Positions 1-64,000 of a stretch of 64,000 nucleotides of DNA are shown here, in pieces. This stretch comes from Alicyclobacillus contaminans DSM 17975 (GTDB taxonomy: Bacteria; Bacillota; Bacilli; Alicyclobacillales; Alicyclobacillaceae), in NCBI RefSeq assembly GCF_000429525.1, contig NZ_AUCA01000003.1, positions 1 through 64,000 of the forward strand. Direction: 5' to 3'. The position numbers and the translations under genes are program-made. The notes under the pieces were generated by a model. That model had not been told where the DNA came from and did no database searches. It saw nothing but the letters and a program-made list of their open reading frames with translations. Each line of letters starts with the position of its first letter. The stretch's first letter is position 1.

Positions 1-1
1 G

Positions 2-259
2 CAGAATCAGACTCCAACGACTGCACCTGGAGAAAAAAAGAAGTCGTCAGGACTCGGACTAATCGTTAGCATGCTCTGCATCGGATTCGTGATCTGGCTC
101 ATTCAGGTCGTGATCACATTCGTGCGCCATCACTGGATCATCAGTGCCGCATCCGGCATCGCCATTGTCGCCGCCATCATATGGACAGTGAGGAGGTCGC
201 GGCGCGCGGCAACCATGCCCGCCAATGGACAGGAGGAAGCTCAGTCACCGACGGAGTAA
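2..259 (+). CDS. C-terminal part of a two-helix membrane protein (start outside window)
   Basis: The reading frame is open from base 2, so this is the end of a longer gene starting left of the window. The visible part has a short polar stretch (QNQTPTTAPGEKKKS), two hydrophobic helices (about 'LGLIVSMLCIGFVIWLIQVV' and 'IISAASGIAIVAAIIW') joined by a short basic loop (RHH), and a basic-then-acidic tail. An internal ATG at 71 could serve as a start but lacks a convincing ribosome binding site. The gene lies 27 bp upstream of the serine recombinase on the same strand and is probably part of the same element. The family is not recognised. Confidence 0.5.
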   Translation, partial: QNQTPTTAPGEKKKSSGLGLIVSMLCIGFVIWLIQVVITFVRHHWIISAASGIAIVAAIIWTVRRSRRAATMPANGQEEAQSPTE

Positions 260-286
260 AACACGCGCACCTAGGAGGAACATCAT

Positions 287-1822
287 ATGGACTACCCGCG
301 TAATCTCCAACATGTCGCCATCTACCTACGTAAGTCCCGCTCCGACCTCGAAGCAGAGGCTCGCGGCGAAGGCGAAACCTTGGAGAAACATCGGCGTACG
401 TTGCTTGAGATCGCAAAGAAACAGCAGTACGTCATTCGGGACGTTTTTGAAGAGATCGTTTCCGGTGAACGCATCGTGGACCGGCCGCAGATGCAACAGT
501 TGCTCCACAACGTCCGCGACGGACAATACACCGCCGTACTCTGCATGGACATCGACCGTTTGGGTCGCGGCAATATGATAGACCAAGGGCTGATTCAGGA
601 CGCATTCAAAACGTCTAGGACGCTCATCATAACGCCGCGTAAGGTCTATGACCTCCAGAATGAACTGGACGAAGAATGGAGCGAATTTGAGGCGTTCATG
701 GCGCGCAGAGAACTGAAGATCATCACCAGGCGCCTGCGGAGAGGCCTGATGGCCAGCGCGAGGGAAGGACGCTTCATCGCGAGAAAGGCGCCGTACGGAT
801 ACCTGAAAGACGAAAACAAACGCCTGTACCCAGATCCAGAGACTGCCCCCATCGTGCGCATGATCTTTGATTGGAGCGGCCAAGGCTTAGGCATCGTTGC
901 TATCTCCCGACTGCTCCGGGAAATCGGGGCGAAGCCGCCGGAAAACCATCGCGGCCCCGACCGATGGACGCATCCCACCGTTCGCGACATCCTGCGCAAT
1001 GAGGCCTATTTGGGCAAGGTCGTCTGGAACAAGTATCGGCACCGAAAAGTCAACGGGCACATGAAACGTGAGTTACTGCCGCGTGAAGAATGGATCGTGG
1101 TCGAAAATGCTCACGAACCCATCATCACAAAGGAGCAATGGGAGCTTAGTCAGCAAAACCTGTCACGCCGCAAACCTCGCGTGCCAATAAACTATGACCT
1201 GGTGAACCCTTTAGCAGGTATCTTGCGTTGCGGTGTTTGCGGACGAGTCATGGGTAAGGTGAAACATACTGGGCGCCAGATGCGGGTCTGTTGCATGGAT
1301 CGATTCTGTCCGACTGGGAGCGCCATACTGTCGAAGGTTGAAGAAGCTTTGTTGACTAGGTTGTCTGAACTCGCGTCACAGATGCCTCATGTGGCTCTGG
1401 CAGCAGAGCGTAAGAATCAGGAACATGCGGTGAAACTCGCGGAAAAGAAGATACGCTCTCTCGAACAGCAAATTGAGTTAAAGCGCGTGCAGCAAAACGA
1501 GTTGCACAATCTGTTGGAGCAGCGTGTTTACACTGTGGAAATGTTTTTGGAGCGGAGCCGGATCGTCGGCGATGAATTGAATAACCTGGAATCAGAGTTG
1601 GCGCGAACAAAATCCGAATTGGAGCAGTTGCGGGCATCGGCAAACAAACAATATGATATTATCCCTGCGGTCGCTGAAGCTGTTCGGCAGTATCGGATCA
1701 CAGATGATGTCGAGACAAAAAACGCGATCCTAAAATCCGTCGTCGAAAAGGTTATCTTCCACAAGGAAAAGGGCAAGGGCATGTACAAGCCATTCACTCT
1801 GGATATTTACTTGCGTCAGTAG
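287..1822 (+). CDS. Large serine recombinase / site-specific integrase
   Basis: DNA strand exchange at attachment sites, probably integration and excision of the element it sits in. Domains in order: N-terminal resolvase fold with nucleophile Ser17 in YLRKSRSD and the DIDRLGRG motif at residues 88-95; recombinase domain with an APYGYL motif near residue 165 and the WTHPTVRDILRNEAYLG motif; zinc ribbon with C315-x2-C318 and C335/C336...C341; then a long charged coiled coil (about residues 370-470), typical of phage-type serine integrases. At 511 residues it has the normal length. ATG follows a strong AGGAGG at 274-279. The stop lies about 20 bp from the disrupted ATP-grasp gene, which supports this being the integrase of the element. 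It looks intact and catalytically competent. Confidence 0.93.
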   Translation: MDYPRNLQHVAIYLRKSRSDLEAEARGEGETLEKHRRTLLEIAKKQQYVIRDVFEEIVSGERIVDRPQMQQLLHNVRDGQYTAVLCMDIDRLGRGNMIDQGLIQDAFKTSRTLIITPRKVYDLQNELDEEWSEFEAFMARRELKIITRRLRRGLMASAREGRFIARKAPYGYLKDENKRLYPDPETAPIVRMIFDWSGQGLGIVAISRLLREIGAKPPENHRGPDRWTHPTVRDILRNEAYLGKVVWNKYRHRKVNGHMKRELLPREEWIVVENAHEPIITKEQWELSQQNLSRRKPRVPINYDLVNPLAGILRCGVCGRVMGKVKHTGRQMRVCCMDRFCPTGSAILSKVEEALLTRLSELASQMPHVALAAERKNQEHAVKLAEKKIRSLEQQIELKRVQQNELHNLLEQRVYTVEMFLERSRIVGDELNNLESELARTKSELEQLRASANKQYDIIPAVAEAVRQYRITDDVETKNAILKSVVEKVIFHKEKGKGMYKPFTLDIYLRQ

Positions 1823-2842
1823 GCGATAACATTGGTGGTTCAATTCTATAAACCACACATGCCCCTCTTCATCCACACCGAGATCAAACCCAATCAGACC
1901 AACGGTCGGTAAGCGCTGGCTGAGCTGCCGGGAGATGTCGAGCGCGCACTTCTCCAAATCGTGTCGGGGAATGAACTTCCCTTCGCGCTGCGCCAGAGAC
2001 TGCAGTTGACCGAACGACATGCGTTCTCCGCCCGCGATGATGTTTGTGACCACGCCACCTGTGGGCGCCAATTTTGGGATGACGCCGACGACATGCCACG
2101 CTCCGCGTCCACCGCGGTGAGTGACAATCCGAAAATCGACCTTGCGCCCCCCCACCGTCAACAACTTTAAGCCCTGCTGCAGGAAATGACGTTGTTGCTT
2201 CAGACGATGCTGCAGATAGTTCGCCACCTCCTGCCGCGTGAGAACCAACCGCGTCCTCCGTCCATGCCGCTGTCTGTCCACACTGATGCGATACTTCCCA
2301 TCTGCGGTGGCCTGAATGCGCGTGACCCCCATGCCTCCGTACCCGCCGACGGGTTTTAGATATGCATCGCGCCACCGGTCGATGGTGTGAAGGGTCTGGG
2401 CTCCAGAACGGGGCAGAACGGCCGGTGGAACATACTTGCCCGCCTCGGTCGTCTTCAACCACCGCTGCATGACCCACTTGCTGTACATCGGCGGATTGAA
2501 GAGGGGAATGCCCTGTTGACGCGCGTAGCGCCGGAGCTTTGCCGTGTATCCCCGAATGGCCAGATGAACAAAGACGTTGTCGTAAATGACGTCCGGCAGG
2601 GCGGTCTTCCGGGCGACCCATGGCCCGGAGGGTTGATTTGCCGACACGGGCTCCCATGCCTGGACGGTTCCCTGCGCCCAATCGACCTGCAGCGGATGAA
2701 ACAGCGCCAATCGAGCCCCAATCTCCGTAGCCCGTGCCGCCATCCGCCGGAACATTAAAATCGGCCGACGTGCTGCCGTCCGCGCGCCCGCTTTCGGCAA
2801 CACGGTGGTGGCAACGCCAATTCGCACCATTTCTCGACTCAT
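1730..2842 (-). pseudogene. YheC/YheD-type ATP-grasp protein, 3' end replaced by the integrated element
   Basis: Resembles the spore-coat-associated YheC/YheD ATP-grasp family (function not established in that family). Visible family features: N-terminal 'RIGVATTVLP', the ATP-grasp substrate/ATP region 'LKPVGGYGGMGVTRI', 'KVDFRIVTHRGG' and the Mg-binding end 'GFDLGVDEEGHVWFIELN'. Native homology stops at about residue 335. The remaining ~35 codons (to the stop at 1730) are only the antisense of the recombinase 3' end, so the family's normal C-terminal segment is lost. ATG 2842 is preceded by GGGGTGA. The ATP-grasp loop looks complete but the C-terminus is not, so activity is doubtful. panD lies divergently upstream. 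Confidence 0.7.
1835..1856. other. Candidate attachment site (hybrid attR/attL) of the serine recombinase
   Basis: An imperfect dyad GTGGTT (1835-1840) ... AACCAC (1851-1856) is centred between 1845 and 1846, exactly where the interrupted ATP-grasp gene reaches its conserved WFIELN motif. Serine integrases recombine at short, partly symmetric sites with a central dinucleotide; here that would be TC at 1845-1846. The dyad is seen directly. Its role as crossover site is inferred and needs the other end of the element or an empty site. Confidence 0.4.
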
Positions 2843-2937
2843 TCATGTCACCCCATCCAAACGCCTTGCACATTATATGTGAGACGCAGGACATGGGCTG
2901 GGCAATCGTCCAGAATGAGGAAAAAGGAGGGCTGACG

Positions 2938-3336
2938 ATGTTGAGACAGGTTTGTAAAGGAAAGATTCACCGCGCTACAGTGACGCAGGCGGATTTGAAT
3001 TACATGGGGAGCATCACATTGGATAGCCATCTGATGCGGGCCGCCAATATCTGGCCATTTGAAATGGTGCAGATCACGAATCTCTCCAACGGCGTCATCT
3101 GGCACACGTACGCATTGGAGGGGGCTGCCGGCAGCGGAACGGTGTGCCTCAACGGCCCACCGGCCAGGCATTTTCAACCGGGAGACCTGGTCATCATCCT
3201 CTCCCTGGCCTATGTGACAGCGGAGGAGTGGAAAACGCTCAAGCCCTCCGTCGTTTTCGTGGACCAGCGCAACATCATCACCTCTGTCGTTCAGCACCCG
3301 ATGAGCGACGCGCCAGGGGCATTGAGCCCGGATTGA
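2938..3336 (+). CDS. panD: Aspartate 1-decarboxylase precursor
   Basis: Makes beta-alanine from L-aspartate for pantothenate and CoA synthesis; a pyruvoyl enzyme formed by self-cleavage. The processing site is visible as Gly24-Ser25 in 'LNYMGSITLD', with Lys9 in the conserved 'KGKIHRATVT' and the 'GAAGSGTVCLNGPPAR' loop. Length is 132 residues (family about 126-140). The ATG at 2938 is chosen over longer in-frame starts because it has AAGGAGG at 2924-2930 and gives the canonical N-terminus. panB and panC are not beside it in this window. Confidence 0.96.
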   Translation: MLRQVCKGKIHRATVTQADLNYMGSITLDSHLMRAANIWPFEMVQITNLSNGVIWHTYALEGAAGSGTVCLNGPPARHFQPGDLVIILSLAYVTAEEWKTLKPSVVFVDQRNIITSVVQHPMSDAPGALSPD

Positions 3337-3340
3337 AACA

Positions 3341-3362
3341 GCGGGAGTCCAAGGACTCCCGC
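3341..3362. terminator. Hairpin between convergent panD and queF
   Basis: Perfect inverted repeat GCGGGAGTCC (3341-3350) / GGACTCCCGC (3353-3362) between the two stop codons. There is no clear T-run on either side (minus strand continues GCTGTTTC), so a bidirectional terminator is plausible but not certain. Confidence 0.5.
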
Positions 3363-3372
3363 TCTCGCCAAA

Positions 3373-3735
3373 TCACTCGGTCGGGCGACGATACTCGACC
3401 GTCACTTTGGTGGAAATGCCGCCGCGAATGGTGAAATCACTGATCACCTTCGCATAGCGCGGTTTGGCCGCCGCGACGAAGTCATTCAGGATGATGTTCG
3501 TCACGTCCTCGTGAAAATGCCCTTCATTACGAAAACTCCACAGGTACAACTTCAAAGATTTCAACTCGACCAGATGATCCGCGGGTTGATAATGTATGGT
3601 AATGGTCGCAAAGTCCGGTTGTCCCGTCATCGGACACAGCGTAGTGAATTCCGGCGTGCTCATCTCCACGTCGTACACTTTGTCCGGATGCGGATTCGGG
3701 ACCACAACCAACTCCCGAGATGGTTGGGTAGCCAT
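3373..3735 (-). CDS. queF: NADPH-dependent 7-cyano-7-deazaguanine (preQ0) reductase
   Basis: Reduces preQ0 to preQ1 in queuosine biosynthesis, a nitrile reductase of the tunnelling (T-fold) superfamily. Catalytic Cys34 and Asp41 are visible in 'TLCPMTGQPDFATI', followed by the NADPH motif 'ELKSLKLYLWSFRNEGHFHED'. Length 120 residues, shorter than B. subtilis QueF (about 165) but with all core motifs; this is the short unimodular form. ATG 3735 has a GGAGGG ribosome site. The gene stands alone, with a predicted promoter at 3790-3818. Confidence 0.95.
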   Translation of the reverse strand: MATQPSRELVVVPNPHPDKVYDVEMSTPEFTTLCPMTGQPDFATITIHYQPADHLVELKSLKLYLWSFRNEGHFHEDVTNIILNDFVAAAKPRYAKVISDFTIRGGISTKVTVEYRRPTE

Positions 3736-3789
3736 GGAATCCCTCCAACATGAAATTCAACGAGCGGCGCATCGACGCTCGCTGGACTA

Positions 3790-3818
3790 ACTATACCGAT
3801 GTCTCGCCCACGGCGCAA
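3790..3818 (-). promoter_or_regulatory. Predicted sigma-A-type promoter of queF
   Basis: On the minus strand TTGCGC (3818-3813), a 17-bp spacer and TATAGT (3795-3790), about 55 bp ahead of the queF start. The -35 match is only moderate. No preQ1 aptamer was recognised in the leader. Confidence 0.4.
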
Positions 3819-3911
3819 TGCCCATGGCGTGACCGCCGGCACCGGTCGCGCGCATCGGGTGGGGACGTGGTAAGATATTGCTCGTTATCACCGCAAACCC
3901 CTCCAGACAAG

Positions 3912-5411
3912 ATGGGAGAGTGTGCGGTCATCCATGTCAGAAAGGCCGATGACGTTTTGCTGCTTCCACGTGCGTTTGAACAATCCATGCAACATTGGCT
4001 CGGAAATGAATGGCCGGAATTGAAAGCGGCGCTGGCAGAACCGGCCCAACGGGCCGTTCGACTCCACCGCGTGAGCGCCACACCGCCTTCGGGTTCGAAT
4101 GAGACCTGGTGCGACTTCGCAGTGCCCCGTCCCATTCCAGCAGCAGTCCGAGCGGCGCTGACCACTCCCGTTGCCTGGTTTCCGGAAGCGTTCTACATCC
4201 CGCAGGGCGCCCGAATCGGGCGCAGTGTCTATCATGAAACCGGCGCTTTTTACATCCAGGAACCTTCGGCCATGGCGGCCGCTGCGGCGCTTGCCGCAAA
4301 GCCGGGCGAGCGCGTGTTGGACCTGTGTGCAGCCCCCGGCGGAAAGACGACAGCTATTGCGAAATCCATGTTGGGACAGGGAGTCCTCGTGGCGAATGAA
4401 ATTCATCCCGAACGCGTGGTGGTGCTTGCGCAGAACCTGGAACGTCTCGGCGTGTCCGCGGTGGTGTTGAATGAGTCACCGCAGCGGCTCGCAGGTGCTC
4501 TCACTGCGCAATTTGACGCGGTGTTGGTGGACGCCCCCTGCTCGGGAGAAGGGATGTTTCGAAAGGATCCGGACGCGGTGGCGGCGTGGAGTGAATCAGC
4601 GCCCGCTCTCTGCGCGGATCGCCAGCGCGACATATTGCGCGAAGCGGTGAAGCTGGTCCGCCCCGGCGGACGCCTCGTGTATTCCACCTGCACGCTCAAT
4701 CCCGTGGAGAATGAACAGGTGATTGCGTGGGCACTGCGTGAACTGCCGGTTCAACCACTGCCTCTGCCGGCGTGGCCGGGGTGGGAAACGGGCCGGCCCG
4801 ACTGGGCGGACGGCTGTGAACATCTGCTGCACACCCGGCGCCTTTGGCCGCATCGCGCCGCTGGCGAAGGCCACTTTATCGCGAGCCTGCAGGTGGTGTC
4901 CAACGACGCCGCGGCACCGCGGCGCCCGCGGCGTCGACCGCGCGGTGAAGCAGCATCCTGGCTCGGTCCCTGGCGAGATTTCCTCGCCGACTTGTTCGAA
5001 GAGACAGCGCCCGAATCCTGGTTTCGCCCCTTGGTCCGCGGAGACATCCTGTACAGCGCGGAAAGCCTGGCCGCAGAGGCCCTCGATATGGGGCTCAAGG
5101 TACTGCGGCCCGGACTTCCTCTGGCCGAGGTGCACCGGAATCGATTTCAGCCGCACCACGCCCTGGCCATGGCCACGCCTATCGACAACTTCGCGCAGCG
5201 TGTGTCGCTGGATGAAGAGCAGGCCGCGGCGTACCTGGAGGGCGCTGCCCTCGGGGCAGCCGCGTCCGGAAAAGGGTATGTGCACATTTCCGTGGACGGT
5301 CTGCCGCTCGGTTTCGCGAAATCCGTTCCCGGAAGACTGAACAACCTCTACCCGAAAGGGTTGCGGCGGTCGGGCCTTCTCTGGGATGGGCTGGCGGGGG
5401 ATGCACCGTGA
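3912..5411 (+). CDS. rsmF: RsmF-like 16S rRNA (cytosine-C5) methyltransferase, NOL1/NOP2/sun family
   Basis: SAM-dependent m5C methyltransferase expected to modify 16S rRNA. The N-terminal domain (to about residue 115) is followed by the SAM fold: motif I 'DLCAAPGGKTT' at 136-146, motif IV 'DAPCSGEGMFRKDP' with Cys210 (product release) and motif VI 'YSTCTLNPVENE' with nucleophile Cys260. The C-terminal ~190 residues contain the PUA-like part typical of RsmF. 499 residues from ATG 3912; the open frame extends upstream but the protein-like sequence begins here. Its ribosome site is weak. The specific target base is inferred from family membership only. Confidence 0.88.
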   Translation: MGECAVIHVRKADDVLLLPRAFEQSMQHWLGNEWPELKAALAEPAQRAVRLHRVSATPPSGSNETWCDFAVPRPIPAAVRAALTTPVAWFPEAFYIPQGARIGRSVYHETGAFYIQEPSAMAAAAALAAKPGERVLDLCAAPGGKTTAIAKSMLGQGVLVANEIHPERVVVLAQNLERLGVSAVVLNESPQRLAGALTAQFDAVLVDAPCSGEGMFRKDPDAVAAWSESAPALCADRQRDILREAVKLVRPGGRLVYSTCTLNPVENEQVIAWALRELPVQPLPLPAWPGWETGRPDWADGCEHLLHTRRLWPHRAAGEGHFIASLQVVSNDAAAPRRPRRRPRGEAASWLGPWRDFLADLFEETAPESWFRPLVRGDILYSAESLAAEALDMGLKVLRPGLPLAEVHRNRFQPHHALAMATPIDNFAQRVSLDEEQAAAYLEGAALGAAASGKGYVHISVDGLPLGFAKSVPGRLNNLYPKGLRRSGLLWDGLAGDAP

Positions 5412-5461
5412 TCCTCCGCCTTTGCTCGTGGAAACCGGCGACGGCCCGCCTCGTGCATCGG

Positions 5462-6643
5462 TCACACGGCTTCCACCACCATGGCAATTCCCTGCCCGCC
5501 GCCGATGCACAGCGATGCCACGCCGAACCGTTCACCGCGGCGATGCAATTCGTAGATCAGCGTCAGCAGGATACGGGCCCCGCTCGCTCCCACCGGATGA
5601 CCGAGCGCGATGGCGCCACCGTTGACATTGGTCCGTTCCCTCGGCAGTCCCAATTCCCGTTCCACACTCAGGTACTGGGCCGCAAACGCCTCGTTCACTT
5701 CCCACAGAGCAATCTGTTCAAGGTCCAGGTTGGCTTGCTGTAACGCTTTGCGAATGGCGGGCACCGGGCCAATGCCCATGTACGCTGGATCGACGCCGGC
5801 CACCGCAAAGCTGACAATCCTTGCCTTAGGCGACCAGCCGTGCTGTCGTACCGCCGTCTCCCCCGCAAGTATCACAGCCGCCGCACCGTCGTTGATGCCG
5901 CTGGCGTTGCCAGCCGTAACGGTCCCGGAAGACAGGAACGCCGGCCGCAGTTTACTGAGACTTTCCAAAGATGTGTCAGGACGGATATGTTCATCGTCCG
6001 AGACGGTCAACGGCCCCTTGCGTCCCGGAACAGATACCGGTACGATTTCCGCCGCGAACCGCCCGGCCTCTCGCGCCCGTGCGGCGCGCTGATGGCTCAA
6101 CAGGGCGAATTCATCCTGCTCAGCGCGTGAAATTTGGTATTTTTGCGCCAGGTTTTCCGCCGTAATGCCCATCGGAATGTCTCCCCGGCAGTCTGTCAAC
6201 ACCTCATTCAGCATGTCGACAGCCGTCCCGTTTCCCATGCGCATCCCAAATCGCACACCGCGCAACAGGTACGGTGTCATGCTCATGGACTCGGCACCGC
6301 CCGCCAGTGCCACGAAGCTCTCCCCAAGCAGAATGTCCTTGGCGGCGGTGACCACGGCCTGCAGACCGGATCCGCACAGCCGATTGACGGTGAGTGCCGG
6401 TACCGCCACCGGAACCCCCGCGTCAAGCGCCACATGGCGCGCGAGATAGGCTGAGCCATTGTGCGATTGAATCACATTTCCAAACACCACGTTGTCCACC
6501 AGATCCGCGGCAACGTCGGATTTCTCCAGTGCAGCGCGGGCCGCCGCGGTCCCGAGCGCTGTGGCGGTGACGCCAGACAACGCCCCGCCAAACCCTCCAA
6601 ACGCCGTTCTGGCCCCATCCAACACGTACACGGCGCGCTCCAT
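5462..6643 (-). CDS. Acetyl-CoA C-acetyltransferase (thiolase)
   Basis: Thiolase of 393 residues, joining or cleaving acyl-CoA in beta-oxidation or acetoacetyl-CoA formation. Acyl-accepting Cys90 sits in 'NRLCGSGLQAV'. The 'NEAFAAQ' motif, the His motif 'GHPVGASGARI' and the proton-abstracting Cys in 'CIGGGQGIA' are all present. ATG 6643 has AAGGGGG upstream; longer in-frame starts give non-homologous sequence. No other fatty-acid genes adjoin, so degradative versus biosynthetic role cannot be decided. Confidence 0.93.
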   Translation of the reverse strand: MERAVYVLDGARTAFGGFGGALSGVTATALGTAAARAALEKSDVAADLVDNVVFGNVIQSHNGSAYLARHVALDAGVPVAVPALTVNRLCGSGLQAVVTAAKDILLGESFVALAGGAESMSMTPYLLRGVRFGMRMGNGTAVDMLNEVLTDCRGDIPMGITAENLAQKYQISRAEQDEFALLSHQRAARAREAGRFAAEIVPVSVPGRKGPLTVSDDEHIRPDTSLESLSKLRPAFLSSGTVTAGNASGINDGAAAVILAGETAVRQHGWSPKARIVSFAVAGVDPAYMGIGPVPAIRKALQQANLDLEQIALWEVNEAFAAQYLSVERELGLPRERTNVNGGAIALGHPVGASGARILLTLIYELHRRGERFGVASLCIGGGQGIAMVVEAV

Positions 6644-6777
6644 CACGTCAATTCCCCCTTTTCCGTCCCGAAGGACGGTGTCAATTCCATTATGGCACGC
6701 CCCCCCTGAATTCGAAAGGTGAAATGAAAAGGGATTCATATTCGAAGAGATGCAGAGATGTGCCAAAGAACATTGAC

Positions 6778-6807
6778 AATGTTTATCCAAAGATCAAAAA
6801 TGTTTAT
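6778..6807. repeat. Direct repeat AATGTTTAT x2 in a divergent promoter region
   Basis: AATGTTTAT occurs at 6778-6786 and again at 6799-6807, a 21-bp period (two helical turns), between the divergent thiolase and DUF2089 genes. A TTGACA -35-like hexamer lies at 6773-6778. This could be a binding site for a dimeric regulator; no known consensus was matched. Confidence 0.35.
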
Positions 6808-6841
6808 GTTCAAATTGAATTTATGCTGAAGGAGGGACCCC

Positions 6842-7222
6842 GTGATGAATCGTGTGGCTCCCCTGGCGTGTCCTGCCTGCTCCGGTGAAATGCGGGTTAC
6901 GGAACTCACTTGCCCCCATTGCGCCACGCGCGTGCAGGGCCAATTCGACATCCCGGCGCTCCTGCGGCTGAACCGCGAACAGCTGCAGTTTGTGGAAGTG
7001 TTTCTGCGCTGTCGCGGCAACATTCGCGAGGTGGAGCGGGACTTGAAAATTTCTTATCCGACCGTCCGGGCGCGGCTGGATCAAGTGATTCAATCGCTCG
7101 GCTACCCGGTGCAACCGACATCCGACATACCGGATTCACTGGACGCCGTCCTGGACGAACTGGATCGCGGCACGCCCTACGAAGAAGCGATCAAACGGGT
7201 GCGGGGAGGAGATTCCTTGTGA
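6842..7222 (+). CDS. DUF2089 family protein (zinc-ribbon plus HTH-like)
   Basis: 126 residues. Two CxxC pairs at the N-terminus ('CPACSGEM', 'CPHCATRV') make a zinc-ribbon. They are followed by a sigma-factor-like region ('LNREQLQFVEVFLRCRGNIREVERDLKISYPTVRARLDQV') that looks like an HTH with alternating acidic and basic residues. Family role is unproven; DNA- or RNA-polymerase-associated regulation is an inference. The start GTG 6842 (or the adjacent ATG 6845) follows GGAGGG. Its stop overlaps the next start by 4 bp (GTGA), so the two are translationally coupled. Confidence 0.85.
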   Translation: MMNRVAPLACPACSGEMRVTELTCPHCATRVQGQFDIPALLRLNREQLQFVEVFLRCRGNIREVERDLKISYPTVRARLDQVIQSLGYPVQPTSDIPDSLDAVLDELDRGTPYEEAIKRVRGGDSL

Positions 7223-8223
7223 ATCAGCGGATGCGCATTCTGAAATTGTTGCAGGAAGGGAAAATTTCGTTGGAACAAGCCGAGCATCTGCTCGAGATGA
7301 TGGATCAGAAGTCGTCCGCCGCTGATCGCGGCGGTTCGTTTGACCGATGGAACCTGAGAGAACTCAGACAACTGGGGACCCAGATCACGTCTGCGGTCAG
7401 CCAGTCTCTGTCGGACGTCCGCAAGACCATCGAACAGCAGGTGGAACAATGGACGGGCCCGTGGACACAGCACACCCTGTCCGTGAGCACCGTCGTATCC
7501 GTGCCGGAGGGGGTTCGGGACCTGTCGCTGGAGACGGTCAACGGAGGGATTCACGTGTCCGTCGCGGACCAGTCCGCAGGTCACATTGAGGTGCGCGGCC
7601 AGGTGAAGGCGGACCAGTGGAGCGTGGCGGCAAAAGTGTTGGAGGACGCTGTCAAGACACACCACAGCGGGGAGCGATTGGACCTCGCGGTCATCCACGG
7701 GAAAGTGGGCGGAGACAGTCCGGGCGCCGTCGTCAGCGCACAGCTGCACGTGGTGTTGCCCGCGTCGATGGGCGTGCTCGCTCTGCGGTCGCACAACGGC
7801 AGTCTGAACCTAGATTCCGTCCGAGCAGAGGAACTGCGTTTGGACACCGTGAACGGGTCCGTGACGGTGCACGACAGCACCTTCGCTCGACTCTTTGTGA
7901 CGACGGACAACGGCAGAGTCGAGGTGTACGATAGCATCACCACGCGCTGCCAGTCGGTATACGCATCTGCCAAGAGCGGCACATTACGGATACACGGCAA
8001 ACACCCGGATGTGCGGATGGAGGGCACAGCGCGGACCGCGTTCGGCCGGATTGACATCCCGGTTTCCAGATTCGAGGTTGTCGCAGACGAAGATGCTCGG
8101 CCCACCTTTGTGCGCTTTGCGGAGAAGAACGCCGGTGACGGCGTGCATCGCATGCGCGTGCAGCTCGAGACGAGGAGCGGCAATATTCGCATCAGCCCTG
8201 CGGCGGCCGATTCACCGCTGTAA
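7219..8223 (+). CDS. YvlB/LiaX-like protein (SHOCT-like N-terminus, DUF4097 beta-helix)
   Basis: 334 residues. The N-terminus 'MRILKLLQEGKISLEQAEHLLEMM' is the short helical motif found at the start of YvlB/LiaX proteins. After a helical linker come repeated beta-strand units of the DUF4097 type ('LSLETVNGGIHVS', 'LRSHNGSLNLDS', 'LRLDTVNGSVTVHDS', 'VTTDNGRVEVYDS'). There is no signal peptide. In other Firmicutes relatives belong to cell-envelope stress regulons (sigma-W, LiaFSR). GTG 7219 has GGGGAGGA and overlaps the DUF2089 stop. Confidence 0.8.
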   Translation: MNQRMRILKLLQEGKISLEQAEHLLEMMDQKSSAADRGGSFDRWNLRELRQLGTQITSAVSQSLSDVRKTIEQQVEQWTGPWTQHTLSVSTVVSVPEGVRDLSLETVNGGIHVSVADQSAGHIEVRGQVKADQWSVAAKVLEDAVKTHHSGERLDLAVIHGKVGGDSPGAVVSAQLHVVLPASMGVLALRSHNGSLNLDSVRAEELRLDTVNGSVTVHDSTFARLFVTTDNGRVEVYDSITTRCQSVYASAKSGTLRIHGKHPDVRMEGTARTAFGRIDIPVSRFEVVADEDARPTFVRFAEKNAGDGVHRMRVQLETRSGNIRISPAAADSPL

Positions 8224-8272
8224 CCCTCATCCTCTCATCTGCGCCACACATCCGGCGCAAGGAGGGATTCGG

Positions 8273-8413
8273 ATGCACAGGAGTCATCCATTGTACGTGG
8301 CGGCCGCCTTGCTCGCCGCCATGGCGATTCAGCTCATTTTAATGTGGCGCTTGCGCCGAGGCGTTCGGCGCAACCCATCGGCGAACTCCCGCCTTCATTC
8401 GGACGATCCCTGA
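8273..8413 (+). CDS. Small single-pass membrane protein (46 aa)
   Basis: Short N-terminus, one hydrophobic helix ('LYVAAALLAAMAIQLILMW') followed by a basic patch (RLRRGVRR), so the C-terminus is probably cytoplasmic. ATG 8273 has AAGGAGGG at 8259-8266 with ideal spacing. A longer in-frame start inside the preceding gene is unlikely. It is the third gene of the DUF2089-YvlB-like operon and may anchor or signal for it (inference). No family recognised. Confidence 0.7.
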   Translation: MHRSHPLYVAAALLAAMAIQLILMWRLRRGVRRNPSANSRLHSDDP

Positions 8414-8434
8414 AGGCGGCCCATCAACGGCGGG

Positions 8435-9592
8435 TCAACGCACGCTGCGGAGCACGGCCAGCAAGCGCTCTATGTCGTCCTCGTGGTTGTAAAAACCGCA
8501 GCTGACACGTATCAGGTTGCGATTGGGAACCGCCTGTACGTGCACCGACCGCTCGTCGGCCGCAGCCACGAACGCCTCCGCTGATGGATGTGGCAGGCGA
8601 AAACTGACAATCCCGGCCCGAGCTTCCCGCGGTGTGACAATCTGGACGTTCGGGAAGTCCAGCAGTTGATCGAACAGGTGCGCGGACAATCCCTGAATGC
8701 GCGTGTACGCGTAATCCCAACCCACGTGCACGCGCAAGAATTTCAGGCTCTCATGGAAGCCAATCCACTGCACTCGGGCGGACGCGGCGTATTCGAACCG
8801 CTGCCCCGTTTCCGCCGCCAGATGATGGCCCAACGCCGTATACGCATGCGGCGACGCTAGGGCCGCAGGGCCGATGAAGGTCGGATCGAGCACCGATTGC
8901 AAGGTTGGAGCGACGTACAGCGCACCCGTTCCGTCCGGGCCGCACAGCCATTTTCGACCGGACACCGCATACAGATCCACTCCGCTCTGCGCCAGTGAGA
9001 ACGGCTCCGCGCCGGCCCCCTGCGCCCCATCCACCAAGCAGTATCCGCCGTGCCGGTGAATGAGCTCGCACAACGTCTCCACCGGTAATCGCTGTCCAGT
9101 GGCTGCCGCCACGTGCGGAATGACGAGCAGACGGGTTCGCGGCGTGAGCAAGCGCTGTACCTGCGTCAGCCACTGGTCTTCAGACGTTGCGACGGGCACT
9201 TTTTGCAACACCACGCCACGGCGCTGTTTCAGGATTTGCAACGGCAGCAGCACCGCCGGATGTTCGAGATCCGTGTACAAAATTTCGTCTCCGGCCCTGA
9301 GCGGCAGCCCCCACAGCGCGATGTTGACGGCGTGGGTGGCGCCGTCCGTCAATGCAAACGCTTCCGGCGGGGCGTCCAGCAACACGGCCAGGTGCTCGCG
9401 CACCTCTGCGCGAATTTGCTGAAAGCGCGTGTCCCAGTCATCGTGCAAGCGCCCCTGTTCCAGCTGCCACCGGAGCTCCTCCTGCATCGCGGACACCGCC
9501 GTGTCCGGCAGCGCGCCAAATTCCCCCGTGTTCAGGTAAGCCACCGTGCGGATGGCCGGAAAGTGCCGGCGCAAATTATCCACGTGAGCCAT
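8435..9592 (-). CDS. PLP-dependent class-V aminotransferase (cysteine desulfurase/epimerase-like)
   Basis: 385 residues of the fold-type I class-V family. Cofactor features: 'LTDGATHAVNIAL' (phosphate loop), 'LVDGAQGAGAEP' (Asp binding the pyridine N) and 'VSGRKWLCGPDGTGALYV' with the Schiff-base lysine. No reactive-Cys loop of the NifS/SufS type was found. The family includes isopenicillin-N-epimerase-like and kynureninase-like proteins, so the substrate is unknown. It lies 7 bp downstream of an SDR gene and is probably co-transcribed. Confidence 0.85.
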   Translation of the reverse strand: MAHVDNLRRHFPAIRTVAYLNTGEFGALPDTAVSAMQEELRWQLEQGRLHDDWDTRFQQIRAEVREHLAVLLDAPPEAFALTDGATHAVNIALWGLPLRAGDEILYTDLEHPAVLLPLQILKQRRGVVLQKVPVATSEDQWLTQVQRLLTPRTRLLVIPHVAAATGQRLPVETLCELIHRHGGYCLVDGAQGAGAEPFSLAQSGVDLYAVSGRKWLCGPDGTGALYVAPTLQSVLDPTFIGPAALASPHAYTALGHHLAAETGQRFEYAASARVQWIGFHESLKFLRVHVGWDYAYTRIQGLSAHLFDQLLDFPNVQIVTPREARAGIVSFRLPHPSAEAFVAAADERSVHVQAVPNRNLIRVSCGFYNHEDDIERLLAVLRSVR

Positions 9593-9598
9593 ACCGTG

Positions 9599-10378
9599 TC
9601 AGCCCCCTCGCTGTCCGTCGTCATCCGACCAATTGGTGCGTAAAATCTCCGCGCCGCCGGTGACTTCCATGATGGTCCCGCTCAATTCGCCGCTGAGCGG
9701 GTGGCACAGAAATGCCACCACGCGACCCACGTCCTCGCCGACGGCGGGGCGGCGCCCGCCCACAGACACCGTCACATCCGATATGCGGGACGTCTTGTGG
9801 ATGCCGCGGATATCGCCCGGACAGACCATGTTCGCGGTGATTCCGTAGTCCCTCTCCTCTTTGGCGATGGTGCGCGTCAACGATGCCAGTGCCGCCTTCG
9901 CCGCGGCGTACTCGCCGCGGTATCGCCACCCCGCAGCCTCTCCGGCTCCGGCGAATCCCACGGTGACGATGCGCCCAAAGCGCCGCCTGCGCATCTCCGG
10001 AACCAGGCAGCGGCAGAGCGTCAGAAAGTTGGTTACATTTCCGTGCACCATCTCCCGCCAGTGATCCGGCGTACTGTCCGCGACCCGCACGTGTTCAAAG
10101 ATAAAGGGCCCAAAATTGTGAACCAGCGCGTCCACCCGCGAAAACGACCGCATGCATCCATCCGCCGCGGCTTGGACGGCCTCCATGTCCAACAGATCGA
10201 CCTGCCAAGGGACGGCGGTTCTCCCCAAGGACGCGGCGTACTCCACCAGCTCCCGTGCCCGTACGCCGCTCGTTCGATAGGTGAAAAACACATCCCATTC
10301 CGCTTCCAACAGCGCCCGGACCATCGCCAGCCCAAGCCCGGAAGCGCCACTGGTCACAAATGCGACGCGGTCAGCCAT
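9599..10378 (-). CDS. SDR oxidoreductase, YtkK-like subgroup lacking the usual catalytic Ser
   Basis: Rossmann short-chain dehydrogenase, 259 residues. Cofactor loop 'TSGASGLGLAM' and active-site 'YAAAKAAL' (Tyr-x3-Lys) are present, with 'YGITANMVCPGDI' after it. In the strand that normally carries the catalytic serine the sequence is 'IVTVGFAGAGEAAGWRYRG', with no serine. This pattern resembles B. subtilis YtkK-type proteins, so it is more likely a subgroup trait than damage. ATG 10378 has GGAGAG; the longer ATG at 10405 is less likely. It precedes the aminotransferase gene by 7 bp. Confidence 0.8.
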   Translation of the reverse strand: MADRVAFVTSGASGLGLAMVRALLEAEWDVFFTYRTSGVRARELVEYAASLGRTAVPWQVDLLDMEAVQAAADGCMRSFSRVDALVHNFGPFIFEHVRVADSTPDHWREMVHGNVTNFLTLCRCLVPEMRRRRFGRIVTVGFAGAGEAAGWRYRGEYAAAKAALASLTRTIAKEERDYGITANMVCPGDIRGIHKTSRISDVTVSVGGRRPAVGEDVGRVVAFLCHPLSGELSGTIMEVTGGAEILRTNWSDDDGQRGG

Positions 10379-10409
10379 GTCGTCTCTCCTTCCGTCACCC
10401 TTCATCCTA

Positions 10410-10670
10410 TCACAGGTCGGCGGGCACCTGGCCGCGAATTCTCACGCAGGCAATCTCCAACACCCGTCCGGATGACGCGTTCACCCACTGTTGCGTGATC
10501 ATTTCTGCCTCGATTCCCGACAGTCCTGCCTCCGCGAACCAGCGATGGACCTGCGAGAGGTCTGGCAGATTGTGCTGGGGAACGCCGTGCCCTCACATCC
10601 GCGCCAACTCGGGGAGCGGGTAGAACCACTCGTGGAAAAATGGCTGATGGAATTGAAACGCCAACGACTG
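10410..10670 (-). pseudogene. Possible C-terminal remnant of a methyltransferase-like gene
   Basis: Reading the minus strand gives protein-like sequence 'FHQPFFHEWFYPLPELARM', then a TGA at 10593-10595, then in the same frame 'HNLPDLSQVHRWFAEAG' and 'VLEIACVRI' to a stop at 10410. The second part looks like the end of a class-I methyltransferase (helix, then 'AGLSGIEAE', then a final strand), but no SAM motif is present. It lies 32 bp upstream of the SDR gene. The overlapping plus-strand frame is also open, so coding on either strand is uncertain. Confidence 0.25.
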
Positions 10671-10781
10671 AAGACAGCGACCGTGTCCCCCGCGCGCGAC
10701 CTGTTGTCTTCGTGCACGTCCTCCCCTATGATGAAACTGAGCAGCGTGACAAGGATTCCATCCATTCAGGGGAGGCTTCCG

Positions 10782-11096
10782 ATGCATTTCGCCTACGACG
10801 AGCGTCTCGGCATCCGCACACCGCGCCAAGCCGAAGACTTCGCGGATCTCTCGCACGAGGTGCAAGTTCAGCTCCTCGCGGAGTGGGAAGCCATTCGAGC
10901 CGCCATACCCGATCAAATCCATCATTTCGAGACGAGGATTCAAGCGCTGTTGGACGCCATTCACGAAGAGGAAGACTGGGATTTGATTGCCGCGCACTTC
11001 GACCGGATCACCGATTACGCCAGTCGCATCCACGACCTGAATCTGTGGTCGCGCGTCCACCCATCCGTCCTTCTGCCGGACGCCGAGGACCCATGA
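10782..11096 (+). CDS. Hypothetical protein, 104 aa
   Basis: Acidic, mostly helical cytoplasmic protein without recognised domain ('EVQVQLLAEWEAIRAAIPDQ', 'ALLDAIHEEEDWDLIAAHFD'). ATG 10782 has GGGGAGG at 10770-10775 at good spacing. An in-frame extension to 10491 lacks a ribosome site and is probably not coding. It sits alone between the minus-strand SDR and cyclophilin genes. Confidence 0.6.
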   Translation: MHFAYDERLGIRTPRQAEDFADLSHEVQVQLLAEWEAIRAAIPDQIHHFETRIQALLDAIHEEEDWDLIAAHFDRITDYASRIHDLNLWSRVHPSVLLPDAEDP

Positions 11097-11120
11097 GGCC
11101 TCGGCTGCGCCCGACTCTGG

Positions 11121-11663
11121 TCACACCGCCCGCTCGACAATTTCCACCGATTCCATGCGCACCTCTTCGGTGGGACGGCTGACCTCTCCGGACGCCGAGC
11201 GTGTGACCGGGGTGGCCGCAATCTGTCGGACGGTATCCATGCCTGATTTCACGCGGCCGAACACCGTGTAGTTCGGATATTGATTGAGGTGCTGACACTG
11301 GTTGCCCGTGCAGATGAAAAATTGACTGCCGTTGGTGTCGGGCCCCGCATTGGCCATCGCCACCACGCCCGGTTCATACGGGAGTGCCGGTGGAAGTTCA
11401 TCCGCGAACCGATATCCCGGTCCCCCCATCCCCGTGCCGGTGGGGTCCCCGGTCTGAATCATGAATTCGCGAATGATGCGGTGAAACACCACCCCGTCAA
11501 AATATCCTTCCTTCGCGAGAAAGACGAAGTTGTTCACCGTCCGCGGCGCCTGCTGGCTCAGCAATTCAATGGTAAAATCGCCCTTGTTGGTGTGAACGAC
11601 TGCTTCGTACGCAATGCCTTCCTGCAGCTGCATGGCCGGCGGTTGCGCGTATTGTTTCCTCAC
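11121..11663 (-). CDS. ppiB: Peptidyl-prolyl cis-trans isomerase, cyclophilin type
   Basis: Accelerates proline isomerisation during protein folding. Cyclophilin hallmarks are clear: 'TVNNFVFLAKEGYFDGVVFHRII' with the catalytic Arg in 'FHRI', 'MIQTGDPTGTGMGGPGY', and 'NGSQFFICT'. 180 residues, no signal peptide, so cytoplasmic. The start is GTG 11663, with GGAAGGAGAG upstream; the longer frame upstream is non-homologous. Confidence 0.93.
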   Translation of the reverse strand: MRKQYAQPPAMQLQEGIAYEAVVHTNKGDFTIELLSQQAPRTVNNFVFLAKEGYFDGVVFHRIIREFMIQTGDPTGTGMGGPGYRFADELPPALPYEPGVVAMANAGPDTNGSQFFICTGNQCQHLNQYPNYTVFGRVKSGMDTVRQIAATPVTRSASGEVSRPTEEVRMESVEIVERAV

Positions 11664-11838
11664 CGAGCCTCTCTCCTTCCTCTCGAATGTCGGTGGCCGT
11701 CTGCGCGTATGCGCTCGCCACGACGCCTGCCGCATGTTACCATACATCTCCCGCAAACTCAAAGTGCCGAAGGCGCCAAGTATCGAAATTGCAACAGTGT
11801 TCGCAATCCCTTTACAATGGACTTGGAGGTGGATTCAC

Positions 11839-12804
11839 ATGGAATATCGCCGATTGGGCAAGAGTGGCTTGCGCGTCTCCGAGATCGCGCTCGGCAGCTG
11901 GCTGACTTATGGAACCGTCACGGAGCGGGAGCAGTCCATCGCCTGCGTGAAGCAGGCGTATGAACTGGGCATCAACCACTTCGACTGCGCCAACGTGTAC
12001 GGTGCTGAACCGCACGCGGCAGAGAAAGTGCTGGGCGAAGCGCTGGCGCCATATCCGCGCGAGAGTTATGTGCTGACTACGAAGGCGTTCTGGCCGGTGG
12101 GCGATGGCCCCAACGACCGCGGACTCAGCCGCAAGCACATCGTGCAGGAAGTGGAGAAGAGTTTGCGAGCGCTGAACGTCGAGTACGTGGATATCTTCTA
12201 TTGCCACCGGTTCGATCCGGACACCGATCTGGAGGAAACGCTCCGGGCGATAGATGATTTGATCACACAGGGTAAAATTCTGTACGCTGGGCTGAGCGAA
12301 TGGCCGGCCGACGCCATCGCGGAAGGCGTGCGGCTGCAGCGCGAGCTCGGTTTGCATAAATTTGCCGCGAGCCAGCCGGTCTACAATATGTTCAACCGAT
12401 ACATCGAATCCGCCGTCATCCCGATTTGCGACCGCGCCGGCATCGGCCAGGTGGTCTTCTCACCGCTCGCGCAAGGCGTGCTGACCGGAAAGTACAAGAA
12501 GGGACAACCGGCTCCGGCCGGATCGCGCGCGGCCACACCGCAAGTCAACCGATTTGTTGAGCGGTTCCTGAAAGACGACTACCTGGACAAGGTGGACGCC
12601 CTGCAGCGGATTGCACAGAATGTCGGCATTTCGTTACCGCAACTGGCCTTGGCGTGGGTCCTGCGGCTGCCCAGTGTCAGCAGCGCGCTGATTGGAGCCA
12701 GTCGGCCGGAGCAGGTGGTGGAAAACGCCAAGGCGTCCGGCGTACGGTTGGACGACTCGACACTCGACGCCATCGAAGAGATATTGACGGGAACCCCCGC
12801 CTAA
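11839..12804 (+). CDS. Aldo/keto reductase (voltage-channel beta-subunit-like group)
   Basis: NADPH-dependent carbonyl reductase of 321 residues. Catalytic tetrad positions are visible: Asp in 'HFDCANVYG' with its Tyr, Lys in 'LTTKAFWP' and His in 'FYCHRFDP'. The cofactor end is 'SSALIGASRPEQVVENAKA'. The N-terminus 'MEYRRLGKSGLRVSEIALGSW' fits the channel-beta/YghZ-like group. ATG 11839 has TGGAGGTGG. Physiological substrate unknown. An inverted repeat follows the stop. Confidence 0.9.
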   Translation: MEYRRLGKSGLRVSEIALGSWLTYGTVTEREQSIACVKQAYELGINHFDCANVYGAEPHAAEKVLGEALAPYPRESYVLTTKAFWPVGDGPNDRGLSRKHIVQEVEKSLRALNVEYVDIFYCHRFDPDTDLEETLRAIDDLITQGKILYAGLSEWPADAIAEGVRLQRELGLHKFAASQPVYNMFNRYIESAVIPICDRAGIGQVVFSPLAQGVLTGKYKKGQPAPAGSRAATPQVNRFVERFLKDDYLDKVDALQRIAQNVGISLPQLALAWVLRLPSVSSALIGASRPEQVVENAKASGVRLDDSTLDAIEEILTGTPA

Positions 12805-12817
12805 ACCAGGTGTAAAC

Positions 12818-12853
12818 AACGAGGGAGAAACGCGCGCCGCGTTCTCCCTCGTT
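12818..12853 (+). terminator. 12-bp perfect hairpin between the aldo/keto reductase gene and moeA
   Basis: AACGAGGGAGAA (12818-12829) and TTCTCCCTCGTT (12842-12853) form a perfect stem with a GC-rich loop. No T-run follows, and the moeA ribosome site (AAGGAGAG) begins about 8 bp downstream, so it could be a terminator or a structure in the moeA leader. Confidence 0.5.
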
Positions 12854-12873
12854 GCGCCGAAAGGAGAGACGCT

Positions 12874-14082
12874 GTGTTGCCCACATCACTCTGGCCGCTC
12901 GACGAGGCCATTCAGCGGGTGCATGCGCTCGGCCGACCATCCGGCACCGAGCGGATTTTGGTTCGCGCTGCCCTCGGCAGAACGCTCGCGGACTCGGTAC
13001 ACGCGGCCGTCGCCATTCCCCCGTTCCCACGAGCCATGATGGACGGATACGCGGTACGAGCCGCCGACACAACGAGCCCGCGGCCACTGGCGGTGGTGGA
13101 CACGCTGGCTGCGGGAGCGTGGAGTACAACCCGTGTAGGTCAGGGGGAAGCCGTCCGCATCATGACCGGCGCGCCAGTGCCGGAAGGAGCGGATGCCGTC
13201 GTCCGCTTCGAGTGGTGCGACGCGTCCGACGGCAAGCACGTGACGGTGAGACGGCCCGTCGCGCCGGGGGAATCCATCCAGCCCCGCGGCGAGGACTGCG
13301 AGGTCGGCAGCCATCTGCTGCCCGCCGGCACCTTGCTTCGCCATGCCGAAGTGGCGCTGCTCTGCGCTGCGGGCGTCGCCGAAGTGGACGTGTTCACCAC
13401 ACCGAAGGTCGCCGTCGTGGTCACCGGCAGCGAATTGGTCCCGCAGCCATCCACGCCGCTCGGTAAAGGCCAGATCTACGCATGCAACGACCTGTTGGTG
13501 GCCGCTATGGTGGAGTCCTGCGGCGCCGTGGTGGCGGCCGTCGAATACGTTGCCGACCAGCTCGAGTCGGTTCAGGCGGCGATTCGCCGCGCTGCCGAAA
13601 CGGCGGACTGCGTCATCACCACCGGCGGCGCTTCCGTCGGCGACTTTGACTGCGTTCCACAGGCGCTGCGCCAACTCGGCGCGACCGTGCACATGGAAAA
13701 AGTATGGATGCGGCCCGGAACGCCGTTTGTGGCTGCGTCGCTTGGGAACACCCCCGTGTTTGGGCTGTCGGGCAATCCGGCCGCGTGCAGCATCCAAGCG
13801 GAAGTGTTGGTGAGGGCCTTTTTCGACGGCTGCTGTGGGAGAGCCCCCAATCCGTTCCCGTGGACGGGGATTTTGAAGGACGACATCGTCCTCTCCCCCG
13901 TGAAACACACGCGCGTGTTGCGAGCCCGGGCCCTATCCGCGAACGGCCAGCTGCTCGTGGATGCGTCCCTGGCGCAGAGCCCGGGTGTCCTGCGAAGCCT
14001 GGTGTCGGCCAACTGCCTCATCCGCGTACCTGGCGGAGGTGCAGAGCGGGGCAGCGAAGTGCCGTTGCGCTGGCTTTGGTGA
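12874..14082 (+). CDS. moeA: Molybdopterin molybdenumtransferase
   Basis: Inserts molybdate into adenylylated molybdopterin. MoeA signatures in order: 'FPRAMMDGYAVRA', 'IMTGAPVPEGADAVVRFE', the MoCF-biosynthesis core 'VITTGGASVGDFD', 'KVWMRPGTPFVAA' and 'FGLSGNPAA'. The C-terminal domain ends in 'EVPLRWLW'. 402 residues is the usual length. GTG 12874 has AAGGAGAG upstream. No other moa/mob genes are in the window, so it is separated from the rest of the pathway. Confidence 0.94.
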   Translation: MLPTSLWPLDEAIQRVHALGRPSGTERILVRAALGRTLADSVHAAVAIPPFPRAMMDGYAVRAADTTSPRPLAVVDTLAAGAWSTTRVGQGEAVRIMTGAPVPEGADAVVRFEWCDASDGKHVTVRRPVAPGESIQPRGEDCEVGSHLLPAGTLLRHAEVALLCAAGVAEVDVFTTPKVAVVVTGSELVPQPSTPLGKGQIYACNDLLVAAMVESCGAVVAAVEYVADQLESVQAAIRRAAETADCVITTGGASVGDFDCVPQALRQLGATVHMEKVWMRPGTPFVAASLGNTPVFGLSGNPAACSIQAEVLVRAFFDGCCGRAPNPFPWTGILKDDIVLSPVKHTRVLRARALSANGQLLVDASLAQSPGVLRSLVSANCLIRVPGGGAERGSEVPLRWLW

Positions 14083-14100
14083 AGTTCGCACACGGCGTCC

Positions 14101-15327
14101 TCACGTATTCAACACGTCGCGATGGCGGAACTGCAGTATCGCCACCGCCAACGCCAAGACCGCCCATACGCCGAGCACGAGGAGGCCCGTGGCGAGACCC
14201 ACCGGTTGCCACAGCGCATTCGACAAGTCGCCATTCCAGTTGTCCATGAGGTTGAGATGGGTCGGAAACAGCCATGCCACCCATCGCTCGTGCTGCGCCA
14301 TCTGCATCACAATGAATCCAACGACAATGGAACCCATGGCTGCCGCCGTACTCACCATGGCCGAACGGAAGAGCGTGGAGCACAGCATGGCGATGGTGGC
14401 AACAACCATCATCGCGAGGGCGGTGTACAGAAAGCCAAAGCCAACAAATTGCCAGGCCGGCAGCACCTGCGCGTGTTCATAGTGCGGAATGGTCAGGGTC
14501 CCAGGTGATCCCACACCTTCCATCGGCGGCATGGTGACTGCGGTGTAGTACACATTCGTGAGTATCGGTTGGGCGGCGCCGCGGACGCCCATGATGGAAA
14601 ACCCGATCAGCAGCAGAGCGACACACAGCAGCAGCGTCCAGCCCGCGCTCGCGACCAGGCTCACCAGCCACTTGCCCACCCAGATGTTCACCCGCGACAC
14701 CGAACGAATGAGCAACAATTTAATGGTCCCGTCGGTGGCTTCGCCGGACACCATGTCAGCCACCAGCACAATGACCAGCAACGGCAAGAAAATCCGCGCC
14801 CCCACATTCATGAATTGAATCACCTGTTGAAAAACGTTCACCGTTGGCCAGGTCAGCGGCTTCACGTTGTGATCCAATGCGTACCGATCCTGCATCAAAT
14901 TCGCGCGGGCGCCTTCCACCTGTACCACATCCTCCGGCTTGGTCGAAGACTGCAATTGGCGGATGGTCGCCTCATCCACCGAAATCTGGCGCTGCAGCTC
15001 GGTTTTCCAGCCGTCTCCCTGAGCCTGTTGATTCTGGTTCAACTGGTCCTCCACCGCAGCCAATTTCTGCTTTTGCTGCGTCAACTGCATGTCCCGGTCT
15101 TTCGACGACGGCTGCTGTTGGAGCTCGGCAATCTGCTGCTTCAGTTCTGCCTCCTGAGACTGCAGTTGGCTGGTGGGATTATAACGCAGGTCATCGTGGT
15201 ACCTGTGATACGCAACCAACCCGAACAACGCCACCACAAACAGGCTAAGCACGGTCGTCACCAGAAAGCGCCGCCGCCGCACCAGCTTCATCCACTCGTT
15301 CACAAACACCGCAGCCAATTCACGCAT
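14101..15327 (-). CDS. ABC-2 type transporter permease with an extracytoplasmic coiled coil
   Basis: About 408 residues. TM1 (about 20-41) is followed by a Gln-rich coiled coil (about 52-125, 'SQEAELKQQIAELQQQ', 'QQKQKLAAVEDQLNQNQQ') and then a cluster of five or so membrane helices from about 165 onward, ending in a short basic tail. This layout is common in ABC-2 permeases of natB/YtrC type. ATG 15327 is preferred over GTG 15336 because AGGAGG lies at the correct distance. It overlaps the upstream ATPase by 8 bp. Substrate unknown; export or bacitracin/envelope-type functions are typical. Confidence 0.82.
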   Translation of the reverse strand: MRELAAVFVNEWMKLVRRRRFLVTTVLSLFVVALFGLVAYHRYHDDLRYNPTSQLQSQEAELKQQIAELQQQPSSKDRDMQLTQQKQKLAAVEDQLNQNQQAQGDGWKTELQRQISVDEATIRQLQSSTKPEDVVQVEGARANLMQDRYALDHNVKPLTWPTVNVFQQVIQFMNVGARIFLPLLVIVLVADMVSGEATDGTIKLLLIRSVSRVNIWVGKWLVSLVASAGWTLLLCVALLLIGFSIMGVRGAAQPILTNVYYTAVTMPPMEGVGSPGTLTIPHYEHAQVLPAWQFVGFGFLYTALAMMVVATIAMLCSTLFRSAMVSTAAAMGSIVVGFIVMQMAQHERWVAWLFPTHLNLMDNWNGDLSNALWQPVGLATGLLVLGVWAVLALAVAILQFRHRDVLNT

Positions 15328-16270
15328 GATGTCCACCTCCTGCGGCGATTTCCGTCCAGGATTCCACCGACTTGCCCTCCGTCAGTGCGAGGAACGTGTC
15401 CTCCAGCGACTCCTGCTCGCGCTCCACCGCGTACACATCCACCTCGGCCTTCACCAACGCCCGCACCGCTGCGGCCACCGCGACATCCTCCGCCGCCGGC
15501 AGCGAGATCCCTTCCGGGTGCGGGTGCACCGTGTAGCCCGCCGCCACCAGCGCTTGGTGCGCGGCGTCTGGATGATTCACCCGAATGAAGGCAGATTTGT
15601 TCGCTCCCCCGACCAAGTCCGCCATCGGTTGCTCGGTCACCATGCGACCGGCCTTGATGATCCCGACGCGATCGCACATCAGCTCCAATTCGCTCAACAG
15701 ATGGCTGGACACAAACACCGCCATCCCTTCTCCCGCCAAGCGCCGCATCAGTTCGCGGAACTCGCGAATACCGGCCGGATCGAGCCCGTTGGTCGGTTCA
15801 TCCAGCACCAGCAGTTTCGGCCGCGCCAGCAACGCCTGCGCGACGCCCAAGCGCTGGCGCATGCCGAGGGAATAGCGCTTCACTTTGTCATCCAATCGAT
15901 CCCCAAGGCCAACGATGGCATTCACCTCGTCGACGCGTTGGGCGATGTCGCGAAGGCCGGCCAGGCGCGCATAGTGCACAAGATTTTGACGCCCCGTCAG
16001 ATACCGGTAGGTCTCCGGATTTTCCACAATCGCGCCGACCTGCGCCAGTGCCTTCGCACGCTCGCGTTGGACGTCGTACCCGTCAATGCGGATAATCCCT
16101 GCGCTTGGACGGATCAGACCGACAATCATCCGGATGGTTGTGGTTTTGCCGGCTCCGTTCGGGCCAAGGAACCCGTACACCTCTCCGGCCTCGACGTTCA
16201 TGGTCAAGCCTTCCACAAGTTTCTTGCCTCCGATGGACTTTGCAACCCCCTCCAAGGTGAGGACGGACAT
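15320..16270 (-). CDS. ABC transporter ATP-binding protein (partner of the coiled-coil permease)
   Basis: 316 residues. Walker A 'GPNGAGKTTT', Q-loop region 'VGAIVENPETY', signature 'YSLGMRQRLG', Walker B 'LLVLDEPTNGLDPAG' and H-loop 'VFVSSHLLSE' are all intact, followed by a ~90-residue C-terminal domain typical of ABC-2 exporters. ATG 16270 has GGAGGT and overlaps the end of the previous permease gene (TCATGAGATG region). It pairs with the permease that follows. Confidence 0.93.
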   Translation of the reverse strand: MSVLTLEGVAKSIGGKKLVEGLTMNVEAGEVYGFLGPNGAGKTTTIRMIVGLIRPSAGIIRIDGYDVQRERAKALAQVGAIVENPETYRYLTGRQNLVHYARLAGLRDIAQRVDEVNAIVGLGDRLDDKVKRYSLGMRQRLGVAQALLARPKLLVLDEPTNGLDPAGIREFRELMRRLAGEGMAVFVSSHLLSELELMCDRVGIIKAGRMVTEQPMADLVGGANKSAFIRVNHPDAAHQALVAAGYTVHPHPEGISLPAAEDVAVAAAVRALVKAEVDVYAVEREQESLEDTFLALTEGKSVESWTEIAAGGGHHA

Positions 16271-16271
16271 C

Positions 16272-17288
16272 TCATGACACCTCCAGGAACTTTTTTCGAT
16301 ACCATCGAATGAGCCACCGCACGAGCAGCCAGAGGAGCACGGTGAATACGGCGTGTTTCAGCAGCATCTCCGGTGCGGGAACCTGCTCATCCACGCTGCT
16401 CTCCTCGGCCATCACGAGACCGACGAAGCAACACCCTCCGAACACCACCCAATGCCAAAGGCCGGGGAACAGAAAGAAGTTGTCCATCCGCTCCAAAGAT
16501 ATGGCGCGAAACAGTTGCTGCACTCCAAAGTAGCCAACCAGTATCCAGCAGCCGGTGCAAACGAAGAACATGGCCGACGGGCCGCTCGGAAAACCCCTGG
16601 TGTAGTAGAGCGGCGCAAACTGTTCCAGCAGATGGGTCATCGTGAATACCCAGTTGGCACTGTTCGGACCGGTCAGCAACTGGACATAGACGGACAGTGC
16701 CAGGGGCAAACCGCCTATCAACCATCCAGCCAGGGGCGCCACGTACACCTGCCCCACGAGCGTCGCGCCCATGAGCCCGCACACGAAGCAGGCCAATTGA
16801 AGCAACGCTTCACAGCCGAGCCAACGCAGGAACGCGTGAACCGGAAGCCCCGCACCCGCGCCGAGGTTGAGTGCGTACAGGAGAACGGCGAACACCACCA
16901 GGCTGGCCATCAGGAAGAGTGCGCCCAGTGTCGCCTTCACCCGCAGCACCTGACGGCGCGTGAACGGTCCCGACAGCGTGTACCAGAGTCCGCCGTGGCT
17001 ACGGTCGTAGCTGAGAATAATGGACCCGAACGCCGCCGCGGCAAACGCGTAATATTCGAGTCCACCGCTGTCGTTGTCTGCCTGGCCCGTCATCGCGGCC
17101 AACGTGAAACGAATCATTTCCAGCATCGTGAGGCGAAGCTGCGCATCCTGCTCTGACCAGATTCGCATCAGTCGAACGGTCAGCACTAATACTTCCGGTC
17201 CGGCCAACACCAATAGGAACAGCAGCCCCCACCATCGTTGCTGCCGCCACTCCTTGAACACCAACGCCTTAGGAAAGAAGGATGCCAT
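16272..17288 (-). CDS. ABC-2-like membrane protein (338 aa)
   Basis: Six or more hydrophobic helices ('WGLLFLLVLAGPEVLVLTV', 'ASLVVFAVLLYALNLG', 'ALLQLACFVCGLMGATLVG', 'MFFVCTGCWILVGYFGV', 'HWVVFGGCCFVGLVM', 'VLLWLLVRWLI'). The sequence 'SYDRSHGGLWYTLSGPFTRRQVLRVKA' is the cytoplasmic loop typical of permeases that contact the ATPase. ATG 17288 has GGAGGG and overlaps the upstream ATPase by 20 bp. It fits the YtrC/YtrD-type membrane partner. Confidence 0.75.
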   Translation of the reverse strand: MASFFPKALVFKEWRQQRWWGLLFLLVLAGPEVLVLTVRLMRIWSEQDAQLRLTMLEMIRFTLAAMTGQADNDSGGLEYYAFAAAAFGSIILSYDRSHGGLWYTLSGPFTRRQVLRVKATLGALFLMASLVVFAVLLYALNLGAGAGLPVHAFLRWLGCEALLQLACFVCGLMGATLVGQVYVAPLAGWLIGGLPLALSVYVQLLTGPNSANWVFTMTHLLEQFAPLYYTRGFPSGPSAMFFVCTGCWILVGYFGVQQLFRAISLERMDNFFLFPGLWHWVVFGGCCFVGLVMAEESSVDEQVPAPEMLLKHAVFTVLLWLLVRWLIRWYRKKFLEVS

Positions 17289-18192
17289 CGCGGGTGTATC
17301 CCTCCTTGGACAGCGTCAGACGCAACAGTTCCTCCACACCCACATTCACCACCTCGGTGTAGGTCGCACCGGCGGTGCGCAACGCCTGAACCATGTTTGC
17401 CGCCGTCTCACAGCCCCCATCTACGACGAGCGCGCAGAATTGGCCGCTCTCCTCGACCTGAACGACATTCGGGTGCTGGCGCAGTTCGAACGGCAAGCCA
17501 TCTGGCAACACCGCCTGCACGCGCTTCATGAACTGCTGCAGCTGTGGCAGCTCGCCAGTCATGACCACGCGACCGCTGTACATCATCGTCACCGCGTCCG
17601 CAATGCGCTCGAGCTCGTCCAGATGGTGCGTGGCGAACACCACCGACATCCCCGTGTGCGCCACTTCCTGTACAATCAGCTGCAGGAATTGCCGTTTTAC
17701 CACCGCATCGAGCCCATTGGTGGGTTCGTCCAGCAGCAGCACCTGCGGCCGCGCCGACAACGCCATCAACAGCCGCAGCTGCATCTTCATTCCCCGCGAC
17801 AAACTGCGGATGAAGGCCCGTTCCGGCAGTTGCAGCGCCTTCAGCAGCGCTCGGCAGCGCCCCTCGTCCCAGGTTCGATACGCGAATCGACCGTATTGAA
17901 TGAGATCCATGACGCGAAATGAACCCGGGAGGGCGACGTCCTCTCCGACGAGGTGCAACCGTTGGCGAAGCGCATCGGCGTCTTTGCGAACGCGCTGGCC
18001 AAGTACCTCCACCCACCCGGACGTCGGCTCCATCAGGCCAACCATCATTCGCAGCAGCGTGCTCTTGCCCGCGCCATTGGCCCCAATCAATCCATGGATA
18101 CTGCCTGGGGCCACGCGCATGGTCACACCATCCACCGCCAGCTTGCCCGCGAACGCCTTGCTGACGCGCTCGGTTCGGATGACGGTACTCAT
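17269..18192 (-). CDS. ABC transporter ATP-binding protein (YtrB-like)
   Basis: 307 residues. Walker A 'GANGAGKSTL', signature 'RSLSRGMKMQLRL' (degenerate, as in YtrB-type ATPases), Walker B 'LLLDEPTNGLDAV' and H-loop 'VFATHHLDE' are visible. The C-terminal domain is about 90 residues. ATG 18192 has GGGAGGG and overlaps the GntR stop by 4 bp, so the two are coupled. It probably works with the membrane protein at 16272-17288. Confidence 0.9.
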   Translation of the reverse strand: MSTVIRTERVSKAFAGKLAVDGVTMRVAPGSIHGLIGANGAGKSTLLRMMVGLMEPTSGWVEVLGQRVRKDADALRQRLHLVGEDVALPGSFRVMDLIQYGRFAYRTWDEGRCRALLKALQLPERAFIRSLSRGMKMQLRLLMALSARPQVLLLDEPTNGLDAVVKRQFLQLIVQEVAHTGMSVVFATHHLDELERIADAVTMMYSGRVVMTGELPQLQQFMKRVQAVLPDGLPFELRQHPNVVQVEESGQFCALVVDGGCETAANMVQALRTAGATYTEVVNVGVEELLRLTLSKEGYTRDGILLS

Positions 18193-18584
18193 TCGTGCTC
18201 CCTCCCGTTCCGCCACTCTTGCAGCACTGTTCGAAACAACTCAAGCAGCGCTTCCTCATCCATTTGCATGTGATGCGCTTCAACAATCCATCGGACCATC
18301 GCATGTTTGAGTTCGCGCATTCTGTGGTCCCGGTCCGCCGGCACCGGCTCGGCGGCAATGAACGTCCCTCGACCGCGAATGACTTCAATCACGTGCAGAC
18401 GCTCCAATTCCTGGTACGCCTTTGCGACCGTGTTGTGATTAATGGTCAATTCCATCGCCAGTTCCCGAACGGAGGGCAGTTTGTCCCCCGGCTTCAGGAC
18501 ACCTCTCGCCACTGCCGCTTTCACTCCCTCCACGACCTGTTGGTACACCGGAACTGCGGAACGAGGGTCCACATGCAGCCACAT
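18189..18584 (-). CDS. GntR-family regulator, YtrA subgroup
   Basis: 131 residues. Winged HTH 'PVYQQVVEGVKAAVARGVLKPGDKLPSVRELAMEL' and 'NHNTVAKAYQELERLHVIEVIRGRGTFIA' is followed by a very short C-terminal helical part rather than a large effector domain, which is the YtrA pattern. ATG 18584 has GGAAGGTG. It heads the ABC operon and a perfect palindrome covers its promoter region, so autorepression is likely. In B. subtilis the equivalent regulator responds to cell-wall antibiotics; here the inducer is unknown. Confidence 0.9.
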   Translation of the reverse strand: MWLHVDPRSAVPVYQQVVEGVKAAVARGVLKPGDKLPSVRELAMELTINHNTVAKAYQELERLHVIEVIRGRGTFIAAEPVPADRDHRMRELKHAMVRWIVEAHHMQMDEEALLELFRTVLQEWRNGREHE

Positions 18585-18627
18585 GCACAGCACCTTCCCG
18601 TCTCTCTGTATGTATATCAGCGTTCCA

Positions 18628-18652
18628 TGTGTACTAGTTATCATAGTACACA
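18628..18652. promoter_or_regulatory. Operator palindrome of the GntR/YtrA-type regulator
   Basis: TGTGTACTA (18628-18636), 7-bp spacer, TAGTACACA (18644-18652): a perfect 9-bp inverted repeat. Written as TGTGTA-13 bp-TACACA it matches the spacing of the B. subtilis YtrA operator (AGTGTA-13 bp-TACACT, from memory). It lies about 45 bp upstream of the regulator start, where its promoter would be. Confidence 0.75.
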
Positions 18653-18757
18653 CAGACAATACATAACCGCTGCCGCGTCTGTCAAGCCGATGGCGCATCC
18701 ACACAGGAGGAGGGCGAGAGCGGCGCGTACAGACTGCAGACGCCCTGCAGGGAGAAT

Positions 18758-18787
18758 CCAAAAAACAGGCGCTTCATCGCGCCTGTT
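18758..18787 (-). terminator. Intrinsic terminator of pckA
   Basis: AACAGGCGC (18764-18772), loop TTCATC, GCGCCTGTT (18779-18787). On the minus strand the stem is followed by a T-run. It lies 40 bp past the pckA stop. Confidence 0.85.
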
Positions 18788-18826
18788 TGGTCAGATCAAC
18801 ATAAAGATGGATGGGTGTCGGTTGGT

Positions 18827-20338
18827 TCAGCGCACCGTCAGCGGTTCATAGCGGCCAAGCGCCTGGCGAAACAACTGCACCAGGGAAGCGCGCCGCTCGC
18901 GGAATTCCTCGGCGGACGCGAATCCCAACTCCGGTCGCAGATACTTGTCAGGGATACCCGCAATCTGCACCGGCACGTTGAGAAACAGTTCGTCGTCCCG
19001 TCGGGTATCCACCTGGTTCAGGGCGCCGCTCAACACCATGTTCACCAACTGGCGGGTGAGCGAAAGCGGCATCCGGTCCGTGGCGCCGTACCCGCCGCCC
19101 ACCCAACCGGTGCTGAGCAGGTACACGGCGACGTCGTGGCGCTGAATGCGGTCCATCAACATGTCCGCGTAGCGCGTGGGCGAATCCGTCAGGAACGGAG
19201 CACCAAAACACGCCGAGAACGTCGGTTCCGGGTTCACCACGCCGCGCTCGGTTCCCGCCAATTTGCTCGTGTAACCGAGCAGGTAATGCCTGCGTGCGTC
19301 TTCCGGTGTCAGCCTGGCGACAGCCGGAAGCACCCCTGACGCATCCGCCGAAAGAAACACAATGACGCGCGGGTGGCCGCCGCGACCGCTCGGTTCAATG
19401 TTGCGGACATGGGACAGTGGGTAAGCGGCACGGGTGTTTTCCGTAAGCCGACTGTCGTCGTACAGAGGATGGCGGAATGGGTCGTACACGACGTTCTCCA
19501 GCACCGCGCCAAACCGGATGGCGTTGTAAATGTCCGGTTCTTTTTCCGCCGACAGATGAATGCATTTGGCGTAACAGCCATTCTCCATGTTGAACACCCC
19601 GTCGTCTCCCCAACCGTGTTCATCATCGCCAATCAACTTCCGGTTTGGGTCCGCGGACAAGGTGGTTTTTCCCGTGCCGGATAAGCCAAAGAACAGTGCC
19701 ACGTCACCCTGCTGCCCGAGCGAAGCGGAACAATGCATGGGCACCACACCGCGTTCCGCCAGGTGGTGATGCATCAACGTGAAGATGGATTTCTTCAACT
19801 CACCCGCGTATTCGGTGCCACCCACCAACACGATGCCGCGCCCGGGATGCAGAACGATGAACGTCTCCGACCTGGTGCCGTCCAGTTCCGGATTGGCCTT
19901 CAGCGTCGGCGCGCTGTACACGGTGTACAGCGGCTGCGTCGTTGCATCTCCTTCCAAGAACAATCGTTGAACGAACAGATTGTGCCAGGCGAATTCCGTG
20001 TAAAACCGCACCGGCACCCGATGGACCGGGTGTTGATTCACCGCCCCGTCAAACACAAAACTCCCCGTTTTATCAAGATGTTGAACCACTTTGCGAAACA
20101 GGTTCTCAAACTGTGCTTCGCTCAACCATTGATGTTGCTCGTGCGGGAGAGCGCAGCCCGGATAGTCAACGAAGTATTTATCCTTGGGAGAACGTCCGGT
20201 GAACTTTCCGGTATGCGCGCAGAATGCGCCATTCGCAAGCAGCACTCCTTCCTTGCGCTGGATGGCGACTTCAATCAACTCCGCAGGCGTCAGGCGTTGC
20301 GATGGGTTCAACATCAGTCCATTCACTCCTCGTGTCAT
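18827..20338 (-). CDS. pckA: Phosphoenolpyruvate carboxykinase (ATP)
   Basis: First committed step of gluconeogenesis: oxaloacetate plus ATP gives PEP plus CO2. Signatures: 'TGRSPKDKY', substrate loop 'GTEYAGELKKSIF', kinase-1a (P-loop) 'GLSGTGKTTLSADP', kinase-2 'LIGDDEHGWG', and 'TSKLAGTE'. The 503-residue frame runs from 20338; an internal ATG at 20314 behind GAGGAG may be the true start. Two CcpN-like boxes lie 16-58 bp upstream, suggesting repression during growth on sugars, and a strong terminator follows. Confidence 0.96.
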   Translation of the reverse strand: MTRGVNGLMLNPSQRLTPAELIEVAIQRKEGVLLANGAFCAHTGKFTGRSPKDKYFVDYPGCALPHEQHQWLSEAQFENLFRKVVQHLDKTGSFVFDGAVNQHPVHRVPVRFYTEFAWHNLFVQRLFLEGDATTQPLYTVYSAPTLKANPELDGTRSETFIVLHPGRGIVLVGGTEYAGELKKSIFTLMHHHLAERGVVPMHCSASLGQQGDVALFFGLSGTGKTTLSADPNRKLIGDDEHGWGDDGVFNMENGCYAKCIHLSAEKEPDIYNAIRFGAVLENVVYDPFRHPLYDDSRLTENTRAAYPLSHVRNIEPSGRGGHPRVIVFLSADASGVLPAVARLTPEDARRHYLLGYTSKLAGTERGVVNPEPTFSACFGAPFLTDSPTRYADMLMDRIQRHDVAVYLLSTGWVGGGYGATDRMPLSLTRQLVNMVLSGALNQVDTRRDDELFLNVPVQIAGIPDKYLRPELGFASAEEFRERRASLVQLFRQALGRYEPLTVR

Positions 20339-20353
20339 TCTTACACCACGTAT

Positions 20354-20364
20354 TATGACATACT
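20354..20364 (+). promoter_or_regulatory. CcpN-like box 1 in the pckA promoter region
   Basis: TATGACATACT matches all 11 positions of the CcpN consensus TRTGHYATAYW recalled from B. subtilis, where CcpN represses pckA and gapB during glycolytic growth. It lies 16 bp ahead of the annotated start. Confidence 0.5.
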
Positions 20365-20385
20365 ATATACGTTTTAAACATCAAT

Positions 20386-20396
20386 TTTGACATACT
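20386..20396 (+). promoter_or_regulatory. CcpN-like box 2 in the pckA promoter region
   Basis: TTTGACATACT matches 10 of 11 consensus positions and lies 32 bp (three helical turns) from box 1 in the same orientation. Paired sites are what repressor dimers on one DNA face would need. Confidence 0.45.
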
Positions 20397-20425
20397 TTTT
20401 ATCAAAAAATCGACCTAAAATCAAT

Positions 20426-20456
20426 ATCCCGGCCACGCTATATGCGCAGCCGGGAT
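20426..20456 (-). terminator. Terminator of the small hypothetical gene upstream of pckA
   Basis: ATCCCGGC (20426-20433) and GCCGGGAT (20449-20456) form an 8-bp stem; on the minus strand it is followed by ATTGATTTTA. It separates the gene ending at 20524 from the pckA promoter. Confidence 0.6.
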
Positions 20457-20523
20457 GTCACGGATTCACGTAGGACTCCTCTGATGACACGCCGTCTGAT
20501 GGAGATGTGATGTTTTCGACGGA

Positions 20524-20817
20524 TTACCCGTTGTCCCCGCGAACGCGCTCTATGTCCCGCCACACATCCAGTTTCCAGGACTGCAGCGCGGCGCCCGGGT
20601 TCACCAACTCCGCTTCCGGGAACACCGACCGCCACGGTCCCGCACGGAACGAAGCCACATTGTGCGGTGCGATGCGGACTTCGTAGAATCCATCCCGCGA
20701 AGGCCATGGGCGGAAGGTCCGTACCAGGACGTTGGCGACATCGGGCGGAATCGGATCGTTCGTCAACTCCACCTCAGCCAGCGGAAATTTCGTGAACAAC
20801 CATGTCCATTCTCCCAA
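20524..20817 (-). CDS. Hypothetical protein, 97 aa
   Basis: Soluble protein with several aromatic strands ('GEWTWLFTKFPLAEVELT', 'VLVRTFRPWPSRDGFYEVRI', 'WKLDVWRDIERV') and no recognised domain. TTG 20817 is chosen because GGAGGG lies seven bases upstream; a GTG seven codons earlier would overlap that ribosome site. It has its own downstream hairpin and may be monocistronic. Confidence 0.55.
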   Translation of the reverse strand: MGEWTWLFTKFPLAEVELTNDPIPPDVANVLVRTFRPWPSRDGFYEVRIAPHNVASFRAGPWRSVFPEAELVNPGAALQSWKLDVWRDIERVRGDNG

Positions 20818-21109
20818 TGCAAGGCCCTCCCTTGACACTTTCCATTATGCCACAAGCCCCATCCCGACAACGGACTGGCGGAGGTTTTGCGACGCGCTTG
20901 GATGGATATTGTTTTTTCCCCCTGCAACTGCCACACTGTGATCAGCCATCCACTCGGATGGCCCTTTGCTCGCGCCTCACACCGCTGACCCCTGTGCGGG
21001 TGAACGGTTGAACATCCGAACAATCTTGCTCGAACAGAGCGTCCCATGGTGGACGCATCACCGCGTTCTTCGCCATATCTTTGCACACAGCAGCGTGGGG
21101 GGATGCAGG

Positions 21110-21541
21110 ATGGATCACCGCTTGGTATCGTATCTCTATTTTTTCAACCTGGTTGGAGACTATTATGAATGTCACGAATACGGGGAACACCTGTGGCTGG
21201 ACAGCGGACGCCCCGTCATCCTGAAGGGTCTGATTCAGGCGGCGGTGTGCCTGTATCACCTGTACAACGGCAATGTTCGCGGCGGCTGGCGTATGTGGCA
21301 GCGCGCCCGCCGCTATCTGGAGACCGGTTCGCCGGTGTACCAGTCTCTCGATATTGCAGGGCTCATCCGCGACATCGACGAGGTGTTCGCGCGCGTCCCC
21401 GCGGACTGGTACACGGAGCACCGCCCAGCCGAAGAGATTCAAACGCTGCACCTGCCCACAGTCCGAATTCGGATTCTGGACGCGGCGTTGACCAATATCC
21501 TCTCCACCTGGAGGCCGGAGCCGCTGCCCGACCACGGCTGA
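21110..21541 (+). CDS. DUF309 family protein
   Basis: 143 residues, helical. The family hallmark 'YYECHEYGEHLW' near the N-terminus is followed by 'LKGLIQAAVCLYHLYNGNVRGGWRMWQRARRYL', matching the conserved HExxE-like helix and the G-x3-L-x2-R region of DUF309. Function unknown. ATG 21110 follows a G-rich stretch (GTGGGGGG); the longer frame upstream is not protein-like. Confidence 0.82.
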   Translation: MDHRLVSYLYFFNLVGDYYECHEYGEHLWLDSGRPVILKGLIQAAVCLYHLYNGNVRGGWRMWQRARRYLETGSPVYQSLDIAGLIRDIDEVFARVPADWYTEHRPAEEIQTLHLPTVRIRILDAALTNILSTWRPEPLPDHG

Positions 21542-21550
21542 ACGCATCCC

Positions 21551-22774
21551 TCACGAACGCAGCGTGGGGGGCGACACTCCCCCTGCGGCTTTCGATGAGC
21601 TCCATGCGCGCTGGCCGAAATACGCCATGCCCGTGGTGACCAACAGGAGCAGGCCCGTCACCAAAAAGACACTGTGCGGACCGAACGCGCTGCCCAGCGC
21701 GCCGCCTGCGAGCGGTCCGAGCAGGGTGCCCGCTTGGTTGGCCGTTTGGTTCAACCCAAACGCCCGCCCACGAAACTCGGACCGCGTCTGCTGAACCACG
21801 AGCCCGTTCAAAGCTGGGAATACCGCGCAGAAAAACGCTCCGTACAGAAATCGAATCCCGGAGAAGCCCCAGATTTCGTGAAACGGAATCTGGGCGATGT
21901 TGCCGAGGGCACCACCCATGAGCCCCACCAACAGCACCCGCCGAAAGCCGATTCGGTCGGCGAGGCGTCCCCAGCGGGCGGCAAACAGGACGCTCGCGAT
22001 GCCTGCAATGGAAAACACAATGCCCGCCAGCAGGCTGGCATTGTTCAACGATCCGCCGATTTCCGCAATGTACAGAGGCAATACGGGCTCAATCGTCATG
22101 ATGGAGAACGCCGTCAAGCTGGTGATGCACAGCGTCATCAGGAGCGGCTTGTTGTCCAGCACCTCTTTCCACGCCCCGAGCACGGAACTGCGCGTCTTGG
22201 CGGGGACAAACGCATCCTCGCGAACCCACAGCCAACACAACAGCGTGGCAATCAACATGATGGCGCCGGCGCTGCCAAAGGCGACGCGATCGCCGAACAG
22301 GCGGGACAGCACGCCGCCGACCAGCGGCCCCACAATGTTGCCCGTGGACGATGCGGTCGACACCATGGCCAGCGCATACCCCACCTTCGACTCTGGGGTG
22401 TTGGTGCCGACGAGCGCAATGGCACTCGGTATGTAACCGGACAGCAGCCCCTGAAAGGCGCGCAGGGCCAACAGTTCGTAAGGATTCGTGGCGAAGGCGG
22501 TGAGGGAGTAGGTGATGAAGAGCGCAATTCCGGATCGCAAAATCATCGGTTTGCGACCGTATTTGTCAGCCAGCGATCCCCAGTACGGGGACATGATAGC
22601 GCTGAACAGAAAGGCGATGCTGAATAAGAGACCGGACCACATCTCCACGTGCTGATGGACTCCAATTTTCAACAAGAACAATGGCAAGAAGGGTACCACC
22701 ATCGAAAAACTGGAAGAGGTGATGAGAACGCCGAACCATAGAACCATCAGATTTCGCTGCCAACACTCATGCAC
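21551..22774 (-). CDS. MFS multidrug-type exporter (MdtG-like)
   Basis: 407 residues, about 12 TM helices. Motif A 'GSLADKYGRKPMIL' lies in the loop between TM2 and TM3 and its half-repeat 'GRLADRIGFRRVLL' is in the second half, with 'GLLSGYIPSAIALVGTNTPESKVGYAL' (motif C region) in TM5. The start GTG 22774 follows GCGGGGG; the longer frame to 22888 is probably not translated. Tail-to-tail with the DUF309 gene (10 bp apart), divergent from galU. The substrate cannot be told. Confidence 0.85.
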   Translation of the reverse strand: MHECWQRNLMVLWFGVLITSSSFSMVVPFLPLFLLKIGVHQHVEMWSGLLFSIAFLFSAIMSPYWGSLADKYGRKPMILRSGIALFITYSLTAFATNPYELLALRAFQGLLSGYIPSAIALVGTNTPESKVGYALAMVSTASSTGNIVGPLVGGVLSRLFGDRVAFGSAGAIMLIATLLCWLWVREDAFVPAKTRSSVLGAWKEVLDNKPLLMTLCITSLTAFSIMTIEPVLPLYIAEIGGSLNNASLLAGIVFSIAGIASVLFAARWGRLADRIGFRRVLLVGLMGGALGNIAQIPFHEIWGFSGIRFLYGAFFCAVFPALNGLVVQQTRSEFRGRAFGLNQTANQAGTLLGPLAGGALGSAFGPHSVFLVTGLLLLVTTGMAYFGQRAWSSSKAAGGVSPPTLRS

Positions 22775-23054
22775 GTTAGAACCCCCGCTTCTGTATGGTC
22801 CTGATTGTACGCTCTTTCGAGCATCGAAGGAATCAGCGATTTCCTGCAAATCTCGCCGATTTTTCGGAAATGGGCTGAAGAGGAGCAATCAGGTGAAGCG
22901 GATGAGGATACACGCGCAATCCCATCGCAACGTACCACCTGTCCGGCAATCCGGTGTATACTGTAGGTTGTAGATTCTGCACAACCTGGCGGTTTTGCAG
23001 CCATATGAGGAGGAACCACGAGATTCGGTCCTTCTGACAGAGAAGGTGTGTCTG

Positions 23055-23960
23055 TTGAAAGTCCGCAAAGCGGTAATCCCGGCGGCCGGTTTTGGGACGC
23101 GCATGTTGCCGGCGACCAAAGCGGTGCCGAAGGAAATGCTTCCAATCCTGAACAAACCTTGCATTCAGTACATTGTAGAAGAGGCGGTGTACGCCGGGAT
23201 TGAAGAAATCCTCATCATCACCGGCCGTACCAAGAAAGCCATCGAGGATCACTTCGATCGGTCGCCTGAATTGGAGTTTCATCTTGAGCAAAATCGAAAA
23301 GATTCCATGTTGACTGAGGTGAAGGCCATTTCTGACCTGGTGGACATCCATTATGTCCGCCAAAAAAGTCCTCTGGGGCTCGGTCACGCCATTTTGTGTG
23401 CGAAGTCGTTTGTGGGCGACGAACCGTTCGCAGTATTGCTCGGCGACGACATCATTCAAGCCGACATCCCGGTGACCAAGCAATTGATGGAGCAGTATAC
23501 GGATCCGTCGCGCGTATTGGTTGGGGTTCAACGGGTCCCGGAACAGGACGTCTCCAAATACGGCATCGTCGAACCCATGAGCGTCGTGCAAGGCGCGGTG
23601 ATGGAGATTCGAAACATCATCGAGAAGCCGGCGCCCAATCAGGCGCCGTCCACCCTGGCTGTGCTCGGCCGATATATCCTGCCGGCCGAGATCTTCGATG
23701 CCCTGGAGCACACCGCCATCGGCCACGGCGGTGAGCTGCAGCTGACCGACGCCATTCAGAAGTTCGCGATGGACGGTCGGCTGCAGGCATACGCGTTCGC
23801 GGGGATACGACATGATATCGGCAACCTGCAGGGGTGGTTGAGCGCCAACATCTCGTTTGCGATGGATCACCCGGATTTGGCTGCGTCCGTCATTCAACAG
23901 ATAGCAAAAGATGAACGGTTTATCCACGCCGTGCAGAACCAGGTTTCCGCGCGGGGCTGA
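23055..23960 (+). CDS. galU: UTP-glucose-1-phosphate uridylyltransferase
   Basis: Makes UDP-glucose for wall glycopolymers, glycolipids or exopolysaccharide. 'KVRKAVIPAAGFGTRMLPATKAVPKEMLPI' is the nucleotide-binding signature with the active Arg and Lys; 'LGLGHAILCAK', 'LLGDDII', 'GGELQLTDAI' and 'RHDIGN' follow. 301 residues. TTG 23055 preceded by GAAGGTG gives the canonical family N-terminus; upstream in-frame codons are not homologous. The gene stands alone between divergent MFS and convergent sugar genes. Confidence 0.94.
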   Translation: MKVRKAVIPAAGFGTRMLPATKAVPKEMLPILNKPCIQYIVEEAVYAGIEEILIITGRTKKAIEDHFDRSPELEFHLEQNRKDSMLTEVKAISDLVDIHYVRQKSPLGLGHAILCAKSFVGDEPFAVLLGDDIIQADIPVTKQLMEQYTDPSRVLVGVQRVPEQDVSKYGIVEPMSVVQGAVMEIRNIIEKPAPNQAPSTLAVLGRYILPAEIFDALEHTAIGHGGELQLTDAIQKFAMDGRLQAYAFAGIRHDIGNLQGWLSANISFAMDHPDLAASVIQQIAKDERFIHAVQNQVSARG

Positions 23961-23980
23961 CGTCGCCGGTCCGGGTGGAG

Positions 23981-24015
23981 CGATGACCAGTCGAGCAACA
24001 CAGGACTGGTCATCG
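23981..24015. terminator. 12-bp hairpin between convergent galU and the sugar-dehydrogenase operon
   Basis: CGATGACCAGTC (23981-23992), 11-base loop, GACTGGTCATCG (24004-24015), a perfect stem. No T-run is present on either side, so termination efficiency is uncertain. Confidence 0.55.
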
Positions 24016-24039
24016 ACCACGCGGAGGAATCGGGGTGTA

Positions 24040-25212
24040 TCAGCACTCCCCACCTGTTGCGGGGTTCCCCGTACCTTCCCGGGACACATCCATCCAGCGC
24101 CTCTGTTCCGCAGATTTCTCAATAGCTTCCAGCACACGCTGGTTTTGGAGACCATCGCGGAAATCCGGCCTGCAGTCGGTCTCATCTACCAAACTTTGAA
24201 AGAACGCCGCGAACAGGTTGAGGAACGTGTGCTCGTACCCGATGATGTGTCCAGGCGGCCAGTACCTGTCGGCAAACGGATGATGCGGCTCGGTGCAGTT
24301 GATGGTTCGAAACCCCTGCAGGCCAGGCTCATCCTCCGCCAAATACACCTGCAACAGGTTCATGTTCTCCAGATCCCAGCGAATGGACCCTTTTTCCCCG
24401 TTGATTTCAAACCGATTTCCATTCCGGTTGCCACCGGCGAAGCGCGTGGCTTCAAACACACCGAGCGCCCCCTGTTCGAAGTGCGCCAACCACGCGACGG
24501 CATCGTCGACATCCACCAACCCCTTGGTCTGGTTCCCCATCGGCTCGGCGAGGGGGCGCTCGCCGATGAACGTTTCGAGGGTGGCGGTGAGATCCGTGAT
24601 TTCCCCCACCAAAAAGCGCGCCAGGTCGACAATGTGTGCCCCGATATCGCCGAGCGCACCGGAACCGGTTACGGACTTCTGCATGCGCCAGACCAGGGGG
24701 AAGTGCGGATCCATGACCCAATCCTGCAGGTACTGTGCCCGAACATGGTAGATCCGGCCGAGCCGCCCGTCCGCAATCAGCCGCTTGGCGTACTGTACCG
24801 CTGGGGCAAATCGATAGTTGTGGCAGATGAGCGCTCGAACCCCGGAAGATTGAACCGCCTCCAGCATTTGCTCCGCCTGCTCGACGCTCATGGCGAGCGG
24901 TTTCTCGCAGATCACATGCTTGCCGGCTTTTGCCGCGGCCACGGCAATCTCCGCGTGCATGTTGTTGGGCGTCACGATGTCCACCACATCGATGTCGTCC
25001 CGTTCTACCAACCGCCGCCAATCCGTTTCATACGAGGCGAATCCGAACCGGCGGGCCGCCTCCCGGACGGCTGACTCATCGCGCCCTGCAATGGCTGTGA
25101 GCACCGGAACAGCTTCGCTATCGAAAAAGAAGGGTAGGTCTCGAAACGCGTGACTGTGCGCCTTGCCCATAAATTTGTATCCGACCATGCCAATTCTGAA
25201 TTCCCGAGTCAC
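24040..25212 (-). CDS. Gfo/Idh/MocA-family dehydrogenase (A)
   Basis: NAD(P)-dependent sugar or cyclitol dehydrogenase, 390 residues. Rossmann start 'FRIGMVGYKFMGKAHSHAF', catalytic-lysine motif 'GKHVICEKPLAMSVEQAE' and the C-terminal beta-sheet domain with 'GALGDIGAHIVDLARFL' (conserved Asp/His pair) are present. Last gene of a five-gene operon (28592 to 24040). Substrate not deducible; relatives act on inositols, glucosides and other polyols. It shares only family-level motifs with dehydrogenase B, so it is not a recent duplicate. Confidence 0.9.
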   Translation of the reverse strand: MTREFRIGMVGYKFMGKAHSHAFRDLPFFFDSEAVPVLTAIAGRDESAVREAARRFGFASYETDWRRLVERDDIDVVDIVTPNNMHAEIAVAAAKAGKHVICEKPLAMSVEQAEQMLEAVQSSGVRALICHNYRFAPAVQYAKRLIADGRLGRIYHVRAQYLQDWVMDPHFPLVWRMQKSVTGSGALGDIGAHIVDLARFLVGEITDLTATLETFIGERPLAEPMGNQTKGLVDVDDAVAWLAHFEQGALGVFEATRFAGGNRNGNRFEINGEKGSIRWDLENMNLLQVYLAEDEPGLQGFRTINCTEPHHPFADRYWPPGHIIGYEHTFLNLFAAFFQSLVDETDCRPDFRDGLQNQRVLEAIEKSAEQRRWMDVSREGTGNPATGGEC

Positions 25213-25266
25213 CGGTCAGAGCGCCTCCTCTCATGCCAATCCGTTCCTCCGAACGCAAATCTCGCC

Positions 25267-26310
25267 TCACAGTTTGACCGTTTCGCCGCTCTCCGCCGCC
25301 GCGTACAGTGCGTTGATGATGCGTTGAATGATGACGCCCTGCGCCGGTGTGGACAACGGCTCGGGCCCGCCCAAACACGCGTCGACAAAGCGCTCCATTT
25401 CCACTTCATAGGCCGACTTTTCCGGCAGGTACGCCGGTCTCACGTCAATCAATGAACCGAGTTTCTCCTGGTACATCGTCAGCGGAAACACATCGGCGCC
25501 GCCGAGATCCCCCATGATTTTCACCTGCATCTCGTCACGCGGTGCGATATTCGCCGCAAACGCTGATTCAAGAACGAGGGTAGCCCCGTTTTTGAACCGG
25601 ATGAACCCTCGAGCCATGTCTTCCACCGTGTAATGCTCGTGATCCCAGTCGCCGAGCAGTCCCACGCCTGGTTTGATGCCGAGCTTTTGATAGGTGGCCC
25701 CGATGACGCAGTCCGGCTCGGGAAACCCCATGAGATACAGCGCGGTATCCAGCATATGGACGCCGATGTCAATCAACGGCCCACCACCCTGCAGTTCCTT
25801 GTTCGTGAAGACGCCCCACCCGGGAATCCCCCGCCGCCGCATGGCAATCGCCGTCGCTGCGTAGATCTCGCCGAGTTCGCCGGCATCGATGAAGCGTTTG
25901 AGCGCCTCTACCTCCTGCGTGTGCCGATAGTGAAAGCCGTAGGTCAGGTATTTCCCGGCCCGCTCCGCAGCCCGCGCCATCGCTTCCGCCTCGGCCACCG
26001 ACATGGCCGGCGGTTTCTCACACATCACGTGACATCCCGCTTCGAGTGCCGCAATGACCGCTTCGGCGTGAAATTTGTTCGGTGTACATACGCTGACCGC
26101 ATCCAGGGCAACGGCGGACAGCATCTCCGCCACGCTCGTGAAGTGATGCGGAATGCCATTCGATTCCGCAACCGCTTTCGCTTTCTCGCGCACAACATCC
26201 GCAATGGCCACAATGTCCACTCTGTCTCCACACTTCCGGTAGTTTGGAATGTGCACCATCTGCGCGATGCCGCCCGCCCCCACAATCCCCACCCGCAATG
26301 GTGTCGTCAT
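25267..26310 (-). CDS. Gfo/Idh/MocA-family dehydrogenase (B)
   Basis: 347 residues. 'LRVGIVGAGGIAQMVHIPNY' binds the cofactor, 'GCHVMCEKPPAMSVAEAE' carries the catalytic Lys, and 'GGPLIDIGVHMLDTALYLMG' supplies the Asp/His pair. ATG 26310 (behind GAGGGGG) is preferred to the ATG at 26334. The start is 15 bp from the end of the TIM-barrel gene upstream. Two dehydrogenases in one operon suggest oxidation and later re-reduction around the isomerase step, as in 3-keto-sugar or inositol pathways (inference). Confidence 0.9.
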   Translation of the reverse strand: MTTPLRVGIVGAGGIAQMVHIPNYRKCGDRVDIVAIADVVREKAKAVAESNGIPHHFTSVAEMLSAVALDAVSVCTPNKFHAEAVIAALEAGCHVMCEKPPAMSVAEAEAMARAAERAGKYLTYGFHYRHTQEVEALKRFIDAGELGEIYAATAIAMRRRGIPGWGVFTNKELQGGGPLIDIGVHMLDTALYLMGFPEPDCVIGATYQKLGIKPGVGLLGDWDHEHYTVEDMARGFIRFKNGATLVLESAFAANIAPRDEMQVKIMGDLGGADVFPLTMYQEKLGSLIDVRPAYLPEKSAYEVEMERFVDACLGGPEPLSTPAQGVIIQRIINALYAAAESGETVKL

Positions 26311-26324
26311 GTCCGGATTCCCCC

Positions 26325-27302
26325 TCATGTCCACCAGACGTTCTTCAGTTTCTCACGAATCAAGAGCGGTTTCAGAAAGGCGACCGCCTTGGACAGCCCT
26401 TCTTCGGTGGACATCAGACTGTCCTCGTGCTCAATGCTGATGGCGCCGTCGTACCCGCCCAATTGCAGCGCGCTGATGAGATTGCGCCAGACTTCCTCCC
26501 CGTGACCGTAGCCGACCGTGCGGAAAATCCAAGAGCGCGTCGGCTCGTCCCGGTACGACTTGGTGTCGAGCACCCCATTCTCCGCCACATTGTATGGGTG
26601 CAGTGCGGTGTCCTTGGCGTGCACATGAAAGATGGCCCCGGCTTCAGCCAATCGCTGTGCGCACAGCACGGGATCCATGCCCTGCCAGAACAGATGGCTC
26701 GGATCGAAATTCACGCCAACGCGCTCCCCACAGGCGTTGCGCAGGCGCAACACGGTCTCCGTATTGTACACGACAAAGCCCGGATGCGGTTCAATGGCCA
26801 CTCGGACGCCGTGCTCCTGAAGGAACGCATTCTGTTCTTTCCAGTACGGAATCACTTTTTCCTCCCATTGCCAGCGCAACACTTCACTGTGCTCGTTGGG
26901 CCAGGGACAGGTCACCCATACCGAATGCCGGGAATCTTCGGATTCGCCAGGACAGCCGGAGAAGGTGATGACCGTGGATATGCCGAGCATTTCGGCGAGC
27001 AAAACGGTCTCCCGGAATGTTTCGTGTGCTTCCTTTGCCACACGCTTATCCGGATGCAGTGGGTTTCCATGGCAACTCAGCGCACTGATTTGCAGACCGC
27101 GCCGCTCCACCTGATCCATGAACGCGGTACGCTTCTCTTCGCTTGCCAACAGCGCTGTGCGGTCACAGAACCGATTTCCTGGAAACCCTCCCGTCCCAAT
27201 TTCCACGGTCTCAAGACCGGCAGAAGCCACCGTGTCAAGCATTTCCTCCAGCGTTTTGTCACCAAACAATACCGTGAATACGCCCAGTTTCACTCGAGTC
27301 AC
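26325..27302 (-). CDS. Sugar isomerase/epimerase-like TIM barrel (A), AP-endonuclease-2 family
   Basis: 325 residues. Metal-binding residues of the xylose-isomerase-like barrel are visible in order: Glu in 'AIEPHPGF', Asp/His in 'NFDPSHLFW', His in 'HVHAKDT' and Glu in 'ISIEHEDS'. Likely isomerase, epimerase or dehydratase on a sugar or keto-sugar. 15 bp upstream of dehydrogenase B and 3 bp downstream of TIM barrel B. Confidence 0.87.
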   Translation of the reverse strand: MTRVKLGVFTVLFGDKTLEEMLDTVASAGLETVEIGTGGFPGNRFCDRTALLASEEKRTAFMDQVERRGLQISALSCHGNPLHPDKRVAKEAHETFRETVLLAEMLGISTVITFSGCPGESEDSRHSVWVTCPWPNEHSEVLRWQWEEKVIPYWKEQNAFLQEHGVRVAIEPHPGFVVYNTETVLRLRNACGERVGVNFDPSHLFWQGMDPVLCAQRLAEAGAIFHVHAKDTALHPYNVAENGVLDTKSYRDEPTRSWIFRTVGYGHGEEVWRNLISALQLGGYDGAISIEHEDSLMSTEEGLSKAVAFLKPLLIREKLKNVWWT

Positions 27303-27305
27303 TCC

Positions 27306-28085
27306 TCAGGTTCCAATGGGATGCTCGTCTTGGAATTGGCTAAACTGTTTCCGGAGAAACGTCAAACTGGCTTCAATACTCGCGATTGGATCCCGCGGAC
27401 AAACATCCTGCTCGACGATGTACCAACGGACGCCGGCAGCCCTGGCGGTGGACAGCAGTTCACGCCAGGGCAGGACCCCCTGCCCCACCTCCGCGAACGA
27501 CCCGTCAGACGCATGGACGTCTTTTACGTGCAGCAGATGCAGGCGTCCGGCGTAGCGTTGGATGTAGTCCACCGGATTACAACCCGCTTGGTGTATCCAA
27601 AAGAGGTCCAGTTCGGCCTGAACGCGGTCGGGCCGTGTTCGCGTCAACAGCCGATCGAGCGCCACCGTCTCGCCGAGACGGGCGAATTCGAAATCGTGGT
27701 TGTGATACGCCAACTGCACGCCCGCTTGTGCGGCCGTTTCCCCCACCCGGTCCAGCAGGTCCGCCAATCGGTCGTAGTCGTCAGGCGTGCGGCGGCGTTC
27801 GGGCGGAAGCCACGGGCAGACGATGTAGTCCAAGCCGATGGTGTGCGCTTCCTCCAACACGTTGCCCAGATCCTGTTCCAACCGCGCCAGAAGAACGTGG
27901 GCGGAAACCGCGCGCAGTCCCAAATCATCCAACCGCTTGCGCAGATCTTGCGGAGATAAGCCGCCGTACGAATACAGTTCCACCGCCCGGTAGCCCACCG
28001 CCGCGACGCGCTGTAAGGTACCGACAAAGTCCCGTTCCAACAGATTTCGTAACGTGTACAGCTGTACGGCAATCGGATCAACCAT
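27306..28085 (-). CDS. Sugar isomerase/epimerase-like TIM barrel (B)
   Basis: 259 residues, IolE/inosose-dehydratase-like fold. Metal ligands are in 'LAYHNHDFEF', 'AELDLFWIHQAG', 'LLHVKDVH' and 'YIVEQDV'. It is 3 bp upstream of TIM barrel A and 54 bp downstream of the VOC gene. Two different barrels side by side suggest two consecutive steps on one carbon skeleton. The exact reaction is unknown. Confidence 0.88.
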   Translation of the reverse strand: MVDPIAVQLYTLRNLLERDFVGTLQRVAAVGYRAVELYSYGGLSPQDLRKRLDDLGLRAVSAHVLLARLEQDLGNVLEEAHTIGLDYIVCPWLPPERRRTPDDYDRLADLLDRVGETAAQAGVQLAYHNHDFEFARLGETVALDRLLTRTRPDRVQAELDLFWIHQAGCNPVDYIQRYAGRLHLLHVKDVHASDGSFAEVGQGVLPWRELLSTARAAGVRWYIVEQDVCPRDPIASIEASLTFLRKQFSQFQDEHPIGT

Positions 28086-28139
28086 TCCGCGTTAGCTCCT
28101 CTCGCACTGTGGTGACGAACGAAGGATGCAGGCAGGGGT

Positions 28140-28592
28140 TCAAACAGATTTTCCTGTGCCAGGGGAGTGTTCTGTCAGCGCGCGCCGGGCTCTGGCCTGG
28201 GGTGAATCGGGGTGGATTTGCATGAACTCAATGCGATTGCCGTCCGGATCGTGCGTCCAACACTGAAGGTTCAAATCGAGTCCCCGCTGTGGGGCGATGT
28301 CGAGTGGGGCACCGGTCCGCCGCAGGAAATCGGCGATCTGGTGGACATCGTCCACCTCGAAGCAGAGGTGATGGAATCCCACCGCAGTGTCATGTGACAG
28401 CGCTTTCTCCAAACCACCGTAAAACAGTTCGAGGAAACGGCCATCCGGGACGCGAACGTACACAATCCACGGCGTGCCATCCTCTCGGTCAATTTCGAAA
28501 GCCCTTTCGCAGCCGAGCACAGAGCAGTAGAAGTCGAGCGATGCGGCCATGTCCTTCACCGTGAGCGCGACATGCCCCAGGGAATGGACCAT
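28140..28592 (-). CDS. VOC superfamily metalloprotein (glyoxalase/dioxygenase-like)
   Basis: 150 residues, two beta-alpha-beta3 units. Potential metal ligands: His7 in 'GHVALTVKDM', Glu in 'GRFLELFYGG', His in 'GFHHLCFEVDD' and Glu in 'NRIEFMQ', the His/Glu/His/Glu set of glyoxalase-I-type enzymes. First gene of the sugar operon, so a lyase or epimerase role in that pathway is as likely as methylglyoxal detoxification. The 215 bp upstream hold no other gene. Confidence 0.85.
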   Translation of the reverse strand: MVHSLGHVALTVKDMAASLDFYCSVLGCERAFEIDREDGTPWIVYVRVPDGRFLELFYGGLEKALSHDTAVGFHHLCFEVDDVHQIADFLRRTGAPLDIAPQRGLDLNLQCWTHDPDGNRIEFMQIHPDSPQARARRALTEHSPGTGKSV

Positions 28593-28758
28593 TGTATCCC
28601 TCCTCGCAACAACGAGTTCTATTCAGAATCATTCTACCGCAAGAAGACTCCAAATTTTCCATGCTTTTTGGTGTCCATCATTCTCTGACCATACGGTGAA
28701 CGCGTGTCGCACGGGCCTTTAATCCGTATTTCATGTGCACCACGGAGCGGCCATTCGG

Positions 28759-28782
28759 GGCGTCCGGTCCAGGCCGGACGCC
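28759..28782. terminator. 9-bp hairpin past addA
   Basis: GGCGTCCGG (28759-28767), loop TCCAGG, CCGGACGCC (28774-28782), about 25 bp beyond the addA stop. No T-run follows, so it is a candidate only. Confidence 0.4.
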
Positions 28783-28807
28783 GAAAGCCAGCCGCCGAAG
28801 CGCGGGA

Positions 28808-31800
28808 TCACCGGTCCCTGCGACGAAACAGCGTGGATAGGTCCAATCGTTCCATCGGGACGGGGCGGCGGGCGCGCACAAAGTACAGATACGCCTCCAC
28901 CGACGCTCCCATGGTGACAGTGGTCGCGGCTTCGAGATACACCGCGACCTGGGCCGCGTATTCCCGCGCCCGTTGATTCAGTTGATGCGGCGGAACGTGA
29001 TCCGTCTTGTAGTCAATGAGAAACCACCCTTCTTCGTCGCGAGCCAAACAATCCATGACGCCCTGCACCACCACGTACGAAGCGGACGTCTTAGGATGTG
29101 CGACCGAGTTTGCTGCGGGCGCGGCGATCTCTAGACGCTGGAAAAAAGGCTGTTCGCGCAACACCGTCTGCGCCCGAGCCAATCTACGGCCGAGGGGAGA
29201 CGACAGGAACGCGGCCACTTCCACGACTACCAACTCGCTGACCGCTTCACTCGGCAGTGTTCCGCGTTCCACCAGTTGGCGTACCGCGTCATTGATTGCC
29301 GATGCGTCCGGAGCAATGTCGAGGGGAATGTGCTGCATGACGGCGTGGAACAGAACGCCCACTTCCCGCGGAGATATCGCTGCTCGGGAGAACCGCGGAC
29401 CTTCCAGCAGCCGTTCCGCAGCGCCGGTGGATGGTTTGTCCGTACCGTTGCCGCGTGAATCCGCATACCGGGCGGCCCACAGTCGGCGCAGGTCGGTTGC
29501 CGAGACCTTTCCGGGCACAAACCCATCGCTCCCCGTGTCCGCGGATTCAATCACCCAGTCGCAGGGCTCGGTGACGCTCGCCGCCTCCTGGCCGAGCGCC
29601 CGCAGGACGTCGTCGACGGTCGTCATCCGCTTGTGGTGCACCGGGTGGGTTGACGCGGCGGCGAGTTCTCGTTGCGGCAGCGTCACCTGTGGCCAACCGG
29701 GGACATCCCAGAGCCGAATGCAAAAGGATGCCGGGTGATCCCAAAGGGGCAATCCAGACGTTCCCCCTTGAACGTCCGCCGCGTCGGCGGCGCGCCTCAG
29801 CACCGTTCCGTCGCGGTGCCGGACCAGGGCGGGCAGCAGCCAGTCCAAATACGTCCTGGCCTCCGTCAGCACGTCGTCCGGCAGCACCGTATCTGCGGCG
29901 GTCAACACAGACACCGCCCGTTCCAAACGGCGGTGCAAATCGCGAGCGGATCCAACCAGGACCAATTTTTCTCGAGCACGCGTGCACGCTACGTACAGCA
30001 CCCGTGCCTCTTCCGCCAGAAACTCAGTCCATTCGAGGTCCTCGATGGTCAACGATGGGAGTGTCGGCCAGCGTTGGTCGTTGTCGGCATCCACGCGTTT
30101 CGGACCAAATCCGAGACTGCGGTGAATGGGCACCGCCCGCTCCAGGGGATTCCGATAAAACAGCTTCCCTAAATCAGCGACGAAGACCACCGGGAACTCG
30201 AGCCCCTTGCTCTGGTGAATGGTCATGACCCGCACCACGTCCTCCTGCTCGCCCAAGGTGCGCGCTTCACCCACGTCGACGTTCTGCTGAAGTATGGCTT
30301 CCGCAAATTGGACAAAACCAAACACGCCGTCTCCGGACTGCCGATCAAAGGCGCGCGCTCTGTCCAACAATGCCTGGAGATTGGCGCGTCGAACATCGCC
30401 GCCCGTCATGCCCGCGACGTATTGCTCGAGCCCCGTATCATCCAACACGCGGCGGATGACGTCTTCCACGCCCGACTTACGGGAGAAACGGCGCCACTCT
30501 CGGAACTGGTGCAAGAACTGTCGGCACTTCGATACCAGCGCCTCCGCTGTCGGCACGGAACAACCGAGGGTATGGGCAGCCTCCTCGGGCGCCACGCGCG
30601 CTGCGTGAACCAGTCCGTCGTACAACGTGCCGCGATGCAGAAGCCGCAGGCGCGCCAGATCCACGTCCTTGAACCCCGCCATGGGCGACCGCAGCAACGC
30701 CGCCAGGTCGAGATCGCGCCTCGGGTTATCGAGCGCGTTCAAGGTCGACAGGATCCACCCGATTTCCAACGCCCCGTAAAACCCGGTGGACGTGGCGCCA
30801 TAGGCGGGGATGCCATGCTGCCGCAGAACTTCGAGCACGGCGGTCATCCGCCCCTTCACGGATCGGAGCAGAATCACAATATCGCGGTATTGCAAGGGAC
30901 GGTACATCCCCTGGGCCGGATCCCACACCACCTTCTGCGTACTGTCGGACGCCTGTCCCATCCATTCGCGAATCTGCTGGGCAATCACCGCCGCCTCCCG
31001 TTCGATGGCCAACAGCTCCGCTGCGGACGGCATGTCGTCGCCCAGAGACAGCCCGTCATCGCCGTCTTCATCCGCGTCCGCCGCGGCTTCATCCTCGCTG
31101 GTTGCATCCTCGACTGCCGCCTGGCTGCGTTCCAACAGGAATACATCCACGGGGCCGGCCAATGTGTGGAGAGCTTCCTCAGGATAGCGCGCGCCGACTT
31201 GCATCCGCGCGCGTTCATCGTAAACGAGCCCCCCCATCGCCGGAGAGAACAGTTGCTCAAACAGGAAGTTGACGGCATGGACCACCTCCGGACGACTGCG
31301 GTAGTTTGCCGTCAGGTCAATCACTTCTCCCGGTTCCAAGCGCCCGAGCATCTGATACTTATCCAAAAACAAGTTGGGTTCCGCCATTCGGAAACGGTAA
31401 ATGCTCTGTTTCACGTCACCGACCACAAACTGGTTTCCTTCAGGCTTCGTCAAGCACTGAACAATCGCGTCCTGAATCGGACTAGTGTCCTGGTATTCGT
31501 CGATGAGCAGCTCATCGAACTGTTCTCGCAGCCTGTCCGCTTCGCCGCTCGCCGGATTGGACAATACCGCCAGGGTGAAGTGCTCCAGGTCGTAAAAGTC
31601 GAGCTGACCATTCGCCCGCTTCACCTCCTGATACCGCGCGTGGAAGGCGCGGACAAACGCCACCAGCGTGTGCACATGCGGCCGCAGCGCCAACACATCA
31701 TCGCAGAGCGCGTCCAATCCGCGCTCAAACCACGGCAGCACCCGCTTCACGCGCGCCAGTCCCGCGTTCCGGCGGGCCGTCACCCACTCCTTGTCCCATC

Positions 31801-32701
31801 CTTTCGCACTCGTACGCGGCGTCTTCAACCCGCGTATCGCGAGCAGGGCGTCCGCCGCTGCCGAAAAGTCGCTGACCTCGTCAAGCGCGGCACGGGTGGA
31901 TTGGCACAGATTCAGCAGTGCCGTCAGATTTTCCGCGTAGGACGACAGTCCCTCCGATGTCGCCGCCACGCGGTGAGCCTGCTCGAAATCGCGAAGGGCG
32001 GCGTCGAGCTGCCGCTTGGCCCAGCGGATGAACGGTGGGTACCAGGGCAGACGCTCCGCAGCGGGTGCACCGGCGCTGTCATATAAGGCGGCCATGGCGG
32101 CCAACCACGCCAGCGGCTCCGGCTGGCTGACCGCGAAATCGTGCAGGCGCAGCACCAATTGCCGGAACGTGTCCGGGTTGCCGCCGGCCAGGTGCGTGAC
32201 CGTTTGGGCCAACATGGCCCCGTTCTCCCCGGCCAGTTCCGCCTCCAACAGCCCCTCAAGCACCTCGGCCCGAAGCAGCACGCCATCGTCTTCGGACAAC
32301 AGCGAGAACACCGGATTAAGCCCGAGGAACGCAAAATTGTCGCGAACGACCTGCATGCAAAAACTGTGCAGCGTCGAAATCTGCGCCTGCTCCACCTGAC
32401 TCAACAGACGTTGCAGACGGGCCGCGGTTCGCGCGTCCGCGTTCGCCCTCGCCTCCTCCAGGAGGCCGCGTAATCTTTGCTCGATGCGCCGCCGCATTTC
32501 CGCCGCCGCCGCCTCCGTGAACGTGACCACCAACAGACGGAGCAGATCCGTTCCGCCAGGCTCCATCACGTGCCGCACCACGCGCTCCACGAGCACCGAT
32601 GTTTTGCCCGATCCGGCCCCGGCCGAGACCAGGACGTTGTGCCCGGAAGCCTGAATGGCTCGCCGCTGTTCCGGAGACCAACGCGTCAAATCCAATGCCA
32701 T
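28808..32701 (-). CDS. addA: AddAB helicase-nuclease subunit AddA
   Basis: Double-strand break processing: 3'-5' UvrD-type helicase plus RecB-type nuclease. Helicase motifs: Walker A 'SAGAGSGKTSVLVERV', Ia 'VVTFTEAAAAEMRRRI', II 'LIDEYQDTSPIQ', 'VGDVKQSIYRF' (III), 'VMTIHQSKGLEFPVVFV' (V) and 'LYVACTRAREKL' (VI). The C-terminal nuclease has 'GVMDCLARDEEGWFLIDYKTD'. 1297 residues (B. subtilis about 1230). ATG 32701 follows GGAGGG and is 2 bp past the addB stop, so the genes are coupled. Confidence 0.96.
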   Translation of the reverse strand: MALDLTRWSPEQRRAIQASGHNVLVSAGAGSGKTSVLVERVVRHVMEPGGTDLLRLLVVTFTEAAAAEMRRRIEQRLRGLLEEARANADARTAARLQRLLSQVEQAQISTLHSFCMQVVRDNFAFLGLNPVFSLLSEDDGVLLRAEVLEGLLEAELAGENGAMLAQTVTHLAGGNPDTFRQLVLRLHDFAVSQPEPLAWLAAMAALYDSAGAPAAERLPWYPPFIRWAKRQLDAALRDFEQAHRVAATSEGLSSYAENLTALLNLCQSTRAALDEVSDFSAAADALLAIRGLKTPRTSAKGWDKEWVTARRNAGLARVKRVLPWFERGLDALCDDVLALRPHVHTLVAFVRAFHARYQEVKRANGQLDFYDLEHFTLAVLSNPASGEADRLREQFDELLIDEYQDTSPIQDAIVQCLTKPEGNQFVVGDVKQSIYRFRMAEPNLFLDKYQMLGRLEPGEVIDLTANYRSRPEVVHAVNFLFEQLFSPAMGGLVYDERARMQVGARYPEEALHTLAGPVDVFLLERSQAAVEDATSEDEAAADADEDGDDGLSLGDDMPSAAELLAIEREAAVIAQQIREWMGQASDSTQKVVWDPAQGMYRPLQYRDIVILLRSVKGRMTAVLEVLRQHGIPAYGATSTGFYGALEIGWILSTLNALDNPRRDLDLAALLRSPMAGFKDVDLARLRLLHRGTLYDGLVHAARVAPEEAAHTLGCSVPTAEALVSKCRQFLHQFREWRRFSRKSGVEDVIRRVLDDTGLEQYVAGMTGGDVRRANLQALLDRARAFDRQSGDGVFGFVQFAEAILQQNVDVGEARTLGEQEDVVRVMTIHQSKGLEFPVVFVADLGKLFYRNPLERAVPIHRSLGFGPKRVDADNDQRWPTLPSLTIEDLEWTEFLAEEARVLYVACTRAREKLVLVGSARDLHRRLERAVSVLTAADTVLPDDVLTEARTYLDWLLPALVRHRDGTVLRRAADAADVQGGTSGLPLWDHPASFCIRLWDVPGWPQVTLPQRELAAASTHPVHHKRMTTVDDVLRALGQEAASVTEPCDWVIESADTGSDGFVPGKVSATDLRRLWAARYADSRGNGTDKPSTGAAERLLEGPRFSRAAISPREVGVLFHAVMQHIPLDIAPDASAINDAVRQLVERGTLPSEAVSELVVVEVAAFLSSPLGRRLARAQTVLREQPFFQRLEIAAPAANSVAHPKTSASYVVVQGVMDCLARDEEGWFLIDYKTDHVPPHQLNQRAREYAAQVAVYLEAATTVTMGASVEAYLYFVRARRPVPMERLDLSTLFRRRDR

Positions 32702-32703
32702 CT

Positions 32704-35700
32704 TTACCCATCCCTCCGACCGGATTCGTCCGTTGACCAACGCGCCAGCACCTGTTCGTTGCTGAGGTTGTCCAAGGTTCTAAACGGTGTGCCGTCCCAC
32801 CGTGGATCAATCTGGCAGACGCGCTGCAGCCCGCACTTGTGACACGCCGTCTCCTGCCTGGACTTTCGATACGGCGCGATGTCTATCACGCCGCGCTCCA
32901 TCTGCGCGACCGCCTCCCCAACGCGGCGGCTGGCCACGGCGAGCAGCCTTCGCCAGTCGTCCGGGCTGAGCACGGGCGCGTTGGCGTACAGTTCTCCGTT
33001 TTTCTTGTAGACGGTGGCAAACAGATCACTTTTCGCGTCGGGCTGTGTCAATCGCTCATCCATGCCCGCCACCACATCCACGTGATGAACCATCAGTCCC
33101 CGCGCCTGCATCGCCCGGATGCGCTCCGCGCGCGCGGCCTCGGCGGCGAGCGGTGCCGAGCGGGTCGTCCATTTCCGCAGCAACGGAAGGTAGATGAGCC
33201 CCACCGGGGTGGCCTTCGTCCCCATCAGCGACGGACTGATCTGCTCAATCACCGCAGCGTACAGCGGCAGCTGCAATTGAAGACCGTGATCCACGTCGGA
33301 CAGCTTGATGTTCAACTGCCTGCTCTTGTAGTCAACGATTCGGAACACGGTGCCGCTGTCCGTCTCGAGCACGTCCACGCGGTCCACGCGCCCCCGCAGG
33401 TGGACAGCCGCGTCATCACCCAGCGCCAGGTGCAGATCGCCGCCGGCGGCGGACATGTGCACATCAAACTCCGCTTCGAGCAGCGCCGGCGTGAACCGGC
33501 CGTGTCTGGCATGCCGCGTGAGCACCACCGCTGCGCGCGCGAGCACGCTCCACGCCTCGTCGGCGAGGTACTTGCGAACCGCTCTGCGCCGCCACATCGC
33601 GGCCTTTGGCAGTTCAATCCATTGTTCGAACACCTGCCGCATGGCCGCCACCGCCGCGTCATCCTCCATTGCTCGCCAGGCCTGCATATCCCGAGACATG
33701 CGGTCGACAAACCGATGGATCACATCGTGCAGCAGAGTGCCTCGCAGCGCGGCAGTGATGTCCAATCCGACCTCTTCCTTCAACCTCAATCCGAAGGTCA
33801 CAAAGTGCTGATACGGACACTTGTAAAACGACTCCACCTGGTATGCGCTGAGGTGCACCGGCGCCCCGTAGAGCCGACGCGCCGTCGCCTCGTCCAGCGG
33901 CTGGGCTTTGGTCCGGTGAATCACCCCCGCCAGAGCCGAAACCAACTGCTGCCTCCGCTGTGGCGTGGCGCTAAACCAGCGAAAGATGGCGGCACGCTGC
34001 GCGGGTTGGAGCGGTCGCTGGCCATCCGGGCGCAGGTCCTCCAGCAGGCGATCCAGCGCCGATGACGCCGTCCACCACCGCCACGTCTCATCGCCACCGT
34101 CTCCCACGCTGGTCCACAACGCGTCCGCTTGCAGCCGGTCCCCGAAGTGTTCCCGCAGACGCGCCACAACGGCCGCCGGCCGCGCTTCCTTGCCGTCAAC
34201 GTCGGCCAGCGGTGCCGTCAGATACAATCGATGTTCGGCTCGCGTCAACACCGTGTAGAGCGTTTTCCGCTCACTCAACTGCCGCTCTTCTGCAGTGTCG
34301 GCGAGCCACACCCCCATTTCCTTGCGAAGTCGCAAATAATCTCCATCCGCAAAGAGTCCGCCCGATTTCCAGCGCCGCGGCAACCTGCCATCCACCGCGC
34401 CCAGGACAAACACGACCTCGGCGCGCGCCCCCTGCGCCCGCTCGTATTCGCTGACCAATACCTGGCCGACGCCGGCGGGGATGGTGGTCATATGTTGATG
34501 CTGCACGTCTGTTCGAACCATGTTGACCAGAAAATTGCGTGGAACCGGGCGCTGCACCGGGTTGTCGTGCAAGTCGGACAACAGCGCCATCATCCGCTGC
34601 CATGCCTGTTCATGGAGGCTCGCGGCAAGCGGAGAGGTCTCCACAGTGTCCGTGACCATCCACTCGGCCACCGTCCGCCTGGCATTGACCGCCTCCAGCA
34701 ACGTCCACAGCGCTGCAGCAAAGTGCTGGGGGGTACATTCCGGCGACGCCAGCTGTTCGGATAGGGGCCGGATGTATTGGAGCAGCGTTTGTCTCAATTG
34801 CTCCGCGCGTTGGTCCACGGCGTCCGCGCTCGATTCATCGTCCGGCTGTTCCCGGTTCTCCCAGGCAAACCGCCATGGTTCGCCCTGCAACCAAGCGGTT
34901 GGACCGGCCACCTCGTATTTGCGCAAATAGGTCTCCAACCAATCGGCCGCTTCGGGCGTCAGCTGACAAAAATCGGTCTTCAGCAAGCGCAGCATGGATT
35001 CGAGGGAAAATCCATCCTCCACGCACCGCAGTGCGGCCAGGAGAAACCGAGCGGCGGGATGATTGGCGAGGGATGGGAATTCGTCCAACAACGCCGCCAC
35101 GCCGTGGCGTCGAAACGCCTCGCGCAGATACGGAAAATACAGCTGCCAATCCGGCACCAGGACCATCACCTCGGCGTAGGGCACCTGTGCCTCGCGGTGC
35201 AGCCGCAGAATTTCTCGAGCCACACCGTCCGCCTCCACGCGGATGTTCTGCGCGGCAGCCAAGCACACCCCCTGCCCGTCCGCCGCGTCCGTGTCCTTGG
35301 CGCGCGGCGTAAAGACCGCGTCATGCAGGCGAGCGGCCAACCCACCGGCCTCCGGCGCCGGATGAGCCAGCCGCACCTCGTCACCCAGCGGCAACTTCCG
35401 ACTCGCCGCAGCGGCGCGCATGCGCGCGAACAACCGCAGGGTCTGCGGGGCAAACACCCGTTCCTGATCCGGTATGTATCCGAGCAGATCGGTCAGCGTC
35501 ATGCGGTTCAGTTCATCCATAGACCACACGGGCAACGCGTCCGTCCATTCGGGGCAGAGACAAAAACTGACCACCGTCTCTTCCGCCCGTTCCGCCAGCG
35601 CGAGCACGAACGCCAACTCACTCGGGGTCATGTCGGCGTAGCCGTCGATAAACAGCCGAGCTCCTTCCAGCATCGGATGATGTCCGAGATGTTTGCGCAC

Positions 35701-36273
35701 CAAATTCAGCAAGTCCGACGGTTGATACAATCCGCCTTCCGACTTGGCCTGCCGCCAGCGCTGATACAGCTTGAGGACATCGCGCTGCTTCGCCAGCCAC
35801 AGGGAGGAGTCCGCAGCATCCGCCCATCCCAGGGCATTCGCTGCCTCCGGCCCGGCGCCGGGGACCTCTCCGACCTCCGCTGCCGCAAACGCGTCGAACG
35901 TATCCAACAGTGCATCCAACAGCCCCACTGTGGGCTGACTCTTGCCGAGCACCGCCAGCTCCGGCTGGGTGGCGCGAAACACTTCCGCCAGGAGGAGTCG
36001 GCTACCGGTCGCGGTCAACGGATGCCATGAACTCTCCATCTCCTGGCTCTGCAGCCGCAAAGCCAGCCGTTGCAGCGGAATGACTTCTGCGCGGAGCACC
36101 GTAGGCACGGTTTCCAACAGCATTCGCTCGGTCGTATACGACAGGACGTCCGGTGTGATCCAGAACAGCGGCGGCCCCAGCGGTGTCTGGCGCAACGTCT
36201 TGCCAATCTCGTCTCGAATCCACGTTGACTTCCCACTGCCACTGGGACCCATCAACCAGCGAACTCGTCCCAT
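32704..36273 (-). CDS. addB: AddAB helicase-nuclease subunit AddB
   Basis: 1189 residues. An inactivated helicase domain begins with a Walker A 'LMGPSGSGKST'; the C-terminal nuclease carries 'FRIVDYKSRQ'. An iron-sulphur cluster is indicated by Cys in 'FYKCPYQHF' and the C-terminal trio 'CHKCGLQRVCQ', as in AddB/Dna2 nucleases. ATG 36273 is chosen (GGAAGGTGA upstream); ATG 36291 is possible. First gene of the addBA operon, divergent from the NiaP-like permease gene. Confidence 0.95.
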   Translation of the reverse strand: MGRVRWLMGPSGSGKSTWIRDEIGKTLRQTPLGPPLFWITPDVLSYTTERMLLETVPTVLRAEVIPLQRLALRLQSQEMESSWHPLTATGSRLLLAEVFRATQPELAVLGKSQPTVGLLDALLDTFDAFAAAEVGEVPGAGPEAANALGWADAADSSLWLAKQRDVLKLYQRWRQAKSEGGLYQPSDLLNLVRKHLGHHPMLEGARLFIDGYADMTPSELAFVLALAERAEETVVSFCLCPEWTDALPVWSMDELNRMTLTDLLGYIPDQERVFAPQTLRLFARMRAAAASRKLPLGDEVRLAHPAPEAGGLAARLHDAVFTPRAKDTDAADGQGVCLAAAQNIRVEADGVAREILRLHREAQVPYAEVMVLVPDWQLYFPYLREAFRRHGVAALLDEFPSLANHPAARFLLAALRCVEDGFSLESMLRLLKTDFCQLTPEAADWLETYLRKYEVAGPTAWLQGEPWRFAWENREQPDDESSADAVDQRAEQLRQTLLQYIRPLSEQLASPECTPQHFAAALWTLLEAVNARRTVAEWMVTDTVETSPLAASLHEQAWQRMMALLSDLHDNPVQRPVPRNFLVNMVRTDVQHQHMTTIPAGVGQVLVSEYERAQGARAEVVFVLGAVDGRLPRRWKSGGLFADGDYLRLRKEMGVWLADTAEERQLSERKTLYTVLTRAEHRLYLTAPLADVDGKEARPAAVVARLREHFGDRLQADALWTSVGDGGDETWRWWTASSALDRLLEDLRPDGQRPLQPAQRAAIFRWFSATPQRRQQLVSALAGVIHRTKAQPLDEATARRLYGAPVHLSAYQVESFYKCPYQHFVTFGLRLKEEVGLDITAALRGTLLHDVIHRFVDRMSRDMQAWRAMEDDAAVAAMRQVFEQWIELPKAAMWRRRAVRKYLADEAWSVLARAAVVLTRHARHGRFTPALLEAEFDVHMSAAGGDLHLALGDDAAVHLRGRVDRVDVLETDSGTVFRIVDYKSRQLNIKLSDVDHGLQLQLPLYAAVIEQISPSLMGTKATPVGLIYLPLLRKWTTRSAPLAAEAARAERIRAMQARGLMVHHVDVVAGMDERLTQPDAKSDLFATVYKKNGELYANAPVLSPDDWRRLLAVASRRVGEAVAQMERGVIDIAPYRKSRQETACHKCGLQRVCQIDPRWDGTPFRTLDNLSNEQVLARWSTDESGRRDG

Positions 36274-36493
36274 ACGCACGTCACCTTCCATCCTCGGAAT
36301 TGCGCAGCCGGCTCCATCATCCGAACCGATGTTCTCATTTCTTCACTCTATCCCATCCACTGCCCGGTTGCAATTTCCAATGGTCTCCATCTCTTCGCCA
36401 TTGGCGCATTCCTGCACACTTTGTCGGAATTGGGCATAAGTCGATACATGCAACATTGTCAGCCAGCATCTCTCCGGAAGGAGTGAACGCAAC

Positions 36494-37720
36494 ATGTCCA
36501 CGCAAGAAGTCTCCCTGGAAATGAATCCGCGCGCGAAACCTGTCTCCAAGACGCGTCTCCTGCTGCTGTCCGGATTCGGACTGTTGTTCGATTCGATGGA
36601 CGTGGGCCTGTTTTCCTTCGTCCTGGTGGCGTTGACCAAACAGTGGCACCTCACGCAGGGTACAGCGGGCCTGCTCGGGAGCCTCGGGTTTGTCGGTATG
36701 GCGGTTGGTTCCGCACTCGCAGGTCTGTTGGCCGATCGGTTTGGACGCAAGACGATGTTCATGTGGACCCTGCTCGTGTACAGCATTGCCACGGGTCTCA
36801 CCGCGTTTGCCTGGGGTATCGGCATTCTGATGGTGTTCCGATTTCTCGTCGGCTTCGGACTCGGCGGGGAGCTTCCGGTGGCCACCACGTACGTGTTGGA
36901 GTCGTCCGACGAATCCGAACGCGGACGCCGCGTGGTGCTGCTGGAGATGTTTTATGCGTTCGGATCGCTTGCCGCGGCCATCATTTCACGGGTGATTATC
37001 CCGTCCATCGGCTGGCGCATGGTGTTTCTCATTGGCGCACTGCCCGCGCTGTACGTGCTCGTGCTGCGACGACACCTGCCGGAATCGCCGAAGTTCTCCG
37101 CCGGCCCGAAACCGTCTCTGGGGGCAATGATTGCGCGGCTGTGGCGGCGCGATGTGGCGCGCGGCACCGTGGTCACCTGGCTGTTGTGGTTCGCCATGAA
37201 TTTCACGTTCTACGGCGTATCGTTGTGGCTGCCATCCATTTTGGCGCAGAAGGGATACTCTGTGGTCAACAGCCTGAGTTACGTGCTGGTGATGGACCTG
37301 GCACAGATTCCGGGATACCTTGCGGCCGCCCGGCTGGTGGAACGCTGGGGACGCAAACGCACCCTCGTGCCCTTCATGCTGTTGGCCGCCCTGGCCACGC
37401 TCGGGTTTGGCTTTGCCGAAGGCACCGTCTGGCTGCTCGTATTCGGCATTCTGCTCAATTTCTTTCTGTTCGGCAGCTGGGCCAGCACGTATATTTTTAC
37501 CGTCGAGCAATTTCCTACAGAAATTCGGGCATCCGGCATGGGTTGGGCCGCAGGCTTCGGTCGAATCGGTTCCATCATCGCGCCGTACCTGGTTGGCGTC
37601 ATGCTCGCAAACGGCAGCAGCTTCACCACCGTCTTCGTCGTGTTTTTCCTGGCACTGATTGTCGGTTTCCTCGTGGTATCAGGGTTTGGCCGGGAAACCT
37701 TGGGACGAAACGTGGAGTAA
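36494..37720 (+). CDS. MFS transporter resembling the niacin permease NiaP (YceI)
   Basis: 408 residues, 12 TM. It follows NiaP closely by motif: 'GLLFDSMDVGLFSF', 'GLLADRFGRKTMF', 'FLVGFGLGGELPVATTYVLES', 'YGVSLWLPSILAQKGYS', 'DLAQIPGYLAAARLVERWGRKR', 'EQFPTEIRASGMGWAAGFGRIG'. The sugar/aromatic-acid branch of MFS is close, so nicotinate as substrate is a good but unproven inference. ATG 36494 has GGAAGGAG. No NAD gene is adjacent. A weak promoter (TTGTCG 36421, 17 bp, ATACAT 36444) lies upstream. Confidence 0.8.
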   Translation: MSTQEVSLEMNPRAKPVSKTRLLLLSGFGLLFDSMDVGLFSFVLVALTKQWHLTQGTAGLLGSLGFVGMAVGSALAGLLADRFGRKTMFMWTLLVYSIATGLTAFAWGIGILMVFRFLVGFGLGGELPVATTYVLESSDESERGRRVVLLEMFYAFGSLAAAIISRVIIPSIGWRMVFLIGALPALYVLVLRRHLPESPKFSAGPKPSLGAMIARLWRRDVARGTVVTWLLWFAMNFTFYGVSLWLPSILAQKGYSVVNSLSYVLVMDLAQIPGYLAAARLVERWGRKRTLVPFMLLAALATLGFGFAEGTVWLLVFGILLNFFLFGSWASTYIFTVEQFPTEIRASGMGWAAGFGRIGSIIAPYLVGVMLANGSSFTTVFVVFFLALIVGFLVVSGFGRETLGRNVE

Positions 37721-37740
37721 CCGCCCATGTAAATGAAAAC

Positions 37741-37762
37741 GGCGCCGCACCCCCGCGGCGCC
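37741..37762 (-). terminator. Terminator of dusB (shared with the NiaP-like gene)
   Basis: GGCGCCGC (37741-37748), six-base loop, GCGGCGCC (37755-37762). On the minus strand it is followed by GTTTTCATTT. It lies between the two convergent genes. Confidence 0.7.
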
Positions 37763-37778
37763 GCACGCACTTTGATGT

Positions 37779-38753
37779 TCAGCCGGCCAGCCGTTGCCCT
37801 TCGAGGAAATGACGGAGTACATTCTCCATTCCAGCTCGGGTCGTCTGCTGATTGATCTCCTCCCGCAGCTGCGCCGCGCCCGGCATTCCCTTGATGTACC
37901 ATGCAGCGTGTTTGCGCATCTCACGCACGCCAATCATTTCTCCCTTGTCCTCCACCAACAGATTCAGGTGCAGGATGGCCACGTCAATTCGCTCTTCAAA
38001 GCTGGGCCTCGGCAGTTTTTCGCCGGTCCGAAGATAATGGGTGATTTCCCGGAAAATCCACGGATTCCCGAGGGCGGCCCGCCCAACCATCACGCCATCG
38101 CAGCCGGTCTCTTCAAACAGACGCTTGGCATCCTCTGGCTCCACCACATCGCCGTTGCCAATCACCGGAATGTCCACCGCTTCCTTCACCTTGCGAATGA
38201 TGGACCAATCCGCCTTCCCACTGTACATCTGCTTCGCCGTACGGCCGTGCACGGCCACCGCCTTGGCGCCTGCTTCCTGCACAGCGAGGGCCACCTCGAC
38301 GGCATTGACGTGATCGTCATCCCAGCCTTTACGAAATTTCACCGTCACCGGCTTGTCCACGCGCTCGACCACGGCGCGGACAATGTCGGCAGCGTAGTTC
38401 GGATCACGCGCCAGCGCCGCACCGGAACCGTTCTTATATATCTTCAACACAGGGCAGCCCATGTTGATGTCAATGATGTCCGCATTGGTTTCGCCGACCA
38501 TTTCCGCCGCCATTACCATGGACGCCTTGTCGTATCCCATCAGCTGCAGGCTGACCGGGTGTTCATCCGGGAGAATGGTCAACATGTGCAAACTTTTCTT
38601 ATTACCGTGCACCAGCGCTTTGTCGCTCACCATTTCGGCGCAGACCATACCGGCGCCGAGGTGCTTGGCAATTTTTCGAAACGGCGGGTTGCACACGCCA
38701 GCCATCGGCGCCAGGATCACCGGGTTGTCAATCACCACATTGCCGATTTGCAT
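37779..38753 (-). CDS. dusB: tRNA-dihydrouridine synthase B
   Basis: FMN-dependent reduction of uridine in tRNA D-loops, 324 residues. TIM-barrel signatures: 'VILAPMAGVCNPPFRKIAK', catalytic Cys in 'DINMGCPVLKIYKNGSG', 'VTVKFRKGWDD', 'VHGRTAKQMYSGKADW', 'VIGNGDV', 'VMVGRAALGNPWIF'. ATG 38753 has GGAGGG. In many bacilli dus lies near folate genes; here it is isolated. Confidence 0.95.
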   Translation of the reverse strand: MQIGNVVIDNPVILAPMAGVCNPPFRKIAKHLGAGMVCAEMVSDKALVHGNKKSLHMLTILPDEHPVSLQLMGYDKASMVMAAEMVGETNADIIDINMGCPVLKIYKNGSGAALARDPNYAADIVRAVVERVDKPVTVKFRKGWDDDHVNAVEVALAVQEAGAKAVAVHGRTAKQMYSGKADWSIIRKVKEAVDIPVIGNGDVVEPEDAKRLFEETGCDGVMVGRAALGNPWIFREITHYLRTGEKLPRPSFEERIDVAILHLNLLVEDKGEMIGVREMRKHAAWYIKGMPGAAQLREEINQQTTRAGMENVLRHFLEGQRLAG

Positions 38754-38874
38754 GCGTTCCCCTCCTTGGATTTGGTCTCAGCACCCATCGGGCATACTGT
38801 TCTTACAGTACCAAACGTCAACGGTTCTCTGCAAATCAATGAATTTCCAGGCGTGCCGTGACCCTGGCTCCGTT

Positions 38875-39099
38875 TCAGCTCCCGGCCATTCGCGCCGTGA
38901 GAAACAGATCCACGAGCCACCATATGCCGACCACAAACATCAGAAGGTGTCCAATCAGAATCGGGAATGTCAGGCCGCCGATGACCGTCAGCGCCAGCAT
39001 CGTCACGCCGCTGCCAACTCGCCCGCAGTACATGCGGTGTATCCCCAGATAACCGAGAAAGAACCACAACACGTACGCCAGCGCCACCGATTTGCCCAT
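38875..39099 (-). CDS. TM2 domain membrane protein, 74 aa
   Basis: Two TM helices ('VALAYVLWFFLGYLGIHRMY', 'LMFVVGIWWLVDLFL') with the TM2 family motif 'GYLGIHRMYCGRVGSGVTML' between them. ATG 39099 has AGGTGG; the longer frame to 39207 is not supported. Function of TM2 proteins is unknown; they often hold polar or charged residues in a helix hairpin. Confidence 0.8.
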   Translation of the reverse strand: MGKSVALAYVLWFFLGYLGIHRMYCGRVGSGVTMLALTVIGGLTFPILIGHLLMFVVGIWWLVDLFLTARMAGS

Positions 39100-39208
39100 A
39101 CCGAACCGACCACCTGTCCGCAGGAGTTGTGCGGCGTGTGCCGCGCCTGGTCTACCGTATGTCGGGAACGGTTGTCTGGATTCCGTATGGCTCAAGGCGT
39201 ATGACAAA

Positions 39209-39237
39209 GGGCCGCGGAGATGTGGACCCCGCGGCCC
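39209..39237 (-). terminator. Terminator of the amino-acid permease
   Basis: GGGCCGCGG (39209-39217) and CCGCGGCCC (39229-39237) form a 9-bp GC stem; on the minus strand TTTG follows. Confidence 0.65.
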
Positions 39238-39270
39238 TCGTTCCCTGTATCCACAGACGAATCTGGTACC

Positions 39271-40623
39271 CTACTGTGAACCATCGCGTCCGGACCGGAT
39301 CGCGAATCGATACGGAACGTACAGCAGCGCGATGAGGCAAATCGCCGCCAGGGTCAGGGCCGATCCGAACCATGGGGATGTGGCCACAATCCCGATGAAG
39401 ATGACGAGCAGCGCCAGCACCGCAAACAGAGAACCCAGCGGGATGGATTGCCCACTCCGTGTGCGGGTCCTCACGTGCGCGAGCGCCAGCAGCGTCCAGA
39501 CGAGAACGACTGAATATCCGGGAATGACCATCAGGTCATCAAACGTGTGCCCGCCCGCGAACATCGCGACCACGACGCCGACGTACAGAAAGGACGTGCT
39601 GACCAGCAGTGCCCGCACCGGCACGCCGTTCCTGGACAAACGGGCGAACCACCGCGGCGCCTGCCCGTCCAGCGCCTGACTGTACAACACCCGCGACGCG
39701 GCGAACATGCCCGAGTTGGCGGTCGAGAGAACCGCCGTCAGAATGACGAAATTGAGAATGTCGGGCACCGCAGGAATACCCATGGCTTGAAACACCGTCA
39801 CGAAGGGGCTGCCGACAGCGCCCACCTGGTCCCACGGAACCAGGCTGATAATGACCAAAATTGGCAGCACGTAAAAGAGCAGAATCCGAACCATCACGCC
39901 GCGGGCCACGCGCGGAATGACGCGTTCAGGATCGTGTGTCTCGCCCATGGTCATGCCCACCATTTCCGTGCCGCCAAAGGAAAACATGACCACAATCATG
40001 GCGGCAAACCATCCGCCCATCCCGTTGGGAAACAGCCCGCCGTGACTCCATACGTTGTGAAATCCGGGGGCGGGATGATGGCTGTAGCCGGTGAACAGCA
40101 GCGTTCCACCCAGTAGAATGAACAGAATGAGAACGCCAATCTTGATACTCGCCAACCAGTATTCCGTCTCCCCGTAGATCCGCACCGGATTCAGGTTGAT
40201 GACGGTGATGGCGATGGAAATGATCAATGACAGCACCCACAGCGGGATGGTTGGCAGCCATCGCTGCACCAGTGACGCCGCTGTCGTGGTTTCCACGGCC
40301 ATCACGAGCACCCAGTCAAGCCAATACATCCATGCGGCCACATGCGCTGGAAACGGTCCCAAAGCCGCAGCCAGCAAATCTCGAAACGTTCCGGCCTGCG
40401 GCTGCTGCACCGTCATGTCTGCAAGTCCGCGCATGACAAACAGTAGGATGATGCCTCCGACCACGTATGCCAACACGACAGAAGGTCCGGCCAAATGAAT
40501 GGTGTCCGCCGATCCCTTGAACAATCCCGCGCCGATGGCGCCGCCAAGGGCCATCATCAGGATGTGCCTTGCTCTCAAACTCCGCTGCAACCGCAGGGTT
40601 TCCTCCTGGCTGCCTCCGCTCAT
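39271..40623 (-). CDS. Amino-acid permease, APC superfamily
   Basis: 450 residues, about 12 TM helices. 'LRARHILMMALGGAIGAGLFKGSADTI' (TM1 unwound substrate-binding GAIGxG motif) and 'FSFGGTEMVGMTMGETHDPERVIPR' (TM6) are hallmark regions. Closest known style is the YbxG/GABA-permease group; the substrate cannot be specified. ATG 40623 has AAGGGGAGTT. The 289 bp upstream hold no gene; a possible TTGCAA-17 bp-TATGTC promoter was seen on the minus strand. Confidence 0.9.
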   Translation of the reverse strand: MSGGSQEETLRLQRSLRARHILMMALGGAIGAGLFKGSADTIHLAGPSVVLAYVVGGIILLFVMRGLADMTVQQPQAGTFRDLLAAALGPFPAHVAAWMYWLDWVLVMAVETTTAASLVQRWLPTIPLWVLSLIISIAITVINLNPVRIYGETEYWLASIKIGVLILFILLGGTLLFTGYSHHPAPGFHNVWSHGGLFPNGMGGWFAAMIVVMFSFGGTEMVGMTMGETHDPERVIPRVARGVMVRILLFYVLPILVIISLVPWDQVGAVGSPFVTVFQAMGIPAVPDILNFVILTAVLSTANSGMFAASRVLYSQALDGQAPRWFARLSRNGVPVRALLVSTSFLYVGVVVAMFAGGHTFDDLMVIPGYSVVLVWTLLALAHVRTRTRSGQSIPLGSLFAVLALLVIFIGIVATSPWFGSALTLAAICLIALLYVPYRFAIRSGRDGSQ

Positions 40624-40870
40624 ATGAACTCCCCTTTTCTCTATCTCCTCTGCTCAAGCGCCCTTGGGACGCCTGACAGGCCCATCCCCGGGTCTCCCAA
40701 AGACATACCGAATTCTGGACGATTTTGCAATGTAATATTTTGGTTGTTGGAACCCACCCTGTCTACGCGGGCGTTTTATCGACGATAACACCACTCAGTT
40801 ACACCTCGTCGATGCGCACGCCGAACGCAGACACCACCGGAACGTGAAAGGGCTTAACGCCTCACCGCAC

Positions 40871-40897
40871 AAAAAAGAGCCCTACTCAGGGCCCTCT
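40871..40897 (-). terminator. Terminator of the D-Ala-D-Ala carboxypeptidase gene
   Basis: AGAGCCCT (40876-40883), loop ACTC, AGGGCCCTCT (40888-40897) with a two-base bulge. On the minus strand six T residues follow directly. Confidence 0.85.
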
Positions 40898-40912
40898 TCA
40901 GCATGTGTTTCG

Positions 40913-41788
40913 CTATACCAACACGACCTGTCTTTGCCTATCCGCAAACTCGAGCAGTCGGCGCGTCTCACGGTACATGTAGCTCTTTCTCGGTGCGCCG
41001 AGCACCACGGAAATCCGGACATGATCTCCCTGTTTCGCCGCAAAGGCCAGACAGTACATGGCTTTCGACGTATACCCGGTCTTTCCACCAATCACATCGC
41101 CGAAGGTCGTGTGTTCCAAGTACATAAAACGATTGCCGTTGCGAATCGTCTTGCCGGCCACCGTGTACGATTTGGTTTGCATGGCGGCGACAATGCGCGG
41201 ATATTGAATGGCGGCCCGTAGAATTTGGGCGATGTCGTGCGCGGTGGACTTGTGGTCATCATCGTGCAATCCGTTCGGTGTGATGAAATTCGTATGCGTG
41301 CAGCCAATCAGACGTGCCTGCAGATTCATCATGCGGGCGAACCCTTCCTGAGAGCCGCCCACAGTTTCAGCCACCGCGTACGCCACGTCGTTGGCGCTCT
41401 TCATTAACAATGCGTACAACGCTTCCTCGGCGGTCATGGTGGTTCCCGGCGCCACGCCCAGTCGCACCCGGTCCTGCCGAGCGGCCTCCGGACTGACATA
41501 GACCAGATCTTCTGGCTGCAGGTGCGTGACCAACAGGATGGCGGTCATCAACTTGGTCGTGCTCGCTGGATACACCGGCAGATCCGCGTTCTTGCTGTAC
41601 AGCGTTTTGCCGGTCTCCGCATCAAGGACAATCGCCGCCTTTGCGTTCACGAACACCCGTTCCGCAGCGTTCGCGGACAGTGGCACCGCCACCCACCCCA
41701 GGACCACGAGCGCCGCCAAGACCCAGCGCAGGACCGCCCCCGGCCTCGTCAGAGGTCCGTTCACCGCCCCTTCCAATCCGACTTTCAT
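40913..41788 (-). CDS. D-alanyl-D-alanine carboxypeptidase (S11, DacF-like)
   Basis: Trims the terminal D-Ala of peptidoglycan stem peptides, outside the membrane. Signal peptide with A39-N40-A41 cleavage site; catalytic Ser76 in 'YPASTTKLM' (SxxK, Lys79); 'KSANDVAYAV' (SxN) and 'IGGKTGYTSKA' (KTG). 291 residues, about 100 shorter than B. subtilis DacF: it ends soon after the catalytic fold, so the C-terminal beta domain and membrane anchor of PBP5-type enzymes are absent. Secreted form likely. ATG 41788 has GGAGTGG. Confidence 0.9.
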   Translation of the reverse strand: MKVGLEGAVNGPLTRPGAVLRWVLAALVVLGWVAVPLSANAAERVFVNAKAAIVLDAETGKTLYSKNADLPVYPASTTKLMTAILLVTHLQPEDLVYVSPEAARQDRVRLGVAPGTTMTAEEALYALLMKSANDVAYAVAETVGGSQEGFARMMNLQARLIGCTHTNFITPNGLHDDDHKSTAHDIAQILRAAIQYPRIVAAMQTKSYTVAGKTIRNGNRFMYLEHTTFGDVIGGKTGYTSKAMYCLAFAAKQGDHVRISVVLGAPRKSYMYRETRRLLEFADRQRQVVLV

Positions 41789-41841
41789 GGAACCACTCCT
41801 TCGCTCACGTTCTCCTATAACGTGAGCGACGCCGGTCCCTT

Positions 41842-42540
41842 TTATGTGGTCGAATCCGCCGAGGAACGGATCGTCGACGTGAGCAGACGCACCAGGATGC
41901 GCCGCGCGACGTTCTCATCCAATGAGTAGGACGATCCGCCGACTTCGATGGGTACGCCCGCTTCAAACGCGGATCTGCCGTCGGGAATGAAAATGTCCGC
42001 GCCCGGCACGATACCTGCGCGATGCAGGAAGCGCAAGAGATCCAGATCTTCCTCCGCCTGCTCGTAAATGCGCACCACCTGAACCCTCGCGGGCGGCGCC
42101 ACGTCGGTTAACGGAATACCTTTTTCCCACTGCGCCCCGGAGCCCGGAATAATGTTGCCGTGCGGGCAGGTTTTGGGTCGGCCGAGTTTTTCAAACAGTC
42201 GCTCCTCCACCAGAGGAGACAGCGCGTGCTCAAGTCGGCCGGCTTCCACATGGGCGTCCGCCCAGTCCAACCCCAATTCATCGCTCAACCATCGCTCCAG
42301 CAAACGGTGCCGGCGAACAATCACCTCTGCCCGCCGCGTTCCCTCCGGCGTCAACACAATCGCGCGGGACTCGCCGGGCGCCACCAACCCCGCGGCGGTC
42401 ATCCGTTGCACCGTTTGCGTGACCGTTGGCCGAGATACATTTAAATAGTCGGCCAGTACCGACGGAAGGACCACCTCCCCTTCCGTGGTCAACACATAGA
42501 TGGCTTCAAGGTACTCTTCCAAGCCGTGCGTTCGAGGCAT
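41842..42540 (-). CDS. DtxR-family metal-dependent regulator with SH3-like C-terminal domain
   Basis: 232 residues. N-terminal winged HTH 'GLEEYLEAIYVL' and 'ADYLNVSRPTVTQTVQRMTAAGLV'; dimerisation/metal domain 'DAHVEAGRLEHALSPLVEERLFEKL'; 'CPHGNIIPG' linker; FeoA/SH3-like C-terminus. At ligand positions, DtxR Met10 corresponds to Glu and DtxR Cys102 to Gly here, so the metal (Fe or Mn) is uncertain. ATG 42540 is preferred to TTG 42549, which is too close to the AAGGGGG site. Confidence 0.85.
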   Translation of the reverse strand: MPRTHGLEEYLEAIYVLTTEGEVVLPSVLADYLNVSRPTVTQTVQRMTAAGLVAPGESRAIVLTPEGTRRAEVIVRRHRLLERWLSDELGLDWADAHVEAGRLEHALSPLVEERLFEKLGRPKTCPHGNIIPGSGAQWEKGIPLTDVAPPARVQVVRIYEQAEEDLDLLRFLHRAGIVPGADIFIPDGRSAFEAGVPIEVGGSSYSLDENVARRILVRLLTSTIRSSADSTT

Positions 42541-42557
42541 CCAACGCAACCCCCTTC

Positions 42558-43238
42558 CTACGCCCGCCGCACGCGACAGCGCCCCAGGGTTGCATCCGCA
42601 AACTGCAAAACCAACTCATCTCCATCCTCCAGCGGCCCAACACCTGCGGGCGTTCCCGTGTAGACAACGTCACCCGCACCGAGGCCAAAGTGTTCAGCAA
42701 TGAAGTCCAGAAGCGTTTGCCAATGGAACAACATGTCGCGAGCCACGCCCTCTTGAACCGTTTGACCGTTGCGAATGAGTCGGAACGGCGTGTGGAGCAT
42801 GGCATCCCAGTCGTTGACCGCGTAGACATCCGTCATCACCGCCGCGTGGCGGAATCCTTTCGCGAACTCCCACGGTTGCCCGGCCTTCTTCAGGCGATTC
42901 TGCGCATCTCTGTCCGTCAGATCGAGCCCAAGCGCCACGCCGCTCACGCGGTTCGCGAACGGCTCTCCCGGCCGGTGAGCGTCTCCCATCACCAATACAA
43001 TCTCCACTTCATGATGAATGTTTTGACGCCCGGCCGGCAACATCAGGTCTCCCGCCGCCGCCGTCAACGCGTGCGTGGGCTTGCCAAAAACCATCGGCGA
43101 CTCCGGGACCGCATTTCCCAATTCAACGGCATGGTCACGGTAGTTTCTGCCGATGCAGTAAATGTTCCGAACCACGTTCGGCAACTGTTCGATGGTGTAA
43201 ACCACATCCCCTAATGCGTGTCCCGCCAAGTTTTCCAT
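42558..43238 (-). CDS. Fumarylacetoacetate-hydrolase family protein
   Basis: 226 residues, mixed beta-roll fold hydrolase or decarboxylase of 2-keto acids. 'IYCIGRNYRDHAVELGN', metal ligands in 'HHEVEIVLVMG' (Glu pair) and 'GLDLTDRDAQN' (Asp), plus 'GDVVYTGTPAGVGPLEDGD'. Substrate unknown (acylpyruvate, oxaloacetate or homocatechol-type). The start is not certain: ATG 43238 touches its ribosome-like AGGGAG, and a GTG 11 codons later is possible. It lies 20 bp from the next upstream gene on the same strand. Confidence 0.88.
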   Translation of the reverse strand: MENLAGHALGDVVYTIEQLPNVVRNIYCIGRNYRDHAVELGNAVPESPMVFGKPTHALTAAAGDLMLPAGRQNIHHEVEIVLVMGDAHRPGEPFANRVSGVALGLDLTDRDAQNRLKKAGQPWEFAKGFRHAAVMTDVYAVNDWDAMLHTPFRLIRNGQTVQEGVARDMLFHWQTLLDFIAEHFGLGAGDVVYTGTPAGVGPLEDGDELVLQFADATLGRCRVRRA

Positions 43239-43258
43239 CTCCCTAGCCAGCAATGGCT

Positions 43259-44314
43259 TTATTCTACCATACCCGAAGTTTTCGGTCCGTTCGGCGGATC
43301 GACTTCGAGGCGAAAATCTTCCATCAATTGGCGGTAATCGTTCCACAGAGCCGCTTCACGGACGGCGAACGGCAGAGCGTTGCCCACCTCACGCGGGTGC
43401 AACGGTGCCTCCGCCAAAGCCGCCACCACTGCCCGTTCACTCGCACAGAGGACTGCGGACCACGCTCGCACCTGACGGGCGACTTCGTCCAGCCGTTCGG
43501 CCCATGCGGCCATGTCCGCGCTGTCCATCCCGTCCGCAGCCTTCCATTCCAACAGCGTCCGCATCATCCCTGCGGCATGCGCGTATCCCTGGCGGAGATG
43601 GAACAGGGCGTCGTGAATGCGCTCCAACCCCATCCTGCGACGACGAACCAGCGGACTGAAGCGCACGGCGCGGATGGCCTTGCCGACCTCTTGTGCCGTG
43701 TCATGCAATTCGTCCAGATAACGGCGTGTCTCCGCCTGCAGCGCCTGTCCATCATGGTCGTCCGCTCCCTGCCGCAGCCACGTCCCCATGCGGAGGAACC
43801 GTTGAGACAACTCTCTGCCCGCAGCTTCCACCGACGCACGGGCGGCGGGTGTGTAGTCGGGAGGAAGGACAAACATGTTGGTCAGAATGGCCACCACCGC
43901 CCCGAGGAGGGTATCGACGATGCGCGCCATACCGTATCCGTACCCGTGTCCTCCCACGGTCATCACCATCATGGCGCTGACACCAACCTGCGGAATCGCC
44001 TGTTCCCCCAGACGAATCCACGTGGCCAATCCCGTTCCGAGCAGCACAATCAATGCCAAGCTCCAGCCGTGCAAGCCAAGCCATCGAACAATGCCCATGG
44101 CAAGCAGCACACCAACCACAATGCCAATCACCCGCTGGTAGCCCTTCCAGATGGACTCTTCCACGGTGACCTGCAAACACAGAATCGCCGCCAGCGGCGC
44201 AAAGTACGGGCGCGTGGTGCCGAGCCACCGCGCCAGTTCCCAGGAGATTCCAGCCGCCAACGCCGTTTTCCAGATGGAACTGTAACGTACGAGCCATGTC
44301 CAGACGTTTTTCAT
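43259..44314 (-). CDS. FUSC / aromatic-acid-exporter-like membrane protein
   Basis: 351 residues. Five or six TM helices in the first ~140 residues ('IWKTALAAGISWELARWLG', 'YFAPLAAILCLQVTVEES', 'VIGIVVGVLLAMGIVRWLG', 'LALIVLLGTGLATWI') and then a long charged helical cytoplasmic domain. This matches the ArAE_1/FUSC family (YqjA-type), which may extrude aromatic acids. ATG 44314 has no strong ribosome site but gives the family N-terminus. Confidence 0.8.
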   Translation of the reverse strand: MKNVWTWLVRYSSIWKTALAAGISWELARWLGTTRPYFAPLAAILCLQVTVEESIWKGYQRVIGIVVGVLLAMGIVRWLGLHGWSLALIVLLGTGLATWIRLGEQAIPQVGVSAMMVMTVGGHGYGYGMARIVDTLLGAVVAILTNMFVLPPDYTPAARASVEAAGRELSQRFLRMGTWLRQGADDHDGQALQAETRRYLDELHDTAQEVGKAIRAVRFSPLVRRRRMGLERIHDALFHLRQGYAHAAGMMRTLLEWKAADGMDSADMAAWAERLDEVARQVRAWSAVLCASERAVVAALAEAPLHPREVGNALPFAVREAALWNDYRQLMEDFRLEVDPPNGPKTSGMVE

Positions 44315-44476
44315 GACGTCAGTATGTCCGCACCGGTCACCGACTAGCACGCGCGGAACGGATCGACAAGCGGAGGGATTGTCCGAAGGTGCATGGCGAA
44401 GATGAGGGTGTGTAATCAGACGCAAGCCGTGATTGCCGGAGCCCGGCTTAGCCTGGTGCACCTGTGATAAAAACAT

Positions 44477-44509
44477 GGGCCGCCTCTCCTTTGCCAGGCG
44501 AGGCGGCCC
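44477..44509 (-). terminator. Terminator of the bacilliredoxin gene
   Basis: GGGCCGCCT (44477-44485), 15-base loop, AGGCGGCCC (44501-44509), followed on the minus strand by ATGTTTTTAT. Confidence 0.7.
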
Positions 44510-44529
44510 TTGCAGTGCCAAACGCAATC

Positions 44530-44961
44530 TCAAGCACAGTGTTGCTCAAACATCTCCTTGAGGCGGCTGGCCACATGTTCAGCACTCGTGCCCTCGATGT
44601 CGCTGCGGTGCAACACACCGACCAGCTGACCGTCCTTGAACAGGAACATCGATGGCGAAGACGGCGGAAGGTTTTCGAAGTACTCGCGCGCCCGCGCCGT
44701 TGCCTCCTTGTCCTGACCCGCGAACACGGTCACGAGGCGATCCGGCTTTTTGTCGCCCTCCAGCGCCAGGGCCACGCCCGGGCGGGCAATGCCGCCGGCG
44801 CACCCACACACCGAATTGACCACCACAAGCAGGGTGCCGGACTTGTTGGCGAATTCCGCATCCACCTCTTCCGGTGTGCGGAGTTCGCGAAAGCCCAATC
44901 CCGTCAATTCGTCGCGCATGGGTTGTACCATCATCGCGTAAAAGTCGAGTTCCAAACTCAT
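44530..44961 (-). CDS. Bacilliredoxin (BrxA/BrxB, YphP/YqiW family)
   Basis: 143 residues, thioredoxin fold. The CGC motif 'VNSVCGCAGGIARPG' has Cys52 and Cys54, the family active site for removing bacillithiol from proteins. 'PPSSPSMFLFKDGQLVGVLHR' gives the cis-Pro region. Its presence implies bacillithiol-based redox chemistry, usual in this order. ATG 44961 follows AAAGGAGG. Assignment to BrxA or BrxB cannot be made. Confidence 0.93.
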   Translation of the reverse strand: MSLELDFYAMMVQPMRDELTGLGFRELRTPEEVDAEFANKSGTLLVVVNSVCGCAGGIARPGVALALEGDKKPDRLVTVFAGQDKEATARAREYFENLPPSSPSMFLFKDGQLVGVLHRSDIEGTSAEHVASRLKEMFEQHCA

Positions 44962-45087
44962 TTTGGAATGCCTCCTTTATCACCTGAAGCCAGTGGATGC
45001 GTGGAATGGATTTTTCCTTCTCATTATACCCCTTCCAACAAACAATTGACAGTTTGCGAAACGTCCCCATTTTGCCTTGGAATTTGG

Positions 45088-45117
45088 TTGCATCCCGTTT
45101 TCCGGTATGGGTATAAC
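45088..45117 (+). promoter_or_regulatory. Predicted sigma-A promoter of the hemEHY operon
   Basis: TTGCAT (45088-45093), 18-bp spacer, TATAAC (45112-45117), 133 bp before hemE. No operator or leader hairpin was recognised. Confidence 0.5.
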
Positions 45118-45250
45118 TTGAGTTGTACTGATATTACGGTCATTTTTCGGTGGCGCGGTGCAATCCTGGTTCATTTCGTTCACGCGGTCTTCCCGAACTC
45201 GTTCAGACACCGTGGCGCCCGTCACCAGAGTGGCGACAAGGAGACACGAC

Positions 45251-46318
45251 ATGGCCCTTCCATCTACGTTTCTTGACGCGTGCCGCAGGCGTCCGGTCAC
45301 ACACACGCCTGTGTGGTACATGCGGCAGGCAGGCCGATATCAGCCTGAGTACCGCAAAATCAGAGAATCCTATTCACTGGTCGATATTTGTAAGACTCCG
45401 GAACTGTGTATGCAGGTCACCAAACTTCCGGTGGATCAATTGGGCGTGGACGCAGCCATCCTGTTTTCAGACATCATGATACCCGTGGGTGCCATGGGCG
45501 TAGAATTCGATATTCAGGAACACGTTGGTCCGGTGATTGCGTCGCCCATCCGAACAGAAGCGGATGTGGCACGGCTGCACACATTCGTTCCGGAAGAGAG
45601 TTTGCCTTACGTGCTGGAAACCATCCGCCTTCTCAAGGCCAACCTGAGCGTACCATTGATTGGCTTTGCCGGAGCCCCGTTCACCCTCGCCAGTTATCTG
45701 GTCGAAGGCCGTCCCTCGAGGGACTACGTGAAGACGAAGCAATTGATGTGGAGTCGCCCGGATCTCTGGTTCCAATTGATGGACAAACTAGCCGATTCAA
45801 CCATTCCGTATCTGCGGGCCCAGGTGGCGGCTGGAGCCGCAGCGTTGCAGATCTTCGACTCCTGGGTGGGCAGCCTGGCCCCGGAAGATTTCCGGACTTT
45901 TGTGCTGCCGACCATGCGGCGTATCTTCAGCGCGTTGGCAGATCTCGACGTTCCGCTCATTTACTTCGGGAAAGATACCGCCGAACTGCTGGCCGACTTC
46001 ACCGAAACGGGTGCAACGGTGATTGGCGTGGACTGGAAGATCCCTCTTTCTGAAGCATGCCGCCGCGTAGGCCGGGAGTTTGCCGTACAGGGCAATCTCG
46101 ATCCCGTCCTTCTCTTCGCCCCGTGGTCCGCCATCGAGCCTCGGGTCCGAGCCATCATTGATGCGGGCCTCCGACACAGCGGCTTTGTGTTCAACCTGGG
46201 CCACGGCGTAACCCATCACAATCCGCCCGTTGATCCGGCAATCCTGCAGCGGCTCACGGCGTTTGTTCACGAATACAGCATGGAGCGGATGGGCATGGAG
46301 GTGGCGCAACATGACTGA
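45251..46318 (+). CDS. hemE: Uroporphyrinogen decarboxylase
   Basis: Removes four carboxylates from uroporphyrinogen III to give coproporphyrinogen III. Family signatures: 'PVWYMRQAGRYQPEYR' with the Arg pair, 'ILFSDIMIPVGAMG', 'GFAGAPFTLASYLVEG', 'IFDSWVGSLAPEDF' and 'NLGHGVTHHNPP'. 355 residues (B. subtilis 353). ATG 45251 has AAGGAGACA; upstream in-frame codons are not conserved. First gene of hemEHY; its stop overlaps the hemH start by 8 bp. Confidence 0.97.
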   Translation: MALPSTFLDACRRRPVTHTPVWYMRQAGRYQPEYRKIRESYSLVDICKTPELCMQVTKLPVDQLGVDAAILFSDIMIPVGAMGVEFDIQEHVGPVIASPIRTEADVARLHTFVPEESLPYVLETIRLLKANLSVPLIGFAGAPFTLASYLVEGRPSRDYVKTKQLMWSRPDLWFQLMDKLADSTIPYLRAQVAAGAAALQIFDSWVGSLAPEDFRTFVLPTMRRIFSALADLDVPLIYFGKDTAELLADFTETGATVIGVDWKIPLSEACRRVGREFAVQGNLDPVLLFAPWSAIEPRVRAIIDAGLRHSGFVFNLGHGVTHHNPPVDPAILQRLTAFVHEYSMERMGMEVAQHD

Positions 46319-47237
46319 ACCACTGGGCGTCCTCGTGATGGCATACGGTACACCGAGGCGATTGCAAGATGTGGAAGCGTACTACACCCACATCCGCCGC
46401 GGACGCAAACCAACTCCCGAATTACTGGCGGACTTAATCCGACGCTATGAAGCCATTGGCGGTGTTTCCCCCCTGAACGAAATCACCCAACGCCAGGCGG
46501 AGGGCCTCGCGGACTGGCTGAATCGCGACGGGGGCAGACCTTGCAAAGTCTACCTCGGGATGAAACACACGGCGCCTTTTATTGGCGACATCGTGCGGAA
46601 GATGACGGACGACGGCATCCGTGAGGCGGTGACGCTGGTGCTGGCCCCGCATTACTCCAGTATGAGCGTCGCCACCTACCAGCGGGCGGCGGACGAGGCC
46701 GCTGCGGGAACCAATCTCCGCTTGTGGCACGTGGACAGTTGGCACCTGCATCCGCGGTTCCTGAACGTGCTCACCGAGCGGGTCCGCACGGCCGTGGATG
46801 CGCACGGGAATGCGGATTCCGTCACCGTACTGTTCACCGCCCATAGTTTGCCGGAGCGTATTCTCAAATTCGGAGACCCGTATCCACAACAGCTTCGAGA
46901 AACCGGCCTGGCCGTTGCCGAGAAACTGAACCTGCCACACATTGACTTCGCGTGGCAAAGTGCTGGCCGAACCAATGAACGCTGGCTGGGGCCGGACATT
47001 CTGGAGAAACTGCGCGCACTCCGGGCAGCGGGCCATCGGAATGTGGTCGTCTGCGCCGCCGGATTTGTGTCGGATCACCTGGAGGTACTGTATGACATTG
47101 ATATCGAGGCGCAGGCGGTGGCTCGCGAATTAGGATTGCGTCTCACGCGGACACCATCGCTCAACGATGATCCGGAATTTCTGCGCGCCCTGGCGGAAGT
47201 GGTTCGGCAAAGAGCGGCAGCCATGAACCACGCGTGA
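46311..47237 (+). CDS. hemH: Coproporphyrin/protoporphyrin ferrochelatase
   Basis: Inserts Fe2+ into the porphyrin. In Gram-positive bacteria with this gene order (hemEHY) it normally acts on coproporphyrin III (CpfC type). 'GVLVMAYGTPRRLQDVEAYYTHI', 'YRAIGGVSPL-like YEAIGGVSPLNE', 'APHYSSMSVATY', catalytic His in 'TAHSLPERI' and 'AGFVSDHLEVLYDIDIE' are present. 308 residues. ATG 46311 overlaps hemE by 8 bp. Confidence 0.95.
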   Translation: MTEPLGVLVMAYGTPRRLQDVEAYYTHIRRGRKPTPELLADLIRRYEAIGGVSPLNEITQRQAEGLADWLNRDGGRPCKVYLGMKHTAPFIGDIVRKMTDDGIREAVTLVLAPHYSSMSVATYQRAADEAAAGTNLRLWHVDSWHLHPRFLNVLTERVRTAVDAHGNADSVTVLFTAHSLPERILKFGDPYPQQLRETGLAVAEKLNLPHIDFAWQSAGRTNERWLGPDILEKLRALRAAGHRNVVVCAAGFVSDHLEVLYDIDIEAQAVARELGLRLTRTPSLNDDPEFLRALAEVVRQRAAAMNHA

Positions 47238-47259
47238 CAGCGAAAGGGAGGATGAGAAG

Positions 47260-48690
47260 ATGAAGCCGCGACACATTGTCATCATCGGTGGAGGCATCAC
47301 GGGCCTGTCGGCCGCGCACACCCTCTATCAACGGATGCGCGAGCTGGGACCGGAGCTCCAAATCACGGTGCTGGAACGAGAGAACCAATTGGGCGGCAAA
47401 ATTCGGACCCATCGAGAAGGTGGATTCGTGATGGAAGAAGGGCCGGATTCCCTGCTCGCCAGAAAGCCTGCCGGAGTGCGGCTGATTGAACAGCTCGGCG
47501 TGACGTCCGAGATTGTCAACAGCCGCGAGGAGGGCATGAAGACCTACATCGTCCACAACGGTCGGTTGCAGACACTGCCGGCCAGAACCAATATGGGGAT
47601 TCCGGCGCACTGGCCGTCGTTCTTCGACACCCCGCTGTTGTCGTCTGCTGGAAAACTGCGGGCGCTCTTGGACCTGGTCCTGCCGCCGATGGAGATTACG
47701 GGAGATGTTTCGATCGGTGCTTTCCTGCGCCGACGCCTGGGCGACGAACTGGTCGATCACCTGATTGAACCGCTGCTCGGCGGCATCTATGCCGGGCGCT
47801 TGGACGATTTAAGCCTGCTCTCTACCTATCCTCAGTTTCGTCAGTTGGAACAAAAATACGGATCGCTCATTCGCGGTTCCATGCGCCAGCGTCAAGCTGC
47901 ACCGACGCTGACGTCCAATCACGGGCGCAGCGTGTTCATCACGCTCAAAAACGGCCTGCAAACACTCGTCGAGCGGTTGCACGACGAGTTGCACCCGCAC
48001 ATCTCACTGCTCACACAGGCCGAGGTCACCCGCATCGAGCCAACCGAAGGCGGCGCGTACCGTATCGCCGCGAACGTGGCGGGTGAGGTGCGCACCTTTG
48101 CCGCCGATGCCATCATTTGTACAGCGCCAGCCCAGGTGGCGGCGACGCTCCTGTCTCCCATTGTCAAAGAGGCGCAAGCGTTGGCAGATATTCCGTACGT
48201 GTCCACCGCGGTGGTGCTGCTCGGCTACCAGCGGGCGCAGTTGAACGTCGACTTGGATGGGGCTGGATTTTTGGTGCCGCGCAAGGAAGGACGAACCATT
48301 ACGGCATGCACGTGGACGTCCAGCAAATGGCCGCATACGACACCGGAAGACCAAGCGTTGGTCCGGTGCTACGTGGGACGTGCCGGACAACAGGAAGCTC
48401 TCGCGTTACCGGACGATGAACTGCTGCAACGCGTGATGCGCGATTTGGCCGACATCACCGGGCTCACGGCCAGACCCTGGTTCACGCGCGTGGTTCGCTG
48501 GAACGCCGCCATGCCGCAATTTCTCGTGCACCATCAAGAAAAACTAGCCAGCGTGACAGAGGCGTTGGCGACCCACGCCCCCGGACTGTTCCTCGCAGGT
48601 GCCGGATATCACGCGGTCGGCATTCCGGATTGCATCGCCAATGGAGAAAAAACGGCCGAGGCCGCCCTTGCCCATATCCAGTCGCTGTAA
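47260..48690 (+). CDS. hemY: Coproporphyrinogen/protoporphyrinogen oxidase (FAD)
   Basis: O2-dependent six-electron oxidation of the porphyrinogen; in the coproporphyrin pathway the CgoX role. N-terminal FAD motif 'HIVIIGGGITGLSAAHTL', 'LERENQLGGKIRTHREGGFVMEEGPDSLLAR', and C-terminal FAD motif 'GLFLAGAGYHAVGIPDCIANGEKTAEA'. 476 residues, usual length. ATG 47260 has AAGGGAGGATG. Completes the hemEHY operon; a haem-forming decarboxylase (hemQ) is not in the window. Confidence 0.95.
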   Translation: MKPRHIVIIGGGITGLSAAHTLYQRMRELGPELQITVLERENQLGGKIRTHREGGFVMEEGPDSLLARKPAGVRLIEQLGVTSEIVNSREEGMKTYIVHNGRLQTLPARTNMGIPAHWPSFFDTPLLSSAGKLRALLDLVLPPMEITGDVSIGAFLRRRLGDELVDHLIEPLLGGIYAGRLDDLSLLSTYPQFRQLEQKYGSLIRGSMRQRQAAPTLTSNHGRSVFITLKNGLQTLVERLHDELHPHISLLTQAEVTRIEPTEGGAYRIAANVAGEVRTFAADAIICTAPAQVAATLLSPIVKEAQALADIPYVSTAVVLLGYQRAQLNVDLDGAGFLVPRKEGRTITACTWTSSKWPHTTPEDQALVRCYVGRAGQQEALALPDDELLQRVMRDLADITGLTARPWFTRVVRWNAAMPQFLVHHQEKLASVTEALATHAPGLFLAGAGYHAVGIPDCIANGEKTAEAALAHIQSL

Positions 48691-48740
48691 ACTCGTGAAC
48701 ACACCACGGAGATGGACGAACCGGCAGCTCACTGATTCAC

Positions 48741-48784
48741 AACGCCGACCGTGCGGCCTACCCGGGTTGCACCGTCGGCGTTTT
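48741..48784 (+). terminator. Terminator of hemEHY, overlapping the end of the opposite lipoprotein gene
   Basis: AACGCCGAC (48741-48749) and GTCGGCGTT (48774-48782), with four further pairs after one mismatch (CGTGC ... GCACC), then TTTT at 48781-48784. The right arm is part of the lipoprotein coding sequence, whose stop is at 48758. Confidence 0.65.
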
Positions 48785-49270
48785 GACCGTCTTTGAGATG
48801 ATGAGGAAATCCAAGATCTCCCCATGCGCTCCGGATGCATCGGACACCACCGCATAGTCTCCCGGTTGCGCCGACGAAAGGGTCGATCCGTAGCGCACCG
48901 GGATCGATCCGAACGGATACTTGACAATGCCCACGCCCAATGCGCGGCGCGCATCGCTGGCCGTCACCCGAATCCTCCAGCCGGCAGGCACCACGACGCG
49001 CTGCGTCCGGTACGTCAGCTGCGGTCCGTGATGCGCGCCGCCCACTTTCGATCCGGGTTGTCTCACAATCCGTATCTCCACCGTCTTTGTGCGCGGATTC
49101 ACCCGCGTCTGCTGAACAATATCCAATCGCCGATCTTCGGCCGGCACGTCCGCGGTTCGCCCGGCGAATCCCGCCGCATTCGATGCGTTGTTTGATGCTC
49201 CTTGCCCGCATGCCGCCAACGGAAGCACAGACGAGCATGCCATTGCCAAAACAACCATCCAACGTCTCAC
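48758..49270 (-). CDS. Putative lipoprotein with a cupredoxin-like fold pattern but no copper ligands
   Basis: 170 residues. Basic N-terminus, hydrophobic stretch and lipobox Leu18-Ala-Ala-Cys21, so probably lipid-anchored outside the membrane. The rest is beta-rich: 'QRVVVPAGWRIRVTASDARRALGVGIVKYPFG ... GDYAVVSDASGAHGEILDFLIIS' (shown in pieces) resembles sulfocyanin/cupredoxin domains, but the PHS-type His and C-terminal Cys/His/Met ligands are missing. Function unknown. GTG 49270 has GGAGGG; ATG 49258 is possible. Confidence 0.6.
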   Translation of the reverse strand: MRRWMVVLAMACSSVLPLAACGQGASNNASNAAGFAGRTADVPAEDRRLDIVQQTRVNPRTKTVEIRIVRQPGSKVGGAHHGPQLTYRTQRVVVPAGWRIRVTASDARRALGVGIVKYPFGSIPVRYGSTLSSAQPGDYAVVSDASGAHGEILDFLIISKTVKTPTVQPG

Positions 49271-49350
49271 AGCTCAGGCTCCCTCCACCGTGGTTCTGGC
49301 ATTACCATCCCCCGCGGCGGGTCAACCTATGCCATGAGCCGTTGGAAACG

Positions 49351-49385
49351 AAAACTGCGTGAGTACGTCTCGCGCACTCACGCAG
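49351..49385 (-). terminator. Terminator downstream of the YjcZ-like micro-gene
   Basis: CTGCGTGAGT (49355-49364) and ACTCACGCAG (49376-49385), a perfect 10-bp stem; TTTTCGTTT follows on the minus strand. Confidence 0.8.
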
Positions 49386-49403
49386 GCAGGGTCGGTCCAT
49401 ACC

Positions 49404-49517
49404 TCAGACCACCGGTGTGGTGGTGACCGTTCCATACGGAACCAACAGCATGAACAGGACGAAGATAATCAGAAACACGACGGCCCAACGGGTGTATCCG
49501 CCAAAACAACCATACAT
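49404..49517 (-). CDS. YjcZ-like small membrane protein, 37 aa
   Basis: Encodes 37 residues starting 'MYGCFGGYTRWAVVFLIIF' followed by 'VLFMLLVPYG' and a Thr/Val-rich end. A short Gly/Tyr N-terminus followed by one hydrophobic helix is the pattern of the YjcZ sporulation protein family, very small membrane proteins made in spores. GGGAGGG lies nine bases upstream and a strong terminator follows the stop, so this short frame is very likely a real gene. Family assignment by pattern only. Confidence 0.65.
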   Translation of the reverse strand: MYGCFGGYTRWAVVFLIIFVLFMLLVPYGTVTTTPVV

Positions 49518-49616
49518 TCGGACGCCCTCCCTCCCCGTGCCTGGTACCATCGTATGCGCCCGGCTCCAGGTGCATACGGGTGATGGCCCAGGGAGACAGA
49601 GTATCCGGGCTATTGC

Positions 49617-49718
49617 CTACAGGCGTCCCCGCCCATTCTGAAGTGCATGCACGCCGTTCAAAATCAGCCATCGTTCCAACAGACTCAAACGGCGCCAATC
49701 GCTGACACGAACGCGCAT
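49617..49718 (-). CDS. Possible micro-protein, 33 aa
   Basis: 33 residues: 'MRVRVSDWRRLSLLERWLI' then 'LNGVHALQNGRGRL', basic and amphipathic. The start has an excellent GAGGAGG ribosome site eight bases upstream, which is the main support. No recognised family. It lies about 100 bp upstream of the YjcZ-like gene on the same strand. Confidence 0.4.
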   Translation of the reverse strand: MRVRVSDWRRLSLLERWLILNGVHALQNGRGRL

Positions 49719-49806
49719 CGTCATCCTCCTCGTTTCGCATCCGACGTTCCCTGCTGCGCTTCAGTCTATGCGGATTGCGGGAGGATTAGTCCAAGGCCAA
49801 CAACCG

Positions 49807-50439
49807 TCAGCCCTGCAGAAACGGATTGGTTCGCTTCTCGTGCCCGATGGTGCTGTGTTGGCCGTGCCCCGGATAGATGACGAGATCGTCGGCAAGCTGC
49901 TGCAGCCTGGCCAACGACGCCTCCATCTCACGTGGGCTCGACAGCGGAAAATCAGTTCTGCCAATCGTACCGGCGAACAACGTGTCGCCTGTGAACGCGA
50001 CGCCGTCACCCACGATGCAAACGCTGCCCGGAGAATGTCCCGGCGTGTGGAGAATGGTCCACTCCAATCGCCCCAATTGAACGCGTGTACCGTCGTTCCA
50101 AAACGAATCCGGATGCCGGACCGGTGGCACGGTCTGCCGCAGCCACATCTCGCAGACCTGCGGCGCACTGTCCCACACGGGCAGATCCGCCTTGTGAAGG
50201 TACACCGGGACGGGATAGCGCTCCCGAGCCACATCCACACCGAGCATATGATCAAAGTGTCCGTGCGTGCACCAGATGGCGACAATCTCAAACTGATGCT
50301 TGGCGATGTGGTCAAACACCGGCTGCAGGTCCCGATGCCCGGGATCGATAATCACAGCCTGTGCGCCTGGCGTCTCGGACTCCGCCAGAACATAACAATT
50401 GGAACCAATGGGGCTCACGACAAACGCCTGAATGTGCAT
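49807..50439 (-). CDS. Metallo-beta-lactamase-fold hydrolase, YqgX-like
   Basis: 210 residues. Dinuclear-metal motif 'THGHFDHMLG', then 'HTPGHSPGSVCI', 'FTGDTLFAGTIGRTD' and 'VIYPGHGQHSTIGHEK' are complete, as in glyoxalase-II-like YqgX. Substrate may be a thioester such as S-lactoyl-bacillithiol (inference). ATG 50439 is preferred over GTG 50451, which is too close to AAAGGGAG. First of the genes dtd-rel-apt-recJ to be read last on this strand. Confidence 0.9.
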   Translation of the reverse strand: MHIQAFVVSPIGSNCYVLAESETPGAQAVIIDPGHRDLQPVFDHIAKHQFEIVAIWCTHGHFDHMLGVDVARERYPVPVYLHKADLPVWDSAPQVCEMWLRQTVPPVRHPDSFWNDGTRVQLGRLEWTILHTPGHSPGSVCIVGDGVAFTGDTLFAGTIGRTDFPLSSPREMEASLARLQQLADDLVIYPGHGQHSTIGHEKRTNPFLQG

Positions 50440-50483
50440 GGATATCGACACTCCCTTTCTCTGCGGACGCTGATCCGTACAAC

Positions 50484-50933
50484 CTAGAAGGTCCGCTCAC
50501 TGTCCAGCAGCAGGGTGACCGGCCCGTCGTTGACCAGAGAAATGTCCATCATCGCGCCGAATACACCGGTCTCCACAGGCACACCGAACGACCGCAGCGC
50601 ATCGTTGAACTGCTCGTACCGCATGCGAGCCTCGTCTGGGCGAGCCGCATTCATATAATTCGGACGTCTTCCCTTGCGAGCGTCTCCGTACAACGTGAAC
50701 TGTGAGACCGAAAGGATGGAGCCGCCCGTTGTGAGGATGTCGTGATTCATTTTTCCGGTCTCGTCGCTGAACACGCGCAGATGAACGACTTTCTCCGCCA
50801 GATAGCGTGCGTCTTCCTCACTGTCGCCGACCTTCACGCCCACCAGCAACAGCAGTCCGCGGTCAATGGCGCTCACCTGTTCTCCCGCCACCGACACCGA
50901 AGCCGATGAGCAACGCTGCAGAACGACTCGCAT
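50484..50933 (-). CDS. dtd: D-aminoacyl-tRNA deacylase
   Basis: Hydrolyses D-amino acids (and glycine mischarged on tRNA-Ala) from tRNA. 149 residues. '[15 protein letters not shown]', '[29 protein letters not shown]', active-site '[14 protein letters not shown]' (SQxxL) and '[16 protein letters not shown]' (the GP motif with cis-Pro) are intact. ATG 50933 has GGAGGG. It follows rel by 36 bp, as in B. subtilis. Confidence 0.96.
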
Positions 50934-50968
50934 ACTCGCCCCTCCCTCTCACCTGGTCTACCGCGGTC

Positions 50969-53152
50969 TCACTGAATGAGTCGGCGCACCGCGTGGACGT
51001 CTTTGATTCGCTTGATTCGCTCCACCACGGTCCGCAGGTGATCCAAGTTTCGAATCCGCACTGTGAGATTGATGTGAGCCACCCGTTTGGCATCCGCTCG
51101 ACCGCTCACGGCCGTGATATCCGTCTTCGTCTCAGCCACGGCGTTCATCACTTCATTGATGAGCCCCGGCCTATCCAACGCTGTAATATCGAGGTCCACC
51201 AGATATGACAAATCGGCACTCCCCGTCCACTCCACGTCAATCACGCGATTTTCGTCCGCAGACAACGCGTTCACGTTGGGACAATCGGTCCGGTGCACGG
51301 ACACGCCTCGTCCGCGCGTGATGAATCCAATGATGTCGTCGCCCGGAACCGGGTTGCAGCAGCGTGCGAAGCGAATCAATAGATTATCGATACCGCGTAC
51401 GCGCACGCCGTTGTGCGTCGATTTTCCTTTGTCCCGTAATTCCAAGGAAATTTTGTCGAGAGGTTGGCCCGCGTGGTCCTTGCGATACTTGTCCACCAAC
51501 CGCGTGACCACCTGTGCCGCGCTGAGCCCACCGTATCCGACCGCGGCGAGGAGATCCTCCTCCTTGCCGAAGTTGAATTTCTGCAGCACGTCCTGCATGG
51601 CGGCCGGCGTCATCAAGGCGTGTGGTTCCAAGCGCTGTTTGACCAATTCTTTTTCAATCAACTCACGCCCTCGGGCGACGTTTTCCTCACGCTTCTCGCG
51701 CTTGAACCATTGGCGAATTTTACTCTTCGCCTGAGATGATTGGACAATTTTGAGCCAGTCGCGGCTCGGACCGTAACTGTGTTTCGACGTGAGCACCTCG
51801 ACGATGTCGCCGGTGCGCAGTCTGTAATCCAGCGGAACGATTTTCCCGTTCACCTTGGCCCCGATACAGCGGTTGCCGATATCGGTGTGAATGCGGTACG
51901 CGAAGTCAATGGGCACGGAACCCGCCGGCAATTCCACCACGTCGCCCTTCGGCGTGAACACGAACACTTCATCGGAGAACAAATCCAGCTTCAGCGTCTC
52001 CATGAACTCCTGCGCATCGCGGAAGTCCTGTTGCCACTCCAGCACCTCGCGGAACCACGCCAGCTTCTGCGAAAACTTTCCGTCCGCCTTCTGGGCGCCT
52101 TCTTTGTACAACCAGTGGGCCGCAATCCCGTATTCGGCCGTTTGGTGCATCTCCCAGGTACGGATCTGAATTTCCAAGGGCTCACCGCGAGGGCCAATCA
52201 CCGTGGTGTGCAGGCTCTGATACATGTTCGCCTTCGGCATCGCAATATAGTCTTTGAACCGGCCGGGCATCGGCTTCCAGAGCGTATGAACCACGCCCAG
52301 GACGCCGTAGCAGTCTTTCACGCTGTCCACAATCACCCGCACCGCGAACAAATCGTAGATTTCATTGAACTCTTTGTGCTGTGTGAGCATTTTTCGATAA
52401 ATGCTGTAGATGTGTTTGGCCCGCCCGGAGACTTCGGCGGTGATGTCGAGGGCGCTCAGTTTTTCGCGAAGCAGATCCATCACGCTGTTCACGTACGTCT
52501 CTCGCTCTTTCCGTTTCTGGGCCATCAGGTGCACAATTCGATAGTATTGCTGCGGATTCAGATAGCGCAGTGCGGTGTCTTCCAATTCCCACTTCACGGT
52601 GTAGATGCCGAGACGATGCGCGAGCGGCGCGAAAATTTCCAAGGTTTCTCGGGCGGTCCGAGCCTGCTTCTCCGGCGGCTGGTACTTCAACGTGCGCATG
52701 TTGTGCAGCCGGTCAGCCAACTTGATGAGCAGCACGCGAATGTCCTTGGCCATGGCCATGAACATCTTTCGCAAGTTTTCCGCCTGCTGCTCCTCCGTCG
52801 AATCGAACTTGATCCGCTTCAACTTGGTCACGCCGTCCACCAACGCTGCCACTTCCGCACCGAATTGGCGGACGATTTCCTCATCCGTTACCTTCGTATC
52901 CTCCACCACATCGTGCAGCAGCGCAGCGGCCAGGGTCACCGCATCCAGTTGGAGTTCCGCCAAAATCGTGGCGACCGCCACCGGATGGGTGATGTACGGC
53001 TCGCCGGATTTCCGCAATTGTCCGCGGTGCGCTTCCTCCGCATACGCGTACGCCCTCCGAATCAACGCCAGGTCTTCCGCCTTTCCATCGTAGGTGGCGA
53101 CCAATTCACACAGTTTGTCAATGCTCAGCGCGTTCACCCCCTCTCTGCTCAT
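50969..53152 (-). CDS. rel: Bifunctional (p)ppGpp synthetase/hydrolase
   Basis: Stringent-response alarmone enzyme, 727 residues (B. subtilis RelA 734). HD hydrolase with His56 and His80-Asp81 ('LLHDVVEDT'), synthetase 'SGRAKHIYSIYRKM' and 'YDLFAVRVIV', TGS domain 'VFTPKGDVVELPAGSVPIDFAYRIH', zinc-finger region with 'RCCNPVPGDDIIGFITRGRGVSVHRTDCPN', and C-terminal ACT domain. Both activities appear intact. ATG 53152 follows GGAG; the ATG at 53176 lacks a ribosome site. Confidence 0.96.
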   Translation of the reverse strand: MSREGVNALSIDKLCELVATYDGKAEDLALIRRAYAYAEEAHRGQLRKSGEPYITHPVAVATILAELQLDAVTLAAALLHDVVEDTKVTDEEIVRQFGAEVAALVDGVTKLKRIKFDSTEEQQAENLRKMFMAMAKDIRVLLIKLADRLHNMRTLKYQPPEKQARTARETLEIFAPLAHRLGIYTVKWELEDTALRYLNPQQYYRIVHLMAQKRKERETYVNSVMDLLREKLSALDITAEVSGRAKHIYSIYRKMLTQHKEFNEIYDLFAVRVIVDSVKDCYGVLGVVHTLWKPMPGRFKDYIAMPKANMYQSLHTTVIGPRGEPLEIQIRTWEMHQTAEYGIAAHWLYKEGAQKADGKFSQKLAWFREVLEWQQDFRDAQEFMETLKLDLFSDEVFVFTPKGDVVELPAGSVPIDFAYRIHTDIGNRCIGAKVNGKIVPLDYRLRTGDIVEVLTSKHSYGPSRDWLKIVQSSQAKSKIRQWFKREKREENVARGRELIEKELVKQRLEPHALMTPAAMQDVLQKFNFGKEEDLLAAVGYGGLSAAQVVTRLVDKYRKDHAGQPLDKISLELRDKGKSTHNGVRVRGIDNLLIRFARCCNPVPGDDIIGFITRGRGVSVHRTDCPNVNALSADENRVIDVEWTGSADLSYLVDLDITALDRPGLINEVMNAVAETKTDITAVSGRADAKRVAHINLTVRIRNLDHLRTVVERIKRIKDVHAVRRLIQ

Positions 53153-53172
53153 CCGTTTCTCCGGTGCGGCGG

Positions 53173-53688
53173 TCATGAGTACTGGGCCAGCGCCTCAATG
53201 GCGATGCCCTTCAGTTTGTCTCGTCCCCGCAGCGCCTGCAATTCAATGAAGAACGCCGCACCGACCACCTGCCCCCCCAACTTTCTCGCCAATTCGACGG
53301 TCGCTCCAATCGTACCTCCGGTCGCGAGCAGGTCGTCCGCAACCAGGACCCGCTGACCGGGCCGCAGCGCATCCTTGTGAATTTCCAAGACATCCGTACC
53401 GTATTCCAGCTGATATTCCACGGACACCGTTTCTGCAGGAAGCTTCCCCTTCTTCCGAACCGGAACAAACCCAACGCCCAGGTGGTGCGCGAGGGGGGCA
53501 CCCACCACATACCCACGCGCCTCAGGTCCCATGACCACTTCCACCTGGAGTGTTTTCGCAAAATCCGCTAGATGAGCGATCGCCGCGTGATACATCGGCC
53601 CATCCGCCAACAGAGGTGTAATATCCCGAAACAGGATACCGGGTTGGGGAAAGTCAGGGATATCTCGAATTTTACTCTTCCAGTCCAT
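53173..53688 (-). CDS. apt: Adenine phosphoribosyltransferase
   Basis: Purine salvage: adenine plus PRPP gives AMP. 'IPDFPQPGILFRDITPLL', 'GPEARGYVVGAPLAHHLG', and PRPP-binding 'RVLVADDLLATGGTIGA' are present. 171 residues (B. subtilis 170). ATG 53688 has GAGGAG seven bases away; the longer open frame to 53907 is not coding. Order recJ-apt-rel as in bacilli. Confidence 0.97.
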   Translation of the reverse strand: MDWKSKIRDIPDFPQPGILFRDITPLLADGPMYHAAIAHLADFAKTLQVEVVMGPEARGYVVGAPLAHHLGVGFVPVRKKGKLPAETVSVEYQLEYGTDVLEIHKDALRPGQRVLVADDLLATGGTIGATVELARKLGGQVVGAAFFIELQALRGRDKLKGIAIEALAQYS

Positions 53689-53716
53689 AGATACGCTCCT
53701 CTTCACCATCACCGCA

Positions 53717-55687
53717 TTACAACGAAAGTGCCTCTGCACATCGCCGAAGATGACTTTGATAATGTACGGAATCGCGCAAATCGCGCTGGACAACCGATTC
53801 AACAACATGATACGCGCTCTCCGAAGCTTCAGCAAACCCGAGTTCCGCAAAGGTGTCCAGGGCGACCTGGATTTCTGATGGCGTGCGTTTTGGCACGGAT
53901 TCGGCAACCTCGTGAATGGTCAACTTCCGACGCGCACGCAACAATCGATAGAGGAGCGCCAGTTCCTCTCGCAGCCAGGGGTGTTTCAGCAACCGACCAT
54001 CCAACACGCGCAACTGGGCCGTGGTCCGCCCCTGCCACGTGTTTCGCTCCATCTCCACGACGGCCGCAAACGCCGTGCCGGACGGCCAAGACAGCACTTC
54101 CTCCGGCACGCGAAACCAGACCAAATCCGCCTCATGCCGCCCTTCCCTCACGCGCAGGCGAGCATGCCGGCCGCCGGCCATCTCCGTAACCCGCACCAGT
54201 TTGACCGGTCCCACGTAAAACGTCAGCGGCGGATTATCCGGGCCGTGGGGCGCAAACCGTTCCACCCATCCCAACATTTCTAGGTTCGCCTCGGCGAGCG
54301 GCAGATAATCATCGGCCACCGGCTTGTCCGCCTCCGACGCTCCACCTACCCACGCCGAGGCGGCATGGTAGAGGTCAGCGCGAAACGCGTCGAGCAAGTG
54401 TGGATGTACCGCGCAACCAATGGCTGCTTCGTGTCCGCCGAAATGGGCCAGGTGCGCCGAACACTGCGAGACGACCTGATGCAGGTCAAATCCCGTCGTG
54501 GCCCGGCCGGACCCACGCCACATCCCTTCTCCGTCTCCGCACAGAACCACTGCCGGCTTTTGCACCTGATTGACGAGACGCGCGGCCACAATGCCTGCCA
54601 CCCCGAGGTGCCATGGCCCCGCCACGAGCACCACCGGGGCGTCGTCCGCCGGATGCATCTGGGTGTACTGCGCGTACGCTTCCTGGTATGCCCGCTCCGT
54701 CTCCGCTTTGCGCAGCTGGTTCCAAGTTTCAATCTGGGCTGCGCGTGCCGCTGCCTCCACCTCGTCTTCCGCCATCAGCAGCTCCAATGCGACACTCGCG
54801 GTCCCCATCCGCCCCGCCGCATTCAGACGCGGAGCGATGGTAAACGCCACCTTGATGGGGGTGATATCCGCCGTGTCCAAGCCCGCCGATTGACAGAGCG
54901 CCAACCAGCCGGCGCGCCGACACCGCCGCAGCGCGGCCAGCCCGGTGCTTACCAATTTGCGGTTCTCCACGCTCATCGGCATCATGTCGGCGATGGCCCC
55001 AAGAGCAGCCAGGCCCACCAGCCAGTCCTCCAACTCCGCTGCATCCCAAAGATCTGCGGCAGACAGCAGTGCCTGTGCCACTTTCCAGGCAACACCCGCA
55101 CCGGACAGCGTCCGCGCATCGCCATGTCCGCCAGCGTATGCCCAGTGCACCACCGCAACAGCACCCGAGGGCCGCTCATCGCCAGGTTCGTGATGGTCGG
55201 TGACAATCACATCCAAACCGAGATCTGTGGCATAGCGGATGGCGTCGTCCGCGCGGATCCCGTTGTCCACGGTCACCAACAACTGAGCTCCGGCCGCCCG
55301 CGCTCGATCGACCAGCACGTTCGATAGCCCGTACCCATCCTCTGTGCGGTGCGGAATCAAACAGACGTGTGAAACGCCGAGCCGTTGCAGGGCCGTGGCC
55401 AGAATGGCGGTGGCCGTCACTCCATCGACGTCGTAGTCGCCAATCACAGCCACCAGTTCGTTCCGACGCGCTGACGCGAGGATTCGTTCCACCGCCGCTG
55501 GCATATCGCAAAACACATCCGGCGCCATCCAGGCTGCGCTTTCCGGCCGGAGCCAGGTCTCTGCGGTGTCCACCGGAATTCCGCGAGCGCACAGCCAACG
55601 CGCGACCCGCAACGGCACGCCGCACGCCGCCGCCATCCGGTTCGCGTCGTCCACCGGCACGCCCGACGTCTTCCAAAGTCCATTCAA
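53717..55687 (-). CDS. recJ: Single-stranded-DNA-specific exonuclease RecJ
   Basis: 5'-3' ssDNA exonuclease in repair and recombination, 656 residues (B. subtilis about 786, so the C-terminal part is shorter). DHH-family motifs: 'VIGDYDVDGVTAT' with Asp84/86/88, 'VTVDNG', 'IVTDHHEPG' (164-166), 'LNAAGRMG' and DHHA1 'GSGRATTGFDLHQVV ... AHFGGHEAAIG'. TTG 55687 has GGGGGAG ten bases upstream and overlaps the stop of the preceding gene. Confidence 0.94.
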   Translation of the reverse strand: MNGLWKTSGVPVDDANRMAAACGVPLRVARWLCARGIPVDTAETWLRPESAAWMAPDVFCDMPAAVERILASARRNELVAVIGDYDVDGVTATAILATALQRLGVSHVCLIPHRTEDGYGLSNVLVDRARAAGAQLLVTVDNGIRADDAIRYATDLGLDVIVTDHHEPGDERPSGAVAVVHWAYAGGHGDARTLSGAGVAWKVAQALLSAADLWDAAELEDWLVGLAALGAIADMMPMSVENRKLVSTGLAALRRCRRAGWLALCQSAGLDTADITPIKVAFTIAPRLNAAGRMGTASVALELLMAEDEVEAAARAAQIETWNQLRKAETERAYQEAYAQYTQMHPADDAPVVLVAGPWHLGVAGIVAARLVNQVQKPAVVLCGDGEGMWRGSGRATTGFDLHQVVSQCSAHLAHFGGHEAAIGCAVHPHLLDAFRADLYHAASAWVGGASEADKPVADDYLPLAEANLEMLGWVERFAPHGPDNPPLTFYVGPVKLVRVTEMAGGRHARLRVREGRHEADLVWFRVPEEVLSWPSGTAFAAVVEMERNTWQGRTTAQLRVLDGRLLKHPWLREELALLYRLLRARRKLTIHEVAESVPKRTPSEIQVALDTFAELGFAEASESAYHVVESVVQRDLRDSVHYQSHLRRCAEALSL

Positions 55688-56625
55688 CGCTGTCTCTCTC
55701 CCCCTTGACGCGTGCTCACCACACCCGGATTCACGTGCACCAGCACGTCCTGCACGCGCGGAAATTCCTCCATCATTCGACGCTTGACCTGCGTTGCGAT
55801 GTCGTGGCCGTCCTTGACGGAGATAGCCCCGTCCACTTGAATCTTCACGTCCACCAAAATGTACGTCCCGTGATCCCTGGCCCGCAGTTCATCCACGCGA
55901 AGTACGCCTGGAACGGCTGCAATCAGCCGGTAGTACGGCTGCAGATCTTCGGCCGAAACCGCCCGGTCCATCAGCAATTGGATGGAATCAGACGCCAGTT
56001 CGCTTCCCATTTTCACCACCAGGAGCGCGACCAAAGCGCCCGCCAGCGCATCCATGTACAGCAACCAGGAAAGTCTGAGCGCCTGTCCCAACAGCGACAG
56101 CAAGATGCCAATCAAAGCCGCCATCGACGAGTACACGTCGGATCGATGGTCGGTGGCCGAAGCCATGAGGCTCGGGCTGTTGAGTTTTTTCCCGAGTCGA
56201 TATGTATAACGGTACAGCAGTCCTTTCACAACAATGGCCGCCATCGCCGCGTAGGCGGACAGCCATTCAGGCTTCTTCGGCGGTTCCCAGAACGCGCGGA
56301 GCGACTGAAATCCGACATCGAGACTGGCGCCAATCAGCAAACAGGACACCAGCGCCGTGCTGATCAGTTCGGCCTTGCCGTGGCCGTAGGGATGGTCTTC
56401 GTCCGGCGGCTTGCGCGCCACCCTGAGCCCAATCATGACGGCCACACTCCCCGCCAAATCCGCCGCCGAGTGCGCCGCGTCCGCGACCAATGCCCGACTC
56501 CCGGCCCAAAGGCCCACGCTCCCTTTGACAATCATCAACAACACATTGACCACAACGGACACCCACGCCGCCACGGTGGCCGGACGCCCATCCGCTCTGG
56601 GCCGGGTCGAATCGTTCGGCTGCAA
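55684..56625 (-). CDS. Cation diffusion facilitator transporter (CDF)
   Basis: Zn/Mn/Fe-type efflux, about 313 residues with six TM helices. Metal site HxxxD pairs: 'DAAHSAADLAGS' in TM2 and 'DHRSDVYSS' in TM5, plus 'HPYGHGKAE'; the C-terminal ferredoxin-like domain ends 'VQDVLVHVNPG'. TTG 56625 is chosen because AAGGAGG lies eight bases upstream. The ATG at 56709 overlaps the secF stop and would place a terminator-like hairpin inside the gene. Its end overlaps the recJ start. Metal unknown. Confidence 0.87.
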   Translation of the reverse strand: MQPNDSTRPRADGRPATVAAWVSVVVNVLLMIVKGSVGLWAGSRALVADAAHSAADLAGSVAVMIGLRVARKPPDEDHPYGHGKAELISTALVSCLLIGASLDVGFQSLRAFWEPPKKPEWLSAYAAMAAIVVKGLLYRYTYRLGKKLNSPSLMASATDHRSDVYSSMAALIGILLSLLGQALRLSWLLYMDALAGALVALLVVKMGSELASDSIQLLMDRAVSAEDLQPYYRLIAAVPGVLRVDELRARDHGTYILVDVKIQVDGAISVKDGHDIATQVKRRMMEEFPRVQDVLVHVNPGVVSTRQGGERQR

Positions 56626-56671
56626 ACCGAAATCCTCCTTCAGTGTGCCTTCTCCCGCCGGGTCGAACGAA

Positions 56672-56706
56672 TAAAGAACGCGCCCCCGGAGGAGCGCGCC
56701 TCGTTC
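56672..56706 (-). terminator. Imperfect hairpin after secF
   Basis: GAACG/CGTTC and CGC/GCG pair with a three-base bulge around a GC-rich loop, followed on the minus strand by TTTATT. It ends secF transcription and supports the later start of the cation-efflux gene. Confidence 0.45.
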
Positions 56707-56708
56707 CA

Positions 56709-57620
56709 TTACTCCGCCGGGTCCGACGGTTTGGCATCCGGCAGCTGCCTGCCGCGCCACGCCACCCAAATCGGGCTGGCGATGAAGATGGAACTGTAAG
56801 CTCCGCTGATGAGTCCGACAATCAGCGCAAAGGTGAAGTTGTGGATGGACTGTCCGCCAAAGAAGAACAACATCACCGCTGCAATCAATACAGTCACAAC
56901 CGTGTTGATGGAGCGGGACATGGTTTGCCACAGACTCTTGTCCACCAATCGCGCCAACTCTCCGCGCGACCTGGGCTTGGCGATTTTCAGGTTTTCCCGG
57001 ATGCGGTCGAATATCACAATCGTGTCGTTGATAGAGTACCCCACAATCGTTAAAATGGCCGCGACGAATGTGAGGTCCACTTCCAAGCGAAGCATGGCAA
57101 AGACCGCCATGACGATGAACGCGTCATGCAGCAGTGCAATAATCCCAGAGATGGCGAAACGGTACTCGAACCGAATGGCCATGTAGACAACAATGAACAG
57201 GGAGGCCAACAACACGGACCAGACCGCTTTGCGGGATGTTTGCTGAGCAACGATGGGATCGACCGTGGAAATGCTGTACCCGCTCGATTTTGGGAACGTC
57301 TTCGCCTCCGCGGCCCGAATCTGCTGTTGCTGGGCCTGCGTCAGCGTGGTTGGGAAACGGATGATGACCGTATCGTTCCGTGTTCCCGCCGTGGTGATGG
57401 CGCCTTCTCCAACAGACAACCCGATTCCGGTCAACATCGACCGCACCTGAGCCGTGTTCACAGGTTCATTGAGCTGCAGCTGGACGCGGGATCCCGCTTT
57501 GAAATCGGTGCCCAGGTTGAACCCGAATACCGCGAACATCACGAGGCCAATCACCGTGATGGCCGTGGACACACCAAAAAACCAGATGCGGTGGCGAACG
57601 ATGTCAAAGCGCTGTTTCAC
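56709..57620 (-). CDS. secF: Protein translocase subunit SecF
   Basis: Sec-pathway accessory membrane protein using the proton motive force. 303 residues, six TM. 'GTDFKAGSRVQL' after TM1, 'RFEYRFAISGIIALLHDAFIV', 'GYSINDTIVIFDRIREN' and 'SRSINTVVTVL' are the family motifs. GTG 57620 overlaps the secD stop (GTGA). In B. subtilis SecD and SecF are one protein; here they are split, as in many other bacteria. Confidence 0.95.
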   Translation of the reverse strand: MKQRFDIVRHRIWFFGVSTAITVIGLVMFAVFGFNLGTDFKAGSRVQLQLNEPVNTAQVRSMLTGIGLSVGEGAITTAGTRNDTVIIRFPTTLTQAQQQQIRAAEAKTFPKSSGYSISTVDPIVAQQTSRKAVWSVLLASLFIVVYMAIRFEYRFAISGIIALLHDAFIVMAVFAMLRLEVDLTFVAAILTIVGYSINDTIVIFDRIRENLKIAKPRSRGELARLVDKSLWQTMSRSINTVVTVLIAAVMLFFFGGQSIHNFTFALIVGLISGAYSSIFIASPIWVAWRGRQLPDAKPSDPAE

Positions 57621-58906
57621 TTCTGCACCACCCCTTTCCCAATTCCATACCACCAGGGGCGGTTGACCAAATTGGACTTCACGAACAGCAGCAGCATGGC
57701 CCGAGCCAACAGGACGGCTGTCAGCATGCTGATGACGATGCTCAACATCAGCGAAATGGCGAATCCGCGGATGTCCGCCTGACCGAACCAGTACATCACT
57801 GCGCCCGCGATGAATGTGGTGACGTTGGAGTCGACAATCGTCCGAAGCGCGCGTTTGTTTCCGGACAGAATGCTCGACTGCAGACTCTTGCCGTTGCGCA
57901 TCTCGTCCTTAATCCGTTCATACGTGATGATATTCGCGTCGACCGCCATGCCAACGCCGAGCACCAGTGCCGCCAAGCCCGGTAGCGTCAACACCACGTG
58001 CAGTCCCGAGAAGGTGACCAAGACCAGGTACAGGTAGGCCACCAGTGCCAGATCCGCAATGAGTCCCGCCAGCCTGTACAGCACCAGCATGAACAGAAAG
58101 ATGAGGATAATGGCAGCCAAGCCGGCCCACATCGTGGCCTTGAGTGAAGCGAACCCGAGCGAAGGTCCCACGCTCGTGGAACTGATGAGGTGCAGCGGAT
58201 ACGGCAACGCACCCGCGTTCAGTTCCTGCGCAAGGGCTGTGCATTTCTCCGGCGTATTCAGATCTCCGCCCGATATCTCCGACTTGCCGTCGGACATGAT
58301 CTGCTGGATCACAGGATCCGTCAACAGGTTGCCGTCCAGAAACACGTAGATGGGCTTGTTCAGATACTGCTTCGTAATCTGCTGCCAAAGCCCAGGATCC
58401 TTAAACTCGAGCGTGACCACGTTCTGACCGAACTGGTCCGTCGCCCAGTGCGAATTGCTCTTCAGATCAGCGCCGGTAGCCAGTGGTTTTTCATTCGGCA
58501 GCGGCGCCCACTTACCGGTCTTCGGATCCTGTTTGGCTTGTCCATAAAACTCCAACTTCGCCTGTCTGCCAATGATTTGCTCGTACGACTGTTGATCGAA
58601 CTGGCCGGCCAACTCCACGCGAATCTGGTTGCCGTTCTCCAACTCAATCACCGGAGAACTGACGCCCAGGTTGTCCACGCGCAGCTCGACCGCCTGCAGC
58701 GCAGCCTGTATCCCGTCCTTCGTCAACGGATGATCTGGTGTAGCTTCAATTTGATACAACAAATCGAAGCCGCCCTGAAGGTCGAGTCCGAGTGGAATAG
58801 ATTTCCACAGTTTCATCGACGTACCCGCAGTCAATCCGACGATGGCGCATACCAGCACGAAAAACAGGCCGAAACGGCCCCATCTGTTACTGCTTTTCCT
58901 CTTCAA
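57617..58906 (-). CDS. secD: Protein translocase subunit SecD
   Basis: 429 residues, six TM with a large extracytoplasmic domain. 'IPLGLDLQGGFDLLYQIE' (D1 motif), 'VELAGQFDQQSYEQIIG', and 'GVGMAVDANIITYERIKDEMRNG' (the proton-relay loop with Asp) are clear. TTG 58906 follows AGGAG. A good promoter lies at 58959-58988, overlapping the comN stop. Confidence 0.95.
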   Translation of the reverse strand: MKRKSSNRWGRFGLFFVLVCAIVGLTAGTSMKLWKSIPLGLDLQGGFDLLYQIEATPDHPLTKDGIQAALQAVELRVDNLGVSSPVIELENGNQIRVELAGQFDQQSYEQIIGRQAKLEFYGQAKQDPKTGKWAPLPNEKPLATGADLKSNSHWATDQFGQNVVTLEFKDPGLWQQITKQYLNKPIYVFLDGNLLTDPVIQQIMSDGKSEISGGDLNTPEKCTALAQELNAGALPYPLHLISSTSVGPSLGFASLKATMWAGLAAIILIFLFMLVLYRLAGLIADLALVAYLYLVLVTFSGLHVVLTLPGLAALVLGVGMAVDANIITYERIKDEMRNGKSLQSSILSGNKRALRTIVDSNVTTFIAGAVMYWFGQADIRGFAISLMLSIVISMLTAVLLARAMLLLFVKSNLVNRPWWYGIGKGVVQK

Positions 58907-58958
58907 ACGGTCAATCTCCTAACAACTCGAATTTGTTCCAAACGCGCAGCCATCCCCA

Positions 58959-58988
58959 AGTATAATGAATGAAAGAATTCCAGGTCAA
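58959..58988 (-). promoter_or_regulatory. Predicted sigma-A promoter of secDF
   Basis: On the minus strand TTGACC (58988-58983), 18-bp spacer, TATACT (58964-58959), about 53 bp ahead of secD. It overlaps the stop codon of comN. Confidence 0.6.
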
Positions 58989-59254
58989 ACCGAATCATTC
59001 CCCGGATTTCTCCGCCACGCGCTGACCGTGGCGTGACTCATGAAACGCCCGATGTTCAGACCGAGGATGGCAGCCACAGCCTGATGCAGCATCGGGGTTT
59101 CGCGAAACATGGAACGAGCGCAGCCGAGCACCTCGTCCGCGGTGACGGCATGATAGCCCAAGGACCGAAATTCTTCCGCCTTCGCCTCGCAGAGAGGCAG
59201 CAAATCCGGCAGATACGAATCCCAATCGAACACGGGGTCCAGTGCGTGTTCCAT
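58985..59254 (-). CDS. comN: ComN-like post-transcriptional regulator
   Basis: 89 residues. The pattern 'YLPDLLPLCEAKAEEFRSLGYHAVTADEV' matches the YrzD/ComN family, and the location next to secDF and spoVB is the same as in B. subtilis. There ComN acts on comE mRNA localisation; here the role is inferred. ATG 59254 has AAGGAGGAG. Confidence 0.8.
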   Translation of the reverse strand: MEHALDPVFDWDSYLPDLLPLCEAKAEEFRSLGYHAVTADEVLGCARSMFRETPMLHQAVAAILGLNIGRFMSHATVSAWRRNPGNDSV

Positions 59255-59430
59255 CTTGCGCTCCTCCTTCTCACAGCATCGCCATCACACTGCCTGTTGT
59301 CCGAGTTCTACAATCGCCCGCCGGAATCCTCCCGATTCGACACACAATCCTCCATTTCCGCACGTGGGACTAATCCCCGCCGCTGCTGCATATGGTCGAA
59401 GAGACAGGCTATCGGAGGGTGAACGCGGAT

Positions 59431-61011
59431 ATGAATCGATCCTTTCTCCACGGCGCCATGGTTCTGATGGCCGCCATGCTCGTCACCCGGGTCATGGGAT
59501 TCGCGTACCGCATCGTCCTGACACGCATGATTGGCGCCGGTGGGATGGGGCTGTTTCAAATGGTCTTTCCGCTGCTGGGCTTTGTCATGACCTTTGTCAC
59601 AGCCGGTCTGCCCATCGCCATCTCAAAACTGGTGGCGGAAGCGTACGCGCAGCGGGATGCGGTCCGAATTCGGCGAGTGCTCGGTGTCAGCTGCGCCGTC
59701 ATCCTCACCATGGCCGCCGTGTTTACCGCGCTCATGTGGTTGTTGCGCGGCTTCGTTCGACATCACTGGCTGACCGATCCGAACGCGTATCCAACTTACT
59801 TGGCCATGATCCCCGTGGTATCCATCATCGCGGTGTCGAGCATCTTTCGCGGCTACTTCCAAGGGCTTCAGGACATGTCGCCGCCCGCCGCGGCCTCCAT
59901 TGCGGAACAGTCCGTCCGCATCCTCAGCGTTTGGGTGCTCGCCGCCTACTTTGTCCACGTTTCTTTGGCGTTTGCCGCAGCCGCCGCGATGGCGGGCATG
60001 GTCCTCGGCGAGCTGTCCGGCCTCGTCTGGCTGGCGGTCCAATACTTGCGGCGTGGACGGCTATCCGTGATTTTACCGGACGCACGCCCGCGGAGCCTGG
60101 AGAATCGGCGGCAGACCCTGCGGGCCCTGATTGAAGTCGCGGCCCCTGTCACGCTGAGTCGTTTGATTTGGTCGGTCATTTACGCCCTCGAACCGGTGCT
60201 CGTGACGAGAGCGCTGTTGATCTCCGGCGTGTCCACGACGATGGCCACCACGTTGTACGGCCAATACGGCGGCATGGCCATTCCCCTGCTGGTGTTTCCC
60301 ACCGTGTTCACCAGCAGCCTGGCCACCAACCTCGTTCCGTCCGTGTCTGAAGCGATGGCCCGCGGCAACTGGCGGCAGGTGCAGCGGCGCGTCGGGCAAA
60401 GCTGGACCGCGACCGCGCTCGTCGGTTTCCCCACCTCGGTCATCCTGTGGCTCTACGCGGAGCCTCTGTGCAGAGCGGTCTTTGCGGACCAGGGAGTGGG
60501 CCCCATCCTCGCCATCATGGCGCCGGTCGGCTTTCTGCTGTATTTGCAGAGTCCGCTTGGCGGCGTTCTGCAGGGTCTCAATCGAGCCGGCATCGCCATG
60601 CGCAATTCCGTCATCGGCGGTGTCTCGCGACTCGTGTTGATTTACGTCCTGGCCGCGGATCCAAGACTCGGCATTCGCGGTGTCGCCTGGGCCCTCACCT
60701 GCTCCGTGGGGCTCACCGCGCTGCTGCATCTGTGGAGCTTGCACCGACTCGTGGGCCTTCGCTTCGACACCGTGGACACGGTGAAAATCCTGCTGGCGAC
60801 GGTGGCCATGACGGTGTTCGCGGGGTGCTTGACACCGCCGCACGAACACATGCCCGGCCCGCAACTGCTTCTGGCCGTCACCAGCAGCCTGCTGGTCTAC
60901 TTCATCTTGCTCTGCATGATGCGCGTGGTGACGACGCGCCGCGTCCGCCGCATCCCGCGCGTCGGCCGTTGGCTGTCAATGCTGGTGCGGGCGGTCCCCT
61001 TTTCGCTGTGA
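59431..61011 (+). CDS. spoVB: Stage V sporulation protein B-like MATE/MurJ-type flippase
   Basis: 526 residues, about 14 TM of the MVF/polysaccharide-flippase family; in B. subtilis SpoVB is needed for spore cortex. 'MGFAYRIVLTRMIGAGGMGLFQMVFPLLG' at the N-terminus is diagnostic, with 'ISKLVAEAYAQRD', 'FRGYFQGLQDMSP' and 'QSPLGGVLQGLNRAG'. ATG 59431 has GGAGGG. It is on the opposite strand to comN and its 3' end overlaps the DUF421 gene by 36 bp. Confidence 0.92.
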   Translation: MNRSFLHGAMVLMAAMLVTRVMGFAYRIVLTRMIGAGGMGLFQMVFPLLGFVMTFVTAGLPIAISKLVAEAYAQRDAVRIRRVLGVSCAVILTMAAVFTALMWLLRGFVRHHWLTDPNAYPTYLAMIPVVSIIAVSSIFRGYFQGLQDMSPPAAASIAEQSVRILSVWVLAAYFVHVSLAFAAAAAMAGMVLGELSGLVWLAVQYLRRGRLSVILPDARPRSLENRRQTLRALIEVAAPVTLSRLIWSVIYALEPVLVTRALLISGVSTTMATTLYGQYGGMAIPLLVFPTVFTSSLATNLVPSVSEAMARGNWRQVQRRVGQSWTATALVGFPTSVILWLYAEPLCRAVFADQGVGPILAIMAPVGFLLYLQSPLGGVLQGLNRAGIAMRNSVIGGVSRLVLIYVLAADPRLGIRGVAWALTCSVGLTALLHLWSLHRLVGLRFDTVDTVKILLATVAMTVFAGCLTPPHEHMPGPQLLLAVTSSLLVYFILLCMMRVVTTRRVRRIPRVGRWLSMLVRAVPFSL

Positions 61012-61752
61012 CTGCCCTCCGCGCTGGCCGGTGCCCTCTTCAGAGCGCGTTACGGAATCTTTCGGGGCATCCACCGGATCGATGAACAGCATCCCCTCGG
61101 TGTCCACCGACGCGAAGAACACATCCTCCACCTGCCCATACCCGCGGCGTGCCAGCTCCTCGCGAAGCCACTGCTGGTCGCGCCCGAGCACGTCGAGCGT
61201 CTTCTGGATGGGCACGCCGTCGGCGATGATGGGCATGTGAATCGACTCCGGCGACACCTTGAGGTTCATGTCGGTGGGCGTCACCGGTCGATGCTCCGCT
61301 TTCGGGAACACGCTCAACTTACCGGACGTCTCCAGAATGGCGAACTCCACATCCGCCACATTGGCGATGCCTTTTTCCCGCAGCTGCATCATCAGATCGT
61401 TGATGGTGTAGCGCATTCTGCGCAACTCTTTGTCCTGAATCTGGCCGTGCTCCACGAGCACCGTCGGTTCTCCGTCCACAAAGTGGCGGAAGCGGTGGCT
61501 CTTCATCTGCAGAAACGCGACAATCACCTGCAGGGCGACCAGCGCGCCCACCGACAGCAGCGCCTGCATGAGCGGCTGATCCGTATCTTCCATGGGGACC
61601 GTGGACAATTCCGCAATCATGATGGAGACCACGAAGTCGAACACGGACAATTGGCCAATCTCCCGCTTCCCCATGACCCGCAGGGCGATGGCGACCACGA
61701 TGTACAGGATGAGAATGCGCAGGCAAAATTCCCAGACGGGTATCTTCAACAC
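60976..61752 (-). CDS. DUF421 membrane protein (YrbG/YetF-like)
   Basis: 258 residues: three TM helices ('FCLRILILYIVVAIALRVMG', 'VFDFVVSIMIAELSTVP', 'ALLSVGALVALQVIVAFL') followed by a cytoplasmic beta-rich domain with 'INDLMMQLREKGIANVADVEFAILETSGKLSVF'. YetF-type proteins act in spores but their mechanism is unknown. B. subtilis yrbG lies in the same neighbourhood. GTG 61752 after GGGGGC. Tail-to-tail overlap with spoVB. Confidence 0.87.
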   Translation of the reverse strand: MLKIPVWEFCLRILILYIVVAIALRVMGKREIGQLSVFDFVVSIMIAELSTVPMEDTDQPLMQALLSVGALVALQVIVAFLQMKSHRFRHFVDGEPTVLVEHGQIQDKELRRMRYTINDLMMQLREKGIANVADVEFAILETSGKLSVFPKAEHRPVTPTDMNLKVSPESIHMPIIADGVPIQKTLDVLGRDQQWLREELARRGYGQVEDVFFASVDTEGMLFIDPVDAPKDSVTRSEEGTGQRGGQSQRKGDRPHQH

Positions 61753-61844
61753 AACGGAATGCCCCCTTCCCGCCTAGTATGGCCGGAGGAGAACGAATGT
61801 TGCGTCCGCCCGCCACCCGAGCTTGCATTCGTCCGAACGGGCCG

Positions 61845-64000
61845 TCACGCGAATGACTGGTCGTTCAACGACACTTGAAGCGACGTGAACATGCCGGCCA
61901 CATGGTCGAACAAATCGGCGGCTTCCTCGACGTGATCCAACACATCGGTCGCCAACCCCGCGGTCAGCGTGATGATGGCCGATGCGCCAGCGCCAAACCG
62001 ATGATTTGCGATGGACTGCCGAACCCTATCCGCCACAACGCTCAATTCGGCCGCAGTCATATTCGGCAGCACAATGAGAAACTCGTCGCCGCCAAAGCGG
62101 CAGGCGAGTTCGCTCTGACGAAGACTCTGCTTCACCAGCAGACTCGTCTCCTTCAAGATCTTATCCCCCACGTCAAACCCGTAGGTTGCGTTGACTTCGC
62201 TAAATCGCTCGAGATCCACGCAGATGACGCCCCAATTTCGAACGCCGGCCGCCAGTTCCTGGCGCACCTTGATGGTCAGAAAGTGGAACGTGTAGAGTCC
62301 GGTGAGATCGTCGATAAACAACTGTCCGTCGAATTCCGGACTGTACAACGCCGTTCGATTCCGCCCGCGCTGCTTGGCTCCCCAGTACATCGCGGAATCC
62401 GCCTTGAGCAGAACGTCGCGATCATTGTCGGCGTCGTCCGGAAACACGGCAATGCCCGTACTGATGGTGATACCCTGCAGACGGTAGCCTTCAAACTCCA
62501 CGACGTGGTGCGCCACCGCGGCGCGAATCGCTTCCATCTTGGCAAACGCCTCGTCAGCGCCCATGGAAAACGCCAGCGCGAACTCCTCGCCGCCATATCG
62601 GGCGACCACAGCGTCAGGCCCCGCCATTTCCACCAGCAACCGCCCCACCGACCTGAGCACCATGTCGCCCGCGAGATGCCCGTATGTATCGTTGAACTTC
62701 TTGAAAAAGTCCACATCCACCACCGCCACCGCCACGGGTTCGCGAAACCTGTCCGCTTGGTCAACCCTCCGTGCCAACTCTTCATAAAAGTAGCGGTAAT
62801 TGTGCAACCCAGTGGCACCGTCGCGCATCGACTGATCTCTCAATTTCTGGTACAGTTTGGCGTTGTCGAGCAGCACCGACAGCTGATCAGCCAGCGTTTG
62901 GAGATACTTGATCCAATCTCCGAACGCGTGCGTTTGGTGTGAATAACAAACCAGCGCCCCCTGGACAACGCCGCGGTACACCATCGGGAACACCGCCATG
63001 CTCTCGTAGTATGGACCGAACCCATCGTGTGCAACGCGCGGATCCCGACGGACATTGGGTACATACGTCCAATGCTGGTCCCGTATCACGCTCCAAATGA
63101 GACCTCCGTCCGCTTCGCGATATCCTGCCGGACTGAACTCTCCCACGGCGTTCGCCGGCCAAAACGCGGCGGGCATCAACCGGTCCCGAGCCTCGTCGAA
63201 TACGAACAACACGATGGCGTCCGCATAGGATAGTTCGGCGGCAGTTTTTGCCGCTTCCAAACTCAAGCGTTTCACGTCAAATTCGGACAACCATCTGGAT
63301 ACCGCCAGATGAACCCGTTGCATGACTGCCGTTTGGCGATACAGTCGAATGAGATAGGCAACGAGAACCATCGGCAGCACGATGAACGGACCGAGCAGCT
63401 CGTGCGCCACACCCATCGAAACCAGCAACATGGCCAAAGGCAGGGCCACAACGGTGTTCAGACCGTCCGCCAGGAATAGGTCCCATAGGTCGGAAATTTC
63501 AAACGTCCCGCGCAGCACGTGCAACACGTGCAGAAGGCTGTGATTCGTAACCACGTGTGCCAGGAGACCCATCAGCACCGCGCTGAACGTCGGCCAATCC
63601 AGCGCGGAATACTGCGCACCGTGTCGCATCCACCCGTACACTTCGAGCATCGCGCACATGCTCAGCCCGTACTGGCCAACGTTGAACAGCCACGTGTTGA
63701 ACGCAGAGCTGCGACGTTGGAAGAGAGGGGCCACTGCCATTGCGAAAACGCTCAAACAAATCGCTTCCGCGCCACCGTACAGCACCATGACGCCAATGGG
63801 CAGCGCAATCATGAGCGTTCCCCTCGCTTTACCGAGTGGAACCGGCATCGCCTCCAGCAACGTGGCAAAACACGCCATCCACGCGGCGACCATCCAATGA
63901 CCCGGGTGGATCTGCGGAATGTAACAAATCGTCAGAAAGATACCGCTGACCCCAACCACCCACTGGTACATGGCCACCTTGAACTGCCTATTTCGTTTCA
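61845..64000 (-). CDS. Membrane-bound tandem-GGDEF protein (start just outside the window)
   Basis: At least 718 residues visible. N-terminal seven or eight TM helices (to about 230), a GAF-like sensor (about 235-390), then two GGDEF domains: 'RYGGEEFALAF' near residue 462 and 'RFGGDEFLIVLP' near 629 (counted from GTG 63977). Both active-site motifs look competent for c-di-GMP synthesis. The first lacks the inhibitory RxxD; the second has RQSE at that place. The frame is open to the edge, ending TG-AAA-CGA, so an A at 64001 would make an ATG start. Regulated by unknown signals. Confidence 0.85.
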   Translation of the reverse strand, partial: KRNRQFKVAMYQWVVGVSGIFLTICYIPQIHPGHWMVAAWMACFATLLEAMPVPLGKARGTLMIALPIGVMVLYGGAEAICLSVFAMAVAPLFQRRSSAFNTWLFNVGQYGLSMCAMLEVYGWMRHGAQYSALDWPTFSAVLMGLLAHVVTNHSLLHVLHVLRGTFEISDLWDLFLADGLNTVVALPLAMLLVSMGVAHELLGPFIVLPMVLVAYLIRLYRQTAVMQRVHLAVSRWLSEFDVKRLSLEAAKTAAELSYADAIVLFVFDEARDRLMPAAFWPANAVGEFSPAGYREADGGLIWSVIRDQHWTYVPNVRRDPRVAHDGFGPYYESMAVFPMVYRGVVQGALVCYSHQTHAFGDWIKYLQTLADQLSVLLDNAKLYQKLRDQSMRDGATGLHNYRYFYEELARRVDQADRFREPVAVAVVDVDFFKKFNDTYGHLAGDMVLRSVGRLLVEMAGPDAVVARYGGEEFALAFSMGADEAFAKMEAIRAAVAHHVVEFEGYRLQGITISTGIAVFPDDADNDRDVLLKADSAMYWGAKQRGRNRTALYSPEFDGQLFIDDLTGLYTFHFLTIKVRQELAAGVRNWGVICVDLERFSEVNATYGFDVGDKILKETSLLVKQSLRQSELACRFGGDEFLIVLPNMTAAELSVVADRVRQSIANHRFGAGASAIITLTAGLATDVLDHVEEAADLFDHVAGMFTSLQVSLNDQSFA

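Follow-up and report, generated by a model that had tools for sequence, protein, structure and literature searches.

An interrupted ATP-grasp gene at a contig end

The window analysed here, a stretch of 64,000 nucleotides, is the first 64 kb of a 115-kb contig (C3) in the assembly of Alicyclobacillus contaminans DSM 17975 (3.27 Mb, 111 contigs). At its left end, a gene for a large serine recombinase (LSR) converges on a minus-strand gene for an ATP-grasp protein of the YheC/YheD type, beyond which lies panD; we refer to the DNA that carries the recombinase as element A. The features of the locus are the following.

2–259, plus strand: C-terminal portion of a membrane protein of phage type, truncated at the contig end; the full-length copy matches PHROGs without assigned function (E 3e-16)
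287–1822, plus strand: LSR (integrase) of element A; 511 amino acids, PF00239 and PF07508, PHROG integrase (E 5e-106)
1730–1844, minus strand: element-derived tail of the ATP-grasp open reading frame; 38 codons, antisense to the end of the recombinase gene, unlike all relatives
1824–1833, plus strand: one half of the inverted repeat in attP (GATAACATTG), its counterpart being on contig C47
1845–1846, minus strand: predicted crossover at GA, a dinucleotide of the WFIE Glu codon; the sole crossover with a symmetric attP
1845–2842, minus strand: 5′ part of the YheC/D-type ATP-grasp gene (PF14398, E 1.9e-49); the 3′ part is G000:C47:17445–17537, minus strand
2872–2901, minus strand: CCAG-N18-CATATAAT, a motif that resembles a promoter, precedes the ATP-grasp gene and is conserved in relatives
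2941–3336, plus strand: panD (aspartate 1-decarboxylase; TIGR00223 above cut-off), the divergent neighbour and a marker of the intact locus in relatives

The first-pass annotation had read this locus as an ATP-grasp gene interrupted by a recombinase-carrying element, and this is confirmed: the LSR occupies 287–1822 and the resemblance of the gene to its family ends at the junction. The ATP-grasp frame (2842–1730, minus strand) scores 168.7 bits against ATPgrasp_YheCD (PF14398; curated cut-off 26.8), and no NCBIfam equivalog of YheC or YheD is above cut-off for it. It covers profile positions 1–227 of 255 and therefore lacks its C terminus. Aligned with intact relatives, it departs from them after WFIE, where the relatives go on with x-NPKP(A/S)R and the window reads LNHQCYRLL; the gene is cut at its FIE-x-NPKP motif. 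The annotation had placed the break at a conserved WFIELN, which is the right motif, but only WFIE is genic: L and N are encoded by the element, and their likeness to the family motif is coincidental. The recombinase stop does lie close to the break, at 23 bp from the GA core rather than the 20 bp given, and the tail that runs antisense to the recombinase gene measures 38 codons instead of about 35.

The break takes off only about 33 residues, and with its fused tail the frame is 370 amino acids long, similar to intact relatives. A profile search of the whole genome for the missing 33 residues gave a single match, at C47:17445–17537 (E 4.6e-17), 1.5 kb from the end of that contig. The 3′ fragment expected at the other end of the element thus exists, once; it had been predicted to lie left of the window and cannot be seen there because base 1 of the window is the end of the contig. 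We rejected as the missing gene end a 37-bp match (87% identical) between window positions 1841–1877 and C18:23034–23071, which belongs to an intact sigF; this match spans the GA core and may be a secondary attachment site or a chance convergence of DEEGHxW codons. The broken arrangement is found in none of the relatives with an aligned 3′ end. The gene adjoins panD in 20 of 30 loci, and it has no match at E 1e-30 in 14 of the 61 genomes searched, one of these being a genome of the same genus (G001).

Reconstruction of the attachment site

We defined an LSR as a protein of about 450–600 amino acids with a Resolvase N-terminal domain and PF07508. The protein encoded at 287–1822 has both (PF00239, E 1.9e-15; PF07508, E 8e-28), with a zinc ribbon under the cut-off, and its gene lies beside an attachment site that combines a short core with a symmetric attP. 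To choose the crossover, both junctions were set in the frame of the gene and the symmetry of the resulting attP was scored over 25 flanking positions. Crossover at GA gives GATAACATTG-ACGTTTCATT-GA-ATTGAACCAC-CAATGTTATC, which is palindromic at 19 of the 25 positions and has intact arms (10/10 bases); the other crossovers at this site (TT, AA and AT) reach at most 11/25. The joined flanks, representing the empty site, are WFIEANPKPARS and remain in frame (GTG TGG TTT ATA GAG GCC AAT CCG AAG CCA, that is, VWFIEANPKP). Both gene parts are kept and their precise joining restores the frame, as expected of an intervening element. With the matching 3′ fragment, the in-frame joined site and a symmetric attP composed from both element ends, the proposal of a site-specific integration into a resident gene holds.

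To check the method, we applied the same procedure to six yhbH elements of named relatives that have both ends on one contig. The core fell at CA of the same Gln codon in all seven yhbH elements (the six relatives and this genome), and at the same GA in both of the spoVFB elements (this genome and G001, with a symmetry of 20/25 in G001). This agreement shows that the procedure finds real attachment sites.

On C47, the 3′ fragment is preceded by the other end of element A, with an endolysin of the amidase/peptidoglycan-binding type and a small open reading frame in the holin position. Contigs C47 to C88 and parts of C28 to C37 yielded no overlap with the free element ends that would supply the interior of element A; at least C89 to C95 consist of N in the data compared. 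The genome has two different phage structural modules (portal, capsid and tape measure), on C36 and on C65, which may represent the main parts of element A and of element B (see below). The C36 module also contains a TnpA/TnpB-like pair at approximately 13.5–15.0 kb. Counterparts of the LSR in IMG/VR are only 24–25% identical, and those among phage records at most 41%. Inspection by eye for a sigma-E promoter at the recombinase gene found none that was convincing.

Four recombinases in four split genes of known or probable sporulation function

Exactly four LSRs in the genome are above the Pfam cut-off, and each of the four sits in a split gene with a known or, for the ATP-grasp gene, probable role in sporulation. 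The genes spoVFB (dipicolinate synthase), yhbH, prkA and spoVR all function in sporulation. Every gene part was located, and the parts join in frame in each of the four cases.

Element A: YheC/D-type ATP-grasp gene, C3/C47; attP symmetry 19/25
Element B: yhbH, cut after EVNQYN; LSR at C7:94.2–95.8k, 52% identical to the LSR of the window; attP symmetry 15/25
prkA element: cut at ISADE/MIVAHTNE, the two parts being separated by about 3.1 kb on C7; LSR at C7:90.2–91.8k; attP symmetry 12/25, with an ambiguous crossover (GA and AA equal at 12/25)
spoVFB element: cut after TYEEA; LSR at C71:1442–2851, 3′ part at C6:74229–74744; attP symmetry 16/25

The stop of the element B LSR adjoins the cut yhbH, the 3′ part of which lies at C72:1809–1946 (E 9e-28) and is followed by spoVR. 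This element also has a gene for a PemK/MazF-like toxin with a C-terminal double zinc ribbon (C72:6421–6981). Elements A and B share DNA: window bases 1–300 are identical to C7, where the stretch that includes 2–259 recurs upstream of the element B LSR. The two recombinases are 86% identical over alignment columns 1–150 and 32% identical over columns 201–500. These alignments suggest a mosaic origin of the LSR, in which exchange of the DNA-binding half would have switched the target as well.

A single gene of the genome exceeds the TIGR01292 cut-off for thioredoxin reductase (trxB, C7:89115–90017), and it lies in the prkA element. The same is true of G001, in which the only thioredoxin reductase at the TIGR01292 level lies inside a prkA element (C6:18033–18935). 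Between the two prkA elements, the LSRs are 42% identical and the trxB genes 89% identical.

In G001, an intact spoVFB is present on C8, and contig C15 (48,217 bp) is exactly one spoVFB element, the ends of which are stretches of about 95 bp identical to the two sides of the intact site. Both the occupied and the empty site were therefore in the sequenced DNA. The assembly contains both states of the site, as would result from a mixture of carriers and non-carriers just as from developmental excision. The LSR of this element is 60% identical to that of the spoVFB element in this genome and is a different recombinase from that of element A. Judged by the sizes of its open reading frames, the 48-kb element appears conjugative rather than phage-like, and it seems to carry a gene resembling spore-germination permeases.

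Recombinases of relatives follow their target genes

The closest recombinases among named genomes are from Alicyclobacillus, Sulfoacidibacillus and similar metagenome-assembled genomes. All 14 named homologues of the LSR (43–48% identical) adjoin a sporulation locus, which is a truncated yhbH in 12 cases and cotJ in 2; in the latter (Alicyclobacillus kakegawensis and Alicyclobacillus acidiphilus) the LSR directly follows cotJA–cotJB. The tree of the recombinases groups them by target, with the yhbH LSRs together (support 82/89) and the window LSR as sister to the cotJ pair (97/95). At three loci, L117, L123 and L127 (Alicyclobacillus tolerans), the central segment of yhbH is enclosed by two LSRs, which indicates two elements in one gene, and in G009 and G037 LSRs occur at several places of the prkA–yhbH–spoVR operon. 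G009 also has spoVFB split by an LSR element (C151) at the same site as in this genome. Alicyclobacillus tolerans and Sulfoacidibacillus thermotolerans are among the relatives with a yhbH element. Whole yhbH elements of 2.9–7 kb occur, each with an LSR and open gene parts. They are too small for a phage, and their retention of recombinase and open gene parts is expected if reconstitution of the gene is under selection. A 39% identical LSR in another genus of the family (G002, C210) adjoins the 3′ portion of a gene for a sigma factor resembling SigK, an arrangement of the skin type.

The target gene and the mother cell

In Bacillus subtilis, yheC and yheD belong to the sigma-E genes and are activated by SpoIIID (PMC517825). 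Almost all intervening elements described in sporulation genes have a mother-cell gene as their target (PMC6957869). A motif of the form [CA]CAG-N18/19-CATATAAT is present approximately 30–40 bp before the start of the ATP-grasp gene in 16 of 30 upstream regions, compared with 0.2% of shuffled sequences; this CATA-type motif resembles mother-cell sigma-E/K promoters. By analogy with these B. subtilis members of its family, which need not be orthologues, sporulating cells probably express the ATP-grasp gene in the mother-cell compartment.

Explanations for the interrupted gene

We consider it probable that element A is a temperate-phage-type element that was integrated by its own LSR and is excised in the mother cell, restoring the ATP-grasp gene. 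The element would have entered at the GA near the 3′ end of the gene. During sporulation, the LSR and a postulated directionality factor would cut it out in the terminal mother cell to give the rejoined product WFIE-ANPKPARS, and the forespore would keep it; element A would then act like skin in sigK or SPbeta in spsM. The link to sporulation is strengthened by the presence of the other three LSRs in sporulation genes and by the occupied and empty spoVFB site in G001. An ordinary prophage might instead use a conserved gene that is dispensable for growth as a safe attB, excise on induction only and leave its lysogens without the gene and without developmental control. In favour of this, the gene lacks a match in 14 of 61 genomes, G001 included, and so may be dispensable, lysis-type genes are present in element A, the genome contains two phage structural modules and the break removes few residues. 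We nevertheless regard an ordinary prophage as unlikely, given that all four LSRs, including that in the dipicolinate synthase gene, are in known or probable sporulation genes, that small prophage-free yhbH elements retain their LSR and open gene parts, and that the ATP-grasp gene is preceded by a mother-cell-like promoter motif.

There is a still smaller chance, a slight one, that element A is decaying and fixed, with an LSR that is inactive or lacks a partner and a truncated ATP-grasp protein that is either non-functional or good enough. The fused frame is open and of normal length, the directionality factor is a postulate and the interior of the element was not joined to its ends among the contigs compared, all of which would suit decay; the full-length LSR with both domains, the open gene parts, the intact attP arms and the exact fit of the attachment halves to the family frame speak for a working element. 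The chance that the gene is intact in the organism and that the contig was contaminated or misjoined at a repeat is negligible. The assembly is fragmented (111 contigs) and the element ends coincide with contig ends, but the gene–element junction is internal to C3 and distant from its end, the 3′ part is single-copy on C47 and the contamination of the assembly (CheckM-type estimate) is 0.27%. A misjoin would also not yield a palindromic attP from two element ends.

If element A is excised in the mother cell as we propose, the location of all four LSRs in different known or probable sporulation genes suggests that a cell may need several excisions to make a spore. We put forward, as a possibility that we hold with less than even confidence, that sporulation relies on at least four mother-cell excisions (ATP-grasp gene, yhbH, prkA and spoVFB). 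In that case, the germ line could not dispense with the prkA element, as the genome has no other canonical thioredoxin reductase gene, and a differentiating mother cell would give up a housekeeping gene.

Relation to known intervening elements

Earlier intervening elements were described one by one (in sigK, spsM, gerE, spoVFB, spoVR, kamA and yabG). The genome-wide match between LSRs and known or probable sporulation genes, the multiply split prkA–yhbH–spoVR operon of relatives and the sister LSR clades that follow different sporulation targets make a general rule testable, namely that mobile elements have come, time and again, to target genes needed only by a cell that will soon die, in which excision would be free of cost to host and element. 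Should all four elements be cut out in the mother cell, each spore would require four recombinations. The dataset also supplies LSRs paired with attB and attP sites with exact cores.

Mechanistically, element A is a known kind of intervening element, of the skin and SPbeta type. In the literature that we searched, we found no report of yheC/D, yhbH or prkA split by an element, or of four such genes in one genome; mentions of yhbH in Paenibacillus larvae prophages were rejected as precedents, being annotation lists. The SPbeta element in spsM of B. subtilis (PMC4191935) is likewise phage-type, has its own LSR inside a sporulation gene and rejoins the gene in frame on excision, whereas element A has another target gene and host, and its excision is predicted. 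Skin in sigK of B. subtilis and Clostridioides difficile (PMC6957869, PMC5025042) is likewise an LSR element that splits a gene, there an established and here a probable mother-cell gene; element A differs in that it targets a YheC/D-type ATP-grasp gene and has endolysin-type genes at its end. Elements of the same class with different targets are gin in gerE (PMC5595907), phi3T in kamA (PMC6957869) and yin in yabG, which is reported not to be required for sporulation (PMC10747680). To the extent that vfbin in spoVFB and the spoVR element of Bacillus weihenstephanensis are described in the papers that cite them (PMC6957869, PMC10747680), spoVFB is also split here (C71/C6), in G001 and in G009; the likeness is one of target gene, and the target in the window is another gene. 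The same bacterial family provides a further prophage in a sporulation gene, phage MMB025, which occupies sigK of Alicyclobacillus acidoterrestris (PMC13141910) and also has a short core flanked by inverted repeats. It was reported as the first in the genus and targets sigK, whereas the present genome has four split genes, all different from sigK.
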